DNA of 64,000 bases from Lachnospiraceae bacterium (GTDB taxonomy: Bacteria > Bacillota > Clostridia > Lachnospirales > Lachnospiraceae): contig JAFRSU010000084.1 of assembly GCA_017427415.1 (NCBI GenBank), positions 1 through 64,000 on the forward strand. The letters are read 5' to 3'. Shown here piece by piece: positions 1 through 64,000 of this stretch. The notes under the pieces were generated by a model. That model saw only the letters and a program-made list of their open reading frames with translations, had not been told where the DNA came from and searched no databases. Each line of letters begins with the position of its first letter. The first letter of the stretch is position 1. The position numbers were made by a program, and so were the translations under genes.

Positions 1-1209
1 GCTGTTAAGCGGTTCCAGAGACAGAACGATTTAAAACAGGACGGTATTATAGGTGAACAGACCATAGGTATCCTGTTTGAAGACAACGCCAAGTCATACC
101 TTTTAAAGAAGGGCATGGACGGTGAGGATATAAGGAATGTTCAGGACCGTCTTTACGAACTCGGATATCTGGCTAAAAAGGACCAGATCACCGGACATTT
201 CGGAGATGATACCGATGCTGCGGTAAAGGCACTGCAGTCGGCCAACAGGCTCACAACAGATGGAAAGATCGGAGTCGAGACATTCGAACTTCTCTACAGT
301 GAAAATGTTAAAGCCAACCTTATATCTTTCGGAGATAAGAGCGACATAGTACTTGAGTGTCAGAAGAGACTTAAGGAACTCGGATATCTGACCACTGCTC
401 CCGACGGATATTACGGAGATGATACTTTAGCAGCCGTAAAACTGTTCCAGTCAAGAAATGACTGTATCGTAGACGGATATCTCGGACCCTCTACCAGAGC
501 GGTACTTAACAGTTCAAGCGCCAAGTCCAACGGTCTTGTGATCGGCGATCAGAACGATACGGTTAAAAAGGTCCAAAAGCTGCTCATAAAATACGGATAT
601 CTTGCAAGCGGAAGTGATACAGGTTACTTCGGTGAACTTACAGAAGCAGCTGTAAAGAAGTTCCAGCAAAAGAACGGACTCAGCGTTGACGGAAATGTCG
701 GACAGAAGACCATGGCCAAGCTTACCGGAGAAAATGTCGTGAAGGCCACTGGCGGAAGCGGTGGAAACGGCGGCGGTAACGGCGGCGGTGACAGCGGTAA
801 CGGCGGAGATGGCGGCGAAAAGGGAGGCAAGGTTTCATACAGTACCTCACCTGACGACCTGATAGCAGTTGCAAGGACAAAACTTGGCAAGAAGTATGTA
901 TACGGTTCGAAGGGACCTAACACCTTTGACTGTTCGGGCTTTGTATACTGGTGTCTGAACCAGATAGGCGTTAATCAGAGTTATATCACTTCATCCGGTT
1001 GGAGAACGGTCGGCAAGTACAAGAAGATAACCGACTTCTCTAAGATGAAGAAGGGTGATATCATAGTAGTATACGGCCACGTAGGTATTGCCATCAGCAA
1101 TTCGAGAGTAATCGATGCATCCTCCTCTAACGGCAAGATCGTTGAAAGAGATATGGGTGACTGGTGGAAGAGAAACTTCATCTGTGCATGGCGTATATTT
1201 GATGAATGA
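1..1209 (+). CDS. Cell-wall hydrolase with peptidoglycan-binding repeats and NlpC/P60 domain (5' partial)
   Basis: The reading frame is open from base 1, so the N-terminus lies outside the window and the ATG at 115 is internal. At least three PG_binding_1-like repeats are visible (each with a core like RLYELGYL ... DDTDAAVKALQ ... DGKIG), at roughly codons 1-75, 98-170 and 178-240. A glycine-rich linker follows (about 751-825), then a C-terminal NlpC/P60 peptidase domain with the catalytic Cys in FDCSGF (codon 311) and a His in YGHVGIAI (codon 360). Such enzymes cleave peptide stems of peptidoglycan outside the cell. No signal peptide can be assessed because the start is missing. A hairpin terminator follows at once, so this is the last gene of its transcript. 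Confidence 0.9.
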   Translation, partial: AVKRFQRQNDLKQDGIIGEQTIGILFEDNAKSYLLKKGMDGEDIRNVQDRLYELGYLAKKDQITGHFGDDTDAAVKALQSANRLTTDGKIGVETFELLYSENVKANLISFGDKSDIVLECQKRLKELGYLTTAPDGYYGDDTLAAVKLFQSRNDCIVDGYLGPSTRAVLNSSSAKSNGLVIGDQNDTVKKVQKLLIKYGYLASGSDTGYFGELTEAAVKKFQQKNGLSVDGNVGQKTMAKLTGENVVKATGGSGGNGGGNGGGDSGNGGDGGEKGGKVSYSTSPDDLIAVARTKLGKKYVYGSKGPNTFDCSGFVYWCLNQIGVNQSYITSSGWRTVGKYKKITDFSKMKKGDIIVVYGHVGIAISNSRVIDASSSNGKIVERDMGDWWKRNFICAWRIFDE

Positions 1210-1248
1210 TGTTACTTAACATCTGACGATATACAATTTTATTAAAAG

Positions 1249-1284
1249 ACAGCCTTACACTTTAAGACGGTGTGAGGCTGTTTT
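1249..1284 (+). terminator. Rho-independent terminator after the NlpC/P60 gene
   Basis: ACAGCCTTACAC (1249-1260) and GTGTGAGGCTGT (1270-1281) form a 12-bp stem with one wobble pair and a 9-nt loop, followed by TTTT. It separates the hydrolase from cysS. Confidence 0.85.
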
Positions 1285-1372
1285 GATAAAAAACACTTGA
1301 CTAAATACGTATTTTATGCTTTTCTAGAGTAGTATTGTTTTTTCAATAGAAAAGAAAAGGAAGGAAAAGAAA

Positions 1373-2794
1373 ATGAAGATTTACAACACACTTACAAAAA
1401 GAGTAGAAGAGTTTAAAACCAATGTACCCGGTAAGGTGGCTATGTATACCTGTGGTCCTACCGTTTACCATTTTGCACATATAGGAAACTTAAGAAGCTA
1501 CATCTGTGAGGACGTGTTGGAAAAGACCTTAAGATATCTGGGATATGACGTTAAGCGTGTAATGAACATCACAGACGTAGGCCATCTTTCAAGCGACGGC
1601 GATACAGGTGAAGACAAGATGTTAAAGGGTGCCAAGCGTGAGCACAAGACGGTTATGGAGATAGCAAAGTTCTATACCGATGCTTTTTTCGCTGACTGCA
1701 AAAAGCTTAACATCAAGATACCCGACGTGGTAGAGCCTGCTACCAACTGCATATCCGAATTCATCCATATGATAGAAGTACTCTTAGAAAAGGGTTATGC
1801 ATATAAGGCAGGAGAGAACATCTATTTTGATACTTCGAAGCTTAAGGATTATTACGTATTCGGCAAGCAGAGCGAGGACGAGCTCATGGTGGGTGTGCGT
1901 GACGATGTTACCGAAGATACCAATAAGAAAAACAAGAATGATTTCGTGCTCTGGTTTACAAAGTCCAAATTTGAAGATCAGGCATTAAAGTGGGACAGCC
2001 CCTGGGGCGTAGGATATCCCGGATGGCATATAGAGTGCTCATGCATAAGCATGAAGCATCTGGGCGAATACATGGATATCCACTGCGGCGGCGTGGATAA
2101 CATCTTCCCCCATCATACAAATGAGATCGCACAGAGTGAGTCCTACTTAGGACACAAGTGGTGCAATTACTGGTTCCATGTACATCACTTAAATGATGCC
2201 GGCGGCAAGATCAGTAAATCAAAAGGAACCATCCTTACTGTATCGGTAGTAGAGCAGGAAGGCTTTGATCCGCTTGTATACAGATTCTTCTGCTTACAGT
2301 CACATTACCGCAAGCCCCTGGAGTTCTCATTTGACGCATTAAAGAATGCCAATACCGCATATCAGAAGCTGAAAAAAAGATGCCTGGAGATCAAGGCAGA
2401 AGCAGAAAAAAGTGCGGACAAAACAGTTAATAAAGAAGTATTTGACGAGTTTGATGCAAAGTTCAAGGATGCTATAGGAAACGATGTAAATACTTCCATG
2501 GCTACCACCTTGGTTTACGATGTTTTAAAGGCTGATATCAGTGCAGTCGATAAACTGGCACTCATAGAAAGTTTCGACAAGGTGTTAAGCCTTGACCTGA
2601 CGGTAGAGAAGGAAGCAGCTGCCCTTAAGATAGATCCCGAGCTTGAGAAGTATGTAACAGAGCAGATAGAGCTCCGTAAGGCAGCCAAGAAGGAAAAGAA
2701 CTTCGCCGAGGCAGACAGGATACGTGCAGAACTCCTTGAAAAAGGTGTAGTATTAGAGGATACAAGGGAAGGCGTAAAGTGGCACTTAGCATAA
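1373..2794 (+). CDS. cysS: Cysteinyl-tRNA synthetase
   Basis: This class I synthetase charges tRNA-Cys with cysteine in the cytoplasm. At 473 residues it is the usual length. Visible motifs are MYTCGPTVY with a zinc-ligand Cys at residue 27, the HIGH-type signature HIGN at 36-39, the zinc-site segment WHIECSCISM, PHHTNE, and the KMSKS-type loop KISKS at 279-283. The C-terminal helical, anticodon-binding region ends in a lysine/glutamate-rich tail. The ATG follows a purine-rich AAGGAAGG ribosome site. Its end overlaps the next gene (mini-RNase III) by 16 bases, the arrangement common in Firmicutes. Confidence 0.98.
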   Translation: MKIYNTLTKRVEEFKTNVPGKVAMYTCGPTVYHFAHIGNLRSYICEDVLEKTLRYLGYDVKRVMNITDVGHLSSDGDTGEDKMLKGAKREHKTVMEIAKFYTDAFFADCKKLNIKIPDVVEPATNCISEFIHMIEVLLEKGYAYKAGENIYFDTSKLKDYYVFGKQSEDELMVGVRDDVTEDTNKKNKNDFVLWFTKSKFEDQALKWDSPWGVGYPGWHIECSCISMKHLGEYMDIHCGGVDNIFPHHTNEIAQSESYLGHKWCNYWFHVHHLNDAGGKISKSKGTILTVSVVEQEGFDPLVYRFFCLQSHYRKPLEFSFDALKNANTAYQKLKKRCLEIKAEAEKSADKTVNKEVFDEFDAKFKDAIGNDVNTSMATTLVYDVLKADISAVDKLALIESFDKVLSLDLTVEKEAAALKIDPELEKYVTEQIELRKAAKKEKNFAEADRIRAELLEKGVVLEDTREGVKWHLA

Positions 2795-3225
2795 ATGAAA
2801 ATATCACTCAGACCGGAATGATAGCTGACAGTTTAAAAACAGAAAAAGTAACTGACATCCGCCAGATTCCCGCACTCACCCTGGCATACTTAGGGGATGC
2901 GATATATGAGCTTATCCTTCGTACTATGCTTGTAGAACAGGGGATGAGCCATGTGGACAGCCTCAATAAAAAGGCATCGGGATATGCCAAAGCTCCCACA
3001 CAGGCTAAAATATTTAAGGTTATAGAGAAATGTCTTACTGAGGATGAGCTTGGTTTTTACAAGCGGGGCAGGAATGCAAAATCAGGAAGTGTGGCTAAGA
3101 GCGGTACCGTTATGGAATATCGCATAGCTACGGGGTTTGAATCCATGCTCGGATACCTTTACCTGTCAGGACGGCAGGACAGGATACTTGAACTTGTAAA
3201 ACTGGGTATTAAAGGGCTTGAATGA
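2779..3225 (+). CDS. mrnC: Mini-ribonuclease III
   Basis: A 148-residue RNase III-like protein without the dsRNA-binding domain. In Firmicutes this family (MrnC) matures 23S rRNA ends. The RNase III-type segment LAYLGDAIYELILR and a conserved YKRGRNAKS stretch are visible. I take the GTG at 2779 as the start because AAGGGAAGG lies 6 bases upstream, inside cysS; the next in-frame ATG at 2818 has no comparable ribosome site. The gene sits between cysS and rlmB, the usual context. Confidence 0.92.
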   Translation: MALSINENITQTGMIADSLKTEKVTDIRQIPALTLAYLGDAIYELILRTMLVEQGMSHVDSLNKKASGYAKAPTQAKIFKVIEKCLTEDELGFYKRGRNAKSGSVAKSGTVMEYRIATGFESMLGYLYLSGRQDRILELVKLGIKGLE

Positions 3226-3245
3226 TACACTATGAGGATTTTTAA

Positions 3246-3989
3246 ATGAGATTTGAAGAACTTACACTCGAAGGCAGAAATGCGGTACTTGAAGCCTTCA
3301 GGGCTAAAAAGCCCATAGACAAGCTTTTTGTACAGAGAGGGCTTAATGACGGTCCGATAAATACCATATTAAGGGAAGCAAAAAGGACAGATACCATAAT
3401 AGAGTTTAAGGATAAAGAACGTCTGGACCAGATGTCACAGACACATAACCATCAGGGTGTTATAGCTTATTCGGCAGCATATGAATATGCCGAGGTAAGT
3501 GAGATACTTAATAAGGCTAAAGATAAAGGAGAAGCTCCTTTTATATTCCTTTTGGACGGCATAGAGGATCCTCATAACTTAGGCGCCATCATCAGAACTG
3601 CAAACTTATGCGGTGCACACGGTGTCATCATCCCCAAGAGAAGGGCAGCAGGGCTTACATCCACTGTAGCGAAGACCAGTGCGGGAGCGCTGAATTATAC
3701 ACCTGTAGCTAAGGTTACCAACCTGACAGCTACCATGGAGGAGTTGAAAAAAGAAGGCTTGTGGTTTGTATGCGGCGATATGGGTGGAGAGAGCATGTAT
3801 AAGTGTAATCTCAAAGGTCCCATAGGGCTGGTGATAGGTAATGAAGGAGAGGGTGTCTCAAGGCTTGTAAAGGAGCATTGTGATATCATAGCCTCCATAC
3901 CCATGAAAGGCGATATAGATTCATTAAACGCCTCTGTAGCGGCAGGAGTGCTCGCTTATGAGATAGTAAGACAGCGTTCTCTTACATGA
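3246..3989 (+). CDS. rlmB: 23S rRNA (guanosine-2'-O-)-methyltransferase, TrmH/SpoU family
   Basis: A 247-residue SpoU/TrmH-type SAM-dependent RNA 2'-O-methyltransferase. The N-terminal substrate-binding part starts with EGRNAVLEAFRAKKPIDKLF. The knotted catalytic domain carries DGIEDPHNLGAIIRTA, VIGNEGEGVSRLV and the SLNASVAAGVLAYE motif near the C-terminus. It is the RlmB-type third gene of the cysS-mrnC-rlmB cluster and starts 20 bases after mrnC. The exact target nucleotide is inferred from the family. Confidence 0.93.
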   Translation: MRFEELTLEGRNAVLEAFRAKKPIDKLFVQRGLNDGPINTILREAKRTDTIIEFKDKERLDQMSQTHNHQGVIAYSAAYEYAEVSEILNKAKDKGEAPFIFLLDGIEDPHNLGAIIRTANLCGAHGVIIPKRRAAGLTSTVAKTSAGALNYTPVAKVTNLTATMEELKKEGLWFVCGDMGGESMYKCNLKGPIGLVIGNEGEGVSRLVKEHCDIIASIPMKGDIDSLNASVAAGVLAYEIVRQRSLT

Positions 3990-4029
3990 CCGATACCAAG
4001 CTTAGTATACGGATGCCCGCATTATGCTA

Positions 4030-4059
4030 AATATCTCCGTAACATGTTACGGAGATATT
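4030..4059. promoter_or_regulatory. Perfect 30-bp palindrome directly upstream of a promoter
   Basis: The two halves, each 15 bases (AATATCTCCGTAACA and its exact reverse complement), meet without a spacer. The palindrome ends 5 bases before the -35 box at 4064. There is no following T-run, so an operator for the next gene is at least as likely as a terminator for rlmB. Confidence 0.6.
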
Positions 4060-4063
4060 AAAG

Positions 4064-4092
4064 TTGAAATATAAAATGGTTTATGATATACT
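4064..4092 (+). promoter_or_regulatory. Sigma-A type promoter of the 4212 gene
   Basis: TTGAAA (4064-4069), a 17-base spacer, and TATACT (4087-4092). The following leader of roughly 110 bases contains two short inverted repeats (TCATAC-GAA-GTATGA near 4133 and TCGCGC...GCGCGA near 4159). Confidence 0.75.
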
Positions 4093-4211
4093 TTGTTCAT
4101 ACGGTTTGCCATAGATATGACAACTAACGTCGTCATACGAAGTATGAAGACAGCAGGTTCGCGCGACGCTTGGCGCGATCATTCATTATAGTAAAGGGAC
4201 GGAGATTGGTC

Positions 4212-4535
4212 ATGTATGTACTTAAAATAGACCTTCCTACCGGCATCGCGTATTTTACCGGGAAAAAGAAGGTCGTTCAGGGTTGTGAGTCACCGGGACT
4301 GACGGGGAATATAGAAGGTGCCAGATTCTTCATGGACGAGGAAGAGGCTGCTAAGTTCTGTAAGATGCTCGTAAAAAAGTATGACATGGAATTTTATTAT
4401 TCTATAGAGGAGCAGAAGAATACCGAGCCGGAGGAGGAAAAGAAGGAAGAAGACTTCTCATTCCAGCTTGATAAGGACCTTGTAGCCGACGTTATGGACG
4501 CCGAGGATGAGCACGGAAACAGACGTAATTCATAA
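4212..4535 (+). CDS. Small hypothetical protein with acidic tail
   Basis: A 107-residue protein that I do not recognise. The N-terminal half (MYVLKIDLPTGIAYFTG) reads like a compact beta-rich domain, followed by a helical segment (MDEEEAAKFCKMLVKKY) and an acidic, charged C-terminal tail rich in Glu and Asp. I chose the ATG at 4212 because AAGGGACGGAGA lies about 8 bases upstream; the frame is also open from a TTG at 4170 without a ribosome site. It has its own promoter with a perfect palindrome just upstream, so it may be specifically regulated. Confidence 0.7.
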   Translation: MYVLKIDLPTGIAYFTGKKKVVQGCESPGLTGNIEGARFFMDEEEAAKFCKMLVKKYDMEFYYSIEEQKNTEPEEEKKEEDFSFQLDKDLVADVMDAEDEHGNRRNS

Positions 4536-4560
4536 TTTTTTAAATTTTTTAAAAAAATGC

Positions 4561-4589
4561 TTGCAATTTAAAAAGGCATGTGTTATTAT
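4561..4589 (+). promoter_or_regulatory. Promoter of the tRNA pair
   Basis: TTGCAA (4561-4566), 17 bases, TATTAT (4584-4589), about 30 bases upstream of tRNA-Thr. Confidence 0.65.
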
Positions 4590-4619
4590 ATCATTCGGAC
4601 TTCAAAAGGGGTTCGTGAT

Positions 4620-4692
<73 letters not shown>

Positions 4693-4727
4693 TAGCTGTC
4701 CGGGTTCGGCAGCGCATATATGAGTTT

Positions 4728-4802
4728 CGAGGTGTGGCTCAGTTTGGCTAGAGCGCCACGTTAGGGACGTGGAGGCCGCTGGTTCAAGTCCAGTCACCTC
4801 GA
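4728..4802 (+). tRNA. tRNA-Pro (anticodon AGG)
   Basis: The acceptor stem is CGAGGTG/CACCTCG with discriminator A. The anticodon stem CCACG/CGTGG encloses TTAGGGA, giving anticodon AGG. The T-arm GGTTCAAGTCC is intact. No CCA is encoded. Accessory DNA with an integrase-like remnant begins right after it. Confidence 0.94.
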
Positions 4803-4813
4803 CTTAAGGGTTT

Positions 4814-4848
4814 CAAGGGTTTCGGGTTTCCAAAACCCTTGATTTTTT
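4814..4848 (+). terminator. Rho-independent terminator of the tRNA transcript
   Basis: CAAGGGTTT (4814-4822) pairs with AAACCCTTG (4833-4841), followed by ATTTTTTAT. Confidence 0.85.
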
Positions 4849-4965
4849 ATCCCGGTTCTAACTTTGTTCTAACTTTTCCCCGTTTATTTTCATTTTATCC
4901 TAGATACTGTATAGAACATATATTAATTATCTCTGTAAATCTTAGTAGCCTGCAGATATGCTTTA

Positions 4966-5052
4966 TTACTGTTCGGGCTTAAGGGTGATAATGTCTTTCA
5001 TGGTATCGGATACGGTCTGCTTTTCTTCCTTTTCTTTAACTTTAGTGTAAAA
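4966..5052 (-). pseudogene. C-terminal scrap of a gene, possibly a tyrosine integrase
   Basis: On the minus strand a frame without a start codon runs from a stop at 5055-5053 to a TAA at 4966. It encodes about 28 residues beginning FYTKVKEKEEKQ and ending DIITLKPEQ. The YTKV followed by a charged helix is reminiscent of the end of tyrosine recombinases, whose genes commonly sit beside the tRNA used as attachment site. The fragment is short, so the family call is weak. Codon-like composition and the position beside tRNA-Pro are the main support. 4850-4965 holds no gene that I can see. Confidence 0.35.
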
Positions 5053-5104
5053 CTACGAGATAGTTGAGAGCGGTAAATATATATCATTAGAGGAGAGTAT
5101 GACA

Positions 5105-5515
5105 ATGAGCAGAAAACAGAATGAATCAGATCCCGAGAAGGCTGTGCGAATCACAAGCTGCACTATTGTATGGGAAAATACCGATGATATATTAAGCGTT
5201 GTAACAAAAGTGCTTCAGACAGAAATCCATGTGAGACATTATATTAGCGGTGACTTAATCAGTGGCAGAATATGGCCGATGTCTGAACAACAGAAACAGG
5301 AATTGTACAGTATTTTATACAAGTGTATCGATGACTGGGATTGTGATGATTATTCAGTTGATAAATCTGATAGCAATCACTGGCAGTTCAAGATATGCAC
5401 TCAAAGGAACTGCCTTAGAACGGTTTGCGGTACGATTGAGCCGCCACCACATGGAGTAGAGATTAAGAGGGTACTTGCCGGAATAATCGGCGAAGATAAT
5501 TGTTATTTCTTTTGA
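5105..5515 (+). CDS. Small hypothetical protein of the accessory region
   Basis: A 136-residue protein that I do not recognise. It is Cys- and Trp-containing with an acidic middle (KCIDDWDCDDYSVDKSD) and a conserved-looking end (GTIEPPPHGVEIKRVLAGII). It has no signal peptide or membrane segment. The ATG at 5105 lies 9 bases after AGGAG; the ATG at 5099 is too close to that site. It stands alone between the integrase scrap and the ORF6N region, which suggests it is a cargo gene of a decayed mobile element. Confidence 0.6.
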   Translation: MSRKQNESDPEKAVRITSCTIVWENTDDILSVVTKVLQTEIHVRHYISGDLISGRIWPMSEQQKQELYSILYKCIDDWDCDDYSVDKSDSNHWQFKICTQRNCLRTVCGTIEPPPHGVEIKRVLAGIIGEDNCYFF

Positions 5516-5540
5516 TGTGGATGATCAATAAAGGATGGTA

Positions 5541-5827
5541 TCGAAATTCCAGATTGGAATACCGATTAAAAAGAACGTGAAGAAGTGCATCGTGCCATAT
5601 GGGCAATAGACGATGAACAGCATGGAGCGGTGGATGGCTGATTTGTGACTACGGTGTTGTCACAAAATGTGATTTCACGGGGAACAGTTTGAGATGCCAA
5701 ATTGGCTGAAGTATATTGAGGTCACAATTTGTGACCTTAGAGCACAGGAGTTTTGAGGTTCCTATCTGGAACTTCAAAAACGGAGGTTAGGGAGATAATC
5801 GTGAAGCCGCAATTTGCGACTTCACAG
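5541..5827 (+). repeat. Run of degenerate variant copies of the ORF6N variable motif
   Basis: In the non-coding DNA in front of the ORF6N gene, short stretches translate into variants of the motif VKSQIVTS that the gene carries at 6065-6088. They are KFQIGIP (5544-5564), FVTT (5642-5653), LSQNVISR (5657-5680), LRCQIG (5689-5706), LRSQFVTLE (5716-5742), LRFLSGTSK (5753-5779) and VKPQFATSQ (5801-5827). All are on the plus strand but in different frames and interrupted by stops, so they are not one coding sequence. The last two share the gene's frame upstream of its ribosome site. This was seen directly by translation; the meaning is inference. Confidence 0.6.
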
Positions 5828-5839
5828 GAAGGACGTTGT

Positions 5840-6778
5840 ATGGCAAGTACGAAGGAAAAGGCAGAAATTGTTCCGGTAACGATCCAAGTAAACGATATTG
5901 GGAATCTGATTTATACCATCAGAGATAAACAAGTGATGTTGGATCATGACTTGGCGGCTTTGTATGGATATGAGGTTCGAGCATTGAATCAGCAGGTTAA
6001 GCGTAATATAGGACGGTTCCCTGATGATTTTATGTTTCAGCTAACTAAGGATGAGGTAGAAGCCGTGAAATCACAAATTGTGACTTCACCGAATTCCAAT
6101 TTTTACTCTGGGCAAGAAGGAGGTCGCAGAAAACCGCCATACGCCTTTACAGAGCAGGGAATCTATATGCTGGCAACGGTTCTAAAGGGTGAGGTGGCTG
6201 AACAACAGAGCATATTCATTATGCGTGCATTCCGTGAGATGCGCCGGTTTATAGCCAACAATGCTCTGCTCTTTGAGAAGGTAAGCCATATAGAACTGAA
6301 ACAGCTGGAATATCAGAAAAGCACGGATGAGAAGTTTGACAAAGTGTTCCAGTACATTGAGGATCATGCAGAATCGGAGCAGAAGATATTCTTCGATGGA
6401 CAGATTTATGATGCATTCAGCTTAATTACATCCATCATCCAGAAAGCCACCAACGAGATTATCCTGATTGACGGGTATGTAGATGTAGATACGCTGAACA
6501 TTTTGGCTAAGAAGAATACCGGTGTTGATGTGAAGATTTATACATATGCAAGTGCGCCGCTTACAAACAGGGATGCGGCTAATTTCAATGCACAGTATCC
6601 AACATTGACGGTAAAGAAGACGCAGGTATTCCATGACAGGTTTATCATATTGGATGGGAAGACAGCGTATCATATAGGGGCATCCATTAAGGATGCCGGG
6701 AAGAAATGCTTTGGTATTTCTCTCATAGATGATCCGGGTGTGGTGACGGATTTGCTGAACAGATTAAAGACAGTATGA
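5840..6778 (+). CDS. ORF6N-domain protein with C-terminal phospholipase-D-like segment
   Basis: A 312-residue protein. The N-terminal ORF6N-like DNA-binding domain (about residues 15-125) shows IYTIRDKQVMLDHDLAALYG, the hypervariable VKSQIVTSP and then GGRRKPPYAFTEQGIYML. A helical linker follows, then a C-terminal part with one HKD-like signature (HDRFIILDG ... GASIKDAG), as in single-motif PLD-fold proteins. ORF6N and KilA-N domains are typical of phage and mobile-element regulators. ATG 5840 is chosen because GGAAGG ends 7 bases upstream. The frame is also open back to a TTG at 5753 through two variant motifs. It may be a regulator or an antiphage or abortive factor; the function is unproven. 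Confidence 0.8.
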   Translation: MASTKEKAEIVPVTIQVNDIGNLIYTIRDKQVMLDHDLAALYGYEVRALNQQVKRNIGRFPDDFMFQLTKDEVEAVKSQIVTSPNSNFYSGQEGGRRKPPYAFTEQGIYMLATVLKGEVAEQQSIFIMRAFREMRRFIANNALLFEKVSHIELKQLEYQKSTDEKFDKVFQYIEDHAESEQKIFFDGQIYDAFSLITSIIQKATNEIILIDGYVDVDTLNILAKKNTGVDVKIYTYASAPLTNRDAANFNAQYPTLTVKKTQVFHDRFIILDGKTAYHIGASIKDAGKKCFGISLIDDPGVVTDLLNRLKTV

Positions 6779-6801
6779 AACTTGTTTAAGGAGATGAAAG
6801 A

Positions 6802-6988
6802 TTGAATGAATCGGAACTATATAAAAAACTTGGATTAGTGATTAAGGATAAGAGCAAGTGGAAAGATAACATTCCTTATGTTTTGTCTTCTCCTTGCACA
6901 TGAATCCGTAAAGCTTCAGTCAAAGGTGATCTGGTTGCTTGGTGAGATGGAACTTGAATTCCGCAGGAACACATATGATGGCGAATAG
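6802..6988 (+). pseudogene. Broken HEAT-repeat-type protein fragment
   Basis: A TTG at 6802 with AAGGAG 8 bases upstream opens a frame (MNESELYKKLGLVIKDKSKW...) that stops at 6901. A +1-shifted frame continues as LLAHESVKLQSKVIWLLGE and ends at 6988. The second part looks like a HEAT-type repeat. Together they suggest a gene that lost most of its length and suffered a frameshift near 6890. From 6989 to 7060 I see only an imperfect inverted repeat. Confidence 0.5.
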
Positions 6989-7060
6989 GTAAAAATATAG
7001 CTCCCCGTGCGCTTAAAGTACGGAGAGCATGTTATAAACGTCAGTTAAGAATACTGAAGG

Positions 7061-7406
7061 TTACGAATCGACCTCTTCTGCAGCCACCTCTGCATCGATC
7101 TGAGCTTGAACTTCATGTTCATTTTGTTTTTGAGAGTGGATAAGGTTCGAGAGTATATCCCGGGAGATAAGTTCTTCAAATTCGTCGTATATTTCACAAG
7201 TCATACCGGCTTTTTGAAGTTCATCATAACATTTGGCAATCTTCTTGGTACCGGAATGGCTCAAATAACTGTATTCCAAGACAGGATTGCATTGCTCTAT
7301 AGCAGATTTGATCATTCCTATGGCTGCTCTGTTATATTTTCTAACTATGGCTATTGCTTTTTGAGATTGAAGGGTATGCGGTAATTTTGATTGAAATAGT
7401 ATCCAT
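7061..7406 (-). pseudogene. Small unknown gene, apparently frameshifted near its start
   Basis: AAGGAGG (7423-7417) precedes an ATG at 7406-7404, but that frame stops after about 20 residues. A neighbouring frame continues, without its own canonical start upstream of 7315, as KLPHTLQSQKAIAIVRKY ... VLEYSYLSHSGTKKIAKCY ... VDS and ends at 7061. The protein (about 110 residues if joined) is not one I recognise; it has an acidic C-terminal tail. The ribosome site overlaps the stop of the XRE gene, so the two genes were coupled. An alternative is a shorter intact protein of 84 residues from ATG 7315. Confidence 0.5.
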
Positions 7407-7421
7407 GATAAGTGTACCTCC

Positions 7422-8489
7422 TTAATAAAACTCCTTATACTTTTTGTTTTTCTTAATCAGCGTGCGTAACTCTTTCGGAATAACTGCCAAGAATTTAATC
7501 AAGCCCTCTGCTGTCCAGTAAAACATAGGCGAATGTACATTTGCCACTTCAGTAAATAGTGGTGAGTTATAATGATCTTCCTCACACTGTCCGCTGTTAA
7601 ATCGGGACTCGCACATTAGAAATTCATCATAAGCAGAATCAAAAAATCCTAACGCTTTTTCATAATCCTTCATATTTGCAGCAACCTTTGTACATCTCAA
7701 ATCAAGCAAAACAAGATCACTATGGTATGAACCGCAAAAATCCTTTCCTAACAGCTTCTCATAAAACTCTCGAAGCAAACAAATTATGTCTATTCCATCT
7801 TGATTTTGGGAAAGAACTCCATTCTTCGCGATAGCATTTTCCAATGACACACTCAATGTATGAAGCAATGACAGTATTGCTTCTCCGCGGTACAACTCTC
7901 CTTTTTTATCATTGAAGACCGAAGCCAGCAACACTTCTTTACATTCCTGAATAGGTGGCTGTTTCATTGCTCTGTTCTCTGCTTTTTCATATTCACCCAT
8001 TTGCGAATACAAAGATAAGAGGGAGCATACGACATTACCATGATCTCTTGATATGTTCTCATACAATGAAACGGCTTCTTGCCAATATGCGTTAGCTTTG
8101 TCGCTCTCTTTGGCCCCCCTTTTGTTCAAAGCATGAGCCAAATAATATTGTAATTCTTTCTCCGATGGGAATTCCTCCAATCCTTCGCGTAACATATTGA
8201 TGCAATCCATCAAATCCTTTTCATCATCACTTAGAAGTAATTTGTTCGCTTTAACAACGCGTTCATTAATTTTTTCTTCCCTGACATTGTTGTAGTCGAA
8301 AAGTTCATCTATTGTAATGTGAAAATAATTTGCAATAGCCGGAATCATAGACATATCAGGATACCCGCCATTTGCCTCCCATCTGGAAATTGCCTGCGCC
8401 GTTACGCCTAATGCCTTTGCCAAATCTTCCTGCTTTCTGCCATCCCTTTTCCTTAATGCTCTGATCTTATCTCCAAGATTTACCTGCAT
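7422..8489 (-). CDS. XRE-family helix-turn-helix regulator with helical-repeat C-terminus
   Basis: A 355-residue protein. Residues about 5-65 form a Cro/CI-type HTH (IRALRKRDGRKQEDLAKALG ... AISRWEANGGYPD), followed by LFDYNN and a long helical region that looks TPR-like, with paired helices of about 35 residues. Such proteins act as cytosolic transcription regulators, often with peptide or stress input. I start at the ATG at 8489 because GGAGG lies 8 bases upstream; a second in-frame ATG at 8504 overlaps that site. It has its own promoter at the end of the sigma-factor gene and is followed by the frameshifted 7061 gene. Confidence 0.82.
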   Translation of the reverse strand: MQVNLGDKIRALRKRDGRKQEDLAKALGVTAQAISRWEANGGYPDMSMIPAIANYFHITIDELFDYNNVREEKINERVVKANKLLLSDDEKDLMDCINMLREGLEEFPSEKELQYYLAHALNKRGAKESDKANAYWQEAVSLYENISRDHGNVVCSLLSLYSQMGEYEKAENRAMKQPPIQECKEVLLASVFNDKKGELYRGEAILSLLHTLSVSLENAIAKNGVLSQNQDGIDIICLLREFYEKLLGKDFCGSYHSDLVLLDLRCTKVAANMKDYEKALGFFDSAYDEFLMCESRFNSGQCEEDHYNSPLFTEVANVHSPMFYWTAEGLIKFLAVIPKELRTLIKKNKKYKEFY

Positions 8490-8527
8490 ATTTACTACCT
8501 CCATTTTTTATTCACCGGTGTAAATAT

Positions 8528-8556
8528 AGTATAGCAAAGGCGATATGCCATTTCAA
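8528..8556 (-). promoter_or_regulatory. Promoter of the XRE regulator
   Basis: On the minus strand TTGAAA (8556-8551), 17 bases, TATACT (8533-8528). The -35 box overlaps the stop codon of the upstream sigma-factor gene. Confidence 0.7.
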
Positions 8557-10286
8557 TAATCAATTAATTGTGTATCTTTCAAGTATTTGTTGTTTTTTTG
8601 AAAATTCGAAAGTTCTTCGTCGTGCACTACAAGGACCATAGGACATGGGACTTGGTTTTCTTCGTCGTATTTTCCGTCATAAAGCTTACCCCTGGAGATT
8701 GCTTCACGGATTGTGGCTAACACCATAGCGTCGTAGCTGTACAGATATTGTTTCTGCAGTGGTACGCTTCTTAGGTGCGGAGGTATTTCTTTTCTCTTGC
8801 CCTTAAGGAAAACAGATAAAGGTTCTGCCAAGGCTCCGGCAAGTTTAACGTGTGCATTATGCAATGCTTTACGGAGTACATGAGCTTCGCTTTGGGATAA
8901 GACAGGTATATTGACCTGTATTTTATCACCTTCCTTACGAAGTACCCTGCATCTTGTAAGCCAAGGGATTGCCTTTAGATATTCATGGTTGAGACCTGCT
9001 GATTCAGGATTCACTTCTTTGTAAATGGCATACAGGAGCCTTGAAAATTCTTCGTCTACTATCGCATTCTTTGGAATGAAAGTGTAGTCAGGAGAACGGT
9101 CATACTGGCAGCATGGGAAACCTTCTGTCCCATAAACGTGCATTTCAACGGAATCATTATTGGAAATATTGTCCAGACGGACATTTCTTTCCCCTGAATA
9201 ATCATACTTGCGTAGCTCGATATCATTTGAACTGTCATATCCATCTTTGATCATATGACCAAAAGCTATCCAGCGGCCGCCATATGGTCGGTCAGGAAAT
9301 TCCTGATGCGTGCTGAATGCATTGGTTAGTGCTTCAAATATTCCGTAGTCCAAGCAGTTGAACGCAGTGTAAAGTTCCATTGAATTCCGAGTGTCCATGG
9401 CCCAACTTCTTGAGGAAAAAGTTGCATTAAGTGTGGTGATTGCCTCTTCGATAGGCTTCCATAGCATATCGAAGTTTGTATTTACAAATTCTATCTGAGC
9501 CGGGATGTACTTTTTCATATCATCGATAGTATAGATTATAAAATCTGTATAATATCGGACACCGGATTTTATCATAAGTTCACTGTTTACCAGTTTCTCT
9601 ACTACAGGTTCAATATACGCTATTGGAATACCTAACCCTAAAGATATTTCTTCTATGGTAACGGGTTTTTCGTATGATAACCAAAGAATGTTCTGGGCTA
9701 ATACGTCATTATAAACAATTGAACAGGGTTCTCCGTTTATTCCTCCGGTTCCGCTGTATGATATGTTTAATCTGACGGGTGAATAGCTTTGTTCGTTAAA
9801 TATTTCCATATTTTCAAGTCCTTCCTTTATGGTTTTTCTCCCGAGATGCAGTCGGCTTTTGACAGTGCCTTCCGGAATACTAAGTTCTTTTGAAATCTGT
9901 TCAATGTTTTGATCATTTAAGTAGTACCTGACGAGTACATCTCTATAAGTTTTGCCCAAATAAGCTACAACTTTCCTGACTTCTTCATATTCGGATTCCA
10001 GCTCAAGATTATCTAAGATATTAGAATCATCCACTATATCAAAATCATCACCGATATGTATAACCGGATGGTTGTATTTTTTCCTTAAAGCATCATTGAA
10101 CTTGCGATTCATTACAGAGCATAACCATGTTTTAAGATCCAATATCACTTTTCCTTTTGATATATAGGAAATGGCTGCCAGTAATGTTTCTTGTGTAAGG
10201 TCTTCAGCATCATAGATATTCCCGCATTTTTTCAGAGCTAGACCTAACAGGTATTCTGAATACTGTGTCAATTGTTCTGTCTGCAT
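8553..10286 (-). CDS. ECF-type sigma-70 factor with a long C-terminal extension
   Basis: A 577-residue protein. The first 170 residues are a sigma-70 family pair: region 2 (YDAEDLTQETLLAAISYI, KTWLCSVMNRKFNDALRK) and region 4 with an HTH (YRDVLVRYYLNDQNIEQISK, IPEGTVKSRLHLGRKTIKEG). The remaining roughly 400 residues contain a winged-helix-like stretch (EEISLGLGIPIAYIEPVVEKLVNSELM, about 215-250) and a globular domain that I cannot name. ECF sigma factors are normally near 170-200 residues, so the extension is a probable sensing or self-inhibiting module. No anti-sigma gene is adjacent. The start ATG follows AGGTGCGAGAAG. Confidence 0.82.
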   Translation of the reverse strand: MQTEQLTQYSEYLLGLALKKCGNIYDAEDLTQETLLAAISYISKGKVILDLKTWLCSVMNRKFNDALRKKYNHPVIHIGDDFDIVDDSNILDNLELESEYEEVRKVVAYLGKTYRDVLVRYYLNDQNIEQISKELSIPEGTVKSRLHLGRKTIKEGLENMEIFNEQSYSPVRLNISYSGTGGINGEPCSIVYNDVLAQNILWLSYEKPVTIEEISLGLGIPIAYIEPVVEKLVNSELMIKSGVRYYTDFIIYTIDDMKKYIPAQIEFVNTNFDMLWKPIEEAITTLNATFSSRSWAMDTRNSMELYTAFNCLDYGIFEALTNAFSTHQEFPDRPYGGRWIAFGHMIKDGYDSSNDIELRKYDYSGERNVRLDNISNNDSVEMHVYGTEGFPCCQYDRSPDYTFIPKNAIVDEEFSRLLYAIYKEVNPESAGLNHEYLKAIPWLTRCRVLRKEGDKIQVNIPVLSQSEAHVLRKALHNAHVKLAGALAEPLSVFLKGKRKEIPPHLRSVPLQKQYLYSYDAMVLATIREAISRGKLYDGKYDEENQVPCPMVLVVHDEELSNFQKNNKYLKDTQLIDY

Positions 10287-10471
10287 CTTCTCGCACCTTG
10301 CTGCAGGCTGGTATTAATATCCGTGGCATGCCTGCTATGTCACAGCTAGATGTTTGAAAGTTTATTCAAACGTCGGTTTCTTTGTAAGCTTACATATATA
10401 TAGTCGTTTAAAAATATGGAAGGTTCACAGAAAATCATAACAAGTTTATATTTTTTATGCAAGAAAAAGGT
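10287..10471. promoter_or_regulatory. Upstream part of a divergent intergenic region with two inverted repeats
   Basis: Part of the region between the sigma-factor gene (minus) and the blaI-like gene (plus). It contains the 7-6-7 inverted repeat GTTTGAA-N6-TTCAAAC (10352-10371) and the perfect 12-mer TGTAAGCTTACA (10383-10394). Either could be an operator for the sigma gene or for the BlaI-type repressor. No gene is seen. Confidence 0.45.
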
Positions 10472-10527
10472 CAATCACCGGGACGGTTCTTTGATTGATT
10501 TCAACCGAAGAACCGTCCCGGTGATTG
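10472..10527. repeat. Long hairpin of the GGGACGGTTCT dispersed-repeat type
   Basis: Arms of 20 bases are exactly complementary: CAATCACCGGGACGGTTCTT (10472-10491) and its reverse complement at 10508-10527, with a 16-base loop. Related sequence occurs at 49283-49312, which suggests a small dispersed palindromic element. Confidence 0.75.
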
Positions 10528-10644
10528 CTGTAAAAAAATTGCAGAATAGGTTAATTTTTTTGATAGACCAGTCGATATAGAAATTAGACGAGTGGAAAAT
10601 AAATCCATTCAATAGACAAAAACGATATCAAACATGAGGTGTGT

Positions 10645-11049
10645 ATGAAGATAAAGCATATAATGAGCAACCGGGAAGAAAAGGTTATGGAGCATCTTTG
10701 GGAGAAAGGGACAGCCATGACGATAACCGAGCTGGAGGAACTTATGGTAGAAGAAGGTCTTAGTAAAGCTTCTATTTTCAAAGCCGTACAGGCTTTGATC
10801 AAATGCTCATATATAAAGGTCAGCGGAGTTGAGCTTGTCGGTAAAACATATGCGAGACAGCTTGAGGCAGAAATATCTAAAGAAGAGTATGCTGCCCTTA
10901 TACTTATGGAGAAGGGATTTACCAGGAGCTCATTGGGAGAGATTGCGGTTGCTATGACCGGATCTGATCATGGCAGTAAGGCAAGTTCTTTGGAAAACGA
11001 AAAACTGATACATGATCTTGAAGAAATCATAGCAAAACTGAGGCAATAA
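10645..11049 (+). CDS. BlaI/MecI-type transcriptional repressor
   Basis: A 134-residue winged-helix protein (VMEHLWEKGTAMTITELEEL ... KASIFKAVQALIKCSYI) followed by a helical region like the dimerisation part of BlaI/MecI. In that family the repressor is cleaved after a membrane M56 peptidase senses its ligand. The next gene, 7 bases downstream, is such a peptidase, so they form a pair. ATG 10645 is preferred over GTG 10639 because GAGG ends 5 bases before it. Its divergence from beta-lactamase regulators and the unknown genes downstream suggest a target other than beta-lactam resistance. Confidence 0.82.
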   Translation: MKIKHIMSNREEKVMEHLWEKGTAMTITELEELMVEEGLSKASIFKAVQALIKCSYIKVSGVELVGKTYARQLEAEISKEEYAALILMEKGFTRSSLGEIAVAMTGSDHGSKASSLENEKLIHDLEEIIAKLRQ

Positions 11050-11056
11050 GAATAAC

Positions 11057-12172
11057 ATGAAGATAACCTTTTTTTCTGTTGTGATGAGTATACTGTGGGG
11101 CAGTATACTGATTCTTTTGTTTTCGTTGTTAAGGAAGAAAAAGAGTCTTACGGAAGTTTGCAGTGTAACCGGTATTGTGATTTTATATGTTTTCTGTGCT
11201 GTCAGGATGCTGATACCTATAGAATTACCCTGGGTTATGATCATACCCAATAAAACAATTTATAATCCATTATATGATGCTATACGCTATCAGGTATTCA
11301 GTGTCTCGATAGGGGAAATGTTGATAATAGTATGGCTTTTAGGGACGGTAATACAGATATTAAGGCTTATAGTCAGATATCATAATTTTGGTACTAAGAT
11401 TAGAGCGATTAAGGAAAGCGGCAAAGATGTTTCAAGCAGTCTGATCGAAGAATATGGCATTAAAAAAGTAAGAATTATCATGACAGATAAGACAAAAGTG
11501 CCAATGACTGTTGGCGTCGGAAAATATGTCATAATCATACCTGAGACAGATTATTCGGATAGAGAGAGGAAACTGATCCTGCACCATGAACTGACTCATA
11601 TAAAAAACGGAGACCTTATCATACAGCTATTAGCAAATATTTTATGTGCTGTATACTGGTGGAATCCTGTAGTATACATGTTCAGGAAGGATCTGGAACA
11701 ATACTTTGAACTCCGTTGTGATGGAACAGTTACCTCAAATATGTCAAAACAGGAGATTGCCGAATACCTTGAAATCCTTCTGAAGATATATAAAAATGGG
11801 AACGATAATGATAGTGGCGCAACTATCGGCGTAATAGAGGATTATAGCATCGGTGGGAAAGAACTAAAGGAAAGGTTTGAACGTTTATCCCAAAGAATTG
11901 AAAGAACAAGTAGGCGATATATTGGCAGACTTGCAGCATTTATACTGGCTGCCGGACTTCTAATAATGTCGTATTCTTTTATAATACAGTCAGATTATCC
12001 TGCACCGGAGATGGATGAAGATGCTATTGAAGTAACTACTGAAAATGCAAGTGTTGTACATTTGAAAGATGGGTCATATGTTTTCAGGATGGATGATGGA
12101 TATCAGACGGTTATAAGCAAGGAGTCTGCAGAAATGCTTATAAAGGATGGGTTTGAACTAAAAGAAGAATAA
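11057..12172 (+). CDS. M56-family (BlaR1-like) membrane metallopeptidase
   Basis: A 371-residue membrane protein with hydrophobic segments at about residues 3-22, 37-58 and 88-110. The M56 zinc-peptidase core has the HEXXH motif as HELTH at residues 177-181, followed by VYWWNPVVYMFRKDLEQYFELRCD, typical of BlaR1/M56. A further membrane segment lies at about 294-315, and a short extracytoplasmic tail of about 55 residues replaces the penicillin-binding sensor of true BlaR1. It presumably senses an envelope signal and inactivates the upstream BlaI-type repressor. Confidence 0.85.
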   Translation: MKITFFSVVMSILWGSILILLFSLLRKKKSLTEVCSVTGIVILYVFCAVRMLIPIELPWVMIIPNKTIYNPLYDAIRYQVFSVSIGEMLIIVWLLGTVIQILRLIVRYHNFGTKIRAIKESGKDVSSSLIEEYGIKKVRIIMTDKTKVPMTVGVGKYVIIIPETDYSDRERKLILHHELTHIKNGDLIIQLLANILCAVYWWNPVVYMFRKDLEQYFELRCDGTVTSNMSKQEIAEYLEILLKIYKNGNDNDSGATIGVIEDYSIGGKELKERFERLSQRIERTSRRYIGRLAAFILAAGLLIMSYSFIIQSDYPAPEMDEDAIEVTTENASVVHLKDGSYVFRMDDGYQTVISKESAEMLIKDGFELKEE

Positions 12173-12192
12173 TCCTAAATTAGGAGGCCATA

Positions 12193-12792
12193 ATGGTAAT
12201 AAAATCGGTTAATGAAACTTTATATGGTGTTAATACCAATATATCCGGTTCAAAGAATGTAAAACGAGTGGTAGTGGAATCTGGTGATACTTTAAATGCT
12301 ATACAAAGCGGAAGCATCAATATTGATGGGGATACCTTTGAACTTTCTGATGAAGTCAGGAAGGCTATTAAGGAAGCTTTTGACAAGTCCATGGAAGAGA
12401 ATGCTAAGATTAATGAAATGAACGCAGCAGCACATAACATGGTGGTGGCTGAACAGCAAGGGGACGTTATGAAGTCTGTAATGGAGGATCAGGCAAAGGC
12501 TATCGAGATAGCTAATATAATAGCAAAAGGCGGTCAGGTTCCTCCCGGGGACGAGGCATTTCTTTTAGAGAATAATCCTGATATGTATAAACTGGCAAAG
12601 CTTTCTGCAATGCAAGCAAAGGAACATGAAAAATATGAAACGGTTCTTGAAGAAAAAGAGCAGAAAGAGTATGACTATGAAAAAGGTCATGATAACACTA
12701 TGCATCGTGTGGCAGTTGATATAAGCACCGGTGAGTCAGGGGCGGAAATTACAGGCGTTTCAGAGGTCTCTGTTGAAAAAACGTCTGATTAA
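12193..12792 (+). CDS. Hypothetical protein, first of the 12-16 kb gene cluster
   Basis: A 199-residue, mostly helical, acidic protein without signal peptide or membrane segment. The middle (IIAKGGQVPPGDEAFLLENN ... PDMYKLAKLSAMQAKEHEKYE) matches the pattern of segments in the 13783 and 15429 proteins (SPAEEDKL/TPEEEQYL, then a QKAYEE-type helix), so these three share a small domain. GGAGG precedes the ATG, 20 bases after the M56 gene, so it is probably in the blaI-M56 operon. I do not know its function. Confidence 0.65.
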   Translation: MVIKSVNETLYGVNTNISGSKNVKRVVVESGDTLNAIQSGSINIDGDTFELSDEVRKAIKEAFDKSMEENAKINEMNAAAHNMVVAEQQGDVMKSVMEDQAKAIEIANIIAKGGQVPPGDEAFLLENNPDMYKLAKLSAMQAKEHEKYETVLEEKEQKEYDYEKGHDNTMHRVAVDISTGESGAEITGVSEVSVEKTSD

Positions 12793-12827
12793 TTTCAATA
12801 CATCATAATGGAAGGGAGGTGCGTCAG

Positions 12828-13565
12828 GTGATAAGATTCAATACCACAAACTATGGGAGCCTGTTCGGGTACAATGGATACGGTTCAAACAGCTATTCCA
12901 ATACTCTTTACAGCGGTCTTTCTTTAGTTTCAAGTGTTAAGAGCGGAGCTTATTCAAAGGCCTTGAAGGCTTTGTATGGTAAGAACAACAATACTTCGAA
13001 TTATGTTTCTTCTGTTCTGAAGAATTCTAAATACAAGTATGATGTTGACTCCGAACTTAGCGGTGTAAAAAGGGAAAGCGGAGAACTTGCTGAATCTGCC
13101 AAGAAATTGAGCAGTACCGGCAAGAATGATCTGTTTGCTAATAAAGAAAAGTATGATCCGGATGCTGCATATAAGGCTGTAAATGATTTAGTAACTAACT
13201 ACAATGAAACCATTACAGCTGCTGAAAAACTGGGCAATTCTGTCGTTGATAATGCTGTTACCAGTATGACAAGGATGACCGGTATAATGGGCAAGAGCCT
13301 GTCGAAAGCCGGGATTACTGTAGGTGTTGACGGAAAGATGTCCGTAGATGAGGAAGCTTTTAAGAAAGCGGATATGGATACGGTCAAGAATCTTTTCGGA
13401 AACAACGGGTATTTCGGAAAGTCAGTAGCTTCATCTGCCCAGAGAATTGAATCCATTGCCGGACAGCAGGAATTGAAAAATTCAGGCAACCAAAACTTCT
13501 ACGGTAGGAATGGTTCATATTATGGAGCCTATAATACGGGTTTATTCTTCAACGGACTATTCTGA
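12828..13565 (+). CDS. Hypothetical Asn/Ser/Tyr-rich protein with FliD-like C-terminal segment
   Basis: A 245-residue protein. The N-terminal 45 residues are rich in Asn, Ser, Tyr and Gly (MIRFNTTNYGSLFGYNGYGS). The C-terminal part reads LSKAGITVGVDGKMSVDEEA ... VKNLF ... YFGKSVASSAQRIESIAGQQ, which follows the pattern of the end of flagellar cap protein FliD (GI..d.dG.L..D...l..al..d...v..LF...G). No FliD N-terminus or middle is present. GTG 12828 is taken as start because GGGAGGT lies 7 bases upstream and the resulting N-terminus (MI...) matches its paralog at 18523-19293. Its role is unknown, possibly cell-surface or flagellum-related. Confidence 0.7.
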   Translation: MIRFNTTNYGSLFGYNGYGSNSYSNTLYSGLSLVSSVKSGAYSKALKALYGKNNNTSNYVSSVLKNSKYKYDVDSELSGVKRESGELAESAKKLSSTGKNDLFANKEKYDPDAAYKAVNDLVTNYNETITAAEKLGNSVVDNAVTSMTRMTGIMGKSLSKAGITVGVDGKMSVDEEAFKKADMDTVKNLFGNNGYFGKSVASSAQRIESIAGQQELKNSGNQNFYGRNGSYYGAYNTGLFFNGLF

Positions 13566-13591
13566 TACCGGATTGATCTTTGTGGTCAAAT

Positions 13592-13655
13592 GCACAGGGG
13601 ACAGTGACCGTAATCAAAGCTTATAACTTTTGATGGACGGAACTGTCCTTTGTGC
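13592..13655. repeat. Imperfect long inverted repeat
   Basis: GCACAGGGGACAGTGACCG (from 13592) pairs imperfectly with CGGAACTGTCCTTTGTGC (to 13655), enclosing ATCAAA/TTTGAT. It looks like an eroded relative of the dispersed GGGACGGTTCT/GGGACAGT hairpins and splits the gene cluster. Confidence 0.55.
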
Positions 13656-13782
13656 TAAAGAGGGTGTTATGGTTCATTCGTGTTTAAATCGGGCACAGTT
13701 TAAGAAAATGAAGAAAATGACCGATATACTATATGGGATACTATGTTTATTACAGAAATGCGATAGATGATAAGGAGAGCCT

Positions 13783-14628
13783 ATGATAACAGGGACGTTA
13801 TATGAAGCCGGGAAGATGATGGTTATGCAGAATAAGTGGGAGCAGAAAAAATCCACCGGCAACATTAATAAAAAAGAGCAGAAGGAACTGACACCTCAGG
13901 AGAGGGAGCTTCAGAGGTACAGGGAACAGCTTGAGGAAACGAAGAAGGGCAACGAATACAGTGCTCTTTACAGTAAGATCCAGAGCGGACAAAAGTTGAG
14001 CCCGGCAGAAGAGGATAAGCTTAAGGCACAGGATATGAAAGCTTATCTGGATTATAAGGCCGATCAGGCAGAACAGGAAGCTTATGAGGAACGCCTGAAG
14101 AGATGCAGGACTAAAGACGAGGCACAGCGTCTTCAGACAGCTAAGATGCAGGGCAATTTGAGTAAGATAAAGAATATTGAAAATGATCCTTATATTTCTG
14201 ATGCAGAAAAACTTAAGATGGCAAGGATCATCCAGGGTGATACCACTGCCAACGCTAAGATATATCAGGAGTTTACCCAGTCTGAGGAATATGAAAAGAT
14301 GCCGACGGAAGGGGAACTCCAGCAACTCCGTAAAATGGAACGTGATGCTGAAAATGCAGAATTACAGGAAATAAAAGAGGATATTTCAGAGAGTCAGGAA
14401 TCTGAATCAGAGATTGTGGACGAACCAACGGAAGTTTCTAATGATTTAAATCAAAAGGTCACTAATGAAGAAAACATGAAGACTGATGCACAGGAAACGG
14501 TATCTCTCATAAAGGAGAAGGAGAAATCGTATTCCGGGAGTGACACTGAGGTCCTTATGGAGATGCAGAGCATAATAGGTAAATTGAAATTAGAATCCAA
14601 AGGGAATAATATTGACATATTTGCATAG
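13783..14628 (+). CDS. Hypothetical coiled-coil protein, paralog of the 15429 gene
   Basis: A 281-residue charged helical protein starting MITGTLYEAGKMMVMQNKWE, with a long Glu/Lys/Gln-rich coiled-coil body. It is clearly paralogous to the protein at 15429 (same MITGT start, KSGN/KSTGN, SPAEEDKL/TPEEEQYL, and AYEERLKRCRTKDEAQRL/AYEEKLKNCKTKDEVQRL). The tail is acidic. There is no signal peptide. AAGGAG lies 8 bases before the ATG. I do not recognise a functional family. Confidence 0.65.
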   Translation: MITGTLYEAGKMMVMQNKWEQKKSTGNINKKEQKELTPQERELQRYREQLEETKKGNEYSALYSKIQSGQKLSPAEEDKLKAQDMKAYLDYKADQAEQEAYEERLKRCRTKDEAQRLQTAKMQGNLSKIKNIENDPYISDAEKLKMARIIQGDTTANAKIYQEFTQSEEYEKMPTEGELQQLRKMERDAENAELQEIKEDISESQESESEIVDEPTEVSNDLNQKVTNEENMKTDAQETVSLIKEKEKSYSGSDTEVLMEMQSIIGKLKLESKGNNIDIFA

Positions 14629-14658
14629 TGGTATCTGAAAAATACAAGGAGGTAGAAA

Positions 14659-15375
14659 ATGATTACTAATGGATTGACAACACAGACCGGTACTTATACC
14701 GGCATAACAACAAAAACAACAAGAAGTACGGCGACAACTAAGGCAAAAGGCACAGGTTCAGCCGGAAAAACCACATCGGCGGAAGCAAACCTGTCTGCTA
14801 AGGCTAAGAAGTTTCTTGATGAACTGAGGACGGTTAACGATGATTTTGATTTTATAATTGCCGGAGACGATGATGACAAGAGGGCACTTGTGGAGGGGAG
14901 TAAGAAAGAGTTCTCGGTAGTCCTTTCCCCTGAAGAGATGGAGCGGATGGCTAATGATGAGAAATACGCCCAGGACAAGCTGCACACTATTAGGACAATA
15001 GTAGAAATGTCGAACAGGATAAACGATCAGTTTGGCTTTAACAGTGCCTTTAATGATGGGGATGATGGCAATACATCTACTATCATGAGTAAATTTTCAG
15101 CTTCGATTAACGAGGATGGTTCACTGACACTCTTTGCTGACCTTGAAAAAATATCTGCTAAGCAGAAAGAGCGTATTGAGGAAGCAAAAGAAAAAGCAGC
15201 GGAAGAAAAGGCTAAGGAGAAGAAGCTTGAGAAGGAAGATGCAGCTTCGGTAAAGAAAATCCGTATTACCGCTTCCAGCGAGGCAGAACTTCTGGAAAAA
15301 ATATCAAAGATAGACTGGGACAGTATTCCTGATGAAGTACCGGAACCCGGAACAAGGTTTGATATGAAAATATAA
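14659..15375 (+). CDS. Hypothetical protein of the cluster (possibly DUF6033-like)
   Basis: A 238-residue protein. The N-terminal 45 residues are Thr/Gly/Lys-rich (MITNGLTTQTGTYTGITTKT). A compact domain follows (LSAKAKKFLDELRTVNDDFD, VVLSPEEMERMANDEKYAQD), then a Lys/Glu coiled coil (about 172-200) and a short end domain. From memory it resembles an uncharacterised Lachnospiraceae family (DUF6033), not verified. GGAGG precedes the ATG. It sits between the two coiled-coil paralogs and is probably co-transcribed with them. Confidence 0.62.
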   Translation: MITNGLTTQTGTYTGITTKTTRSTATTKAKGTGSAGKTTSAEANLSAKAKKFLDELRTVNDDFDFIIAGDDDDKRALVEGSKKEFSVVLSPEEMERMANDEKYAQDKLHTIRTIVEMSNRINDQFGFNSAFNDGDDGNTSTIMSKFSASINEDGSLTLFADLEKISAKQKERIEEAKEKAAEEKAKEKKLEKEDAASVKKIRITASSEAELLEKISKIDWDSIPDEVPEPGTRFDMKI

Positions 15376-15428
15376 ACATTTGGTTTGTTGGATATGACCA
15401 GATCCATTGTTACAGATGAGGAGAAGCT

Positions 15429-16337
15429 ATGATAACAGGGACAATCAGCAATGCAGTAAGACAGGATTTTCTTTCTAAGAAATTTGAAGCCAAGAAGAAA
15501 TCCGGAAATATACTTTCCAAACAGGAAAAGAATTCAATTGTGAACAGGACACCCGAACAGTCCATGATCGAACGATTTCGCGAAGAAATGAAACAGAATA
15601 AGGAAAACAGTAAGATCAACGGTATTGCAAATAAGGTCACGAACGGGGAAGACCTCACCCCGGAAGAAGAACAGTATCTTGCTGCAAAAAATCCGGGGCT
15701 GTTCAATAGTTATAAACAGGCTAAATTGGAGCAGAAGGCCTATGAGGAAAAGCTTAAAAACTGCAAAACAAAGGATGAGGTGCAAAGGCTCAAGACCAAT
15801 ACGGTCAACGGGTATCTGGCAGAGATGTCTGCGGCTAAGGGAACAGGATCCAAGGGAGCTATAGTTGTCACTGCAAAGAAAGTTCTTGCAAAATTAAAGA
15901 ATATTGAAAAGGTCGAGTTGGAGTTTATTGAGTCGGGAGCGTATTCCAGCCTGCCTACAGAAGCTGATGAGCAGATTGAAGAAACCAGGGAGACTGTAGA
16001 GGAGAATGAAAAGCTTCTTGAAGAAATCTCTGAGGCTGTGGATGATAATAAGGAATTAATTGAGGAGACAGAAGCTGATAATGGAGATAATGCTGCACCT
16101 GTTGAGCTATTTGATGGCAAAAACGAAGAACTTGCCCAGATAACGGTAGAGGTAGATAAAGTTGAAGATAAAGCCTCAGAAAAATCTTCTTTCAAACCTG
16201 AAAAAGATATCTTTGTGGAACTTGAAAAGGTATTAAAAAAGTTTATTCCAGAACATGTAGATGATGACAGGAACGAAAAGCATAATAAGAAAAACAAAGC
16301 CCCGGAAATAGGGGGAATGATTAATATCTTTTTATAA
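15429..16337 (+). CDS. Hypothetical coiled-coil protein, paralog of the 13783 gene
   Basis: A 302-residue helical protein beginning MITGTISNAVRQDFLSKKFE, with the shared segment TPEEEQYLAAKNPGLFNSYK followed by AYEEKLKNCKTKDEVQRL. The acidic middle is predicted coiled coil (about 180-215), and the C-terminus ends NKAPEIGGMINIFL. It is the last gene of the cluster, before a strong hairpin at 16387. The function is unknown; duplication within one operon suggests two related structural or exported components. Confidence 0.65.
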   Translation: MITGTISNAVRQDFLSKKFEAKKKSGNILSKQEKNSIVNRTPEQSMIERFREEMKQNKENSKINGIANKVTNGEDLTPEEEQYLAAKNPGLFNSYKQAKLEQKAYEEKLKNCKTKDEVQRLKTNTVNGYLAEMSAAKGTGSKGAIVVTAKKVLAKLKNIEKVELEFIESGAYSSLPTEADEQIEETRETVEENEKLLEEISEAVDDNKELIEETEADNGDNAAPVELFDGKNEELAQITVEVDKVEDKASEKSSFKPEKDIFVELEKVLKKFIPEHVDDDRNEKHNKKNKAPEIGGMINIFL

Positions 16338-16386
16338 ACAGCGTGTTCCGCCTACAGCTTCTGAGGAAGCATTGATAAGAAAAATA

Positions 16387-16414
16387 AAGAACGGGCTGGA
16401 AATAGCCCGTTCTT
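16387..16414 (+). terminator. Hairpin after the gene cluster
   Basis: Perfect 11-bp stem AAGAACGGGCT/AGCCCGTTCTT with loop GGAAAT. The following T-run is weak, so termination is likely but not ideal. Confidence 0.65.
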
Positions 16415-16427
16415 GTGTTATGAAGAT

Positions 16428-16660
16428 ATTTTTTATTTTAGAATAATACACTTGTTATCGAATTGTCTGATGTTCTTTAATCTTAAAGGGTAAGGCTTGT
16501 TCCGGAGGATTTAAGAAGTCATGAATGATTTTTATCCATGTTTACCAGATCATCATACTCTTTGTTCCCCTTCTTATATATACAGGATATGAAAACATTA
16601 TTGGTGAATACTTGTGAAAATGTGGGAACTCTTTTTTTGTGATATTATATGTCGCATTAT
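16428..16660. other. Intergenic stretch without recognised gene
   Basis: A 23-codon frame with GGAGG upstream (ATG near 16521) is the only coding signal and looks accidental. No promoter or repeat stands out between the terminator and the stop of the minus-strand M56 gene. Confidence 0.5.
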
Positions 16661-17911
16661 TCACATCAATTTTAATAATGTGATAACCAGCGTGTCCTGT
16701 GCCTCTTCGTAAGGAATCTTAACCATACCGGTGCCGAGGTCTTTACCGTTTACTACAGCTACTTCACCGCCTCCGCCTATACCGGGGAGCTTGTAGAAGC
16801 CGCCAAAGTATATCCAGAGTTCTTTATTGCCGTACTTTTCCAAATCTATAAGATCATCTAAAAGATTAGCATTGATGTAAAGATATTTATCATCATAATA
16901 AGAAGTGGATGACAATTCGGTATTGTCGTATTGGATCACGGTTTCCATATCGGTGGCATTGTATATGGCGATGTTGTTCATCTCGTTTATTCGGCGAAAA
17001 GAAATGGTTTTGATAAGGATAAAAGAGTAGACAAGGATAAGCAGTGAAACTGCTGCCATGATACGGATCCTTTTTGTATTATAAGGCTTAAAACGAGTGA
17101 TGCTTTCAATCCTCTTTTTCATACTCCTAAAAGCAGAGCCTCCGAAAAGAGTAAGTGTATTCGAAGCTGTGTTGAAGCGGTTAATGATTTTGAGATTATC
17201 AAGCAGCATCTGGCCGTACTCTACAGGTGAGCCTCCTTTTTTCTGGATCACTGATACGTCGCAGGCGGTTTCAAGATCATATTTTAGTATTTTTGTACTA
17301 GAGAACATAAGAGGATTTATCCAAAGAAGGATCCTTAAAATATTCCATAGAGCCATAAAAACCAAGTGACCCTGGCGTATATGGCTTTTTTCATGCAGTA
17401 GGATTGTGGAAAGATCATTCTCCATATCCGGGGCAGTGAGATATTCGGGAATTACGATTTTGGGCCTGAACATGCCGACAACAAACGGAGTCATATATAG
17501 GTTATTAACAAAAATATCCGTCCCGTTGATGCTCATTTGTTTTAGAGAATGAATATACTTAGATAAACGGTGGCTCCTTATAGTCGATATACACAGAAGT
17601 ATACAGGTTATTGCGATATAAATATATGAGATCCAGATATATTCGAAGCATATTCCCTGGAGGTTTACAAAAATCCTGACCAATAGTTTTGTTTCGTAAA
17701 AAATGTGAAGCCTTCCTAAAAAAGGAACAGGAACGATGAACAACCATATCAGGCATTTCGCAAAAGGCATATTTTTTAAGAATAGTTTTCGGATTGCCAG
17801 AATAAATGCCACAACCGGGATTGAAATAATGGCACACCTGATAAGCAGCATAGCATAAAAACCTACTGCCGCATACATCAGTTCACCAAATTGTCTGAAA
17901 AACTCCGGCAT
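16661..17911 (-). CDS. Second M56-family (BlaR1-like) membrane metallopeptidase
   Basis: A 416-residue protein with hydrophobic segments at about 18-42, 48-65, 92-110 and 288-307. The M56 zinc site is HEKSH at residues 173-177, followed by NPLMFSSTKILKYDLETACD. The last 105 residues form an extracytoplasmic domain (YYDDKYLYINANLLDDLIDL ... GGGGEVAVVNGKDLGTG) unlike a penicillin-binding domain, so the sensed ligand is unknown. It lies downstream of a BlaI/MecI-type gene on the same strand and mirrors the pair at 10645-12172, with the unknown-gene cluster between them. Confidence 0.83.
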   Translation of the reverse strand: MPEFFRQFGELMYAAVGFYAMLLIRCAIISIPVVAFILAIRKLFLKNMPFAKCLIWLFIVPVPFLGRLHIFYETKLLVRIFVNLQGICFEYIWISYIYIAITCILLCISTIRSHRLSKYIHSLKQMSINGTDIFVNNLYMTPFVVGMFRPKIVIPEYLTAPDMENDLSTILLHEKSHIRQGHLVFMALWNILRILLWINPLMFSSTKILKYDLETACDVSVIQKKGGSPVEYGQMLLDNLKIINRFNTASNTLTLFGGSAFRSMKKRIESITRFKPYNTKRIRIMAAVSLLILVYSFILIKTISFRRINEMNNIAIYNATDMETVIQYDNTELSSTSYYDDKYLYINANLLDDLIDLEKYGNKELWIYFGGFYKLPGIGGGGEVAVVNGKDLGTGMVKIPYEEAQDTLVITLLKLM

Positions 17912-17924
17912 AGTACCTCCTCAT

Positions 17925-17985
17925 TTTGGGACAGTGTGACAGGGGGACTCTCAGAGTCACAAGGAATCCGTCACCCGCGGTGCCA
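17925..17985. repeat. Possible eroded dispersed hairpin
   Basis: Between the M56 and BlaI-type genes. GGGACAGTGTGACAGGGG is followed by the perfect palindrome GACTCTCAGAGTC (17946-17958) and CCGTCAC, which pairs with GTGACAGG. It resembles the GGGACAGT hairpin at 13592 but is weakly conserved. Confidence 0.3.
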
Positions 17986-18002
17986 CCTTACGACATATCT
18001 TG

Positions 18003-18395
18003 TCACATCTTCTTGGAATTATGTAATACGTCTTCAAGATATTCCAGTTCTTCTTCGGTAAGCTTGGAATCCTGGATAAGGGCAGCTATAGCATTTGCAT
18101 GATTTCCGTTAAAGAAATTGGAGACAAATCTTTTACTCTTTTCTTTTATGCACTCTTTTTTCTTTTTGGCCGGGGTATAGTGGTATACACGCTTATCATT
18201 AGGATCCCCGGTGTATTGTAACATACCTTTTTCAACCAGACGATTTATCAATACTCTGGCCATCTTCGGTGTCATATCACTTTTGGTTTCAAGGATGGAA
18301 ATAATCTCTTTTGAAGTCATAGACCCCTTATGTTCCCATAATATCTCCATAATGAGCCATTCGCTTTCACTGGGTGTGAATTCTTCTCTTGACAT
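18003..18395 (-). CDS. Second BlaI/MecI-type transcriptional repressor
   Basis: A 130-residue winged-helix protein (SESEWLIMEILWEHKGSMTS ... ARVLINRLVEKGMLQYTGDP, YHYTPA) with a helical C-terminus, the typical BlaI/MecI layout and length. I start at ATG 18395 because AAGGAAGG lies about 10 bases upstream and the family pattern begins there; the frame is open further upstream without support. It precedes the second M56 peptidase by about 90 bases, which include an eroded hairpin. Confidence 0.83.
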   Translation of the reverse strand: MSREEFTPSESEWLIMEILWEHKGSMTSKEIISILETKSDMTPKMARVLINRLVEKGMLQYTGDPNDKRVYHYTPAKKKKECIKEKSKRFVSNFFNGNHANAIAALIQDSKLTEEELEYLEDVLHNSKKM

Positions 18396-18522
18396 ATGAC
18401 AGTCCTTCCTTTCTATATGATAACAACCATTAATAATTATAGAGTATAAAATGAATTTATGCAATGGATTTTTCCTTAAATCCTGCCATAGTTTAAATAC
18501 TATGGCAGGATTTAGATTGCTG

Positions 18523-19293
18523 CTACATCCAGACACTAAAACTTGAGTTTAGATTGTTCAGATAAGAATAGCTGCCATTCCGGTTGTAAGAACTGGGAGC
18601 AGTAGTGCTGGCGATAGCATTTGATCTGGAAAGAAGTTGTGAAGCATAGGAACCATAACCTGTGAAAAGTGATTTTACTGAAGAAATATCAGCTGAATTC
18701 AATTTCTCCTGATCAAATGAAAGCTTATTGTCGAGACCTACGGTTATCCCTGCTTTTGACAGCAATTTGGAGTTAACCGCTGTGCTTTTGGTAAGCCATG
18801 CACCGTTTCTTAGTACAGACATGGAGTTTGAGTTACCGGCAGCATCCACGGTCTTATTGTAGTCCTCAGTGAATTTCTGCAATGCCTTGCCGATAGCCTC
18901 ACGGTCATAGTCCAGCTTGACAGTCTCATTGCCGGATTCATCTTTTTCGGTAACGGACTTCTTTTCCCAAAGAGAAGCTTTCATTACATCCTTGATGGAA
19001 TTACTCATGGATGCGGCATCCTGGGCAGTCAGCAGTGAAGCAGGCTGGTTGTTTTTTACCAAATTGCTTGCATTGCCGGATCTGTCCTGAGAATAGTATG
19101 CCTTCATCAATTTCTTATACGCTCCGCTTCTTATCATAGAATAATCCGATACGCTGAAAGCTCCGCTCATAGCATTTGTCCCGAAAAGAGATGAGACCGA
19201 TCCATAGTTATTATAATTCCTATAGGAGTTGTACCGATTATAATAACTATATGAGTTGTAATCATTTCCATAACCTCTGATCGATGATATCAT
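18523..19293 (-). CDS. Hypothetical Asn/Ser/Tyr-rich protein with FliD-like C-terminal segment (paralog of 12828)
   Basis: A 256-residue protein. The N-terminal 35 residues are Tyr/Asn/Ser/Arg-rich (MISSIRGYGNDYNSYSYYNR). The C-terminal segment LLSKAGITVGLDNKLSFDQE ... VKSLFTGYGSYASQLLSRSN again follows the end of FliD. It is colinear with the 12828 protein: a low-complexity start, SGAY.K.(L/M)KA.Y, a middle with D...(A/V)..(F/L).......(E/D)YN.T, then the FliD-like end. A strong GGAGGA precedes the ATG. It is transcribed divergently from 19489 out of a large palindromic region. Confidence 0.7.
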   Translation of the reverse strand: MISSIRGYGNDYNSYSYYNRYNSYRNYNNYGSVSSLFGTNAMSGAFSVSDYSMIRSGAYKKLMKAYYSQDRSGNASNLVKNNQPASLLTAQDAASMSNSIKDVMKASLWEKKSVTEKDESGNETVKLDYDREAIGKALQKFTEDYNKTVDAAGNSNSMSVLRNGAWLTKSTAVNSKLLSKAGITVGLDNKLSFDQEKLNSADISSVKSLFTGYGSYASQLLSRSNAIASTTAPSSYNRNGSYSYLNNLNSSFSVWM

Positions 19294-19320
19294 AATTTTT
19301 TCCTCCTTTCTTAAAAGATA

Positions 19321-19438
19321 AGCATAGATATACTATGCTTTCATATTTTATATCGGTTAACAAATGTTAATGGTTAACAGTTGTAAATAAATATTTATAA
19401 ATAGATGTTAACAGATAACAAATGTTGTCCGATATAAA
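19321..19438. promoter_or_regulatory. Divergent control region built on a large imperfect palindrome
   Basis: Arms of 33 bases at 19347-19379 and 19406-19438 are about 75% complementary. The outer 10 bases (TTTATATCGG) and inner 7 bases (GTTAACA) are exact, and GTTAACA-type words recur. A perfect 7-bp hairpin AGCATAG/CTATGCT lies at 19321-19339. The symmetry between divergent genes suggests a shared operator or promoter region. Confidence 0.5.
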
Positions 19439-19488
19439 GAACAGAAGATAATATTCAAATCACACACAAAATACACGGAGGTATAAAA

Positions 19489-20124
19489 ATGGCATTAAAG
19501 ATTGAAAACACAAATGTAACTGCAGGTTACAACACAAAGGGATATGATGTTAAGGAGAACACATCCCGCGATCAGACAGTAACAAACAAGGATACGGAAA
19601 AGACAGATCCCGGAGAGCAGGCATACAGCACAAGTACCAATAAGCCTGCGGTTTATGAAAAATCGGATACAAAAACAAAAAAGGCAGGTTACTCAAAACC
19701 TTCAGTTGTAGAGCAACTGAAAGCTGATGCAGAGGCAAGGCAGAAGCAACTGGTATCGATAGTCGAGAAATCCCTTTCAAAGCAGGCAGGTCTTTATGGT
19801 AAAGCTAATGGAGATGATATATGGAAATTCCTGGCGAGCGGAAATGTACAAGTTGATCCTGCAACCAGGCTGCAGGCACAGAAGGATATCGGAGAGGATG
19901 GATACTGGGGTGTAAAACAGACATCTCAAAGACTTTTTGACTTTGCCAGTGCACTTGCAGGTGATGATGTAGATAAGATGAAAGAGATGCAGAAGGCTAT
20001 GGAGAAAGGGTTTAAGCTTGCAACAGGAGCATGGGGAAAGAAACTCCCGAGCATATGCAGCGAGACCATGGATGCAGCTAATAAGCTTTTTGAGGATTAT
20101 TTTGCCTCTAAATCCTCAGAATGA
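19489..20124 (+). CDS. Conserved hypothetical protein
   Basis: A 211-residue protein. The first 75 residues are polar and low in complexity (Thr/Lys/Asp/Ser). The rest is an ordered helical domain with LVSIVEKSLSKQAGLYGKAN, VDPATRLQAQKDIGEDGYWG and TSQRLFDFASALAGDD, a pattern that I recall from uncharacterised proteins of motile clostridia and other bacteria, not verified. It has no signal peptide. GGAGG precedes the ATG. It is followed 16 bases later by a coiled-coil protein and is probably in one operon with it. Confidence 0.68.
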   Translation: MALKIENTNVTAGYNTKGYDVKENTSRDQTVTNKDTEKTDPGEQAYSTSTNKPAVYEKSDTKTKKAGYSKPSVVEQLKADAEARQKQLVSIVEKSLSKQAGLYGKANGDDIWKFLASGNVQVDPATRLQAQKDIGEDGYWGVKQTSQRLFDFASALAGDDVDKMKEMQKAMEKGFKLATGAWGKKLPSICSETMDAANKLFEDYFASKSSE

Positions 20125-20140
20125 AAGGCAGGATGATATT

Positions 20141-21034
20141 ATGACAATAAACGGAATAAGCGGACAGAACTATGGTTCAAAATCTTTTATGATGGATATG
20201 GGTTCTGATTCGACGAGCAAGAATCTTCAGAGTCAGATAGCAAATGCTCAAAAGCAGATGCAGGAACTTGGTTCAAATAAGGATATGTCACCTGAAGCAA
20301 AAATGGAAAAACGTAAGGAAATCCAGGAACAGATAAATGAGCTCCAAAATCAGTTACGCCAGCATCAGATAGAACAGAGAAAAGAGAACCTTCAAAGAAG
20401 CACATCTTCCATGGAGGATATGCTCGGAGGAAACAGGCAGAACAGCCAGCTGTCCGCAGGCGGTGCAGGAATGTCAGGCGGAAACATGCAGGCAATCCTG
20501 TCTGCTGATTCAGCTATGACGCAGGTAAAAGCACAGGGGAAAGCCAGAGCACAGGTGAAAGGTGAAACAAAAATCCTAAAGGCGGAGATCAGGCAAGACG
20601 TAGCCCGCGGCGGCAATGTAGAAAAGAAACAGGAACAATTAGAAAAGACAGAAGCAAGGGCACAGAACCTGGAAAACGTGATTGTAGAATTATCAGGTAA
20701 AGGGTTGGCTGCTTTTAAGGAATATAAAGAGAATAACCGTTTATCGGAGAACTCTTCAAGAAAGATACCGGATGAGTATATAAATCAATTAGACCATTTA
20801 CATGTTTTAACAGAGGAAGAACTTAAAAGAGTATCTGATTCCCATAATGGAGAGGAAATATTATCCGATATGCAGGAGTCTGATCCAAAAGCATTTAAGG
20901 AATATCAGGCTTTAAAGACGAAGAGCCGGAATGAAGGTTTTGACCCTTACGATAATGAAGTGCTATATATGGTAAAATGGCAGATGAAAAAAGAACTTCC
21001 TCAACTTGAAGCGTGGAAAATGATGGGATCGTAA
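20141..21034 (+). CDS. Hypothetical coiled-coil protein
   Basis: A 297-residue protein beginning MTINGISGQNYGSKSF. Residues about 25-80 and 150-185 are strong Gln/Glu/Lys coiled coils (MEKRKEIQEQINELQNQL, VEKKQEQLEKTEARAQNLEN), separated by a Gly/Met/Ser-rich stretch, with a helical end rich in Glu and Lys. ATG 20141 follows GGCAGG; the frame is open back to 20018 inside the previous gene, but that part is a shadow. No family is recognised. The context links it to the FliD-tail cluster. Confidence 0.65.
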   Translation: MTINGISGQNYGSKSFMMDMGSDSTSKNLQSQIANAQKQMQELGSNKDMSPEAKMEKRKEIQEQINELQNQLRQHQIEQRKENLQRSTSSMEDMLGGNRQNSQLSAGGAGMSGGNMQAILSADSAMTQVKAQGKARAQVKGETKILKAEIRQDVARGGNVEKKQEQLEKTEARAQNLENVIVELSGKGLAAFKEYKENNRLSENSSRKIPDEYINQLDHLHVLTEEELKRVSDSHNGEEILSDMQESDPKAFKEYQALKTKSRNEGFDPYDNEVLYMVKWQMKKELPQLEAWKMMGS

Positions 21035-21069
21035 TGTGATTTTATAAAAGAATCAAGCGATGATATCTT

Positions 21070-21099
21070 GAGCTGACTAAATGGTCGGCTCTTTTTTTT
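21070..21099 (+). terminator. Rho-independent terminator
   Basis: GAGCTGAC (21070-21077) pairs with GTCGGCTC (21084-21091), followed by a run of eight T. Confidence 0.88.
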
Positions 21100-21102
21100 A
21101 CA

Positions 21103-21131
21103 TTGCCTTTTTACTCAAAAGATGGTAAAAT
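21103..21131 (+). promoter_or_regulatory. Probable promoter of the GGDEF gene
   Basis: TTGCCT (21103-21108), 17 bases, TAAAAT (21126-21131). The -10 overlaps an alternative TATAAT at 21130-21135. Confidence 0.45.
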
Positions 21132-21171
21132 ATAATGTCGTATAATATTTTCCGATGGAGAGGGGATTATT

Positions 21172-22557
21172 ATGGATTTTCAGAAATTCCTTGAATATTA
21201 TGAATGTAAAGCATGCATTATGTCAGTGGAGACATATGCTGACGGCACATATGGAAATATAAGGGTGGTGACCGGCAATAAGGCACATTGTGACGATGTA
21301 GCCAAGATAACCGGGCACCCGGTAGTAGATGACACACCGTATGAGATGAGCTTCCCGAAGGATATGAACTTTGAGGAATTCTGCTACAGGAGTGCCATAC
21401 ATAAGAAACAGCTTCATACATATGTCAATCTGTACCAGATGGGACTCTGGATCGAGATATATATGCTTCCGCTTGGATCGGATAAAGAAAACACAGGCTA
21501 CTGCCTTTATGCATATAATGTCTCGCCGGACGCAGATGCGGCTGTTATGTCAGACGTATCGCCGGAAACGCTTTCTGCGGTACTTACATCATGTATCAAA
21601 CTAAGAGGGGCTAAAGATTTCAGACAGAGTATGAATGAAGTTATTGCAGATATACGTGCGATGTGCGATGCCAGAAGGTGCTGTATCCTGCTGGTGGATG
21701 ACGAGGAGCAGAGCTGCAGCATATTGAGCGATGTACTCGGACCGGGAGTTGACAAACCTCATGGAGCCAGCATGAACAAAGGCTTTTATTCGGTAGCAAG
21801 TACATGGGAGGCAACACTTGCAGGGAGTACATGCCTTATCATCAAAAACGCGCACGATATGGAAGTGATAAAGGAGCGTAATCCGGACTGGTATGAATCA
21901 CTTAGAAAGGCTACTGTACAAAGTCTCGTTCTATTCCCTTTAAAACATAACGCTAAAATGGTCGGTTATATCTGGGCATCCAATTTCAATACGGAAAAAG
22001 TCGAAAAGATAAAATCGGTACTGGAACTCACATCCTTTTTTATAGCATCCGAGATAGCAAATTACCAGCTCCTAAAAAGACTCGAGACATTGAGCAACAT
22101 GGACTTGCTTACCGGCCTTAGAAACAGAAATGCGATGAACAACCGTGTAGCGGAATTTGATCTGCCGAAGGTAAGGGAATATAAGAATATCGGAGTAACC
22201 TTTGTTGACCTGAACGGGCTAAAGCAGACCAATGACAGGGAAGGTCATCCTGCCGGTGACAGATTGCTTAAAAGAGCGGCACTTGTCCTTTCAGAGGTAT
22301 ATAAGGAAGAAGAGATATATCGTGCCGGCGGGGATGAGTTTATGATATTATCCGTCAATACCTCGCCCGAAGAAATGAAAGAAAAGGTTGCGCAGCTTAA
22401 GAATGTAAGTGAAGACAATAATGTGAGCTTTGCCATTGGTATATGTTTTGATGACGGAAAACTTGACATACGTAAGGACATGCATTTGGCAGATGAGCGT
22501 ATGTATGACGATAAGGATGAGTATTACAGAGAGCATCCCGAAAGAAAATACAGGTAA
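21172..22557 (+). CDS. Probable diguanylate cyclase with GAF-like sensor domain
   Basis: A 461-residue cytosolic protein. The N-terminal about 135 residues are an unrecognised domain. A GAF-like domain follows (about 140-295; ILLVDDEEQSCSILSDV ... QSLVLFPLKHNAKMVGYI), then a C-terminal GGDEF domain (about 305-450) with MDLLTGLRNRNAMNNRV, FVDLNGLKQTND and an intact GGDEF at residues 386-390. It should make cyclic di-GMP from two GTP in response to an unknown signal. It is a single gene with its own promoter; a MoxR operon starts 50 bases downstream. Confidence 0.9.
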   Translation: MDFQKFLEYYECKACIMSVETYADGTYGNIRVVTGNKAHCDDVAKITGHPVVDDTPYEMSFPKDMNFEEFCYRSAIHKKQLHTYVNLYQMGLWIEIYMLPLGSDKENTGYCLYAYNVSPDADAAVMSDVSPETLSAVLTSCIKLRGAKDFRQSMNEVIADIRAMCDARRCCILLVDDEEQSCSILSDVLGPGVDKPHGASMNKGFYSVASTWEATLAGSTCLIIKNAHDMEVIKERNPDWYESLRKATVQSLVLFPLKHNAKMVGYIWASNFNTEKVEKIKSVLELTSFFIASEIANYQLLKRLETLSNMDLLTGLRNRNAMNNRVAEFDLPKVREYKNIGVTFVDLNGLKQTNDREGHPAGDRLLKRAALVLSEVYKEEEIYRAGGDEFMILSVNTSPEEMKEKVAQLKNVSEDNNVSFAIGICFDDGKLDIRKDMHLADERMYDDKDEYYREHPERKYR

Positions 22558-22607
22558 AAGATCTTAAAGATCAGAACATAAAAATACAAGATGATTGGGG
22601 TAAACAA

Positions 22608-23549
22608 ATGGGATCGGAAGGCAAAATCTTTAATGATAAAATAACCGAAAATATCGGCAAGGTAATAGTTGGTAAGGAGACGGTCATAAAGTACCTTTTA
22701 ACGGCACTTTTAGCTGACGGACATGTCCTTATGGAGGATGTGCCGGGGACGGGAAAGACCAAGCTTGCAAAATCACTTGCAAGGTCTTTGAATATAGGGT
22801 TTTCGAGAGTTCAGTTTACACCGGACCTGCTTCCGAGTGATATCACCGGTATCAATGTGTTTAACCGCAAGGAGAATGATTTCGTATTAAGGAAAGGTCC
22901 TGCATTTACCAACATTCTTCTTGCTGATGAGATAAACAGGGCAACTCCCCGTACTCAGGCAGGACTATTAGAGTGTATGGAGGAAAGACAGGTTACCATA
23001 GACGGCGAGACTTTGAAGCTTGATGTGCCGTTTTTTGTAGTAGCTACACAGAACCCCATAGAGAGCGGAGGTACATTCCCGCTTCCGGAGGCTGAGCTTG
23101 ACCGTTTTATCATGAAGCTGTCTGTAGGACTTCCCGACAAGGAAGAGGAAGTAGACATATTAAATAAATATATGGAGACCGATCCTTTGGATACTTTGGA
23201 GAGTGTAGTATCTAAAGATGAACTCCTTAAAGCCAGGGAAGCCGCTATGAAGGTTAAGATGCATGAGTGCATACCCGACTATATAGCATCTATTTCACAG
23301 GCATCACGTAACCATCCTGAGATATCTTTAGGTATCAGTACCAGAGGAAGTATAGCACTTATGCGCTGTGCTAAGGCTTATGCGTTCCTTTCGGGAAGGG
23401 ATTACGTGGTCCCGGATGATGTAAAGGCTGTGGCGCTACCTGTTCTTGCACACAGGATCAAGCTCGGCATAGGTATAGGCAATCCCGAGAAAGTCATGGC
23501 AGGACTTCTTGCCGGCATAAAGGTGCCTACGGAGGATTTTACTAAATGA
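22608..23549 (+). CDS. MoxR-family AAA+ ATPase
   Basis: A 313-residue AAA+ protein. Walker A is DVPGTGKT at residues 44-51 and Walker B LLADEINRATPRTQ; the sensor-like segment FVVATQNPIESGGTFPLPEA follows, and a C-terminal lid carries ISTRGSIALMRCAKAYAFL. MoxR ATPases are chaperone-like and typically work with the DUF58 protein encoded next; here the genes overlap by 4 bases (ATGA), which indicates translational coupling. Length and motifs are complete. Confidence 0.95.
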   Translation: MGSEGKIFNDKITENIGKVIVGKETVIKYLLTALLADGHVLMEDVPGTGKTKLAKSLARSLNIGFSRVQFTPDLLPSDITGINVFNRKENDFVLRKGPAFTNILLADEINRATPRTQAGLLECMEERQVTIDGETLKLDVPFFVVATQNPIESGGTFPLPEAELDRFIMKLSVGLPDKEEEVDILNKYMETDPLDTLESVVSKDELLKAREAAMKVKMHECIPDYIASISQASRNHPEISLGISTRGSIALMRCAKAYAFLSGRDYVVPDDVKAVALPVLAHRIKLGIGIGNPEKVMAGLLAGIKVPTEDFTK

Positions 23550-24712
23550 TACAGTTTATAGCCATTCTTCTTTTGGCTGCGATACTGTATATGACTCAGC
23601 GCTTTATCTATATGAGATTCTGGGCGAGGTCCTTAGAGGTCGACATACATTTTGAGGGCAAGGAGATATTTGAAGGAGAACGCGGCAGACTGGTCGAGAC
23701 CATCACCAATGCCAAAAGACTCCCTCTGCCTATGATAAAATGTAAGTTCCTCACCAGCAGAAGCCTTATGTTCGACAATTCCACGGTAAACCAGAATACC
23801 GATAATTATTACAGGAATGATGTGTTTACCTTAGGTGGCCGGGAGAGGCTTACCAGAACCATTTCTTTTAAAGCGGCCAAGAGGGGATTATACAATATCA
23901 ACAGCTTCGAGCTGGTCGGAACGGATATGTTTTTTACCCTTCAGACGGTACTCATGCAGAAGATGTATGATGAGATATATGTTCTTCCGCGTCCTTTTAA
24001 CACCAGTGAGATCAAGAATTCTCTCCAGTGGATAAACGGAGAGATAAAGAGTAAGGCTCATCTTATCGAAGATCCCTTTGAATTCAGGGGGATCAGGGAA
24101 TACCAGCCTTACGACAGCATGAAGAGCATCAATTGGAAGGCTACCGCCAAAACCGGGGAGTTGAGAGTAAACATGCGTGATTTTACATCCCAGAAGGTGG
24201 TAAGGATTTTCTTAAATTTAGAGGATACCGGTATCATAAAGAGGACGGAGGCCTGCGAAGCAGCTATAAAGGTAGCTGCGGGTCTGGTAAAGAATTTTAC
24301 CTCGGAGGACATGGAATTTGCATTGTACAGTAACGGTATTGATATCTTAAGTAAGCAGCCGGTACGGATAAAGAGAAGCCGGGGCAGGGAACACGAGCAC
24401 GAGATATACAGGGCTCTTGCACGTATAGATCTTAATGCTGAAACAACCGATATGTCAAAACTGTTCGGGGAAACGATAGCGGCCGGTGACGGCACCATGT
24501 GCGATTACCATATCTCGGTCAATTCCTATGACGGGTATCAGCAGCTTTTGGGAAGTTATGACCGCATGCATATGAGCTTTTTATGGCTTTATGTTACTTC
24601 GGGACGTGAACTTATAGGTATATCAGCTTCGTTAAGGACCCGTACGATCCCGATAGTAAGCTGGGGCGGAGAGGTAAACGGAGAGATAGATATAGATAAA
24701 CAGGTCGGATAA
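23546..24712 (+). CDS. DUF58-domain protein
   Basis: A 388-residue protein with one N-terminal membrane segment (about 3-18). The DUF58 signature DPFEFRGIREYQPYDSMKSI followed by NWKATAKTGEL lies in the middle (about 175-205), and a vWA-like C-terminal region follows. DUF58 proteins are usual partners of MoxR ATPases in envelope-related assembly; the precise role is not established. It overlaps the MoxR gene by 4 bases and is 2 bases from the next gene. Confidence 0.9.
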   Translation: MIQFIAILLLAAILYMTQRFIYMRFWARSLEVDIHFEGKEIFEGERGRLVETITNAKRLPLPMIKCKFLTSRSLMFDNSTVNQNTDNYYRNDVFTLGGRERLTRTISFKAAKRGLYNINSFELVGTDMFFTLQTVLMQKMYDEIYVLPRPFNTSEIKNSLQWINGEIKSKAHLIEDPFEFRGIREYQPYDSMKSINWKATAKTGELRVNMRDFTSQKVVRIFLNLEDTGIIKRTEACEAAIKVAAGLVKNFTSEDMEFALYSNGIDILSKQPVRIKRSRGREHEHEIYRALARIDLNAETTDMSKLFGETIAAGDGTMCDYHISVNSYDGYQQLLGSYDRMHMSFLWLYVTSGRELIGISASLRTRTIPIVSWGGEVNGEIDIDKQVG

Positions 24713-24714
24713 AC

Positions 24715-25998
24715 ATGCAGAGAGAAAAAAAGGAAAGAACGCTTATACTGATAAGAGAAGTGATCGTAACGCAGACAAACCACTGGAGTCTGTTTGCACT
24801 TAGTTACGGTCTTTCCGTTATGCTTTCCGCTGCATATGATATACCGAGGCTTAACCTTCTTTTGTGGGGAGTAATGGGCTTAGGACTTATAGTCAATTAT
24901 TTTATAAGGCTTAAGACACGGAGGATGGGAATATCCATATTACTGCATTTCCTGGTATTTTTACTGATGTCGGTTACGGGACTTACCTGCTGGGAGTATC
25001 TGGCACTTCATGGCGGGTTTGCATTTTTCTACTGCCTTTTGTCTCTTGTTAAACAGTACGGCGGCCAAGAGCAGGAGGATGAAGCGTTCTCGATACCAGT
25101 CATAGCGATACTCATATGTGCGCCGTTCTTTGTGCTCACCCTTAACCAGTACGAGAATATCACGGGTATATACCGTAATCTCCTTATCTGCCTCTTCACC
25201 ATGTTCTTTATGCAGCATTATTTCGGCAGGTATGGAAGGTTTGTAAAGCTTAATGAACACAGTGCGGGCTTTTTCCCGAAGTCAGAGATCATGGGAGCGG
25301 GACTTAAGAACGTGATCATATATGTGGGTGTGTCTGCAGGTCTTTTTTTCGGTATCGCAAACATGAAGGCACTTACCGAGTTCGGGAATTTCTTAAAGGA
25401 TAAGCTCGGATATTGGATCAGATATATATTCAGGAAAATATTCGGTAACAAAGAGCCTGTAGAACAGGCTGTGGAAAGGCTTGATTATAACGATTATGAT
25501 TCGCTCACAGCGAAGATGGGACAGTTTGAGGTGCAGGAGGAATCCTTATTCAGCATCATCATACAGAAGATCATATGGTTCCTCATAATCATGCTCATTC
25601 TGTACGGATTGTACAAGTTTGTGAAGAAGATCCTCGGTCTCTTCAGTATGAAGCTTGATACTGAAGGAGTCATAGTGGACGAGCTTGTTATGGATGTCAG
25701 GGAAAGCTGCGAAAAATCCTCCATTAAAGAGAAAAAAGTAAGGGAGAAGAGATTTTTCCTTACACCGCGTGAAAAAGTGCGGCGGTTCTTCAGGTACTCG
25801 GCGAAAGAAAAATGCTACCGTATCTGTAAATCGGGCGATCCTGCAGCCCTTGGGTATAAGACCTCGGGAGAGTGCGGGAATGCGGTAGGAGTCCCCGAGC
25901 TTTCGGCTCTTTATGACAGGGCAAGATATTCTGAGGAAGAGATCACCGAGCAGGATGTCAGCGAGATGAAGAAAATATACGAGCGTCTGACCGATTAG
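24715..25998 (+). CDS. Multi-pass membrane protein with DUF4129-like tail
   Basis: A 427-residue protein with about five hydrophobic segments between residues 20 and 170, another near 200-215 and one at about 278-303, then a cytosolic tail. The end (RRFFRYSAKEKCYRICKSGD ... GVPELSALYDRARYSEEEIT) resembles the DUF4129 tail of TgpA-like proteins. The transglutaminase core usually found in the third gene of MoxR-DUF58 operons is missing, so this is a shortened version. It ends the operon before a strong terminator. Confidence 0.8.
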   Translation: MQREKKERTLILIREVIVTQTNHWSLFALSYGLSVMLSAAYDIPRLNLLLWGVMGLGLIVNYFIRLKTRRMGISILLHFLVFLLMSVTGLTCWEYLALHGGFAFFYCLLSLVKQYGGQEQEDEAFSIPVIAILICAPFFVLTLNQYENITGIYRNLLICLFTMFFMQHYFGRYGRFVKLNEHSAGFFPKSEIMGAGLKNVIIYVGVSAGLFFGIANMKALTEFGNFLKDKLGYWIRYIFRKIFGNKEPVEQAVERLDYNDYDSLTAKMGQFEVQEESLFSIIIQKIIWFLIIMLILYGLYKFVKKILGLFSMKLDTEGVIVDELVMDVRESCEKSSIKEKKVREKRFFLTPREKVRRFFRYSAKEKCYRICKSGDPAALGYKTSGECGNAVGVPELSALYDRARYSEEEITEQDVSEMKKIYERLTD

Positions 25999-26044
25999 TA
26001 GGTTTATTCATGTCCTTCATTTACTGATAAAGTTTTGAGTTTAT

Positions 26045-26088
26045 AAAGCACATCAGCAAAAATGGTGATGTGCTTTTTGCTTTTTTTT
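26045..26088 (+). terminator. Rho-independent terminator
   Basis: AAAGCACATCA (26045-26055) pairs with TGATGTGCTTT (26066-26076), followed by TTGCTTTTTTTT. Confidence 0.9.
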
Positions 26089-26160
26089 GTAACATATATT
26101 ATTGGTGATTTATGTCAAAAACATGCAGATATAAATATATATATGAAGGAGGAAAGAGGT

Positions 26161-27360
26161 TTGAAAATCGCAGTATTAGGAGCCGGAGCAATGGGCAGCA
26201 TGCTGGGTGCATATATGCAGCTTGGCGGTGCAGATGTTACATTGCTTGTAAGAAGAAAAGAATTGGCTGATAAGCTGACATCTCCCGGACTTGTTATGAG
26301 AAGCTATACGGGTGCGGACGGTGAGAAAACGGAAGTGGGTCCTATCCCCATGAAAGCAGCAACGGATTGTAACGGATTGGGTGAGATGGATGCCGTGCTT
26401 GTTATGGTAAAGGGGTGCGATACTAAGAGTGCACTGGAAGGTGCTGTTCCCATCATCGGAGAAAACACCAAGGTCATCACTCTTCAGAACGGTATCGGAA
26501 ACACTGATATCATTGAGGAAAGTGTTAAAAAAGAGAATATATATTACGGCTGTGTAAATATGTCAGCCATCATGTCGGCACCTGCAGTACTTGATACCGG
26601 TCTGTTCGGTGATGTAAATGTGGCATTCGGTTCTGTTGTAAAGGGTGATGAGCAGAAGAAATTCGGGGATGAGCTTACCGCTATTCTTACAGCAGGCGGA
26701 CTTAAGGCTGCATACTCGGATGATATTGATACAGAGGTATGGTACAAGCTCTTAGTAAATATTGCCGTTAACGCCGGCTGCGGACTGGTACGCTTAAGAG
26801 GCGGCGAGGCAGGTAACGACCAGGACTTCACATTGCTTGCAGTCGATATGCTGAAGGAAGCTATCGCAGTAGGTATGGCCAGCGGAGTAAAGCTTGATTT
26901 TAATTATTTCATGACTCATATACTTCCTGTAGCACGTAAGACCTCCGGACTTCATTATCCTTCCATGGCACAGGATATGCTCATGAAGAAGGCTCCCACA
27001 GAGATAGAGTTTATTAACGGTGCGATTGAACGTTTAGGAAAGAAGGCAGGTATCCCTACACCTGTCAATACCACCATTTCCAGACTTGTACGTACCATTG
27101 AGAGAAATTACGACAAGCAGTATAAGGATAAAACAGGTAAGACAGGTCCTTCGTTTAAGGTTAAGATAGCAGAGAAGTTCTGTAAGGGCTGCGGATATTG
27201 TATCAAGTATTGTCCGAAAAAGGTGCTTAAGGCTGAGGACACACTCAATGCAAAGGGCTATGTAAAGGTTAAGGTAGCAAGCGAGGCGGACTGCATCGGA
27301 TGTCTTTCATGCAGCACTGTATGTCCTGAAGCAGCAATTACCGTTATAAAGGAGGACTGA
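26161..27360 (+). CDS. Ketopantoate reductase-like protein fused to a 2[4Fe-4S] ferredoxin domain
   Basis: A 399-residue fusion. Residues 1 to about 315 are a PanE/ApbA-type reductase: the NAD(P)-binding start MKIAVLGAGAMGSMLGAY, LQNGIGN, and the catalytic-type Lys196 in WYKLLVNIAVNAGCGL. Residues about 335-399 are a bacterial ferredoxin with two clusters: Cys341, 344, 347, 351 and Cys378, 381, 384, 388. The next three genes encode the alpha, beta and gamma subunits of a 2-oxoacid:ferredoxin oxidoreductase, so the ferredoxin part supplies the usual delta subunit. PanE-family enzymes can also reduce 2-oxo acids to 2-hydroxy acids. The start is the TTG at 26161, 8 bases after AAGGAGG. Confidence 0.88.
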   Translation: MKIAVLGAGAMGSMLGAYMQLGGADVTLLVRRKELADKLTSPGLVMRSYTGADGEKTEVGPIPMKAATDCNGLGEMDAVLVMVKGCDTKSALEGAVPIIGENTKVITLQNGIGNTDIIEESVKKENIYYGCVNMSAIMSAPAVLDTGLFGDVNVAFGSVVKGDEQKKFGDELTAILTAGGLKAAYSDDIDTEVWYKLLVNIAVNAGCGLVRLRGGEAGNDQDFTLLAVDMLKEAIAVGMASGVKLDFNYFMTHILPVARKTSGLHYPSMAQDMLMKKAPTEIEFINGAIERLGKKAGIPTPVNTTISRLVRTIERNYDKQYKDKTGKTGPSFKVKIAEKFCKGCGYCIKYCPKKVLKAEDTLNAKGYVKVKVASEADCIGCLSCSTVCPEAAITVIKED

Positions 27361-27361
27361 C

Positions 27362-28441
27362 ATGGAAAAGAAGTTTATGAAGGGTAATGAAGCATTAGCT
27401 GAGGCTGCCGTAAGAGCAGGTGTCAGATTCTTCGCCGGATACCCTATAACTCCCCAGAACGAGGTACCTGAATACTTAAGCCGCAGATTGCCTGAGGTAG
27501 GCGGTGTATTCATTCAGGGTGAGAGCGAGATCGCTTCGATAAATATGGTATATGGTGCAGCCAGTACAGGTGTCAGGGCTATGACATCATCTTCAGGCCC
27601 CGGCCTTTCATTAAAGTGCGAAGGTATTTCATATCTTGCTGCAGCACAGCTTCCCGCATTGATAGTGGATGTAAGCCGCGGCGGCCCCGGACTCGGAAGC
27701 ATACAGCCTGCACAGTCAGACTATCTTATGGTAACAAAGGCATTAGGACATGGCGGACACAGGCTTATGGTATTTGCTCCTTCGACGCTGCAGGAGATCG
27801 TAGACCTTGTATATAACGCATTTGATTATGCAGAGCGCGACAGAAATCCCGTATGTCTCCTTATGGACGGTGTACTCGGAGCTATGATGGAGCAGGTAGA
27901 GCTTCCTCCCATGAAGGAGCCGAATCCCAAGGCTCAGTCCTCATGGACCATGGGCAGATGGGAAGGTGAGGAGAAGAGACAGTCACATCTTATCTCTCCC
28001 ATATATGAAGCAGGTCTTGAGGGATTAAATAAATCCTTTGCCGAGCGTACTAAGCGTTGGGAAAAAGAAGATGTAAAAGTTGAAGAGCTTTACTTAGAGG
28101 ATGCGGAGTATGTGGTAACCGCATACGGTATCGCAGCACGCGTAGTTAAGTCGGTAGTAGAGGACTTAAGAGCCGAAGGCGTAAAGATCGGTGTTATCCG
28201 TCCCATCACCTTATTCCCGTTCCCCAAGGAGAGCTTCAACAAGCTTGATTACGGTAAGGTAAAGGGTATCATTGATATAGAAATGGCTATCCCCGCTCAG
28301 ATGGGTGAGGATGTCAATGCAGCAGTAAAAGGAAGAGCTCCCGTATATGAGTATGGTCATTCGGGCGGCGTCTTACTTGATGATTATGATGTAAAGCAGG
28401 CTATAAAGAAGATCATAGCAGGCGGAGAGGAGGAGAAATAA
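27362..28441 (+). CDS. 2-oxoacid:ferredoxin oxidoreductase, alpha subunit
   Basis: A 359-residue KorA/VorB-type subunit (AGYPITPQNEVPEYLSRRLP, GESEIASINMVYGAASTGVR, TSSSGPGLSLKCEGISYLAA, SRGGPGLGSIQPAQSDYLM), with a C-terminal transketolase-like segment (VVTAYGIAARVVKSVVEDLR). With the beta and gamma subunits it oxidatively decarboxylates a 2-oxo acid to acyl-CoA and passes electrons to ferredoxin. The substrate (2-oxoglutarate, branched-chain or other) cannot be read from the sequence. It starts 1 base after the fusion gene with GGAGG inside that gene, and overlaps the beta-subunit start by 1 base (TAATG). Confidence 0.93.
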   Translation: MEKKFMKGNEALAEAAVRAGVRFFAGYPITPQNEVPEYLSRRLPEVGGVFIQGESEIASINMVYGAASTGVRAMTSSSGPGLSLKCEGISYLAAAQLPALIVDVSRGGPGLGSIQPAQSDYLMVTKALGHGGHRLMVFAPSTLQEIVDLVYNAFDYAERDRNPVCLLMDGVLGAMMEQVELPPMKEPNPKAQSSWTMGRWEGEEKRQSHLISPIYEAGLEGLNKSFAERTKRWEKEDVKVEELYLEDAEYVVTAYGIAARVVKSVVEDLRAEGVKIGVIRPITLFPFPKESFNKLDYGKVKGIIDIEMAIPAQMGEDVNAAVKGRAPVYEYGHSGGVLLDDYDVKQAIKKIIAGGEEEK

Positions 28442-29190
28442 TGAGTACATTATATGAGAGACCGAAGTCCATCCTCCCTACAGCGTCATCATACTGCCCC
28501 GGATGTCTGCATGCTACAGCTACCAAGATCATAGCTGAGGCTATAGATGAGTTAAAGGTAAGGGAAAAGGCTGTATATGTACTTCCGGTCGGCTGTTCCA
28601 CACAGGGTCTTGTTTCATGGGATCTTGATATCATCGGTTCGGCACACGGCAGAGCACCGGCTGTAGCAACCGGTATTAAAAGATGCCGTCCCGACTGTCT
28701 GGTATTCTGTTATCAGGGAGACGGAGATTTAGCTTCCATAGGACTTGCAGAGATTCTTTCGTGTGCAAACCGCGGTGAGAATATCACCATAATATTTGCA
28801 AACAATTCTATATTCGGTATGACCGGCGGGCAGATGGCACCTACCACACTGCTCGGACAGAAGGCGACCACAGCTGTAAACGGAAGAAACTTACTCGGTA
28901 CCGGATATCCCTTAAAGATGTGTGAGCTTATCAAAGAACTTGATGCGCCCCGCCTTGTTACACGTTGTACACTTCGTACACCTGCAGGCATAAAGCAGGC
29001 TAAGGCAGCCATTATCAAGGGCTTTAAGAATCAGCTTGAAAACAAGGGATTCTCATTTATCGAGCTCCTTACAAACTGTCCTACTACATGGCACTGTGAC
29101 CCTGTCACAAGCTTGGAATTCATGGAAAAGCAGACAGAGAAGTATTTTGAGTGCAAGACATTTGTGGACAAGGAAGAGAGGTTTGCTTAA
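28441..29190 (+). CDS. 2-oxoacid:ferredoxin oxidoreductase, beta (thiamine diphosphate-binding) subunit
   Basis: A 249-residue TPP-binding subunit: YCPGCLHATATKII, AHGRAPAVATGIKRCRPD, and the TPP/Mg motif GDGDLASIGLAEI ... NNSIFGMTGGQMAPTT, as in KorB/VorA. Together with the alpha subunit it forms the catalytic site. The ATG overlaps the stop of the alpha-subunit gene; the stop is directly followed by the start of the gamma subunit. It lacks its own 4Fe-4S domain, consistent with the ferredoxin being carried by the fusion protein. Confidence 0.93.
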   Translation: MSTLYERPKSILPTASSYCPGCLHATATKIIAEAIDELKVREKAVYVLPVGCSTQGLVSWDLDIIGSAHGRAPAVATGIKRCRPDCLVFCYQGDGDLASIGLAEILSCANRGENITIIFANNSIFGMTGGQMAPTTLLGQKATTAVNGRNLLGTGYPLKMCELIKELDAPRLVTRCTLRTPAGIKQAKAAIIKGFKNQLENKGFSFIELLTNCPTTWHCDPVTSLEFMEKQTEKYFECKTFVDKEERFA

Positions 29191-29982
29191 ATGAAATATT
29201 CATTACTTATATCAGGTACAGGCGGACAGGGTGTAATGTCAGCAGGAGCTTCTCTTGCCTCAACAGCCGCAGCGATCGGCTTTTCCACCTTTGTTCCGTG
29301 GTATGGAGCAGCTCAGCGCGGCGGTATAGCAAAATGTACCGTTATGCTTTCGGATAAGCCCATCCTTTCACCGCTTCCAGGCAAGTGCATGGGAATGATA
29401 GCCATGAGTGATGATGCATGCCAGAAGGGTCTTAGCGAGCTTGTTCCCGACGGACTCGTTATCAGGAACTCAAGCCGTGCCAAGAGCAAGATCAGAAGCG
29501 GCGGTGTATATCTTCTTGATGTTCCGGCAGATGATATGGCAAAAGAGATCGGTGATATCAGGATGGCCAACATGATCCTTATCGGAGCATTGCTTGGGTT
29601 TACCAAGATGCTTCCCAAAGAGATCGTGGTCGCAGGTCTTACCAAAAAGCTGGCAAGTAAGGGTGAGCTTGTGGTAATGGCTAACCAGAAGGCTTTAGAG
29701 GCCGGTTTTGAGTGGGGAGCAGATATGTCCCACGTTAAAAAGCTTGAGCCTAAGGCTGCATCCAATTCGAAGTACAGCATTGAGAAGACCACTGTCGGAG
29801 AGATACTTGATACGCCCAAACTTCGTGCGATCGTCGAGAAAATGTTCCCCCAGGTGCTCAATCATCCTTTGCTTGAAACAGGCAGAACCTTCAAATTCAT
29901 AGATGCCGTACCGTACATGAAGGATATGTTAAAGCCTGAGGATCTGGATAATTTCAGCGATGCATTGGAAGAAGTGGAATAA
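29191..29982 (+). CDS. 2-oxoacid:ferredoxin oxidoreductase, gamma subunit
   Basis: A 263-residue protein with a gamma-type catalytic domain (SGTGGQGVMSAGASLASTAA ... VPWYGAAQRGGIAKCTVMLS, residues 1-180) and about 80 extra C-terminal residues (VGEILDTPKLRAIVEKMFPQ ...) that I cannot assign. Gamma domains usually have about 180-190 residues, so the tail is an extension. Together with the upstream genes it completes the four-part enzyme. Confidence 0.9.
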   Translation: MKYSLLISGTGGQGVMSAGASLASTAAAIGFSTFVPWYGAAQRGGIAKCTVMLSDKPILSPLPGKCMGMIAMSDDACQKGLSELVPDGLVIRNSSRAKSKIRSGGVYLLDVPADDMAKEIGDIRMANMILIGALLGFTKMLPKEIVVAGLTKKLASKGELVVMANQKALEAGFEWGADMSHVKKLEPKAASNSKYSIEKTTVGEILDTPKLRAIVEKMFPQVLNHPLLETGRTFKFIDAVPYMKDMLKPEDLDNFSDALEEVE

Positions 29983-30034
29983 CGGACGGAAAATATTAGT
30001 TTAAAGGGGACGGCTTATATAGCCGTATAAATAA

Positions 30035-31771
30035 ATGTTAGGTTTCAGAAAAAAAGAGGATACAAGAGATATTTTCGAAAAGCTCTATAACGATGAGGCG
30101 GATGGAGCTGATACGATATTAAACTATTATGACGGGACCATGTGCGATGCTCTTTTCCGTGCGGCAGATATCTACTCCGGCTATATCGCATATGAATTCT
30201 TAGGCAGAAAAGTAACTTATAAGGGTATGCGCAAGCAGGTGGAACTGGCTGCAAAAGCGTTGAAAAACGCGGGACTTAAACCGGGTGAGTGTGTTACCAT
30301 AGCGCTTCCCAACTGTCCCCAGGCACTTGTTCTTTTATATGCCGTTAATCTTGCGGGCGGTGTAGCCAGCATGATACATCCCTTATCCTCAGAGCGGGAG
30401 ATTGAATACTACTTAAAGACCTCAAGGGCAGTAATGGTAGTAACGTTAGACCAGTTATTCGGAAAATTCGAAAACATTCTGGAGGCTTCGGAAGTAAGGC
30501 TTACCATCGTTACAGGTATCCAGGACGGACTTGTATTTCCGAAAAATGTGGCTTATAAAATGACAGCAGGCCGTAAAACGGCGAAGGTTGAAGAGACGGA
30601 GAGTATTATCAGATGGAATACCTTCCTTGATCTCGGAAAAGACTATGAAGGTCCTTTTGCTGAGAGCCGCCAGCCTCATGACCCTGCAGTCATACTTTTC
30701 TCAGGCGGAACTACAGGTACTACTAAGGGAGTTGTGCTTACCAACCACAATTTCAATTCCCAGGCCATCATGATAAAGGCTACCGTGCCGGTACTTACGC
30801 CCGGTGATAAGTTCATAGCCGCCATGCCGATGTTCCATGGGTTCGGACTTGGCATCTGTATCCACTGCATGCTGTATGCGGGAGCAGAGTCCATACTTAT
30901 ACCGAGGTTTACGGCTAAGAGCTATGTAAAGCTTATTTCAGAATCTAAGTGCTCATACTTTGCGGGAGTTCCCACATTGTTTGAAGCCATCTTAAGAGTA
31001 CCCAAGATCCACGGACTTGATTTCAGTCACTTAAAGGGTATATTTTCGGGAGGCGACAGTCTTTCACCCGAGCTTAAGGACAGGTTTGACAGATTTTTGG
31101 CCGAGCATAATTCTCCCGTACAGGTACGTGAGGGATACGGTGCAACAGAGACATTATCCGCCTGCTGCCTTTCACCGAAGGAAGGTGCGAAACGCGGCAG
31201 CATAGGATTCCCTTTTGCAGATATGTCGTTTAAGATCATTGACCATGATACGGGAAAAGAAATGAAGCCCGGCGAGACCGGAGAGATCATCATCAGCGGG
31301 CCTCTTATCATGAAGGAATATATAGGTAATCCCGAAGAGACGGCACAAACTCTCCGTACGGATGAGAACGGTGTTAAGTGGCTGTACACAGGCGATCTTG
31401 GCATGATAGATGAAGAAGGTTTTGTATTCTTCAAGGGACGTGCAAAGAGGATGATCATCGCATCGGGATACAATGTATATCCCAATCAGGTAGAGACCGT
31501 CTTAGAGGAGCATCCTAAGGTAGAGAAGGCTTGCGTCATCGGTGTAGCCGACAAGTACCGTATGCAGAAGATAAAAGCATTCATAGTGCTTAAGGAAGGT
31601 CAGTCTCCGGATGAAGATACAAAGAAGGAGCTTATCGAATACTGCAGGCAGAAATTCGCAAAATATGCTAAACCCAATGAGATAGAATTTCGTGATTCAC
31701 TTCCTCAGACCAAGATCGGAAAAACAGATTACCGTAAGCTTGAAGAGGAAGAAAAACAAAAAACCGCATAA
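30035..31771 (+). CDS. AMP-forming acyl-CoA synthetase/ligase
   Basis: A 578-residue ANL-superfamily ligase. The phosphate-binding motif is ILFSGGTTGTTKGVV, then GYGATETLSACCLS, TGDLGMIDEEGFVFFKGRAK and the C-terminal catalytic Lys in QTKIGKTDYRKLEE. It activates a carboxylic acid to acyl-AMP and then acyl-CoA; the chain length is unknown. It follows the oxidoreductase genes by about 50 bases without a terminator, so the acid handled is probably related to the oxidoreductase product. The ATG at 30035 has only a distant AAAGGGGA. Confidence 0.9.
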   Translation: MLGFRKKEDTRDIFEKLYNDEADGADTILNYYDGTMCDALFRAADIYSGYIAYEFLGRKVTYKGMRKQVELAAKALKNAGLKPGECVTIALPNCPQALVLLYAVNLAGGVASMIHPLSSEREIEYYLKTSRAVMVVTLDQLFGKFENILEASEVRLTIVTGIQDGLVFPKNVAYKMTAGRKTAKVEETESIIRWNTFLDLGKDYEGPFAESRQPHDPAVILFSGGTTGTTKGVVLTNHNFNSQAIMIKATVPVLTPGDKFIAAMPMFHGFGLGICIHCMLYAGAESILIPRFTAKSYVKLISESKCSYFAGVPTLFEAILRVPKIHGLDFSHLKGIFSGGDSLSPELKDRFDRFLAEHNSPVQVREGYGATETLSACCLSPKEGAKRGSIGFPFADMSFKIIDHDTGKEMKPGETGEIIISGPLIMKEYIGNPEETAQTLRTDENGVKWLYTGDLGMIDEEGFVFFKGRAKRMIIASGYNVYPNQVETVLEEHPKVEKACVIGVADKYRMQKIKAFIVLKEGQSPDEDTKKELIEYCRQKFAKYAKPNEIEFRDSLPQTKIGKTDYRKLEEEEKQKTA

Positions 31772-31775
31772 GATC

Positions 31776-31816
31776 AAAACCCCGTACCGTGTGATATGTG
31801 TACGGGGTTTTATGCT
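31776..31816 (+). terminator. Rho-independent terminator
   Basis: AAAACCCCGTAC (31776-31787) pairs perfectly with GTACGGGGTTTT (31800-31811); it ends the oxidoreductase-ligase operon. Confidence 0.9.
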
Positions 31817-31820
31817 TTTC

Positions 31821-31849
31821 TTGAAAAATGAAATGTAATGTGATATAAT
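31821..31849 (+). promoter_or_regulatory. Promoter of the patatin-like gene
   Basis: TTGAAA (31821-31826), 17 bases, TATAAT (31844-31849), directly after the terminator. Confidence 0.8.
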
Positions 31850-31882
31850 TTTGATGATTGTGATGAAAACGGAGGACGGTTT

Positions 31883-32731
31883 ATGCTCATAGACGGAGGT
31901 CTTGTACTCGAGGGAGGAGGCACCAGATGCCTTTTTTCGGCCGGGATACTTGACCGATTGCTGGAAAACCAAATATATTTTAAACATGTCTATTCTGTCT
32001 CTGCAGGAGCATATATCGGCATCAGTTATATTTCTAAACAGCCGGGATGGGCGAGAAGATCATTGCTTGAAACGGTTCCTACTAAGAAGCTCTTTTCGTG
32101 GTCTAATTTCTTTTTAAGAGGTTCGGTCATAAACATAAAGCTTATGTTTGATAAGATACCGAACGAGCTCCTGCCGATAGATTATGATGCGTTTTTTAGT
32201 TCGGGGCAGACACTTACCATGTGCCTTACGGATCTGAGGACCGGAGAACCGGTATATATCAATGAGTATCAGGATAAAAAGTATCTGATGGATATGTGCT
32301 GTGCATCCAATTCATTTCCGGTTATCAGCAGGACCAAGTTCGTGGACGGAAGACCTATGACCGACGGAGGAATGGCTGACGCTATCCCGATCAGAAAGGC
32401 TCTTTCGGACGGGGTGCAGAAGAATCTTATCATTCTTTCCCAGCAGAGCAGGTACAGAAAAGAATTGAAGACAAGTAAGCTGATCACTACCAGGTATTTC
32501 TGGCATAAAAATTTTGTGAAGACCATAAAGGAAAGACCTTACAAATATAATTCGGATCTTGATTTTGTGGAAGAACTTGTACATCAGGACCAGGCTATAG
32601 CTTTCTATCCGGAGATATCGCTTCCGAAGCTTATCACCAGAGATCCGGCTAAGCTTCGTGAATTGTATGACCATGGCTATGAGATGGGTCTTGAGGTAGT
32701 AAAAAAAGTAAAAGAATTTTTTAAATTTTAA
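31883..32731 (+). CDS. Patatin-like phospholipase
   Basis: A 282-residue protein. It has the oxyanion-type glycine motif LEGGGTRCLFSAGIL (residues 9-23), the nucleophile-elbow Ser in SVSAGA (about residue 40) and the catalytic Asp in DGG (TDGGMADAIPI), the patatin Ser-Asp dyad. The Gly before the nucleophile of the usual GXSXG is replaced by Ser. Members hydrolyse acyl esters, often phospholipids; the substrate is unknown. No signal peptide. GGAGG precedes the ATG. It is followed 9 bases later by a membrane protein gene. Confidence 0.88.
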   Translation: MLIDGGLVLEGGGTRCLFSAGILDRLLENQIYFKHVYSVSAGAYIGISYISKQPGWARRSLLETVPTKKLFSWSNFFLRGSVINIKLMFDKIPNELLPIDYDAFFSSGQTLTMCLTDLRTGEPVYINEYQDKKYLMDMCCASNSFPVISRTKFVDGRPMTDGGMADAIPIRKALSDGVQKNLIILSQQSRYRKELKTSKLITTRYFWHKNFVKTIKERPYKYNSDLDFVEELVHQDQAIAFYPEISLPKLITRDPAKLRELYDHGYEMGLEVVKKVKEFFKF

Positions 32732-32740
32732 GGTGAAATA

Positions 32741-34123
32741 ATGTTAAAAAAGCTTTTGCTGACATTAAAATACGGGGAGAAAAAAGCCAGAGCCGTTCTG
32801 TCAACCGTGCTGGTGTTGATAGTTGCGGGTCTTGTTCTTTTAATTTTGGGCATTACCGGGAGTTCACTCTTAATGCTCGGCGGCGGAGCCGTTCTTATGA
32901 TCGCAGGTTTGCTAGTGCTTTTCTCGTTTTCCTTTGTGGATATAGATGTCAGCATGGCAGATAAAGAAAAAAATACCGAAAAGCAGGATAAAAAGGATAA
33001 AAAAGATAAAGCGGACAAGACAGATGCCACACCGGTTACAGACAGTGAGGCTGCGTCTGAAGTGCCTGCAGGATTGGAGAATATCGATTTTTCCATGTTT
33101 GCCGATGATCTTTCGGATGTGGCTATAGGTGTGGAGGGTCTGGCACTTGGTTCTTTAGGTGATCTAAACCATTCAGGTGATGACAGCCTTTCCGGAACGG
33201 ACACATCTTCGTCAACTGATGATCCTGCCGCGACCGATGATAAGGATGCTCAGGAAACCACTGAACTTACCGAGGAACTGGTAAAAAAGGCCGAGAAAAT
33301 AAACTCGGAGCTTTCCGTGGATGTTACCGGTAAAAGGATCAGGCATGCTTCGGATATTGAGGATGCCTCCAAAGAAAACGGTGATAAAGGCGAAAAAGAG
33401 AAAGCAAAGCCTACACCTAAGCAGATAAAGGCCAGAAGAAAAATGCTTAAGGTCCGCAGGGATGACAGAAGATATACTCCTGTGTTCATAGATTCATGGA
33501 ATGAGGTATCCGCGCACAGGGTACCGGCATTTATACAGGATAAGGGTAAGACAGCCAATATCGTACTGGTTGAGAGTGCACTGCGTACCGAGCTTATGCC
33601 CATGAAGGAATTCCTGACCGTTACCTATAAAAAGAACGTGGAAGACCGTATGGCCGAAAGCTATGAAGAGATCAGGAATGACAAGGAAGTAGGCGGACTG
33701 TTCGGAGATCTGCTGCCATCTCTTTATCCCGGTCCCAATATGGATGATACGAGCGTTATGTACAAAAACCTGTATATCCTGGGCGGGAAGATAGCCGTTA
33801 CTCCCAGATCGTTAAGGAAGCTTTTCAATAAGTTTGATTTTGAGTTTAAGGTATTTGATTCATTAAACCTTAAAGGCAATTATTCGAAATACTTTAAGAG
33901 GGCTTACGAAAACAGGATATTCTGGACGGATAATGTTATTACCCAGAATGATTATCAGGAGAGGATAAGGGGCATTCTGCAGACCATGGTTGAAGATGAG
34001 GATATTTCGACAGCTGCTTTTGAGAATGACCTTGAAATGATGGTAAGGTTCAGTCTTATCACTAAGGAATATGCTGATTATTATTCGGCCAGAAAGACCG
34101 ATAAGATAAAGATCAGGATATGA
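32741..34123 (+). CDS. Hypothetical membrane protein with acidic linker
   Basis: A 460-residue protein that I do not recognise. Residues about 16-66 contain two adjacent hydrophobic segments, a Lys/Asp-rich charged stretch follows (about 70-105), then a disordered Asp/Ser/Thr-rich linker to about residue 200. A conserved-looking soluble domain from about 230 to the end contains RRDDRRYTPVFIDSWNEVSA and NKFDFEFKVFDSLNLKGNYS. The gene lies 9 bases after the patatin-like gene. The TM hairpin plus cytosolic domain suggests a membrane-anchored factor. Confidence 0.7.
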   Translation: MLKKLLLTLKYGEKKARAVLSTVLVLIVAGLVLLILGITGSSLLMLGGGAVLMIAGLLVLFSFSFVDIDVSMADKEKNTEKQDKKDKKDKADKTDATPVTDSEAASEVPAGLENIDFSMFADDLSDVAIGVEGLALGSLGDLNHSGDDSLSGTDTSSSTDDPAATDDKDAQETTELTEELVKKAEKINSELSVDVTGKRIRHASDIEDASKENGDKGEKEKAKPTPKQIKARRKMLKVRRDDRRYTPVFIDSWNEVSAHRVPAFIQDKGKTANIVLVESALRTELMPMKEFLTVTYKKNVEDRMAESYEEIRNDKEVGGLFGDLLPSLYPGPNMDDTSVMYKNLYILGGKIAVTPRSLRKLFNKFDFEFKVFDSLNLKGNYSKYFKRAYENRIFWTDNVITQNDYQERIRGILQTMVEDEDISTAAFENDLEMMVRFSLITKEYADYYSARKTDKIKIRI

Positions 34124-34162
34124 TATAACCTGGTCACAATATTTATTAAGGGGGAAGGTTTT

Positions 34163-34390
34163 ATGGATGAGGTTAATCCTATTCTTTTAAAATTCTTAGA
34201 GGCAGAAGCTTCCGTAGAAAAATTAAAGATCATAGAAGATAAAGGGGAAGAGCTTGATGACAGAGCCTTAAATAATATCGAGGCCAGTCTGGACATTGTG
34301 TCAAACAGCACTGACCCCGCAGAACGTATCGGTTATATCTGTGATGTGTTAAGAACACGTTCGAAGTTCGAAACAAGCAGGTTAAGATGA
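34163..34390 (+). CDS. Small hypothetical helical protein
   Basis: A 75-residue, mostly helical and acidic protein (MDEVNPILLKFLEAEASVEK ... ICDVLRTRSKFETSRLR) without membrane segment. AAGGGGGAAGG lies about 6 bases before the ATG. It follows the 460-residue membrane protein on the same strand; its stop codon lies in the stem of a bidirectional hairpin. No family is recognised. Confidence 0.6.
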   Translation: MDEVNPILLKFLEAEASVEKLKIIEDKGEELDDRALNNIEASLDIVSNSTDPAERIGYICDVLRTRSKFETSRLR

Positions 34391-34405
34391 TCTGAGGTCA
34401 TCTTA
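34383..34405. terminator. Hairpin between convergent genes, containing both stop codons
   Basis: TAAGATGA (34383-34390) pairs with TCATCTTA (34398-34405) around a 7-base loop, followed by a short A/T stretch. The stops of the plus gene (34388-34390) and the minus gene (34398-34400) are in its arms. Confidence 0.6.
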
Positions 34406-34853
34406 CAAAAAACGGCATTGAAAAGATCATGACTGCGCATATGGCAGAAATGATACCGATCACTATACCGTTCTTTCTTGCATTGTGAAGGAGAGTATCA
34501 TAGTAGTCTTCGGGATAATAAGGATTGATCATGATGGTTTCTATACTGCCTTCATTCGGACGATGCCATTTGGACTGTTCCCAGATATCCCTGTTGTTGA
34601 TGTAATGCTTTTCGTTATAATAGTACTCATAGGTTATATTATAAAAACGTCCGCCCTTTCCACCGAATTTGGATTCGACGGAATAGATCCTGGCCTCCAC
34701 CGGAACGGTGCAGGCTTTTTTTAATAGTCCGTATCTGTATACCTTTCTGTAAAAAAGCCAAACGGAAAGTCCGAGCATAACCAGACCCATCACGATATAA
34801 AAAAGGTTACCGCCCAAAAAACTGTTCCCGGGCCATCTGTAACTGACCAGCAT
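34398..34853 (-). CDS. DUF3592-like membrane protein
   Basis: A 151-residue protein with two membrane segments (about 15-35 and 127-148) and a beta-rich loop between them (EARIYSVESKFGGKGGRFYN ... YEYYYNEKHYIN), the DUF3592 layout. The function of this family is unknown. It lies 2 bases downstream of the glycosyltransferase on the same strand, so it is probably the third gene of the ABC-F/glycosyltransferase operon. Confidence 0.7.
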   Translation of the reverse strand: MLVSYRWPGNSFLGGNLFYIVMGLVMLGLSVWLFYRKVYRYGLLKKACTVPVEARIYSVESKFGGKGGRFYNITYEYYYNEKHYINNRDIWEQSKWHRPNEGSIETIMINPYYPEDYYDTLLHNARKNGIVIGIISAICAVMIFSMPFFVR

Positions 34854-34855
34854 AT

Positions 34856-35821
34856 TTATTCTCCTTTATCTGTGTCACTTTCTGTTTCCTTTACAATATA
34901 CACCGGACGCTGTTTGATTTCCAGATATATACGTGCAAGATACTGCCCTGTAATACCAAGGAAAAGAAGAATTAACCCGCCGATGAGGAGCAGCATCAGA
35001 TAGAGTGTGGGGAAGCCGGCAACAGGGTCACCGAATATCAGGGTCTTTATAAAATGGAATATACCGATCATAAACGCGATGAAACAGAAGATCAGTCCCA
35101 TCCATGAGCAGATTTTAAGCGGTACTTCCGAAAAACTTAAAAGCGCATCAAAGGAATATGAGATAAGCTTTCCTGTCGACCATTTTGATCTTCCTACAGG
35201 TCTTTCACCTGTTTCAAAGGGAAGCCATTTTGTATTAAAGCCTACCCAGTTGAAAATACCCTTACTGAAACGGTTGGTCTCCGGCATGGAAAGGACGGCG
35301 TTGACCATGATACGTTTCATCATACGGAAGTCGGTAGCTCCGTTCACTATGTTAAGCTTTGACATCTTATTAAGCAGCTTAAAAAAGAGAGAAGAAAAAT
35401 GTCTCCTGAAAAAGCCTTCTTTTTTTCTGTCATCCCTGTACATTGCTACTGAATCACATTTTGAGGAGATCAGTTCCTTATACATTGCAAGGAGCAGTTC
35501 CGGCGGGTGCTGCATATCGGCATCCATAAGTACTGCATAATCCCCTTTGATGTTTTTAAGACCGGCCAGGATGGCAGCTTCTTTTCCGAAATTACGGGAA
35601 AAGGATATATAGCGTACGGTGCTGTCGGCCCGGTGGAATGACTTTAGGATCTCAAGACTTTGGTCGGAAGACCCGTCATCGACAAAAAGAAGCTCGGTGT
35701 CACAGGGAGCATCCGGAAGGTTTCTCAGTCCGTCTCTTACCTTCGTTACCGCTTCCATAAATATCGGGAGTACTTCTTCTTCGTTATAACAGGGGACTAT
35801 AATGGAAAGCAGTTTGTTCAT
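34856..35821 (-). CDS. Family 2 glycosyltransferase, polyprenyl-phosphate type
   Basis: A 321-residue GT2 enzyme with a GT-A catalytic domain (LSIIVPCYNEEEVLPIFMEA, FVDDGSSDQSLEIL, LMDADMQHPPELLLAM) and two C-terminal membrane segments (about 230-255 and 265-290), as in DPM1/GtrB-type enzymes that load a sugar onto polyprenyl phosphate at the inner membrane face. ATG 35821 overlaps the stop of the ABC-F gene (ATGA); the frame is open 30 bases further upstream without need. The sugar is unknown. Confidence 0.9.
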   Translation of the reverse strand: MNKLLSIIVPCYNEEEVLPIFMEAVTKVRDGLRNLPDAPCDTELLFVDDGSSDQSLEILKSFHRADSTVRYISFSRNFGKEAAILAGLKNIKGDYAVLMDADMQHPPELLLAMYKELISSKCDSVAMYRDDRKKEGFFRRHFSSLFFKLLNKMSKLNIVNGATDFRMMKRIMVNAVLSMPETNRFSKGIFNWVGFNTKWLPFETGERPVGRSKWSTGKLISYSFDALLSFSEVPLKICSWMGLIFCFIAFMIGIFHFIKTLIFGDPVAGFPTLYLMLLLIGGLILLFLGITGQYLARIYLEIKQRPVYIVKETESDTDKGE

Positions 35822-37770
35822 TGATTTATCCTTTCGTACAGTTCTTCCCATTGTTTCATAAGTATTTCAAGTCTTTCGGCATTTTTTTCGTGCTCAGCCG
35901 AGAGTTCTAAGAGCTTTGAAGGAACGGTGGCATTCTCCGGCAGCTGCATAAGTTCGTCCAGCTCGGAGTTGCGCTGTTCAAGGCTGTTTATTTCTTCTTC
36001 GGTTTTTTTGAACTCGTTTTCAAGCTTCCTCTGCAAAGCCTGCTGCTTTTTTGCATTTTCCCAGGATTCACGGGAACCTGCCGCCTCGGAAGAAGCCGTT
36101 GCTTTCGTTTCGGGAGCGGAAGATGCATTGTTTTTACCGGAACCGTTTTCTGCTAAAGATATCAGCATATCCCTTTTTTCAAGATAATAATCGTAAGTGC
36201 CGTCAAACGTAATAAAATGCTTGTCTTTCAGCTCCATTATACGGGTGGCAGTCTTATTGATAAAGTATCTGTCGTGGGATACGTATATTACGGTACCCTT
36301 ATAGGATGAGACAGCCTGTTCTAAGATTTCCTTAGAGATGATATCGAGGTGGTTGGTAGGCTCGTCTAAGTACAGCAGGTTGGCATCCGAGAGCATGAGC
36401 TTGGCAAGGGATACACGTCCTTTTTCACCGCCGCTTAAGTCCTTTATCAGCTTAAATACATCATCACCCGTAAAAAGGAAAGCGGCAAGTACATTACGTA
36501 CCTTTGTATTATCCATGTCGGGATAGGTATCCTGTATCTCCTCAAATACCGTTTTATCGGGATCGAGCACATGATGCTCCTGGTCGTAATACCCGGTATA
36601 GACCTTTGCACCAAGCTTGAAGCTTCCGGCATCGGGAGAGGTGATCCCGTTAAGAATCTTTAAGAGAGTGGTCTTTCCTGTACCGTTTGCACCGATGATG
36701 GCGACCTTGTCCCCTCTTTTTATCTCAAAACTCGTATCCGTGAAAAGTGTGAGGTCACCGAAGGACTTTGCGAGTCCCTTGACTGTTAAGACATCGTTAC
36801 CGCTTGTGATATTGGGCTCTAAGCGGATATCCATCTCGGCATTTACTTCCTTCGGAAGTTCGAGACGCTCTATTTTGGCAAGCTGCTTTTCGCGGCTCTC
36901 GGCACGCTTTATCGATTTTTCACGGTTAAAGGATTTAAGCTTTTCAATAACTGCTTCCTGATGCTTTATCTCACGCTGCTGGTTGAGATACTGTTTTATG
37001 TATGCGTCCCTTAACTGCTTCTTTTTTTCGGCAAAGACAGTATAATTACCGTCATAAGAATGTGCATGCGTATTTTCTATCTCGATCACCTTGGATACGA
37101 TACGGTCAAGGAAATACCGGTCATGTGCCACGAGGATCACGGCCCCCTTATATGCACTTAAGAAACCTTCAAGCCAGCGTATGGCATCCATGTCAAGGTG
37201 GTTGGTAGGCTCGTCGAGCATAAGGATATCCGGTTTTGAAAGCAGGAGCTTTGCCAAGGCAACACGGGTCTTTTGACCGCCGGAGAGAGTGCTTACCGAT
37301 TTGCCGAACTCATCCTCCGTAAAGCCCAAGCCTTTAAGACATCCGGTGATCTCGCTCTTTATGGCATAGCCGTTTGCGTTCTCGAATTCCTGGTTCATCC
37401 GGGAATACCTGTTTAAAGCCTGTTCGAGCTCGTCACCGCTTAGGGTTTTTAACATATGCTCGGTACGGCGGATATTTTCCTCTAAGGCTAAAAGATCCGC
37501 TTTTACCGACAGAACTTCTTCATAGATGGTGTTGGTATCCGTTAACCCCTGAGTCTGTTTTAAGATACCTAAGGTTGCGTCCTTCTGTATGGAGACCGTA
37601 CCTTTGTCGGCTTTAAGCTCGCCGGTTATTATCTTGAGCAGGGTCGACTTACCTGCACCGTTTATACCGACGATGGCAGCCTTCTGATTTGCTTCTATAT
37701 GAAATGAGACATCGGAAAGTATCACATCCGTTCCGAAACTCTTTGTAATGTTGCTTACCTGTAGTATCAC
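35818..37770 (-). CDS. ABC-F family ATPase
   Basis: A 650-residue soluble protein with two ABC domains and no membrane segment. The first Walker A is GINGAGKST (35-43) with signature LSGGQKTRVALAK; the second is GANGTGKTT with LSGGEKGRVSLAK. Between them lies the long basic helical linker (SFNREKSIKRAESREKQLAK), and the end is a coiled coil (FKKTEEEINSLEQRN). ABC-F proteins act on ribosomes, and some protect them from antibiotics. The start codon is GTG after GAGGAC. Its stop overlaps the glycosyltransferase start. Confidence 0.92.
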   Translation of the reverse strand: MILQVSNITKSFGTDVILSDVSFHIEANQKAAIVGINGAGKSTLLKIITGELKADKGTVSIQKDATLGILKQTQGLTDTNTIYEEVLSVKADLLALEENIRRTEHMLKTLSGDELEQALNRYSRMNQEFENANGYAIKSEITGCLKGLGFTEDEFGKSVSTLSGGQKTRVALAKLLLSKPDILMLDEPTNHLDMDAIRWLEGFLSAYKGAVILVAHDRYFLDRIVSKVIEIENTHAHSYDGNYTVFAEKKKQLRDAYIKQYLNQQREIKHQEAVIEKLKSFNREKSIKRAESREKQLAKIERLELPKEVNAEMDIRLEPNITSGNDVLTVKGLAKSFGDLTLFTDTSFEIKRGDKVAIIGANGTGKTTLLKILNGITSPDAGSFKLGAKVYTGYYDQEHHVLDPDKTVFEEIQDTYPDMDNTKVRNVLAAFLFTGDDVFKLIKDLSGGEKGRVSLAKLMLSDANLLYLDEPTNHLDIISKEILEQAVSSYKGTVIYVSHDRYFINKTATRIMELKDKHFITFDGTYDYYLEKRDMLISLAENGSGKNNASSAPETKATASSEAAGSRESWENAKKQQALQRKLENEFKKTEEEINSLEQRNSELDELMQLPENATVPSKLLELSAEHEKNAERLEILMKQWEELYERINQ

Positions 37771-37827
37771 TTTTTTGTCCTCGTATAATATGTATTGCCC
37801 TCTGAATCTAGGTAGATTTACTAATTA

Positions 37828-37856
37828 AGTATAGCAAAAAAGGGGAACTAAGTCAA
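37828..37856 (-). promoter_or_regulatory. Promoter of the ABC-F operon
   Basis: On the minus strand TTGACT (37856-37851), 17 bases, TATACT (37833-37828), giving a leader of about 50 bases. Confidence 0.75.
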
Positions 37857-37878
37857 ATGGCCGGAACATGCATTTAAC

Positions 37879-37907
37879 TTGACATAACAGGCAGAATGAG
37901 GTATCCT
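37879..37907 (+). promoter_or_regulatory. Promoter of the MutS-like operon
   Basis: TTGACA (37879-37884), 17 bases, TATCCT (37902-37907). It leaves a leader of about 80 bases before the ATG at 37994. Confidence 0.65.
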
Positions 37908-37993
37908 TTAAAGGAGTATGCAACTCGGATAAAACGATTCACTTTTTTATTTTGTCAAGTCCTGCGGTATGATACCGGGACAGGAGAAAAAAT

Positions 37994-39547
37994 ATGGGAT
38001 TTGAGAGTATTTTGGATTTAAAAGAGCCCGTTAAAGGATTAACGGAGCCGGCTTTTTTCCTTGATCTTAACATAGATCAGATATTGGAAAAGGTAACTCT
38101 TGGAAACAGAAGGGTGCGTGCATATTATGAGTATTTCCCGCTTGATGCGGAGTGCTCTGAGTACCGCCGGCATATATACAGGGATATACGTACAAAGGGT
38201 CTTTTTGAGGCTCTTACAAAATATACGGACAACTACACGGAATTCAGGGAGCTTGAGAGAAAGAAAAAGGAGACAAGAGGGGATATACAGAAAACGGTAT
38301 GGAACATTTATGCGATAAAGCTTTATACCGAAAACCTGCTTACACTTTACAGCGATCTTAAAGCGGCTTCACCTGAGTCCGAAGGCATGACCGATCTGCT
38401 TAACTATTTGGATAAAACGGTTTCTTCCGATGATTTTAAGGATAAGTACGAGCGGGCCGAGGCACTTTCGGCCGAGCTGGATGCTTTAGATGTCAGAGTA
38501 ACCTATGAAAAGGGCAGGATATCCGTGGATGTATCCGATGCGGCTGACAGAGAAAAGGAAGAAGATGACGAGGATAAGCCTTCATATGCTACATATGAAG
38601 AGTTTTTAGACTTTTTTGATAAAGACAACGAAGAGGAGTTTGTCAATCCGTTTGCCAAAGTGTTTGAGCTTACCGGTTTTGAACAGGAAGTAGTAAAGGT
38701 GGTATCAAAAAGGATCCCCGACTGGTTTAAAAGGGCAGAGAAGCTGTATGATGACTGCTCGGAGTTTGAAGATACGTGCTTCTTGCGACTTGCCGATGAA
38801 CTGGCATTTTATCTTTCGTTTTATGTATTTGAAACTAAAATGAAAGAGATCGGCATGGAATTTTGTGAACCGGAATGTGATAATCAGAAGAACATCGAGG
38901 CAGAAGGACTGTATGACCTTGCCCTGGCCATTGTCAACCATGATAAGGGTAAGATAGTGGTAAGCAACGATTTTTATTATGATGAAAAAGATCTGTTTTT
39001 TGTGCTCACAGGTCCGAACCAGGGTGGAAAGACCACATTTGCCAGAAGCCTTGGACAGCTTGTCTACTTTTCAATGATGGGCCTTTCGGTTGCTGCAAAG
39101 AAAGCCAATGTTCATTGGTTTTCCGATATACTTACACATTTTTCGGTTGAGGAAAGTGTTGAAAGCGGAAGAGGAAAGCTCATGGAGGAGCTTGTAAGGC
39201 TTTCTCCTATGATGAAACATTCAAGGGACAATGCTTTTATTGTGATCAATGAGCTGTTTACGACGGCGGCCAATTATGATGCGATAATAATGGGTAAAAA
39301 TGTTCTTGCACACTTTATCGGGAAGAACTGTCACGGTATATACGTTACGCACTTAAGTGAACTGTGCGATACCGATGAACATGTGGCGGGACTTTCCGCC
39401 CAGCTTGATGAAAACGGCATACAGAACTTTAAGATCTTGAGAAAAAAGGTGGCATACGAGGGCTGTGCCGAGAATCAGATAAAGAAATATAAGCTTGATT
39501 ATGCAAGCCTCTCTGACAGACTGAAAGGAATAATGAACAGGGCATGA
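37994..39547 (+). CDS. MutS-like ATPase, first of an overlapping pair
   Basis: A 517-residue protein with a MutS-type ABC ATPase at the C-terminus: Walker A GPNQGGKT at residues 340-347, then SRDNAFIVINELFTTAANYD (Walker B-like, with INE for DE) and GIYVTHLSEL. The N-terminal 330 residues are helical with an acidic insert (about 178-205) and may match the MutS core/clamp, but no mismatch-recognition domain and no nuclease domain are visible. It overlaps the next MutS-like gene by 4 bases, so the two are probably made in equal amounts and may pair. It is not a standard mismatch-repair MutS. Confidence 0.85.
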   Translation: MGFESILDLKEPVKGLTEPAFFLDLNIDQILEKVTLGNRRVRAYYEYFPLDAECSEYRRHIYRDIRTKGLFEALTKYTDNYTEFRELERKKKETRGDIQKTVWNIYAIKLYTENLLTLYSDLKAASPESEGMTDLLNYLDKTVSSDDFKDKYERAEALSAELDALDVRVTYEKGRISVDVSDAADREKEEDDEDKPSYATYEEFLDFFDKDNEEEFVNPFAKVFELTGFEQEVVKVVSKRIPDWFKRAEKLYDDCSEFEDTCFLRLADELAFYLSFYVFETKMKEIGMEFCEPECDNQKNIEAEGLYDLALAIVNHDKGKIVVSNDFYYDEKDLFFVLTGPNQGGKTTFARSLGQLVYFSMMGLSVAAKKANVHWFSDILTHFSVEESVESGRGKLMEELVRLSPMMKHSRDNAFIVINELFTTAANYDAIIMGKNVLAHFIGKNCHGIYVTHLSELCDTDEHVAGLSAQLDENGIQNFKILRKKVAYEGCAENQIKKYKLDYASLSDRLKGIMNRA

Positions 39548-41196
39548 ATGTTTATCTGCTATATAAAGACCGTGAATGGGCGGGCATTAAGAAATATTAT
39601 GACGCAAAAAGCATTGTACAGGATTTAGGCCTTAAAACCCTGTATACAAATGCCGGTAAGGACGTAGTATTTGAAAACGGATCGGTTAAAAATATCAAGG
39701 ATCAGGACGCCTTTATATACGATACCATGAGCAAAGTCATGGTGGCACCTCTTGTTTCGAAAGATGAGATAGTATACAGGCAGGAGATAATCAAGGACTG
39801 TCTTAACAATGAGGATTTTATCAAACAGCTTTACACTGAAGCAGGCAGGATCATGTCGGAGTGGGATAAACTGGGCAGAAAGTCAGGATATACCGGAAGA
39901 CAGGACCTGGCTGCCTGGGCAGAAAAACAGATACATATCACCGAACTTTTTGCCGGCGGACTGACGGTAATAAAGGGCTTACTAAAGAAATACCGCAGTT
40001 CCTTCGAATCAGAGGGACTTAAGGCTTTGGCGCAGAGGATATGCATCGAATTTGATGATGAATATGAGAAGAATATCGAAAAGCTGATAAAGGACGTTTC
40101 ATTCTATACAAAGGGAAATGAGGATAAGGATGGAAATGTCTATACATATATGCCTAAGATCAGGTTTAAGGGAAAGTTAAAGGCAGGGTTAAAGCTGGAG
40201 GATATCGTTCTTTTGGATGTTGATTCCGAAAGCATAAAATACAGAAATCCCAAGAGTACTATCGCTAAGATAGTTGAATTCAAAAACTCTCTTACGCCTA
40301 ATTCTTTTTCTTCGAAGCTTACACCTGCCATAGAAAAACAGGTGGAAGCATTTGAGCAGAATATCGTTAATTATGCGATGTCCTTTACAAGAAGCTTTAT
40401 CGAAAAGTTTTCGAACTTCTTTGAGCAGCTCCTTTTACAGACCGCTTTTTACAGGGGAGCCGTAAACTTAAGACATCACATGAAAAGAAGCGGTATAGAG
40501 TATTGCTTTCCGACGGTCTGTGATAATAAGAATCTGTCTTTTATAGAGCTGAAAGAGTTTGTAATGTGTATGGAACAGCGTGTTAATGCCGTAGGCAATA
40601 CCTGCAGCATCTTAAATAAACAGCTGGTCATTATCACGGGTGCCAACCAGGGCGGAAAATCCACGTTCTTAAGAAGTGTAGGCATTGCACAGGTCATGAT
40701 GCAGGCAGGACTTCCGGTAGCGGCAGAAGATTTTTCAAGCGGCATCTTCCCGTCTCTCTTCACACACTTCACACGTCGTGAGGACAGTGCGATGAACAGC
40801 GGAAGACTTGACGAAGAACTCGGAAGGATGAATTCGATCATAGAAAATCTTGACGACAGGAGTCTGGTGCTTTTAAATGAATCATTTGCCACCACTACCG
40901 AGGTGGATGGTTCCATAATCGCATATGATATCATAAAAGCATTAAATGAAGCGGGAGTAAAAATACTTACCGTTACTCATCTGCTTTCCTTTGCAAAGAA
41001 GATGTACAGCGAGTCGGAGGAAAGAAGTAAAAAGGGTGAGGATTCGGGTATCACGTTCTTCTGTGCGGAAAGAAAACCCGACGGTCAGAGAACCTTCAAG
41101 ATGATCCAGAGCGTACCTGAACTGACGAGCTTCGGTCTTGACCTTTATAAGCAGGTTATAGGTACTCCGAAACTTTATGACGGGTCGGAGGACTAG
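39544..41196 (+). CDS. MutS-like ATPase, second of an overlapping pair
   Basis: A 550-residue protein with the MutS ATPase domain: Walker A GANQGGKS at residues 366-373, RREDSAMNSGRLDEELGRMN, Walker B-like LVLLNESFATTTEVDGS and LTVTHLLSFA. The N-terminal part is helical and differs from its partner. Like the upstream protein it lacks the mismatch-binding domain (no FxE) and Smr or endonuclease domains. Start and stop are tightly coupled to neighbours (ATGA upstream; 5 bases to the membrane-protein gene). The operon context suggests a dedicated two-ATPase complex. Confidence 0.85.
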   Translation: MNVYLLYKDREWAGIKKYYDAKSIVQDLGLKTLYTNAGKDVVFENGSVKNIKDQDAFIYDTMSKVMVAPLVSKDEIVYRQEIIKDCLNNEDFIKQLYTEAGRIMSEWDKLGRKSGYTGRQDLAAWAEKQIHITELFAGGLTVIKGLLKKYRSSFESEGLKALAQRICIEFDDEYEKNIEKLIKDVSFYTKGNEDKDGNVYTYMPKIRFKGKLKAGLKLEDIVLLDVDSESIKYRNPKSTIAKIVEFKNSLTPNSFSSKLTPAIEKQVEAFEQNIVNYAMSFTRSFIEKFSNFFEQLLLQTAFYRGAVNLRHHMKRSGIEYCFPTVCDNKNLSFIELKEFVMCMEQRVNAVGNTCSILNKQLVIITGANQGGKSTFLRSVGIAQVMMQAGLPVAAEDFSSGIFPSLFTHFTRREDSAMNSGRLDEELGRMNSIIENLDDRSLVLLNESFATTTEVDGSIIAYDIIKALNEAGVKILTVTHLLSFAKKMYSESEERSKKGEDSGITFFCAERKPDGQRTFKMIQSVPELTSFGLDLYKQVIGTPKLYDGSED

Positions 41197-41201
41197 GCAA
41201 A

Positions 41202-43163
41202 GTGAACAGAAAAGTTTTAAAGGAAAGAGGACTTAGTGTCCTTAAAACCCACTACTGGCTCATCGTTCTGATCATGGCGTTCACTTCGTTCATCGGTGTG
41301 GAAAATGCTTCATCTTTCGGTTCGCTTAAAAAAGCACTCTCAAGAGAAGTGTCCTTAGATACGGACGGTATATCCAATACCATACTCGATGAAAAATTCG
41401 GCGGCATAGCGGATGTGTTCCAATATATCACCAGCGGATTCGGAGCCGATAAGGTATGGGACAGTGCAAGTAAGCTCAAAGACAACATAACCGAAAAACC
41501 CGATTCGCTGCTTGACGGCGTAGCCGGTATAAAAGACGGACTGACCGGAGTAAAAGACAGTGTGACCGAAGTAGTTGGCAACATTGACAAGCAGGCCATG
41601 GAATCATCATATATCGGTCCGATAGAAGTGGGAAAAACCCAGGGCGTTTTTGCACAGATAGCAAACGCATTAACATCAGGTAAGCTGTTTACCCGTATCT
41701 TTACGGGTATTGCCACAATATTCAAGTCGGATAATGTGGCATCGGTCATACTTATCATCCTGATGATATTCACGACTATTTTTATCTGGTATTTTGTACT
41801 TAATGTATTTAAGGTCGTATCGAACAGATTTGTGCTTGAGTCAAGAACCTATGAGACGGTCCCGATAAGACGTGTATTCTACCTGATAAAATCCGGAAGG
41901 TGGTTTCATACTGCGTGGGTTCTTTTTACCACATCGGTTATAACCACACTCTGGTATCTGACATTTTTCGGCGGGATCATCAGGTCCTACCGGTATATGA
42001 TGGTACCGTATATCCTTGCCGAAAATCCTTCGGTTTCCGCTAAGGAAGCAAGACGTCTTTCGACATCAATGATGGACGGGCACAAATTTGAAGCTTTTAA
42101 GCTCAGCCTGTCCTTTATAGGCTGGAGATTCCTGTCGCTTTTTACATTCGGCATTCTGGAACTGGCTTTTGTCAATGCATATGAGGCTGCAGTATTCGGA
42201 GAATATTATTCGGAACTGCGTATACTTATAAAAAAGAAAAAGAAGCAGGTACCCGAAGCGGAGTATTTAAATGACCGGTTCCTGTATGTCAAGGCCGATG
42301 ATGAGCATATAGATGAGGCATATGCCGATATAAAGAGTCTGGAAGAGGAAGATGTGGAACTTCCTCCTAAGATGAAGGGCGTATCCGGATTCATAGCAAG
42401 GAATTTCGGAATTGTCCTGTTTGCAAACAAGGCTGAGGCACAACTGTGCGAATATGAGGAGCATCAGCAGAAAATAAGTACCAGGCAGGCGGTTTTTGAG
42501 AAGAGGATATATCCGTTCAGGCTGTTTCCTGCATACCGTAAGACCGTGCTTTCATTGATAAAGCCTCCGAATATAGAATATCTCCATTATGTCAGAAGAT
42601 ATTCCATATGGTCGATAACCCTCATGTTTTTCCTGTTTTCGTTTATCGGATGGCTTTGGGAGGTAGGACTCCATCTGTATGAAGACGGTGTATTTGTAAA
42701 CAGGGGTTTTTTAAAGGGACCTTATGTACCGATATACGGCTTTGGCGGGATAGTCATACTGATGGTTCTGTACAGGCTGAGAAAGAAGCCGATAGCATTG
42801 TTTTTCAGTATCATAGTATTATGCGGTATCATGGAATATACTACTGCTTTGGTACTTGATGTATTATACCATACGCAATGGTGGGATTATACGGGATACT
42901 TCCTTAATGTACAGGGAAGGATATGTGCCGAAGGACTGCTGCTTTTTGCCGTATTCGGCATGATCACCGTATATTTCTTGGGCCCGGTCTGCGACAATCT
43001 GTTCAGAAGATGGAGACTGCGGGTAGTGGCACCTGTATGTATCATGCTGCTTCTTGTGTTTATGGGCGATATCATTTATTCCGGTACCAATCCCAATACC
43101 GGAGAGGGTATAACGGATTTCCCGGCTCAGCATACCGGACAGACTTCGGCAGCTGAGCAGTAA
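41202..43163 (+). CDS. Membrane protein with DUF975-like and CmpB-like halves
   Basis: A 653-residue protein. The first half has a membrane segment near residue 20, a soluble stretch, and membrane segments in a DUF975-like region (RRVFYLIKSGRWFHTAWVLF ... SAKEARRLSTSMMDGHKFEA). The second half (about 465-635) resembles the CmpB-type putative ABC-permease family, with FSFIGWLWEVGLHLYEDGVF, RGFLKGPYVPIYGFG and several helices. The GTG start has AGG-rich sequence upstream. It follows the MutS-like pair by 5 bases, so it may anchor or receive that complex; this is inference. Confidence 0.75.
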   Translation: MNRKVLKERGLSVLKTHYWLIVLIMAFTSFIGVENASSFGSLKKALSREVSLDTDGISNTILDEKFGGIADVFQYITSGFGADKVWDSASKLKDNITEKPDSLLDGVAGIKDGLTGVKDSVTEVVGNIDKQAMESSYIGPIEVGKTQGVFAQIANALTSGKLFTRIFTGIATIFKSDNVASVILIILMIFTTIFIWYFVLNVFKVVSNRFVLESRTYETVPIRRVFYLIKSGRWFHTAWVLFTTSVITTLWYLTFFGGIIRSYRYMMVPYILAENPSVSAKEARRLSTSMMDGHKFEAFKLSLSFIGWRFLSLFTFGILELAFVNAYEAAVFGEYYSELRILIKKKKKQVPEAEYLNDRFLYVKADDEHIDEAYADIKSLEEEDVELPPKMKGVSGFIARNFGIVLFANKAEAQLCEYEEHQQKISTRQAVFEKRIYPFRLFPAYRKTVLSLIKPPNIEYLHYVRRYSIWSITLMFFLFSFIGWLWEVGLHLYEDGVFVNRGFLKGPYVPIYGFGGIVILMVLYRLRKKPIALFFSIIVLCGIMEYTTALVLDVLYHTQWWDYTGYFLNVQGRICAEGLLLFAVFGMITVYFLGPVCDNLFRRWRLRVVAPVCIMLLLVFMGDIIYSGTNPNTGEGITDFPAQHTGQTSAAEQ

Positions 43164-43191
43164 GTTTTAACGATTTCGGAGCTTTTTTGTA

Positions 43192-44394
43192 ATGTTGGCA
43201 TTTGTTTATAGTCCTTTATATTTTTTTGAAACATGGCTTCTGGCTTTTATGCTGTGCAGATGGATAAAGGCCTGCATAGGAGATAAGTATCAGAAGCCTA
43301 TAAAGATATTTGTATATATAATTTTTATCTTTGCGGCGCTTGCGATGCCTATAGGATTCCTGTTACCTGCATCAAAAGCAAAAAATGCTTTTCAGCATTA
43401 CGGTAGTATATGGCTGGGAGTACTGATGTATGCAGGATTCCCGACACTGTGCTATCTGAGCTTCTGTTTAGTGTGGCGTATACATAAGCTGATAAAGGGT
43501 TCCACAGAGTCGCTTGAACGCCCCAGAAAGGTAGCTATTACCGCAGCAACGGTGAGCATCATATTTGTCATCGTTATGTGCACATACGGTATGTTCCATG
43601 CGACCGACACCAGGATAACGGAGTATACGTTAGAGGTAGAAAAGGGAGAGGGAAAACTGGACAGCCTGAACGCAGTGCTTATAGCCGATACCCACATGGG
43701 ATACAACATCGGATGTAAGGAAATGCAGAGGATGGCAGATAAGATCAATGAATGTAACCCCGACATAGTATTTTTTGCGGGCGATATTTTTGATAACAGT
43801 TATGATGCCCTTGATGATCCGGAAAAGCTTATTGAGATATATAAAAGCATTAAGACAAAGTACGGTATATATGCATGTTACGGCAACCATGATGTCGATG
43901 AGGCTGTATTGGCTGGATTTACTTTTGATTATTCGGGGAAAAAAGAAAGCGATCCGAGAATGGATGATTTCCTAAAACGGGCCGGTATAAAGCTCCTTAT
44001 GGATGAAGGAGAACTGATAGCGGACAGCTTCTATGTATACGGACGTCCGGATCTTGCCAAGCCAGGCAGAGGGATAAACGAAAGAAAAACACCGGATAAG
44101 ATCATGGAGGTGGCACCGTCGGGTTATCCCGTGATAGTGCTCGACCATGAACCCGATGAAGTAAAAGCTTTGTCGGCAGCAGGTGTGGATGTGGCCTTAT
44201 GCGGGCATACACATGACGGTCAGATATTCCCGGCCAATCTGCTGGTAAAGCTGGTATTTGATAATTCCTACGGGTATAAAAAGTTCGGGAATATGGACAG
44301 CATAGTGACATCCGGCGTAGGTCTGTTCGGACCGTTCATGCGTGTCGGAGCTATTTCCGAAATATGTAATATCAAGATAAAATTTACTCCATAA
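43192..44394 (+). CDS. Membrane-anchored metallophosphoesterase
   Basis: A 400-residue protein with about four N-terminal membrane segments (residues 1-22, 35-56, 73-95, 117-137). A calcineurin-like phosphoesterase domain follows: LIADTHMGYN, FFAGDIFDNS, YGNHDVDEA and GHTHDGQIFP supply the two-metal site ligands. Related YkuE-type enzymes act at the membrane; the substrate is unknown. It begins 28 bases after the DUF975/CmpB gene and ends the operon. Confidence 0.9.
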   Translation: MLAFVYSPLYFFETWLLAFMLCRWIKACIGDKYQKPIKIFVYIIFIFAALAMPIGFLLPASKAKNAFQHYGSIWLGVLMYAGFPTLCYLSFCLVWRIHKLIKGSTESLERPRKVAITAATVSIIFVIVMCTYGMFHATDTRITEYTLEVEKGEGKLDSLNAVLIADTHMGYNIGCKEMQRMADKINECNPDIVFFAGDIFDNSYDALDDPEKLIEIYKSIKTKYGIYACYGNHDVDEAVLAGFTFDYSGKKESDPRMDDFLKRAGIKLLMDEGELIADSFYVYGRPDLAKPGRGINERKTPDKIMEVAPSGYPVIVLDHEPDEVKALSAAGVDVALCGHTHDGQIFPANLLVKLVFDNSYGYKKFGNMDSIVTSGVGLFGPFMRVGAISEICNIKIKFTP

Positions 44395-44420
44395 CAGTAA
44401 GCTGCTATGGAGTATTTTTT
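44386..44420 (+). terminator. Rho-independent terminator
   Basis: ACTCCATA (44386-44393) pairs with TATGGAGT (44406-44413), followed by ATTTTTT. The stem includes the stop of the phosphoesterase and reaches the stop of the convergent DHH gene. Confidence 0.85.
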
Positions 44421-45420
44421 ATATATTTATCTGCTGAACGGTTTTCATTGCATTTATAAAACGCTCGTTAATGGCATTGCTTTTGTAGGAACCCAATGTA
44501 GCAAATACATCGGCCGGAACAAACCCTCCTGCCATAGTGGCATGTCCGCCGCCTCTTCCGAGTCCGAACAAGGCTTCGGACACAAGTTTACCGGCATCCA
44601 CATCCGGTCTTTCGGAACGTACGGAAAACTTTACTCCTTCGGCACGGTCGTTATATATTACCGCTACATCTATCTCTATCAGAGAAAGGATAAAGTCGGC
44701 TACAATGGCGACCATGGAATCAGGACAGGGGAACGGGATGTGACTGATACCCAAAGTCCCGAATACCTGAATATTGCTGATGGCAGAACTGTAGGACTTG
44801 AGGTCGCTGAAGGCAAGTGTATTGGTGTCCAGCTGCATCAGGATCGAATTATCCGCAAGCCTGTTTAAGAATCTGTACATCTTGATATCAAGGTCGGTAA
44901 CGCCGCGTGTAAAATTCAGGGTATCCATCTTTATACCATGAAGAAGTGCGGTAGCGGTAGCCGTATCGGGTTCTTTTTCCATCAGAGTAAAATACTCGGC
45001 TATGATGGAACAGCATGCACCTGTTTTTCTGATATCTTTAAATACATATTCGGTGTTGAGCGTCTTTTCCACTATGGGATGATGGTCTATTGCCGCTATC
45101 TCGATGCCTGTCAAGTCGGTGATATTGCCTCCGTAGGGCTGTGAATCCACACATATGATACAGTCATCATCGCTTAGTATGCCTGTAAGTTCATTTTTCG
45201 AGAACATGATGATATTGAATGCCTTTAACATTTTTGCGGCACTCAGTTTATCGATATTGCCGTCGTAACACAGAGTGGTCTCTATACCTAACTGACGGAA
45301 CAGCTGCTGCAGTCCGTATGCCGAACCTATAGCGTCCGGGTCAGGCATATTGTGGGTCTGTATATATGTTCTTTTGTTCTTACAGAATTCGATCAGTGTA
45401 TATAGTTCGACTAATTCCAT
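44419..45420 (-). CDS. DHH/DHHA1-family phosphoesterase (nanoRNase/pAp phosphatase-like)
   Basis: A 333-residue protein. The DHH-type N-terminal half has HNMPDPDAIGSAYGLQQLF, CIICVDSQPYGGN and AAIDHHPIVE; the DHHA1-type end has GRGGGHATMAGGFVP. Family members hydrolyse short RNA oligonucleotides and pAp, or related substrates. The gene shows no signal peptide. It lies downstream of a DtxR-family gene on the same strand (about 30 bases), which may be co-transcription rather than function. Confidence 0.88.
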   Translation of the reverse strand: MELVELYTLIEFCKNKRTYIQTHNMPDPDAIGSAYGLQQLFRQLGIETTLCYDGNIDKLSAAKMLKAFNIIMFSKNELTGILSDDDCIICVDSQPYGGNITDLTGIEIAAIDHHPIVEKTLNTEYVFKDIRKTGACCSIIAEYFTLMEKEPDTATATALLHGIKMDTLNFTRGVTDLDIKMYRFLNRLADNSILMQLDTNTLAFSDLKSYSSAISNIQVFGTLGISHIPFPCPDSMVAIVADFILSLIEIDVAVIYNDRAEGVKFSVRSERPDVDAGKLVSEALFGLGRGGGHATMAGGFVPADVFATLGSYKSNAINERFINAMKTVQQINI

Positions 45421-45449
45421 TTGTTTAAGATCCTTTAAAGGTTATACCT

Positions 45450-45857
45450 TTATTCTTTTGTCTGTTTTTTTGCCTGCTTCTTGGTGGTATCAAGATATTT
45501 TTTCATATGCTTTTTGATGGCGGCAAAGGTTTCCTTGCTCAGGTCGTGCTCTATCTTGCAGGCATCCTTGGCAGCAAGTTCTTCGGACACTCCGAGAGAT
45601 ATCAGGCATTCGGTAAGAACCTGATGTCTGTCATATATATCTTCGGCCACTTCCTTGCCTTTTTCAGTGAAGGTTATATATCCCTGGGCATCCACATTAA
45701 TATATCCGTTGGTCTTGAGCAGTTTTATGGCACGGCTTACGCTGGGCTTTGAAAACTGCATCTCTTCACTTATGTCGATCGATCTGACTTTTGAATTCCT
45801 CTGCTGAAGTACAAGTATAGTTTCAAGATACATCTCGCCTGACTCTAATAAAATCAT
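45450..45857 (-). CDS. DtxR/MntR-family metalloregulator (first copy)
   Basis: A 135-residue winged-helix protein: the HTH VRSIDISEEMQFSKPSVSRA, then the dimerisation/metal-binding domain with RHQVLTECLISLGVSEELAA and CKIEHDLSKET, as in MntR-type regulators (no SH3 domain). A Lys-rich tail ends it. GGAGG precedes the ATG. It is divergent from feoA, and the recurring GTTA-N8-TAAC operator at the feo promoter suits a DtxR-type dimer, so it or its paralog at 57808 is the likely iron or manganese repressor. Confidence 0.9.
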   Translation of the reverse strand: MILLESGEMYLETILVLQQRNSKVRSIDISEEMQFSKPSVSRAIKLLKTNGYINVDAQGYITFTEKGKEVAEDIYDRHQVLTECLISLGVSEELAAKDACKIEHDLSKETFAAIKKHMKKYLDTTKKQAKKQTKE

Positions 45858-46038
45858 AATCTGCCTCCGTTCTGATACTTTTAAAAGTCTAATACTGCAT
45901 AAAAGTTGTACATATATGGATTATAGTAAATGTAAGAGAAAAGGTCAATATCATATAGAAGGAAAAATGATAAAAAAGCATAAAAGCCTGTAAATACAAA
46001 ATTAATCCGTAAATTCTTAAAAAAATATAAAAAATCTC

Positions 46039-46093
46039 TTGACAAGTTATCTGTGACTAACTATAATACCTTACGAAGTAAGCAAAAGCTAAC
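46039..46093 (+). promoter_or_regulatory. feo promoter with two DtxR-type operators
   Basis: TTGACA (46039-46044), 17 bases, TATAAT (46062-46067). The operator GTTATCTGTGACTAAC (46046-46061) fills the spacer, and a near match GTAAGCAAAAGCTAAC lies at 46078-46093, just upstream of the ribosome site. Bound repressor would block RNA polymerase. Confidence 0.8.
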
Positions 46094-46108
46094 CTTAAGG
46101 AGGTAAAA

Positions 46109-46321
46109 ATGATGCCTTTGAATTTAGCGGATCCCGGAGTGGAATCTATAATAAAAAAAATAGGAGGAAGTCCGGAAGTTAAACAGCATTTAGAGAATCT
46201 CGGGTTTGTGGTAGGAGGCAACGCCACCGTTGTTTCTTCTATAGGCGGCAACCTGATAGTAAATGTAAAAGAATCCCGTGTCGCCATCAGCAAGGAAATG
46301 GCAGCGAAGATATATGTTTAA
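46109..46321 (+). CDS. feoA: FeoA-family protein (first copy)
   Basis: A 70-residue SH3-like FeoA domain protein (HLENLGFVVGGNATVVSSIG, NLIVNVKESRVAISKEMA). FeoA proteins assist the ferrous-iron transporter FeoB from the cytoplasm. AAGGAGG precedes ATG 46109 (an ATG also follows at 46112). It is the first gene after the operator-controlled promoter and is followed by a second feoA. Confidence 0.9.
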   Translation: MMPLNLADPGVESIIKKIGGSPEVKQHLENLGFVVGGNATVVSSIGGNLIVNVKESRVAISKEMAAKIYV

Positions 46322-46356
46322 GAATCTTAATACCTGAAAGGAGATAATATATAATC

Positions 46357-46578
46357 ATGAAAACATTGAGAGATGTGGAGATCGGAGGTACCGCCAAAGT
46401 TAAAAAACTTCACGGCGAAGGCGCCATCAAGAAGAGGATCATGGACATGGGCATAACCAAGGGAGTTGAAATATATGTCCGCAAGGTAGCACCGTTAGGC
46501 GATCCTGTCGAGATAACAGTCAGAGGATACGAGCTTTCGTTAAGGAAGGCGGACGCCGAACTTATTGAGTGTATGTGA
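46357..46578 (+). CDS. feoA: FeoA-family protein (second copy)
   Basis: A 73-residue FeoA domain protein (IGGTAKVKKLHGEGAIKKRI, MDMGITKGVEIYVRKVAPLG, ITVRGYELSLRKADAELI), closer to the usual FeoA pattern than the upstream copy. It presumably contacts FeoB. AAAGGAGA lies upstream. The spacer of 176 bases before feoB holds its own candidate operators. Confidence 0.92.
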   Translation: MKTLRDVEIGGTAKVKKLHGEGAIKKRIMDMGITKGVEIYVRKVAPLGDPVEITVRGYELSLRKADAELIECM

Positions 46579-46754
46579 TAAATATATCGTCCTTAAGCTA
46601 TGGACAACAATATCATCCTGAGCATTAGCTAAGGATATTTATTTACAGCATAAGTTACCTATAGGTAACATTTCTTTGGCTTACATGTTAGTCTGAAGCA
46701 ACTAAAAAAGTATATGTACACAACAATATTAATTCAACATATAAGGAGTACAAC
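46579..46754 (+). promoter_or_regulatory. feoA-feoB spacer with DtxR-type operators
   Basis: A perfect palindromic operator GTTACCTATAGGTAAC (46654-46669) and a near match GTTAGTCTGAAGCAAC (46687-46702) lie 33 bases apart, like the pair before feoA. An upstream hairpin ATCCTGAGC...GCTAAGGAT (about 46614-46638) could attenuate read-through. No clear -35/-10 pair was found, so a separate feoB promoter is only likely. Confidence 0.55.
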
Positions 46755-49271
46755 ATGGATTTAAGAATCGCCCTTGCGGGCAACCCGAACAGCGGTAAAA
46801 CCACTTTGTTCAACGCACTTACAGGCTCCAACCAGTTTGTAGGAAACTGGCCCGGAGTAACAGTAGAGAAAAAAGAAGGTAAACTTAAAAAACATGACGG
46901 TGTAATCATCACCGACCTTCCCGGTATTTATTCTCTGTCACCCTACACACTTGAAGAGGTTGTAGCCAGAAATTATCTGATCAGTGAGCGCCCCGATGCT
47001 ATACTTAATATCATCGACGGTACTAACTTAGAGCGCAACCTTTATCTTACCACACAGCTTGTAGAACTCGGTATCCCCGTAGTCCTTGCCATCAATATGA
47101 TGGATGTTGTAAAGAAGAACGGAGACAAGATCGATACAAAGCAGCTCTCAAAGCAGCTCGGCTGTAAGATCGTCGAGATATCGGCACTTAAAGGTGACGG
47201 TATCATGGAAGCCGCTGAAGAAGCCATAGATGCGGCAAAGAACGGAAAGACCATTCCCCAGCATACATTCTCCGGTCCCGTAGAGCATGCGATAGCTCAT
47301 ATCGAGGAGGCTGCCATCCACGGTATGCCCGAGGAGCAGCAGCGCTGGTACGCTATCAAGATTTTTGAAAGAGATGAGAAGGTATTAGAGCAGCTTAACA
47401 TCCCTCAGGATACATTAAAACATATCGAAGAAGATATCAAGGCAGCAGAGAAAGAACTTGACGATGATGCCGAATCCATTATCACAAATGAGAGATATGT
47501 ATATATCGGTGAGATATTAAAGGCTTCATACAAGAAAAAGAATAAAGGCGGACTTACAATTTCCGACAAGATAGATAAGGTTGTAACCAACAGATGGCTC
47601 GGTCTTCCTATATTCGCAGCAGTCATGTTTGCAATCTACTATCTGGCCATGGTAACTGTGGGTGCAAGCGCTACGGACTGGGCTAATGACGGCCTGTTCG
47701 GTGACGGCTGGCATCTGTTCGGTATCGGCGGCGGTGCTACAGAGGAAGCGGAAGAAGAGTACGGTGATACAGATGCCATACTGGCCGGTTTCCTTGCAAA
47801 GGCAGACGAAGACGGCATAGATATTTCGGCAGCTGAAGAAGCTATGGATACAGAAGCTGAAGAGTTTGATGCGGCAGCAGCTGTAGAAGAATTAAATGCC
47901 ATCAGAGCCAATTATTCAGATAAGTCCATGAAAGTCACATACGAGCTGGAGGATGAGGAAACCCTGGAGGTGACCGAAGAAACAGCGTCACTCGCGGATG
48001 TGGACGGTGCTATAGAGATGTTCGGAAAGTACGAGGGCGGTGTTGACCCGGCCAACTACGGTGTATGGGTACCCGGTGTACCGGTCCTTGTAGAAAACCT
48101 TCTGGACAAGATCGGATGTGCAGACTGGCTTAAGAGTCTTATCATTGACGGTATTATCGCCGGTGTAGGTGCCGTACTCGGATTCGTTCCCCAGATGCTT
48201 GTACTTTTCTTCCTGCTTGCATTTGTTGAGGCATGCGGATATATGGCACGTATTGCATTCGTACTTGACAGGGTATTCAGAAAGTTCGGTTTATCCGGAA
48301 AATCATTTATCCCGATCCTTATCGGAACAGGATGCGGTATCCCCGGTATCATGGCATCACGTACAATTGAGAATGAGCGTGACCGAAGGATGACGATCAT
48401 GACTACGACATTTATCCCCTGCGGAGCCAAGCTTCCTTTCATCGCCATGGTGGCAGGCGCTATATTCGATGGCTCGGCATGGGTATCAACAGGCGCTTAC
48501 TTTATCGGACTTGCTGCGATCATCATTTCCGGTATCATGTTAAAGAAGACAAAGATGTTCTCAGGCGAACCCGCTCCCTTCGTTATGGAGCTTCCCGCAT
48601 ACCATATGCCCACACTTGGAAACGTTTTAAGAAGCATGTGGGAGCGTGGATGGAGCTTTATCAAGAAGGCCGGAACTGTCATCCTTATTTCACAGATCGT
48701 TATCTGGTTCTTAAGCGGTTTCGGATTTGCAGAGGACGGCTTCAGAATGCTTGAAGAGGATGAGATTGATATCAGTATACTGGCTAAGATCGGTAATGCT
48801 ATTGCATGGATCTTCTCACCTTTAGGATGGGGCAACTGGCAGGCAGTGGTTGCTTCGATCACAGGTCTTGTTGCAAAGGAAAATATCGTCGGTACCATGG
48901 GTGTACTTTACGGCGGTGCAGAAAATACATACGAAGCTATCGGTGCAGCATTTACCGGCATATCAGGTATGTCATTCCTGGTATTCAACTTACTTTGTGC
49001 TCCCTGCTTCGCAGCGATCGGAGCTATCAAACGTGAGATGAACAGCCCCAAGTGGACATGGTTCGCTATTGGTTACCAGTGCGGATTTGCTTATCTTGTA
49101 GCACTTTGTATCATGCATATCGGCGGACTGTTTACCGGTGAGGCAAATGTAATCGGAGTGATCGTATCTGTTGCAGCTATCGCATTTATGTGCTATATGT
49201 TGTTCAGACCTTACAAAGAGGCAAACATCAGAACCGCAAAATATAAGGGCGAAGCCAAGAAAGCAGCTTAA
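46755..49271 (+). CDS. feoB: Ferrous iron transporter FeoB
   Basis: An 838-residue inner-membrane Fe(II) transporter. It has an N-terminal G domain (G1 GNPNSGKT at residues 9-16, DLPGIYSLSPYT, NMMD), a helical GDI-like region, and the membrane core with gating motifs (IGTGCGIPGIMASRTIENER, FIPCGAKLPF, LCAPCFAAIGAIKRE). After the first membrane segment (about residue 295-312) lies an acidic, alanine-rich insertion of about 120 residues (roughly 325-435), which is unusual. The ATG follows AAGGAG. It belongs to the feoAA-feoB cluster. Confidence 0.96.
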   Translation: MDLRIALAGNPNSGKTTLFNALTGSNQFVGNWPGVTVEKKEGKLKKHDGVIITDLPGIYSLSPYTLEEVVARNYLISERPDAILNIIDGTNLERNLYLTTQLVELGIPVVLAINMMDVVKKNGDKIDTKQLSKQLGCKIVEISALKGDGIMEAAEEAIDAAKNGKTIPQHTFSGPVEHAIAHIEEAAIHGMPEEQQRWYAIKIFERDEKVLEQLNIPQDTLKHIEEDIKAAEKELDDDAESIITNERYVYIGEILKASYKKKNKGGLTISDKIDKVVTNRWLGLPIFAAVMFAIYYLAMVTVGASATDWANDGLFGDGWHLFGIGGGATEEAEEEYGDTDAILAGFLAKADEDGIDISAAEEAMDTEAEEFDAAAAVEELNAIRANYSDKSMKVTYELEDEETLEVTEETASLADVDGAIEMFGKYEGGVDPANYGVWVPGVPVLVENLLDKIGCADWLKSLIIDGIIAGVGAVLGFVPQMLVLFFLLAFVEACGYMARIAFVLDRVFRKFGLSGKSFIPILIGTGCGIPGIMASRTIENERDRRMTIMTTTFIPCGAKLPFIAMVAGAIFDGSAWVSTGAYFIGLAAIIISGIMLKKTKMFSGEPAPFVMELPAYHMPTLGNVLRSMWERGWSFIKKAGTVILISQIVIWFLSGFGFAEDGFRMLEEDEIDISILAKIGNAIAWIFSPLGWGNWQAVVASITGLVAKENIVGTMGVLYGGAENTYEAIGAAFTGISGMSFLVFNLLCAPCFAAIGAIKREMNSPKWTWFAIGYQCGFAYLVALCIMHIGGLFTGEANVIGVIVSVAAIAFMCYMLFRPYKEANIRTAKYKGEAKKAA

Positions 49272-49282
49272 AATAATGAAAA

Positions 49283-49312
49283 TCAATCAGAGGGACGGTT
49301 CTCTGATTGATA
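49283..49312. repeat. Dispersed GGGACGGTT hairpin
   Basis: ATCAATCAGAG (49283-49293) pairs with CTCTGATTGAT (49302-49312) around GGACGGTT. It shares the GGGACGGTTCT core and TGATT ends with the element at 10472-10527. Confidence 0.7.
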
Positions 49313-49320
49313 ATAAAAAA

Positions 49321-49377
49321 TGTCATTCTGAGCGCAGCGAAGAATCTTTAAGATCCTTCAAAGTGTTCAGGATGACA
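49321..49377. repeat. Dispersed TGTCATTCTGAGCG palindromic element
   Basis: TGTCATTCTGA (49321-49331) pairs imperfectly with TCAGGATGACA (49367-49377), with AGCGCAGCGAAGAATCT inside. A second partial copy begins at 63976. I recall this word as a widespread intergenic repeat in bacteria. Confidence 0.65.
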
Positions 49378-49451
49378 TTGATTTATATTGAAATATAAAT
49401 TGACAAATGATAGTATTATAAAAGAGTAAATCAGAAAGGAGGACCGATCAT

Positions 49452-49931
49452 ATGAATCCCGGTACATTTGCGGTTTCGGCCGTACTGGTTATCATAGTAG
49501 GACTTATAATCTATAAAATGATCAAAGATAAAAAATCCGGAAAATCCTCCTGCTCGTGCGGCGGGAGCTGCTCCGGCTGCGGTATGGCAGGAAGCTGCCA
49601 TAAATCCGGAAAATCCGGCAGCTTTCCGGATGAATCAGTTGATCAGGGTTCGGAAACACAAGGCTTGGTCAATGTTTTGCAGATAGAAGACCGGAATGTC
49701 GTAAAAAAGATAACAATGAAGATTGACGGCATGATGTGCGGTATGTGCGAGAGTCATGTAAATGATGCCATCAGATCAAATCTGAACGTAAGGAAATTGA
49801 AAACATCCCATTCGACAGGATTATCTGAGTTTTTGACCAATGATGTTGTATCGGATGAGAGCCTTAAAGAGATCATAGAAAAAACAGGCTATCATGTGCT
49901 CGATATAAAGAGAGAGTACATACAAGAATAA
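49452..49931 (+). CDS. FeoB-associated Cys-rich membrane protein fused to an HMA-like domain
   Basis: A 159-residue protein. The N-terminal part is one membrane segment (about 5-24), then a Lys-rich and Cys-rich tract (CSCGGSCSGCGMAGSC), the pattern of FeoB-associated small membrane proteins. A heavy-metal-associated domain follows (about 85-155) with the metal-binding CxxC in DGMMCGMCESHVNDAI. The usual FeoB-associated protein has only the first part (about 50-60 residues). The HMA half suggests metal delivery or sensing near FeoB. GGAGG precedes the ATG. Confidence 0.82.
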   Translation: MNPGTFAVSAVLVIIVGLIIYKMIKDKKSGKSSCSCGGSCSGCGMAGSCHKSGKSGSFPDESVDQGSETQGLVNVLQIEDRNVVKKITMKIDGMMCGMCESHVNDAIRSNLNVRKLKTSHSTGLSEFLTNDVVSDESLKEIIEKTGYHVLDIKREYIQE

Positions 49932-49967
49932 AATAATACTTTTTGAAGAAAAAAATAAAAAAAACGC

Positions 49968-50013
49968 TTGACAGTAAGATGAAGATATGATAATGTAGTT
50001 AGCGTAAGGTAAC
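49968..50013 (+). promoter_or_regulatory. Promoter with DtxR-type operator in front of a gene-less transcript
   Basis: TTGACA (49968-49973) with a -10-like GATAAT/TAATGT at 49989-49996. The operator GTTAGCGTAAGGTAAC (49998-50013) sits over the expected start of transcription. Confidence 0.6.
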
Positions 50014-50272
50014 TACAAAACATTAAAGCGATTGTATGATCATGTTTCTTTATGAAACTCTCATCGTTAAATCCTTCAAACCTCACTGCAGTATGCCGCC
50101 AACGTACTGCTCAAGACTTCAGACATTGAGACCCAATCACTTCTTATTTAGCTTTGATGAGGTTCATACAATTGACTTATAATACTTCACCTTATTAATA
50201 CTGAAAATATCGGCTGACCCATATAAAATATTTATATCGGGTAAGGGTCAGCCGATAATTTATCAGTAATGA

Positions 50273-50288
50273 GTTAGCGTATGCTAAT
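50273..50288. promoter_or_regulatory. Further DtxR-type operator
   Basis: GTTAGCGTATGCTAAT matches GTTA-N8-TAAC at 7 of 8 fixed bases and has a perfect TTAGC/GCTAA core. It lies just before the terminator hairpin; a minus-strand promoter (TTGATT within 50284-50294) is possible. Confidence 0.5.
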
Positions 50289-50292
50289 CAAA

Positions 50293-50327
50293 AAAGTGTG
50301 CCAATTAACGACACACTTTATTTTTTT
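50293..50327. terminator. Bidirectional terminator
   Basis: AAAGTGTG (50293-50300) pairs with CACACTTT (50312-50319), followed by ATTTTTTT on the plus strand and by a TTTTTT stretch on the minus strand. It serves the plus transcript and the minus-strand zinc-transporter operon. Confidence 0.85.
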
Positions 50328-50342
50328 ATAAGCGAACGCTAT

Positions 50343-51194
50343 TTAGTGCGAGCTTGCCCGATTTTTTACGGCAATACCGATGATACAGCATATTAAGAAT
50401 GCGACGACATCTGCAGCCACTATGGTGGAACCTACCGGAGTACCGGCAAGGATAGATATGATGAGCCCCAAAAGAGAGCATATGACGGCAAATACGGCAG
50501 AAAATACAGTAACAGATCTAAAACTGTTAAACAGTCTCATGGCTGAAAGTGCCGGGAAAATGATAAGAGCCGAGATAAGCAGCGAGCCTACCAGGTTCAT
50601 GGCAAGTACTATGATCACGGCTATGACCACGGCTATCAGGAAATTATATGCATTTGCCCTTACTCCGGATGCCTTGGAAAAGTTTTCGTCAAAGGTGACC
50701 GCAAATATCTTGTTATAGAAAAGGATGAAGATAGCGATAACAACGACTGAAAGCACAATACACAGTACTACTTCGGTTGTTGAAAGAGTAAGTATGGAAG
50801 TTGAACCGAATAAGGTACTGCATACATCTCCCGAAATATTTGCCGATGTAGAAAAAACATTCATTATAAGATAGCCCAACGCAAGTGCTCCGACAGATAT
50901 CATGGCTATAGCGGCATCACCTTTTATTTTTGTATTCTGCCCTGTTTTAAGCAGAAGTACCGCACATATGACTGTGACCGGAAGTACTAAGAGCATATTG
51001 TTTGTCAGATTGAAAACAGTAGCTATGGCTATGGCTCCGAATGCCACATGCGATAAACCGTCACCTATAAACGAATAACGTTTAAGCACCAGTGTAACAC
51101 CGAACAGGGAAGAACACAGTGATATCAGCACACCCACTATCAAAGCTTTTACCACAATAGGATGTTGTAAGTATGTAAAAAGTTTATCCAGCAT
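50343..51194 (-). CDS. Zinc/manganese-type ABC transporter permease (ZnuB-like)
   Basis: A 283-residue ABC-3 family permease with about eight hydrophobic segments (GVLISLCSSLFGVTLVLKRY, LSHVAFGAIAIATVFNL, GSLLISALIIFPALSAMRLF). The family carries Zn(II), Mn(II) or Fe(II) across the membrane with a solute-binding protein. It overlaps the ATPase gene by 11 bases and is the last gene of the fur-like/ATPase/permease operon. The binding protein is encoded divergently at 52583. Confidence 0.92.
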   Translation of the reverse strand: MLDKLFTYLQHPIVVKALIVGVLISLCSSLFGVTLVLKRYSFIGDGLSHVAFGAIAIATVFNLTNNMLLVLPVTVICAVLLLKTGQNTKIKGDAAIAMISVGALALGYLIMNVFSTSANISGDVCSTLFGSTSILTLSTTEVVLCIVLSVVVIAIFILFYNKIFAVTFDENFSKASGVRANAYNFLIAVVIAVIIVLAMNLVGSLLISALIIFPALSAMRLFNSFRSVTVFSAVFAVICSLLGLIISILAGTPVGSTIVAADVVAFLICCIIGIAVKNRASSH

Positions 51195-51903
51195 TTTTCT
51201 TACCTTCTTCCCGATTGCTCAAAAAGAACTTTCCTTCATCGCTTTCCAGATATTCATCACGGCTTCCGTAGAAAATGTTATTTCCAATATGAAGGATATG
51301 TGTAGCATATTTTACTGCCGCAGCTATATCGTGGGATATCATGATAACGGTGATACCTTCACTGTTAAGGTTTTTTATAAGATCATACATTTCTGCGGTT
51401 ACCTTCGGATCAAGTCCGGATACGGGCTCGTCGAGCAGAAGTACTTTCCTTGTGGCACATAAGGCTCTGGCTAAAAGCACACGCTGCTGCTGTCCTCCTG
51501 AGAGTTCACGGTAGCAATGGTCTGCCAGCTGCCCGATCCCCATTCGTTCCATATTCTCTTTTGCAAGCATCTTTTCTTCTTTATTGTAAAAAGGTCTGAA
51601 ACCGGCACGACCCTGGCAGCCGGAGAGTACGATCTCCTTAACGGATGCCGGAAAATCTCTCTGCACAACAGTCTGCTGGGGAAGATAACCGATTTCATTG
51701 GCCTTTAACCCATCACCGAATGTGATCTCTCCGCTTATAGGCCTTATCAGACCGAGCAGGGTTTTCATAAGCGTACTTTTTCCGGTCCCGTTTTCACCGA
51801 CAATGCACAGATAATCCTGCTTATCTACTTTAAAGTTTATGGGTTCGGTTATGGTTTTTCTTTCATAGCCTACTTCCAGATTTTTAACTGTAATATATGA
51901 CAT
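51184..51903 (-). CDS. Zinc/manganese-type ABC transporter ATPase (ZnuC-like)
   Basis: A 239-residue ABC ATPase: Walker A GENGTGKST, Q-loop GYLPQQTVVQRDFP, signature ELSGGQQQRVLLARAL and Walker B VLLLDEPVSGLD, with H-loop ISHD. It pairs with the overlapping ABC-3 permease gene. It starts about 50 bases after the Fur-family repressor gene and is probably controlled with it. Confidence 0.93.
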   Translation of the reverse strand: MSYITVKNLEVGYERKTITEPINFKVDKQDYLCIVGENGTGKSTLMKTLLGLIRPISGEITFGDGLKANEIGYLPQQTVVQRDFPASVKEIVLSGCQGRAGFRPFYNKEEKMLAKENMERMGIGQLADHCYRELSGGQQQRVLLARALCATRKVLLLDEPVSGLDPKVTAEMYDLIKNLNSEGITVIMISHDIAAAVKYATHILHIGNNIFYGSRDEYLESDEGKFFLSNREEGKKNAG

Positions 51904-51955
51904 TTTTCTGTCCTCTTATATGTCCCGTATCACCGGGTTAACTTAGAATGTGCTT

Positions 51956-52384
51956 TCAACTTTGTTCATCTGCAGCCTGGCATTCATCACATATACCGTA
52001 AAAAACCGTCCTTTTGGGATCCATGCGGAATTGATGATGCTCGTAGAGATGGGACTCCAGCTCGTTTAATTCATCGCAGTGCATATGGATGAGTTTGCCG
52101 CATTTTTCACATTTACAGTGAAAACAGGTATCTTCACAGCAGTGTTCACCTCCGGTATATTCAAAACATGCCGGACTGTTGATATCTACTATATATTTAT
52201 TGATTGTTCCGTCATCTACAAGTTTTTCAAGCTGTCTGTATACGGTGGCCTGACCTATGGCTTCGCCGCGGGCTTTAAAAAATTCACAGACATCCGATAC
52301 GGTAACATGTTTCCCCTGCACGGTTTTCATGTATCCCAGCAATTTCTCTTTTTGTTTTGTCTTATATGCCGAACGTTTTTCCAA
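51956..52384 (-). CDS. Fur-family repressor, probably Zur-type
   Basis: A 142-residue Fur-family protein with winged helix (TVSDVCEFFKARGEAIGQAT, VYRQLEKLVDDGTINKY), a metal-site region CFHCKCEKCGKLIHMHCDEL, and a C-terminal CDEC. The two CxxC pairs (FHCKCEKC and CDEC) supply the structural zinc site. The genes it is linked to (ZnuC/ZnuB-like, and a His-rich binding protein divergently) point to zinc regulation. Three Fur-box-like sequences lie upstream. It could alternatively regulate iron or manganese. Confidence 0.9.
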   Translation of the reverse strand: MEKRSAYKTKQKEKLLGYMKTVQGKHVTVSDVCEFFKARGEAIGQATVYRQLEKLVDDGTINKYIVDINSPACFEYTGGEHCCEDTCFHCKCEKCGKLIHMHCDELNELESHLYEHHQFRMDPKRTVFYGICDECQAADEQS

Positions 52385-52413
52385 AGTAAGCCTCCCTGTA
52401 AAATGATCTTAAT

Positions 52414-52537
52414 TTAAGAACCGTTATCAATTATAGTGGGATTTCTATATTTGTCAAGCAAAATGAAAATAATTATCAAATTAAATTTGAAAATTGTTCT
52501 CAAATTCATTGACATTCATTTTTGTTTGTGTTAGAAT
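52414..52537. promoter_or_regulatory. Three Fur/Zur boxes and promoter in the divergent region
   Basis: TTAAGAACCGTTATCAA (52414-52430), TGAAAATAATTATCA (52464-52478, close to the classic 7-1-7 box) and TTGAAAATTGTTCTCAA (52487-52503). The binding-protein promoter is TTGACA (52509-52514), 17 bases, TAGAAT (52532-52537). Confidence 0.75.
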
Positions 52538-52582
52538 TCATAACTATGTTGGATTCGGAGTATTATCGGAGGATATAGGAAA

Positions 52583-53620
52583 ATGAAAGACAGAATGAAA
52601 AAAATCATCATGATGTGTTTTGCGGCGATATTGGCGATCGGTGTTTTTTCGGCTTGCTCAGATACAAAAGGTACCGGTAAAAACAGTCCGGATAACAGTG
52701 CGCAGATTAAGATAGTTACGACGATATTTCCCGAATATGACTGGACAAAAGAGATAATAGGAGATAAGGCTGAAAATACCGAACTTATCTGGCTTACAGA
52801 TAACGGAGTGGATATGCACAGTTATCAGCCTTCGGTAGATGACATACTTACCATATCGTCATGTGATCTTTTTATATATGTCGGCGGCGAGTCGGATGCC
52901 TGGGTAGAGGATGCCTTAAAGCAGGCAACCAACAAGGATATGGAAGTGATAAATCTTTTGGATGTTCTCGGTGAAAAGGTTAAAAATGAAGAAATAGTCG
53001 AAGGCATGGAGCATGACCACGACCATGACCACGATGAAGACCACGACCATGATGAAGATCACGATCATGACCACGAAGAAGTTGAATTTGATGAACACGT
53101 ATGGCTTTCAATAAGGAATGCAGTAGTAATATGTGAGGAGATAGCAGGCAGATTAGAGAAGATCGATCCGGAAAATGCGGATATTTATCAGAAAAATCTT
53201 ACCGCATATAAAGAAAAACTTTTAGCATTGGACGGAGATTATAAGAACGCAGTGGCAGAGTCGGAGAAAAAAACACTTCTATTCGCAGACAGATTTCCGT
53301 TCAGGTATCTGACAGATGATTACGGACTTGATTATTATGCAGCTTTTACCGGATGTTCGGCAGAAACGGAAGCAGGCTTTGAAACGGTTATCTTTCTGTC
53401 AAATAAGGCAGATGAACTGAAACTTGATATCATCCTGACTATAGAAAACAGCGATAAAAAGCTGGCTGAAACGATCAGGAACAATACTGCCGGAAAGAAC
53501 CAGCAGATCATGGTATTAAACTCCATGCAGGGACTCACTTCAAAAGATGTTAAGAACGGAGCAGGCTATCTGTCAATTATGACGGATAACTTAAACACGC
53601 TTAAAGCAGCACTGAGATAA
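52583..53620 (+). CDS. Zinc-type ABC transporter substrate-binding lipoprotein (ZnuA-like)
   Basis: A 345-residue cluster A-I binding protein with a lipoprotein signal (FAAILAIGVFSAC, lipid-attachment Cys about residue 25). It has the metal-site His in DMHSYQPS, a His/Asp/Glu-rich loop at about residues 140-170 typical of zinc-binding members, DEHVWLSIRN, and a C-terminal half with RFPFRYLTDDYGLDYYAAFT. It captures Zn(II) outside the membrane for the ZnuBC-like transporter encoded on the other strand. Confidence 0.93.
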   Translation: MKDRMKKIIMMCFAAILAIGVFSACSDTKGTGKNSPDNSAQIKIVTTIFPEYDWTKEIIGDKAENTELIWLTDNGVDMHSYQPSVDDILTISSCDLFIYVGGESDAWVEDALKQATNKDMEVINLLDVLGEKVKNEEIVEGMEHDHDHDHDEDHDHDEDHDHDHEEVEFDEHVWLSIRNAVVICEEIAGRLEKIDPENADIYQKNLTAYKEKLLALDGDYKNAVAESEKKTLLFADRFPFRYLTDDYGLDYYAAFTGCSAETEAGFETVIFLSNKADELKLDIILTIENSDKKLAETIRNNTAGKNQQIMVLNSMQGLTSKDVKNGAGYLSIMTDNLNTLKAALR

Positions 53621-53626
53621 TATTTA

Positions 53627-54277
53627 TCATGTGAGGCTGTTTTTGAGAATGTTTTTAATGATAAGTATGACCTCACGCCTCATTACTTCATTATTCAGTT
53701 CTGCATGATGATGATATATTGTTTCATGACAGTAATTTTCCACTATGCCGTATATCAGATGGATCTTCTCCTTGGGATTTTCCATCTGTATACCGGCTTT
53801 TTTTACAAATTCCTCTATCTTTTTGGTCATGGCAAGTTCCGAGGATGCAAAGATTTCTGCCACGTCATGATCCGAGTGAGCCATGGAATATATTTCCTCG
53901 TGAGCTTTCTGGGACATGCGGTGACTTTGGAGCATAAGGGTGATGATCCTGTCAAGTATGCGTTCAATGTCATCTAACGAGATAGCAGGGGTATTACCGG
54001 AGGTGACAAGATTTTCTTCCAAAATAGCAGTCATCGGGAAAAGGATGGAGTCCGAAAACTTTTTCAGACCTTCCATGAATATTTCCTTTTTATCTTTAAA
54101 ATACTGATATATTATGCCGGTGGAAACATCGGCATATTTTGCTATTTCGGGAGTGGTGGTGCTGTGGTAGCCCTTCTCGCATATAAGCTCGAAGCCTTTT
54201 TCTATTATTCTCGATCTTTTGGCTAAAGCTTTATCAAGCTTTGGCATTCTTGTTTTTGATGTTTTCTCTTCTGACAT
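53627..54277 (-). CDS. TetR-family regulator
   Basis: A 216-residue TetR-type repressor with N-terminal HTH (ELICEKGYHSTTTPEIAKYA, DVSTGIIYQYFKDKKEIF) and a helical ligand-binding domain. It is divergent from an ABC exporter operon with matched inverted repeats flanking the promoter (54409-54494), so it probably represses that operon. Its stop lies only 6 bases from the stop of the convergent binding-protein gene, with no clear terminator between. Confidence 0.9.
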   Translation of the reverse strand: MSEEKTSKTRMPKLDKALAKRSRIIEKGFELICEKGYHSTTTPEIAKYADVSTGIIYQYFKDKKEIFMEGLKKFSDSILFPMTAILEENLVTSGNTPAISLDDIERILDRIITLMLQSHRMSQKAHEEIYSMAHSDHDVAEIFASSELAMTKKIEEFVKKAGIQMENPKEKIHLIYGIVENYCHETIYHHHAELNNEVMRREVILIIKNILKNSLT

Positions 54278-54408
54278 GGTTATCCCCTTACATACGGTTA
54301 TATGGTCTTTTTCTTACAGATGGTCATTATCAAAAGTGATAAGTAAATTATTAAACGGTATATTCATTTGACTAATATAATACACTAACTTTAAAAAAAA
54401 ATCAATAG

Positions 54409-54494
54409 TGTGAAATAAAATTCATATTTTGGTTGACAAGTACATATACAAGGTGTATAATCCAAAACCGAAAAGATATGAAACATAATTCACA
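54409..54494. promoter_or_regulatory. Exporter promoter flanked by two candidate TetR operators
   Basis: Promoter TTGACA (54433-54438), 17 bases, TATAAT (54456-54461). Operators TGTGAA-N6-TTCATA (54409-54426) and TATGAA-N6-TTCACA (54477-54494) are mirror-related copies on either side. Confidence 0.7.
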
Positions 54495-54513
54495 TTTAGG
54501 AGGATATAATTAA

Positions 54514-55221
54514 ATGGCAAAAGAACTGATCAATTTTAACAATGTTAGAAAAACATATTCTATAGGCGAAAAAACCTTTGATGCGCTGAATGGAGCAAGC
54601 TTTACGGTAAACAGGGGAGAGTTCGTTGTAATACTCGGACCGAGCGGAGCAGGAAAGTCAACAATACTTAACTTACTGGGCGGTATGGATAAGGCTACTT
54701 CAGGAGAGATAATCATAGACGGCAAGGATATATCAAAACTCTCAGCAAAGGAGCTTACACATTACAGGGCAGAGAATATCGGATTTATATTTCAGTTTTA
54801 TAACATCCTTCCTACACTTACCGTTATAGAAAACGTAGAACTGATCAATGATATAGTAAAGAATCCCAAGCCGGCAATGGAGGTACTTAAAGGCGTGGGC
54901 CTCGAGATGCATGCGGACAAGTTCCCGAACCAGCTCTCCGGAGGTGAGCAGCAGAGAGTAAGTATAGCAAGGGCTATAGCTAAGAACCCGCTTTTACTTC
55001 TTTGCGATGAACCTACCGGTGCACTCGACTCTCAGACCGGTGTTGAGGTACTTAAACTTTTAAAAGAACAGTGCAGGTCGGGAGAGAATACGGTTGTCAT
55101 AGTTACCCATAACAGCCTGATAGCAGAAATAGCTGACAGAGTTATCCGTGTAAAGAACGGAAAGATACGATCCAATGAACTTAACGCTTCACCCAAGAAT
55201 ATCGAGGAGGTGGAGTGGTAA
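54514..55221 (+). CDS. ABC exporter ATPase of the MacB/LolD type
   Basis: A 235-residue ATPase: Walker [11 protein letters not shown], signature [16 protein letters not shown], Walker [14 protein letters not shown] and H-loop VTHN. This type works with FtsX-like permeases to drive mechanotransmission, lipoprotein handling or peptide export. Its stop overlaps the permease ATG by 1 base (TAATG). GGAGG precedes the ATG. Confidence 0.93.
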
Positions 55222-57599
55222 TGCTTAAAAGAAAGCTTTTCAGGGAAATAAGGATCAACCTTTCCCAGTTCATTACCATACTCCTTATGGTAATGATAGG
55301 TGTTATGGCTTATTCCGGCATAGAGGCTTACATGGCCGGTATGACAAAGGCTGCAGATGATTTTTACGGTAAAAACAACTTGGAAGACTTGAACGTACTG
55401 GGCGAAGGTTTTTCAAAGGAAGACCTTGATGAGGTCAGGAACTTGGATCACGTAAAAAATGCCGAACGAAAACTTGAGATAAATGTAATAAACAGTGACA
55501 ATAACGATAAGGGTTTCCTGGCATCGTTTATCGAGACCAATGAGATATCAAAGTTTTATGTATATGAAGGAAAAGCTTTTGATCCTGAATCAAAGGGTGC
55601 ATGGGTCAATAAGTATTATGCCGATGCCAACGGTATAAAGGTAGGGGATATCATAAGGTTTAAATATGATACCATGGAAATAGAGGCACCGATAGAGGGA
55701 ATAATCCACATTCCGGATCATCTCTATACCTTAAGGGATGAGGCAGCATTGCTCCCAAACTTCGAGGAGTATGGTTTTATCTATCTGTCTTATAAAGCCA
55801 TACCTGAGGATTATCTGAAAGAAACCGTAATGAAAAAAATGGGCTTAAGAGATGAATCGGTCTTGAAAACGCTCATGCCCGATCTGAACTATACTGAACT
55901 GATACCTTTCAATTACATTATGGTGGATGTGGACGATAAGGCAAATACAGAATCGGTTAAGAATAACATAGAAGATAATATTGAGTCTGCGATCGCTATA
56001 ATAAAGTCAGAGGATACTGCTTCATACTCAAGATATCAGGGTGAGATAGATGAAGGAAAAGGATTTGTAGGCATATTCTCGGGTCTGTTCCTGTTTATCG
56101 CGATACTGTCTGTTATAACAACCATGACAAGAGTTATCAAGAAACAGAGGATTCAGATAGGTACCTTAAAAGCACTCGGATTTACAGACAGTGCCGTTCA
56201 GTTTCATTATATAGGTTTCGGTTTCTGGGTATCACTTATCGGTGCGGCTTTAGGATTGTTACTCGGAAGATTCTTTATAGGAAATGTTTTTATGGGATTG
56301 GAGATGGATTTCTTTGAGATCCCGAATAACGGAGCTATAGTAGAGCTTAAATCCTATATTGTTGCATTGCTTGTAGTACTTGGTATTTCATTTGTCACAT
56401 ATCTGACCTGCAGAAAACAGCTGAAAGAAAATCCCGCAGAAACACTGAGGATAGAGCTGCCTAAGGTTAAGTCGGGTACACTTGGATTTACCACATCGAA
56501 GGTTTTCCGTAAGCTCAGCTTCGCGGTAAAGTGGAATATAAGGGATGTTATCAGAAATAAGATCAGGACACTTACAGCCGTAGTAGGTATTACAGGCTGC
56601 TGCGTGCTCATAGTATGTGCACTCGGCATGCTTAATTCTATTGATAATTTTATAAAACTTCAGTTTGAGGATCTTTATAATTTTAATTATAAACTTACCT
56701 TAAATCAGGGATTAAACAGGGATGATGTAAACAGCCTTACTGATACATACGGCAGTTTTACATCCAAAACACTTGGTATAGAGATTAAAAACGCATCAGG
56801 TGAAAGGGAAGCAAATTCCGTATTTGTATATGATGCCGGAGACAAGATAAGATTTAAGGATAAAGATGACGAATTTATGGATATAAGCAGGGATGACGGA
56901 GTATATATCACGGTAAGACTTGCAGAAAACCTGAATCTGAAAGTAGGGGATACAATATCCTGGCATATATACGGCTCTAAAGAATTTTATGATTCAAAAA
57001 TAGTAGGCTTTAACAGGGATCCGCAGTCGCAGATACTTACCGCGACGAGAGCTTATATCGAAAGCCTCGGGATAGAGTATATCCCGGATGCTATATATAC
57101 TGATATGGACCTGTCCGGACAAAAGGATATAAAGAATGTAGAGGTTGTCCAGGATACGGAATCCATGAAAAAAGATATATCCGGAATGCTTGAGATGATG
57201 AGAAGCATGATCGTTATTATTATCTTTGTGGCAGTACTTCTGGGTATCATCATCATATACAGCATGAGTATACTTTCATACAGCGAGAAGCAGTACCAGT
57301 TCTCAACCTTAAAAGTACTTGGATTTGAAGACAGCAGGATCAGAAAGATATTCATCAAACAGAATAACTGGATAGCAGTTGCTGCCATTATCCTCGGACT
57401 TCCTTTAGGCAGGGCGCTCACGGGATTCCTCTTTACCATATGCCTTGAGGACACCTATGACTTCAGTACATATATCCATCCGTTGACATATCTTGTCGGA
57501 GCAGCAGGCACATTCATTGTATCGTTCGCCGTATCACTGTTCCTCGGCAGAAAGGTAAACAGCATCGACATGGTATCAAGCCTTAAGAGTAACGAATGA
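55221..57599 (+). CDS. FtsX/MacB-type ABC permease
   Basis: A 792-residue permease with two FtsX-like halves. An N-terminal membrane segment (about 18-38) and an extracellular domain come first, then three segments at about 280-400; a second N-segment lies near 440-465 with another domain, and three C-terminal segments follow (about 660-780). This is the duplicated layout of large clostridial FtsX permeases. ATG 55221 is preferred over GTG 55215 because GAGGAGG lies just upstream. The substrate is unknown; TetR control suggests export of a toxic or signalling compound. Confidence 0.9.
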   Translation: MLKRKLFREIRINLSQFITILLMVMIGVMAYSGIEAYMAGMTKAADDFYGKNNLEDLNVLGEGFSKEDLDEVRNLDHVKNAERKLEINVINSDNNDKGFLASFIETNEISKFYVYEGKAFDPESKGAWVNKYYADANGIKVGDIIRFKYDTMEIEAPIEGIIHIPDHLYTLRDEAALLPNFEEYGFIYLSYKAIPEDYLKETVMKKMGLRDESVLKTLMPDLNYTELIPFNYIMVDVDDKANTESVKNNIEDNIESAIAIIKSEDTASYSRYQGEIDEGKGFVGIFSGLFLFIAILSVITTMTRVIKKQRIQIGTLKALGFTDSAVQFHYIGFGFWVSLIGAALGLLLGRFFIGNVFMGLEMDFFEIPNNGAIVELKSYIVALLVVLGISFVTYLTCRKQLKENPAETLRIELPKVKSGTLGFTTSKVFRKLSFAVKWNIRDVIRNKIRTLTAVVGITGCCVLIVCALGMLNSIDNFIKLQFEDLYNFNYKLTLNQGLNRDDVNSLTDTYGSFTSKTLGIEIKNASGEREANSVFVYDAGDKIRFKDKDDEFMDISRDDGVYITVRLAENLNLKVGDTISWHIYGSKEFYDSKIVGFNRDPQSQILTATRAYIESLGIEYIPDAIYTDMDLSGQKDIKNVEVVQDTESMKKDISGMLEMMRSMIVIIIFVAVLLGIIIIYSMSILSYSEKQYQFSTLKVLGFEDSRIRKIFIKQNNWIAVAAIILGLPLGRALTGFLFTICLEDTYDFSTYIHPLTYLVGAAGTFIVSFAVSLFLGRKVNSIDMVSSLKSNE

Positions 57600-57626
57600 T
57601 AAGGACTGACTTGAATTATAGCCAAG

Positions 57627-57676
57627 AGGACGATTTTGTCTGACATGAAAAATGTTAGTACGGATCGTCCTTTTTT
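57627..57676 (+). terminator. Rho-independent terminator
   Basis: AGGACGAT (57627-57634) pairs with ATCGTCCT (57664-57671), with an inner TGACAT/ATGTTA stem and a following T-run. Confidence 0.8.
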
Positions 57677-57689
57677 ATATAAAAAATTC

Positions 57690-57743
57690 TTGACTTTTTT
57701 TGGTTAGCGATGTATAACTAAACAAGAGTTAGCATAGCCTAAC
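57690..57743 (+). promoter_or_regulatory. Promoter with two DtxR-type operators 25 bases apart
   Basis: TTGACT (57690-57695), 17 bases, TATAAC (57713-57718). Operators GTTAGCGATGTATAAC (57703-57718, over the -10) and GTTAGCATAGCCTAAC (57728-57743). Confidence 0.8.
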
Positions 57744-57807
57744 AAATGTTAGATAAAACGGTAAAAGTTTGATTACTATAAAGATTCACCGGGAGATGAA
57801 TTAAAAA

Positions 57808-58212
57808 ATGAGGGATAGGGCAAAGACGATTTCAAAAGAAGATTATCTGGAAGCAATCCTGGTATGTACAAAGAAACTCGGAGCATGCAGAGTAACGGAT
57901 ATAGCCGGACATATGGGGCATTCCAAGGCCAGTGTAAGTGTAGCACTTTCCAAGCTTGAAAACGAGGGGCTTATAGTTAAGGATGACTGGAGGATACTTC
58001 TTTCAGACAAAGGAAAAACAATCGCAGAAAAAGTATTGGAACGTCATCTGTTCTTCTTAAAATGGTTCGAGCATATCGGTATCGATACAGAGACTGCAAA
58101 AGAAGATGCCTGCCTTATAGAGCACGTGATATCTGACAGCACTTTTGAGAAAATACGGCAGTATATCACAGAGAATGATGAAGTACTGTTAGGTGCATAT
58201 AACAAAAATTAG
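57808..58212 (+). CDS. DtxR/MntR-family metalloregulator (second copy)
   Basis: A 134-residue protein: the HTH CRVTDIAGHMGHSKASVSVA, the dimerisation/metal domain RHLFFLKWFEHIGIDTETAK and CLIEHVISDST. It shares its layout with the 45450 protein but not the Lys-rich tail. Two operators at its own promoter point to autoregulation. A DUF6110-like gene and a P1B-type ATPase follow on the same strand, so it may link metal sensing to that pump. Confidence 0.9.
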   Translation: MRDRAKTISKEDYLEAILVCTKKLGACRVTDIAGHMGHSKASVSVALSKLENEGLIVKDDWRILLSDKGKTIAEKVLERHLFFLKWFEHIGIDTETAKEDACLIEHVISDSTFEKIRQYITENDEVLLGAYNKN

Positions 58213-58290
58213 TTTTTTATTAACAGCCTTAGGGTGATATATTTTAATCATCGATACAATTATCATCAATTGATATTAAAGGAGGTTTCT

Positions 58291-58602
58291 ATGAACTGGA
58301 AAAAATTATGTGCATTTGCAGGCGGCGCACTGTTTGGAACAGCAGGCGTAGCGATCCTTTCAAGTAAGGACGCTAAAAATGTTTATACTCATTGTACAGC
58401 TGCTGTACTTCGCGGAAAGGACAGTGTTATGAAGACTGCAGCCACCATTAAGGAAAACTGCGGTGATATACATGAAGATGCTGTAGATATCAATGAGAAG
58501 CGTTATGAAACAAAGAGAAAACAGGAATATGAGAAAGCCAAGGCAATAATAGAAGCATATGAAGAAGAGGATGCCGCAAAATCAGACGATAAAGCGGAAT
58601 AA
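58291..58602 (+). CDS. Small DUF6110-like protein next to the metal ATPase
   Basis: A 103-residue protein with one N-terminal hydrophobic segment (LCAFAGGALFGTAGVAIL), then SKDAKNVYTHCTAAVLRGKD and a charged helical tail. From memory this matches DUF6110 proteins that accompany P-type metal ATPases. ATG 58291 follows AAAGGAGG; the frame is open upstream from 58234 without a ribosome site. The 78 bases after 58212 hold no gene. It is 5 bases from the ATPase gene, so it is probably an accessory subunit. Confidence 0.78.
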   Translation: MNWKKLCAFAGGALFGTAGVAILSSKDAKNVYTHCTAAVLRGKDSVMKTAATIKENCGDIHEDAVDINEKRYETKRKQEYEKAKAIIEAYEEEDAAKSDDKAE

Positions 58603-58607
58603 AGCCT

Positions 58608-60707
58608 ATGAGATGCGTTATATTACATGAATCAAGCAGAAAGATCAGGATAAAAATCCCTTACCCGTATATGTCGATGCAAATGGCGGACCTAGTGGAA
58701 TACTATATCCGCAGCATTGATGTGGTAAAAGAAGCTAAAGTGGATGAGAGAACCGGCAATGCGGTGATAACATTTGCCGGATCGTCGGAAAAGGACAAAA
58801 GTGCACTTTTTTCTGCACTGAAAAGTTTTGATCCCGGCGATGAAAGAATAAAAGCTCTTGTTCCCGAGAACACCGGCAGGGCGATGAACCGAAGGTATGA
58901 GGAAAAACTCTTGTTTTCCGTAACCGGGATGTTCTTAAGGAAAATCTTTCTCCCGACACCGATCGCGGCGGCAAGGGCCATAGCTAAGGGTATACCTTAT
59001 ATATTAAAGGGGATCGGGGCGTTGCGGAATGGAAGGCTGCAGGTAGAAACACTTGACGGTGTAGCTATAGCAGCATCTGTTTTACGAAAAGACTTTGATA
59101 CAGCATCCTCTATTATGTTTCTGCTCAATATCGGAGAAACCCTTGAGGAATGGACCAGAAAAAAGTCGGTTAACGATCTGGCTCGTTCCATGTCACTTAA
59201 TATAGACAAGGTATGGCTGAGAAGCGAAGGAAAAGAAGTTCAGGTCAGCATAAATCAGATCCTGGCCGGAGACCATATTGTGGTACGTAATTCCGATATC
59301 ATCCCTCTTGACGGAAAGGTCATAGAAGGAGAGATGACGGTAAATCAGTCGGTTATGACCGGAGAATCGGAACCGGTGGTAAAGAGTCCCGGAGGCTATG
59401 TCTATGCAGGCACCGTCGTAGAAGAAGGAGAATGTCTGATAGAAGTCACAAAAACCGCCGGAAGCGGTAAGTTTGACCAGATAGTCAAAATGATAGAAGA
59501 ATCGGAAAAACTGAAATCCGATACTGAAGCAAAAGCATATCGCCTGGCAGACAGACTTGTTCCGTACAGTTTACTTGGGGCGGGACTTACCTATCTGCTT
59601 ACAAGGAACGTGACCAAAGCACTTTCGTTTCTGATGGTTGATTACTCATGTGCCATGAAGTTATCCATGCCGTTGGCGGTTCTGTCAGCCATAAAGGAAT
59701 CTAGAGAACACCGGATATCCGTAAAGGGCGGCAAGTTCATGGAGGCAATAGCTGAGGCAGATACACTTGTTTTCGATAAAACAGGTACTCTTACCCATGC
59801 TACACCGACTCTTATGGATGTGGTAACCTTTGAAGGACGTGATCCTGACGAGATGCTGCGCATAGCAGCATGCCTCGAGGAGCACTATCCTCATTCGGTA
59901 GCCAATGCCATAGTTAAAGGTGCCAAGATCAAGGGCTTAGATCATGATGAGCTCCATTCCAAGGTGGAATACATAGTTGCTCATGGTATCAGCAGCTTTT
60001 TAGATGATGAAAGGGTAGTCATCGGAAGTTATCATTTTGTAATAGAAGATGAGAAATGCATCATACCCGAAGATGAAAAGTATAAACTGGATGATATAAA
60101 CAGGGAATACTCACGGATATTTATGGCTATCGGAGGCAGACTTGCGGCAGTACTTTGCATATTCGATCCGCTAAGAGAAGAAGCGGCACAAGTCATAAAA
60201 GAACTGCATAACCTCGGATTTAAAAAGATATGCATGATGACCGGTGACAACAAAAAGAATGCCGAAGCAGTAGCAGCAAAACTCAGCCTTGATGAGTTCA
60301 GGGCAGAGGTCCTGCCCGAGGATAAAGCCGAATATGTCCGCATCGAACGCGCAAAAGGCCATAAGGTTGTAATGATAGGAGACGGTGTAAATGATACCCC
60401 TGCACTGTCCGAGGCAGATGTCGGGATAGCTATCATGGATGGAGCACCCATCGCACGAGAGATAGCGGATATAACCATAGCATCGGATGATCTTTGTGGG
60501 ATTATCACGCTTCGCCGCATAAGTACAGCGCTTATGAAAAGGATAAAAGCCAACTACCGCTTTATACTGGGATTCAATTCGGCTCTTATCGCCGGCGGAT
60601 TATTAGGAGTGATGAATCCTGCATCTTCAGCGCTGTTACATAACGGCTCTACCATACTTACGGGCTTAAAGAGCATGACAGACCTGTTACCTGACAAAAG
60701 GATGTAA
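58608..60707 (+). CDS. Heavy-metal (P1B-type) translocating ATPase
   Basis: A 699-residue P-type ATPase. The N-terminal about 85 residues form a divergent HMA-like domain without CxxC. Then come an actuator domain with TGESEPV, the phosphorylated Asp390 in DKTGTLT, the HP motif in YPHSVANA, MMTGDNKKNAE and GDGVNDTPALSEADVGIAI. In the transport helix the usual CPC is replaced by DYSCAMKLSMP (Cys348), as in a CtpC-like group linked to manganese or iron rather than copper. It lies with a DUF6110-like protein under DtxR-type control. Confidence 0.92.
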   Translation: MRCVILHESSRKIRIKIPYPYMSMQMADLVEYYIRSIDVVKEAKVDERTGNAVITFAGSSEKDKSALFSALKSFDPGDERIKALVPENTGRAMNRRYEEKLLFSVTGMFLRKIFLPTPIAAARAIAKGIPYILKGIGALRNGRLQVETLDGVAIAASVLRKDFDTASSIMFLLNIGETLEEWTRKKSVNDLARSMSLNIDKVWLRSEGKEVQVSINQILAGDHIVVRNSDIIPLDGKVIEGEMTVNQSVMTGESEPVVKSPGGYVYAGTVVEEGECLIEVTKTAGSGKFDQIVKMIEESEKLKSDTEAKAYRLADRLVPYSLLGAGLTYLLTRNVTKALSFLMVDYSCAMKLSMPLAVLSAIKESREHRISVKGGKFMEAIAEADTLVFDKTGTLTHATPTLMDVVTFEGRDPDEMLRIAACLEEHYPHSVANAIVKGAKIKGLDHDELHSKVEYIVAHGISSFLDDERVVIGSYHFVIEDEKCIIPEDEKYKLDDINREYSRIFMAIGGRLAAVLCIFDPLREEAAQVIKELHNLGFKKICMMTGDNKKNAEAVAAKLSLDEFRAEVLPEDKAEYVRIERAKGHKVVMIGDGVNDTPALSEADVGIAIMDGAPIAREIADITIASDDLCGIITLRRISTALMKRIKANYRFILGFNSALIAGGLLGVMNPASSALLHNGSTILTGLKSMTDLLPDKRM

Positions 60708-60726
60708 CAAAAATGACTATTTAAAA

Positions 60727-60761
60727 ATGCCAATGGGAATTAATCCTGTTGGCTTTTTTTT
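60727..60761 (+). terminator. Rho-independent terminator
   Basis: GCCAATGGGA pairs with TCCTGTTGGC (two wobble pairs) around a short loop, followed by eight T. Confidence 0.85.
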
Positions 60762-60796
60762 ATGAAATCTTTCCCTATAAAAAAAATACAAAATCC

Positions 60797-60850
60797 TTGA
60801 CAATTTATAGTTAGCGGTGTATAACTATATATCGGTTAGCGAACGCTAAC
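60797..60850 (+). promoter_or_regulatory. Promoter with two DtxR-type operators 25 bases apart
   Basis: TTGACA (60797-60802), 17 bases, TATAAC (60820-60825). Operators GTTAGCGGTGTATAAC (60810-60825, over the -10) and the fully palindromic GTTAGCGAACGCTAAC (60835-60850). The layout is the same as at 57690. Confidence 0.82.
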
Positions 60851-60878
60851 TAAAATAATTATAGTTACAGGAGGACTT

Positions 60879-62267
60879 ATGAAATCATTATTTATCAAGA
60901 TGACGGCAATATTCCTTGTACTTGTCATGAGTGTAAGCTCTGCGGATTTTGCTGTATTGGAAGTCAAGGCGGATGAAGCCGTCACAACGGAAGCAAATGC
61001 AACAGGAGAGGATTTCTTAAAAGAAGTTATCGGAGAATATGTGCCTCTCTTTATAGGCGGAATTTTTAATTCTGAGTATGATCATTACTGGCATGATTAT
61101 TCGGCAGCCGTTGCCGGAGAATCTATGGCAGATATGTGCACAGTCATTCTGAAAAAAGCCATAGGTGCAACAACATACGGAGACGAAGCAGGTGAAGATT
61201 TCTTCTGCGGCTATACTGCAGATGTGGCTAAGATCGTATTCGGTGGAAACGATGGATCCAAGGTTACTTTTATAAAGAATAACGGAGAAAAGATCACCCA
61301 TGATTATGTATTTGTAAAAAATGCATCAGCAACCGGTATTGTTGAAGGACAGGAGATGGGGTATGACGGATATCTCTACAAGAGTAAGGATGATAATAAG
61401 GATGAATTCGCCTATATCTTTATGTGTCCGGATACTCCTGAAGAGACTTATCACCTTGAATTCAGATATGGAAGCAGCGAAGAAGATATTCTTAAATTAA
61501 CGGAAGGGAAATATAAGAACTGGCTTGCTGCAGGTTTCCCCGCTTCCGCGTTTGAAGACCCTAAGGAAACTCTGATCCAGCAGGTTATAGGACTTTTTGT
61601 GTATGAAAATCTCGTAGCTATGAGCGGTGAGGAAAGCAATGCCCAGAGGATCGGTATTTCAGGTACTTGGGATATGGATACTACTGCATTTAAGGATTAT
61701 CCCGGATATGAAAATGCTTCGATGTACATCGAACTTGCAGATACCGGAACCGGCAGAAGCTTTGTAGATATGACCGGAAGTGGGAACTATATGCTTGCAA
61801 GCGAGTATCCTTTTTATACTTATGGAACCAAGGACACTGCTGGCGTTGAAAAAGGTGTATATCTTGTAATAAGTGAAGATGAAGGATTAAAGACAGCAAC
61901 CTATGAGATATCCGAAAAAGACGGACAGAAGGTACTTACATTTAATTCTTCTGAGGGAGTACTCACATACTTCGGCCGCGATACTATAGCAGCCCCGAAG
62001 ATTACAAAAGCAAAGGTAAAGAGTTCAAAGAAAATCTCTTTAAAGTGGACAAAGGTTGAAAATGCTGAAGGATATGAACTTGTATATTCTTCAAAGAGCA
62101 GTTTTAAGAAAGCAAGGACCAAGACCGTAACCGGTAAGAATTCAGCTAAGACAAAGAAGCTTAAGAGCAAAACTTACTATGTAAAGGTACGTGCATTTAC
62201 TACAGACGATGCAGGAAACAAAGTATACGGTGATTTTTCTGATGTTAAGACTGTTATCGTGAAATAA
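60879..62267 (+). CDS. Secreted protein with C-terminal fibronectin type III domain
   Basis: A 462-residue protein with a signal peptide (MKSLFIKMTAIFLVLVMSVS, cleavage likely near residue 30). The body (about 40-365) is an unrecognised extracellular domain rich in Gly, Asp and Tyr. A C-terminal Fn3 domain follows (about 370-462; KSSKKISLKWTKVENAEGYE ... TYYVKVRAFTTD). No cell-wall anchor is visible. Two metal-type operators cover its promoter, so it should be made when the metal is scarce. It may bind metal, haem or a host glycan; the function is unknown. Confidence 0.8.
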   Translation: MKSLFIKMTAIFLVLVMSVSSADFAVLEVKADEAVTTEANATGEDFLKEVIGEYVPLFIGGIFNSEYDHYWHDYSAAVAGESMADMCTVILKKAIGATTYGDEAGEDFFCGYTADVAKIVFGGNDGSKVTFIKNNGEKITHDYVFVKNASATGIVEGQEMGYDGYLYKSKDDNKDEFAYIFMCPDTPEETYHLEFRYGSSEEDILKLTEGKYKNWLAAGFPASAFEDPKETLIQQVIGLFVYENLVAMSGEESNAQRIGISGTWDMDTTAFKDYPGYENASMYIELADTGTGRSFVDMTGSGNYMLASEYPFYTYGTKDTAGVEKGVYLVISEDEGLKTATYEISEKDGQKVLTFNSSEGVLTYFGRDTIAAPKITKAKVKSSKKISLKWTKVENAEGYELVYSSKSSFKKARTKTVTGKNSAKTKKLKSKTYYVKVRAFTTDDAGNKVYGDFSDVKTVIVK

Positions 62268-62298
62268 TATCCTGATATAGAATCTTCCTTAAATCATG

Positions 62299-62332
62299 AA
62301 AAAGGAGCGGCAAAAACAGCTGCTCCTTTTTT
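62299..62332 (+). terminator. Rho-independent terminator
   Basis: AAAAAGGAGC (62299-62308) pairs with GCTCCTTTTT (62322-62331), with an inner GC/GC step and T-run. Confidence 0.88.
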
Positions 62333-62353
62333 GAAAAAGATAACCGGAAAATA

Positions 62354-62408
62354 TTGACAAAAAAATCAGCATATATATAATAAAGGCAGATAGTTAGGTA
62401 CTGATAAC
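62354..62408 (+). promoter_or_regulatory. ZIP gene promoter with DtxR-type operator
   Basis: TTGACA (62354-62359), 16 bases, TATAAT (62376-62381). Operator GTTAGGTACTGATAAC (62393-62408) lies just downstream of the start of transcription. Confidence 0.72.
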
Positions 62409-62435
62409 TCACATTGTTATATGGAGATGATATAT

Positions 62436-63215
62436 ATGTCAATAGAAATATTAGAAGGAATTCTGATCCCGTTTTTAGGTACGACATTGGGTGCAGCATG
62501 TGTTTTCTTCCTTAAAGGAGAAATGAATGATAAACTAAAAAAAGCCATGGGCGGATTTGCCGCCGGAGTTATGATCTCCGCATCGTTTTTCAGTTTGCTT
62601 CTGCCTGCCATAGAGCAGTCCGAACATATGGGAAAGCTGGCATTTATACCTGCTATGGCAGGTTTTATCATCGGAATGCTGTTCCTTTTGTTTTTGGATA
62701 TCATTATACCTCATATGCATCTGGATAAGAGCGAAGAGGGACCAAAGTCCGGTCTTAAGCGTACTACAAAGCTGGTGCTTGCAGTAACCTTACATAATCT
62801 CCCGGAAGGGATGGCAGTCGGAATCGTATATGCAGGGTGGAAGTACGGGAATAATGAGATAGCATTAAGCGGTGCTCTGGCGTTGGCTCTCGGTATCGCA
62901 CTGCAGAATTTCCCTGAAGGAGCTATCGTATCCATGCCTTTGCTGGCTGAAGGTATGCCAAAATGGAAAACATTTATATATGGCACTCTGTCAGGCATAG
63001 TAGAGCCGATCGGTGCATTACTTACCATTTTTGCCGCAAGCTTCTTTTTGCCGATACTTCCATATCTTTTAAGTTTTGCGGCAGGTGCGATGTTTTATGT
63101 TGTGGTAGAAGAACTTATACCCGAAATGTCAGATGGCGAACATTCCAATATCGGTACAGTCTGCTTTGCAGTCGGGTTTGTAATGATGATGGCGCTTGAT
63201 GTGGGATTGGGATAA
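62436..63215 (+). CDS. ZIP-family divalent metal transporter
   Basis: A 259-residue protein with eight hydrophobic segments and the ZIP binuclear-site helices: LTLHNLPEGMAVG-type (VTLHNLPEGMAVGIVYAG) and ALGIALQNFPEGAIVSMP, with the His and Glu ligands. It brings Zn, Fe or Mn into the cytoplasm. ATG 62436 is chosen because GGAGA lies 8 bases upstream; ATGs at 62421 and 62427 precede it. The single DtxR-type operator suggests derepression when the metal is low. Confidence 0.92.
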   Translation: MSIEILEGILIPFLGTTLGAACVFFLKGEMNDKLKKAMGGFAAGVMISASFFSLLLPAIEQSEHMGKLAFIPAMAGFIIGMLFLLFLDIIIPHMHLDKSEEGPKSGLKRTTKLVLAVTLHNLPEGMAVGIVYAGWKYGNNEIALSGALALALGIALQNFPEGAIVSMPLLAEGMPKWKTFIYGTLSGIVEPIGALLTIFAASFFLPILPYLLSFAAGAMFYVVVEELIPEMSDGEHSNIGTVCFAVGFVMMMALDVGLG

Positions 63216-63223
63216 AAAAGTTC

Positions 63224-63333
63224 TTGACAAACAGAATAACCGATGATATGATAACGGTGTTACGTAACAATGTTATGCAATATCGTTATTTGTTTTGTAT
63301 GACTGATCTGTTAAAGGAATAACACAATGTTAT
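63224..63333 (+). promoter_or_regulatory. Promoter and palindromic operators of the TetR gene
   Basis: TTGACA (63224-63229), 17 bases, TATGAT (63247-63252). A 26-bp palindrome (63251-63276) has half-sites ATAACGGTGTTAC and GTAACAATGTTAT, matching at 11 of 13 positions. A further ATAAC-N5-GTTAT lies at 63319-63333, reaching the start codon. Autoregulation is likely. Confidence 0.7.
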
Positions 63334-63949
63334 GAAAAACAATATAGAATACGAAAAAAGAACGCTTTTGATAGAAGCAGCAAAAAAAGAGTTTAGGGAA
63401 AAAGGATATAACAAAGCATCATTAAGAAGTATATGCGCTAAAGCCGGAGTGACTACCGGAGCGTTATATTTCTTTTTCGAGAATAAAGCCGAGTTGTTTT
63501 CGGCTATAGTAGATGAGCCTGTTAAGGGATTGAAGAAAATGCTTATTGAGCATTTTAAAGAAGACAGGGAATATATGGAGCATCTTGATTCATTTGAAAA
63601 TATGGAGATGGATCACAGTGATCTTTCAGATATGCTGGTGGAGTACTTATATAAGTATTATGATAGTTTCATTCTTTTGCTGACAGCTTCTGAAAATACG
63701 GTATATGTAAATTGTATCGATGAAATTGTGAAGCTGACGGAGACAGCGATGCCGGTCATGCTGTCCGGACTAAAAGGTTATACATACGATGAATACATGT
63801 CTCATTGGATGTCCCATATCACTGTAGATGCTTTTGTCAATGTGATAAAACATGAGACAGATGTAGAACAAGCAAAAATCAAGTTAAGAAAGATAATGAA
63901 TTACCTGATCGAAGGCTGGGTACAGCTGGTATTTGTACCATTAAAGTGA
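63332..63949 (+). CDS. TetR-family regulator
   Basis: A 205-residue protein with the TetR HTH (FREKGYNKASLRSICAKAGV, TTGALYFFFENKAELFSAIV) and a helical ligand-binding domain. The palindromic operator over its own promoter points to autorepression. Its target operon probably lies beyond the window. The ATG overlaps an operator-like repeat and has only AAAGGAATAA as ribosome site. Confidence 0.9.
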   Translation: MKNNIEYEKRTLLIEAAKKEFREKGYNKASLRSICAKAGVTTGALYFFFENKAELFSAIVDEPVKGLKKMLIEHFKEDREYMEHLDSFENMEMDHSDLSDMLVEYLYKYYDSFILLLTASENTVYVNCIDEIVKLTETAMPVMLSGLKGYTYDEYMSHWMSHITVDAFVNVIKHETDVEQAKIKLRKIMNYLIEGWVQLVFVPLK

Positions 63950-63975
63950 TCATCGATAAGTGTAAAAATAATTAC

Positions 63976-64000
63976 TGTCATTTTGAGCGGGACTTCTTAT
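63976..64000. repeat. Start of a second TGTCATTCTGAGCG-type element (cut by window end)
   Basis: TGTCATTTTGAGCG at 63976-63989 matches the start of the element at 49321 with one difference. The window ends before the second arm. Confidence 0.5.

Follow-up and report, generated by a model that had tools for sequence, protein, structure and literature searches.

The locus at 49968–50327 of the window (the whole 64,000-nucleotide stretch analysed here, C80:1–64000) comprises, in this order, a promoter, a DtxR-type operator, a structured RNA of ~325 nt and a terminator. The promoter, on the + strand, consists of TTGACA (49968–49973), a 15-nt spacer and a −10 element, GATAAT (49989–49994). Overlapping the expected transcription start is a conserved + strand palindrome, GTTAGCGTAAGGTAAC (49998–50013), which we read as the putative DtxR-type operator, and a second operator-like palindrome, GTTAGCGTATGCTAAT (50273–50288), falls within the transcribed region. 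The 3′ end is formed by a + strand intrinsic terminator, AAAGUGUG...CACACUUU AUUUUUUU (50293–50328), with its stem at 50293–50319, a loop of 11 nt and then a T run; our terminator scan counts this one on the − strand only. The original prediction, made from the letters of the window, had the promoter and operator at the right coordinates, and the terminator it placed at the 3′ end is this hairpin and T run.

The predicted transcript, 50003–50327 on the + strand, folds at −86.7 kcal/mol, versus −54.6 ± 4.5 for shuffled sequences (z = −7.1; 0/100 as good). Its long closing stem joins the 5′ arms of P1 (50022–50039) and of the inner stem P2 (50060–50066) to 3′ arms at 50156–50181 (P2, about 50156–50161; P1, about 50164–50181), with a side hairpin, GUUUC-UUUAU-GAAAC (50044–50058), between the two 5′ arms. 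Within the stem lie the unpaired motif AAUCCUUCAAACCUC (50070–50084), which is anti-Shine–Dalgarno-like and a candidate pairing region, the apical hairpin P3 (50088–50110) with the loop CCGCCAA at 50096–50102, and the unpaired motif GAGACC(C)A (50128–50135). A long hairpin, AUCGGCUGACCC...GGGUCAGCCGAU (50200–50267), follows on the 3′ side. Of the elements described earlier by eye, the computed fold contains the closing stem, the inner stem and the apical hairpin; it also contains this long 3′ hairpin.

To survey the distribution of the RNA, we searched the DNA of 60 related genomes, which yielded full-length homologues in four congeners (70–73% identity over promoter and RNA) and core-only homologues in three further congeners. 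A covariance model built on the 77-nt core recovered nine copies in 8 of the 24 species of the genus, at 78–94 bits, and none besides that of its own genome among 397 genomes across the family and 392 across the order. We also scanned 84,980 GTDB species, mycobacteria included, with the motif TCCTTCAAACCTCN{5,25}CCGCCAA. Eight of the 28 pattern matches were the known Lachnospiraceae contigs (78–94 bits), all from MAGs, with sheep rumen and buffalo omasum as sources where the contig titles give one; the other 20 do not lie on these contigs, score ≤24.5 bits and were set aside as chance. Plasmid and phage collections (blastn) and viral contigs (motif) gave no match. When the window was compared with 4227 Rfam families, iron sRNAs among them where Rfam covers these, only two tRNAs exceeded the gathering score, which agrees with the original view that the RNA belongs to no known class; at permissive thresholds, all weak matches at the RNA site were below the gathering score and none was credible. 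As judged from these searches, the RNA family is new, undescribed and restricted to one rumen Lachnospiraceae genus.

All copies have the long closing stem P1/P2, the apical hairpin P3 and three unpaired motifs. Each of the 15 nt of AAUCCUUCAAACCUC is invariant among the nine copies compared, and the loop CCGCCAA and the GAGACC of the third motif are likewise identical in 9/9. In P3, 96% of cells are paired and four of the nine pairs show double-sided changes (15 such cells), a result equalled by 0/500 shuffles. Because the closing-stem sequences are too divergent for reliable column alignment between the two groups of copies described below, we cross-paired the arms between all nine copies and applied a permutation test. 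Own arms averaged −26.5 kcal/mol versus −14.6 when cross-paired (permutation p = 1e-5, a value that is optimistic because related sequences share arms); the own 3′ arm was the best partner of the 5′ arm in every one of the nine rows, and divergent copies paired well only with themselves. Covariation in the long 3′ hairpin is weak (five sequences, 95.9% of cells paired, two compensatory pairs, 38/500 shuffles as good), and the side hairpin is confined to the window and G012 copies. The sense strand is + because U–A and U–G, which alternate in P3, both pair on this strand only, and because the conserved promoter points that way. Each of the eight copies whose 5′ end is intact has TTGACA and a TA-rich −10 element in corresponding positions, and each also has the DtxR-type operator; the promoter spacer is 15 nt in the window versus 16–17 nt in seven homologues, and our sigma-70 scan missed the window promoter because of this short spacer. 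The RNA is real, since eight species of one genus retain its folded shape: the gene is genuine, with compensatory change in P3 and the closing stem, bearing out the structured RNA first proposed from the window sequence.

The copies differ in form. In group A (window, G012, G007, G009 and G016), the RNA adds the long 3′ hairpin, which is absent from group B copies, and the second palindrome, GTTAGCGTATGCTAAT, found at the same place in the four group A copies with data and variable in its 4-nt spacer. Group B (G006, G019 and two copies in G022) is ~190 nt long and ends right after P1 at a strong GC-rich terminator, of which the window terminator is the counterpart. The operator at the start site is identical across the five group A copies and reads GTTAG(C/T)GTC(A/G)GCTAAC in group B. 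One G022 copy (L013; L023 about 1465; G022:C87) has no promoter and adjoins a ZIP gene cut mid-frame, and this junction with a shortened ZIP gene is probably an assembly chimera.

Wherever the neighbourhood is readable (the second G022 copy is not placeable), the RNA gene lies near metal genes. It follows the FeoB-associated gene in the window and G012, is flanked by P-type ATPase and ZinT-like genes in G007, by a DtxR gene and a ZinT-like gene in G009 and by znuB and a ZinT-like gene in G016, adjoins an ABC permease in G006 and follows a P-type ATPase in G019. Because its position varies inside the same metal island, the RNA is not a fixed leader. It is directly 5′ of the ZinT-like gene in only three of the nine copies (G007, G009 and G016), and might also serve as a leader there because it directly precedes this secreted-protein gene. 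The operator at 50273 in the window may be either a remnant of the arrangement in which the RNA precedes the ZinT-like gene or a functional roadblock. In the window, the ZinT-like gene is at 60879–62267, with tandem operators; its product is a secreted protein with an FN3 C-terminus and an N-terminal part that is ZinT-like by eye, and Pfam returned only a weak FN3 domain for it.

We searched the RNA's own genome for further operators using GTTAGCNNNNGCTAAC with up to one mismatch, which gave 26 sites versus one for the reversed control, nearly all of them at 46–108 kb of C80 and 6–28 kb of C34. The metal island delimited in this way covers ~62 kb of C80 and ~22 kb of C34 (46046–63000 of the window, on into G000:C80:64001–113020, and G000:C34:1–40000). 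Within it lie, among others, two FeoB genes, two genes of the DtxR family, flavodoxin, enolase and numerous pairs of TetR and ABC-exporter genes. The operator precedes feoAB, the ZinT-like gene and enolase. It also stands before many of the ABC exporter pairs, before a NifH-like/periplasmic-binding cluster and before one of the DtxR-family genes with its P-type ATPase operon; it is also near the second FeoB and flavodoxin, and a ZIP gene is among those where sites cluster. The scan found no operator at the znuA or znuCB/fur promoters. Both DtxR-family repressor genes are near the RNA gene (45450–45857 and 57808–58212). The metal setting envisaged originally is thus upheld, in that the operator is common to feo, flavodoxin and other metal genes, and the metal is likely to be iron because this regulon holds flavodoxin and two FeoB. 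Of 24 congeners, 19 have exact operator sites. Within the subclade of close relatives, defined by M18 protein identity, exact operators and the sRNA go together, with eight genomes having both and three (G001, G003 and G013) neither, a co-occurrence that is not fully independent because the only exact site in G022 is the sRNA's own.

We consider it reasonably probable that the locus is an independent, DtxR-repressed sRNA gene whose product acts in trans, pairs with mRNAs and probably spares iron, a reading that supports the original interpretation in part; expression, the identity of the metal, action in trans and targets are what we infer from the sequence. When metal is replete, a DtxR-family repressor bound to the operator, which overlaps the start site, would keep the RNA off. 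When metal, most likely iron, is scarce, the repressor would leave and the RNA would be produced alongside the island's Feo, flavodoxin and ABC systems. In the folded RNA, the long closing stem bears the apical hairpin and a large internal loop, and three invariant segments are presented unpaired: AAUCCUUCAAACCUC, GAGACC(C)A and the loop CCGCCAA. Two of these are C-rich, and AAUCCUUCAAACCUC resembles a split anti-Shine–Dalgarno sequence. The segments would most likely prevent the translation of mRNAs for dispensable metal proteins by pairing with their ribosome-binding regions. Hfq (PF17209) was found in none of the eight genomes with the RNA, with positive controls, and dependence on Hfq is not obvious from these genomes. 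Several Gram-positive sRNAs work without Hfq.

Several other explanations have to be weighed against this one. The near-invariant residues on both strands of the large internal loop, arranged around a covarying hairpin, have the look of a protein or ligand site, and our searches gave no significant mRNA target and no Hfq. A structured, metal-responsive RNA that binds or titrates a protein, or acts by some other non-antisense route, is nevertheless unlikely in our estimate, since two of the motifs are unpaired C-rich stretches like those of known Gram-positive sRNAs that pair with mRNAs. Another reading keeps the trans-acting sRNA and assigns it to a manganese or zinc response. DtxR-family proteins can sense manganese (MntR), and znuABC, a Fur-family gene, ZIP and a P-type ATPase are among the genes nearby; but the operator stands before feoAB and near the second FeoB and flavodoxin and at neither the znuA nor the znuCB/fur promoter, and we regard manganese or zinc as quite improbable.

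The two remaining rivals take the RNA as a cis leader or as the mRNA of a peptide. The RNA of G007, G009 and G016 has an operator and a weak hairpin at its end, immediately 5′ of the ribosome-binding site of the ZinT-like gene, as a cis leader or attenuator of that gene would, and the window copy could have been displaced from it. By contrast, the window, G006, G019 and G022 copies have their own terminator and other neighbours, and in the window there is no + strand gene for 2.2 kb downstream, so that a leader function alone seems very unlikely. The peptide offered as an alternative in the original prediction gains almost no credence: the window does contain an open frame of 46/48 codons starting with ATG (50036–50182), but the homologues lack this frame or have it interrupted, and where a few of them do have an ORF, its length and frame differ. 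The window frame is a chance ORF. A speculative combination, which we would not expect to hold, gives the RNA a dual role, as the 5′ leader of a secreted metal-binding protein gene in some congeners, where operators would stand at both of its ends, and elsewhere as a free trans-acting regulator that would pair through a bipartite anti-Shine–Dalgarno sequence (CCUUC...ACCUC) without Hfq.

For the trans-acting sRNA that we favour, we searched for targets in two ways. The complement of AAUCCUUCAAACCUC occurs once elsewhere in the RNA's own genome (G000), as a perfect match of 16 nt upstream of an M18 aminopeptidase gene, and complements of 16–17 nt are also upstream of M18 in G019 and G003. The match sits in a degenerate, truncated Clostridiales-1 RNA (27 bits, below the cut-off), and a shortened version of that RNA is found ahead of the M18 gene in all three genomes. 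We did not accept this target, given its place inside that degenerate RNA and a TATAAT downstream, which means that the promoter may follow the match; moreover, G003 has the match with no sRNA or exact operator found in its genome (71% complete). Clostridiales-1 RNAs (RF01699) also occur upstream of unrelated genes in the genus (L069:1496–1565, L119, L120, L121 and L133).

The second search used the Shine–Dalgarno pattern TTTGAAGGN{3,10}ATG and found one true start in the own genome, UGAGGUAUUUGAAGGAGAAAAAAAUG, of a gene for an NfnA-like Fe–S flavoprotein reductase (partial sequence; best NCBIfam match NF004862). The predicted pairing consists of 6 bp and 8 bp separated by a 2-nt bulge, at −18.4 kcal/mol, and covers the Shine–Dalgarno sequence. 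Matches as good are expected ~0.75 times per 3000 starts by chance, and this one was not found in the subsets of matches from G006, G007 and G012; on both counts the target was not accepted. The nfnA-like mRNA is a candidate that would make functional sense; neither it nor the M18 match is secure in statistical or phylogenetic terms.

To our knowledge, it is mainly in mycobacteria that an iron-sparing sRNA is known to be under the control of a DtxR-family protein. There, the sRNA MrsI has a site for IdeR, a DtxR-family protein, near its start, and it resembles the present RNA in being a structured sRNA with a repressor site near the start, an intrinsic terminator and an iron-sparing role, described for MrsI and predicted here (PMC11188477). 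MrsI differs in its length (~100 nt) and in having identified targets, bfrA and fprA; we saw no sequence or structure kinship, as judged from the family and order genome searches and the 84,980-species motif scan. The staphylococcal IsrR works through unpaired C-rich regions, and it is likewise metal-repressed, not tied to Hfq and genus-restricted (PMC9410917). IsrR is, however, controlled by Fur and has three hairpins with primary-sequence conservation, and no homology was found. Control of the present RNA thus looks closest to that of MrsI, and its anatomy closest to that of IsrR.

FsrA of Bacillus has a C-rich motif aimed at the Shine–Dalgarno sequence (PMC9410917), as is predicted for the present RNA, but it is Fur-controlled and uses FbpABC chaperones, and the present RNA has no Rfam match. 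In its proposed logic the present RNA agrees with MrsI, IsrR and FsrA alike, with no relationship in sequence. The genetic logic proposed, an sRNA made once a metal repressor leaves its operator, is that of RyhB and PrrF, which in contrast belong to Fur and Hfq systems, whereas the present genomes gave no Hfq match and the RNA none in Rfam. The Clostridiales-1 RNA (RF01699) occurs in the same genus and includes GAGGUGUUUGNAGGAUUGC, a partial complement of the invariant motif, yet it is a separate, dispersed RNA, and the sRNA does not match RF01699. Lachnospiraceae are common in rumen and gut, and a new RNA family with strong covariation offers a route to study iron rationing in its Hfq-less members. 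Our literature search found no paper combining Lachnospiraceae, DtxR, iron and small RNA.

Two further features of the metal island lie outside the window. The full enolase gene (C80:88303–89601; L137:4303–5601) is directly behind a strong tandem DtxR-type operator, at 88169 and 88192. On C34, NifH-like and nitrogenase-component-1-like proteins adjoin a periplasmic-binding-protein/ABC uptake system (L139:6315–12663), with a perfect operator at 6109 ahead of the NifH-like cluster, which may be a nitrogenase-like uptake or reduction cluster.
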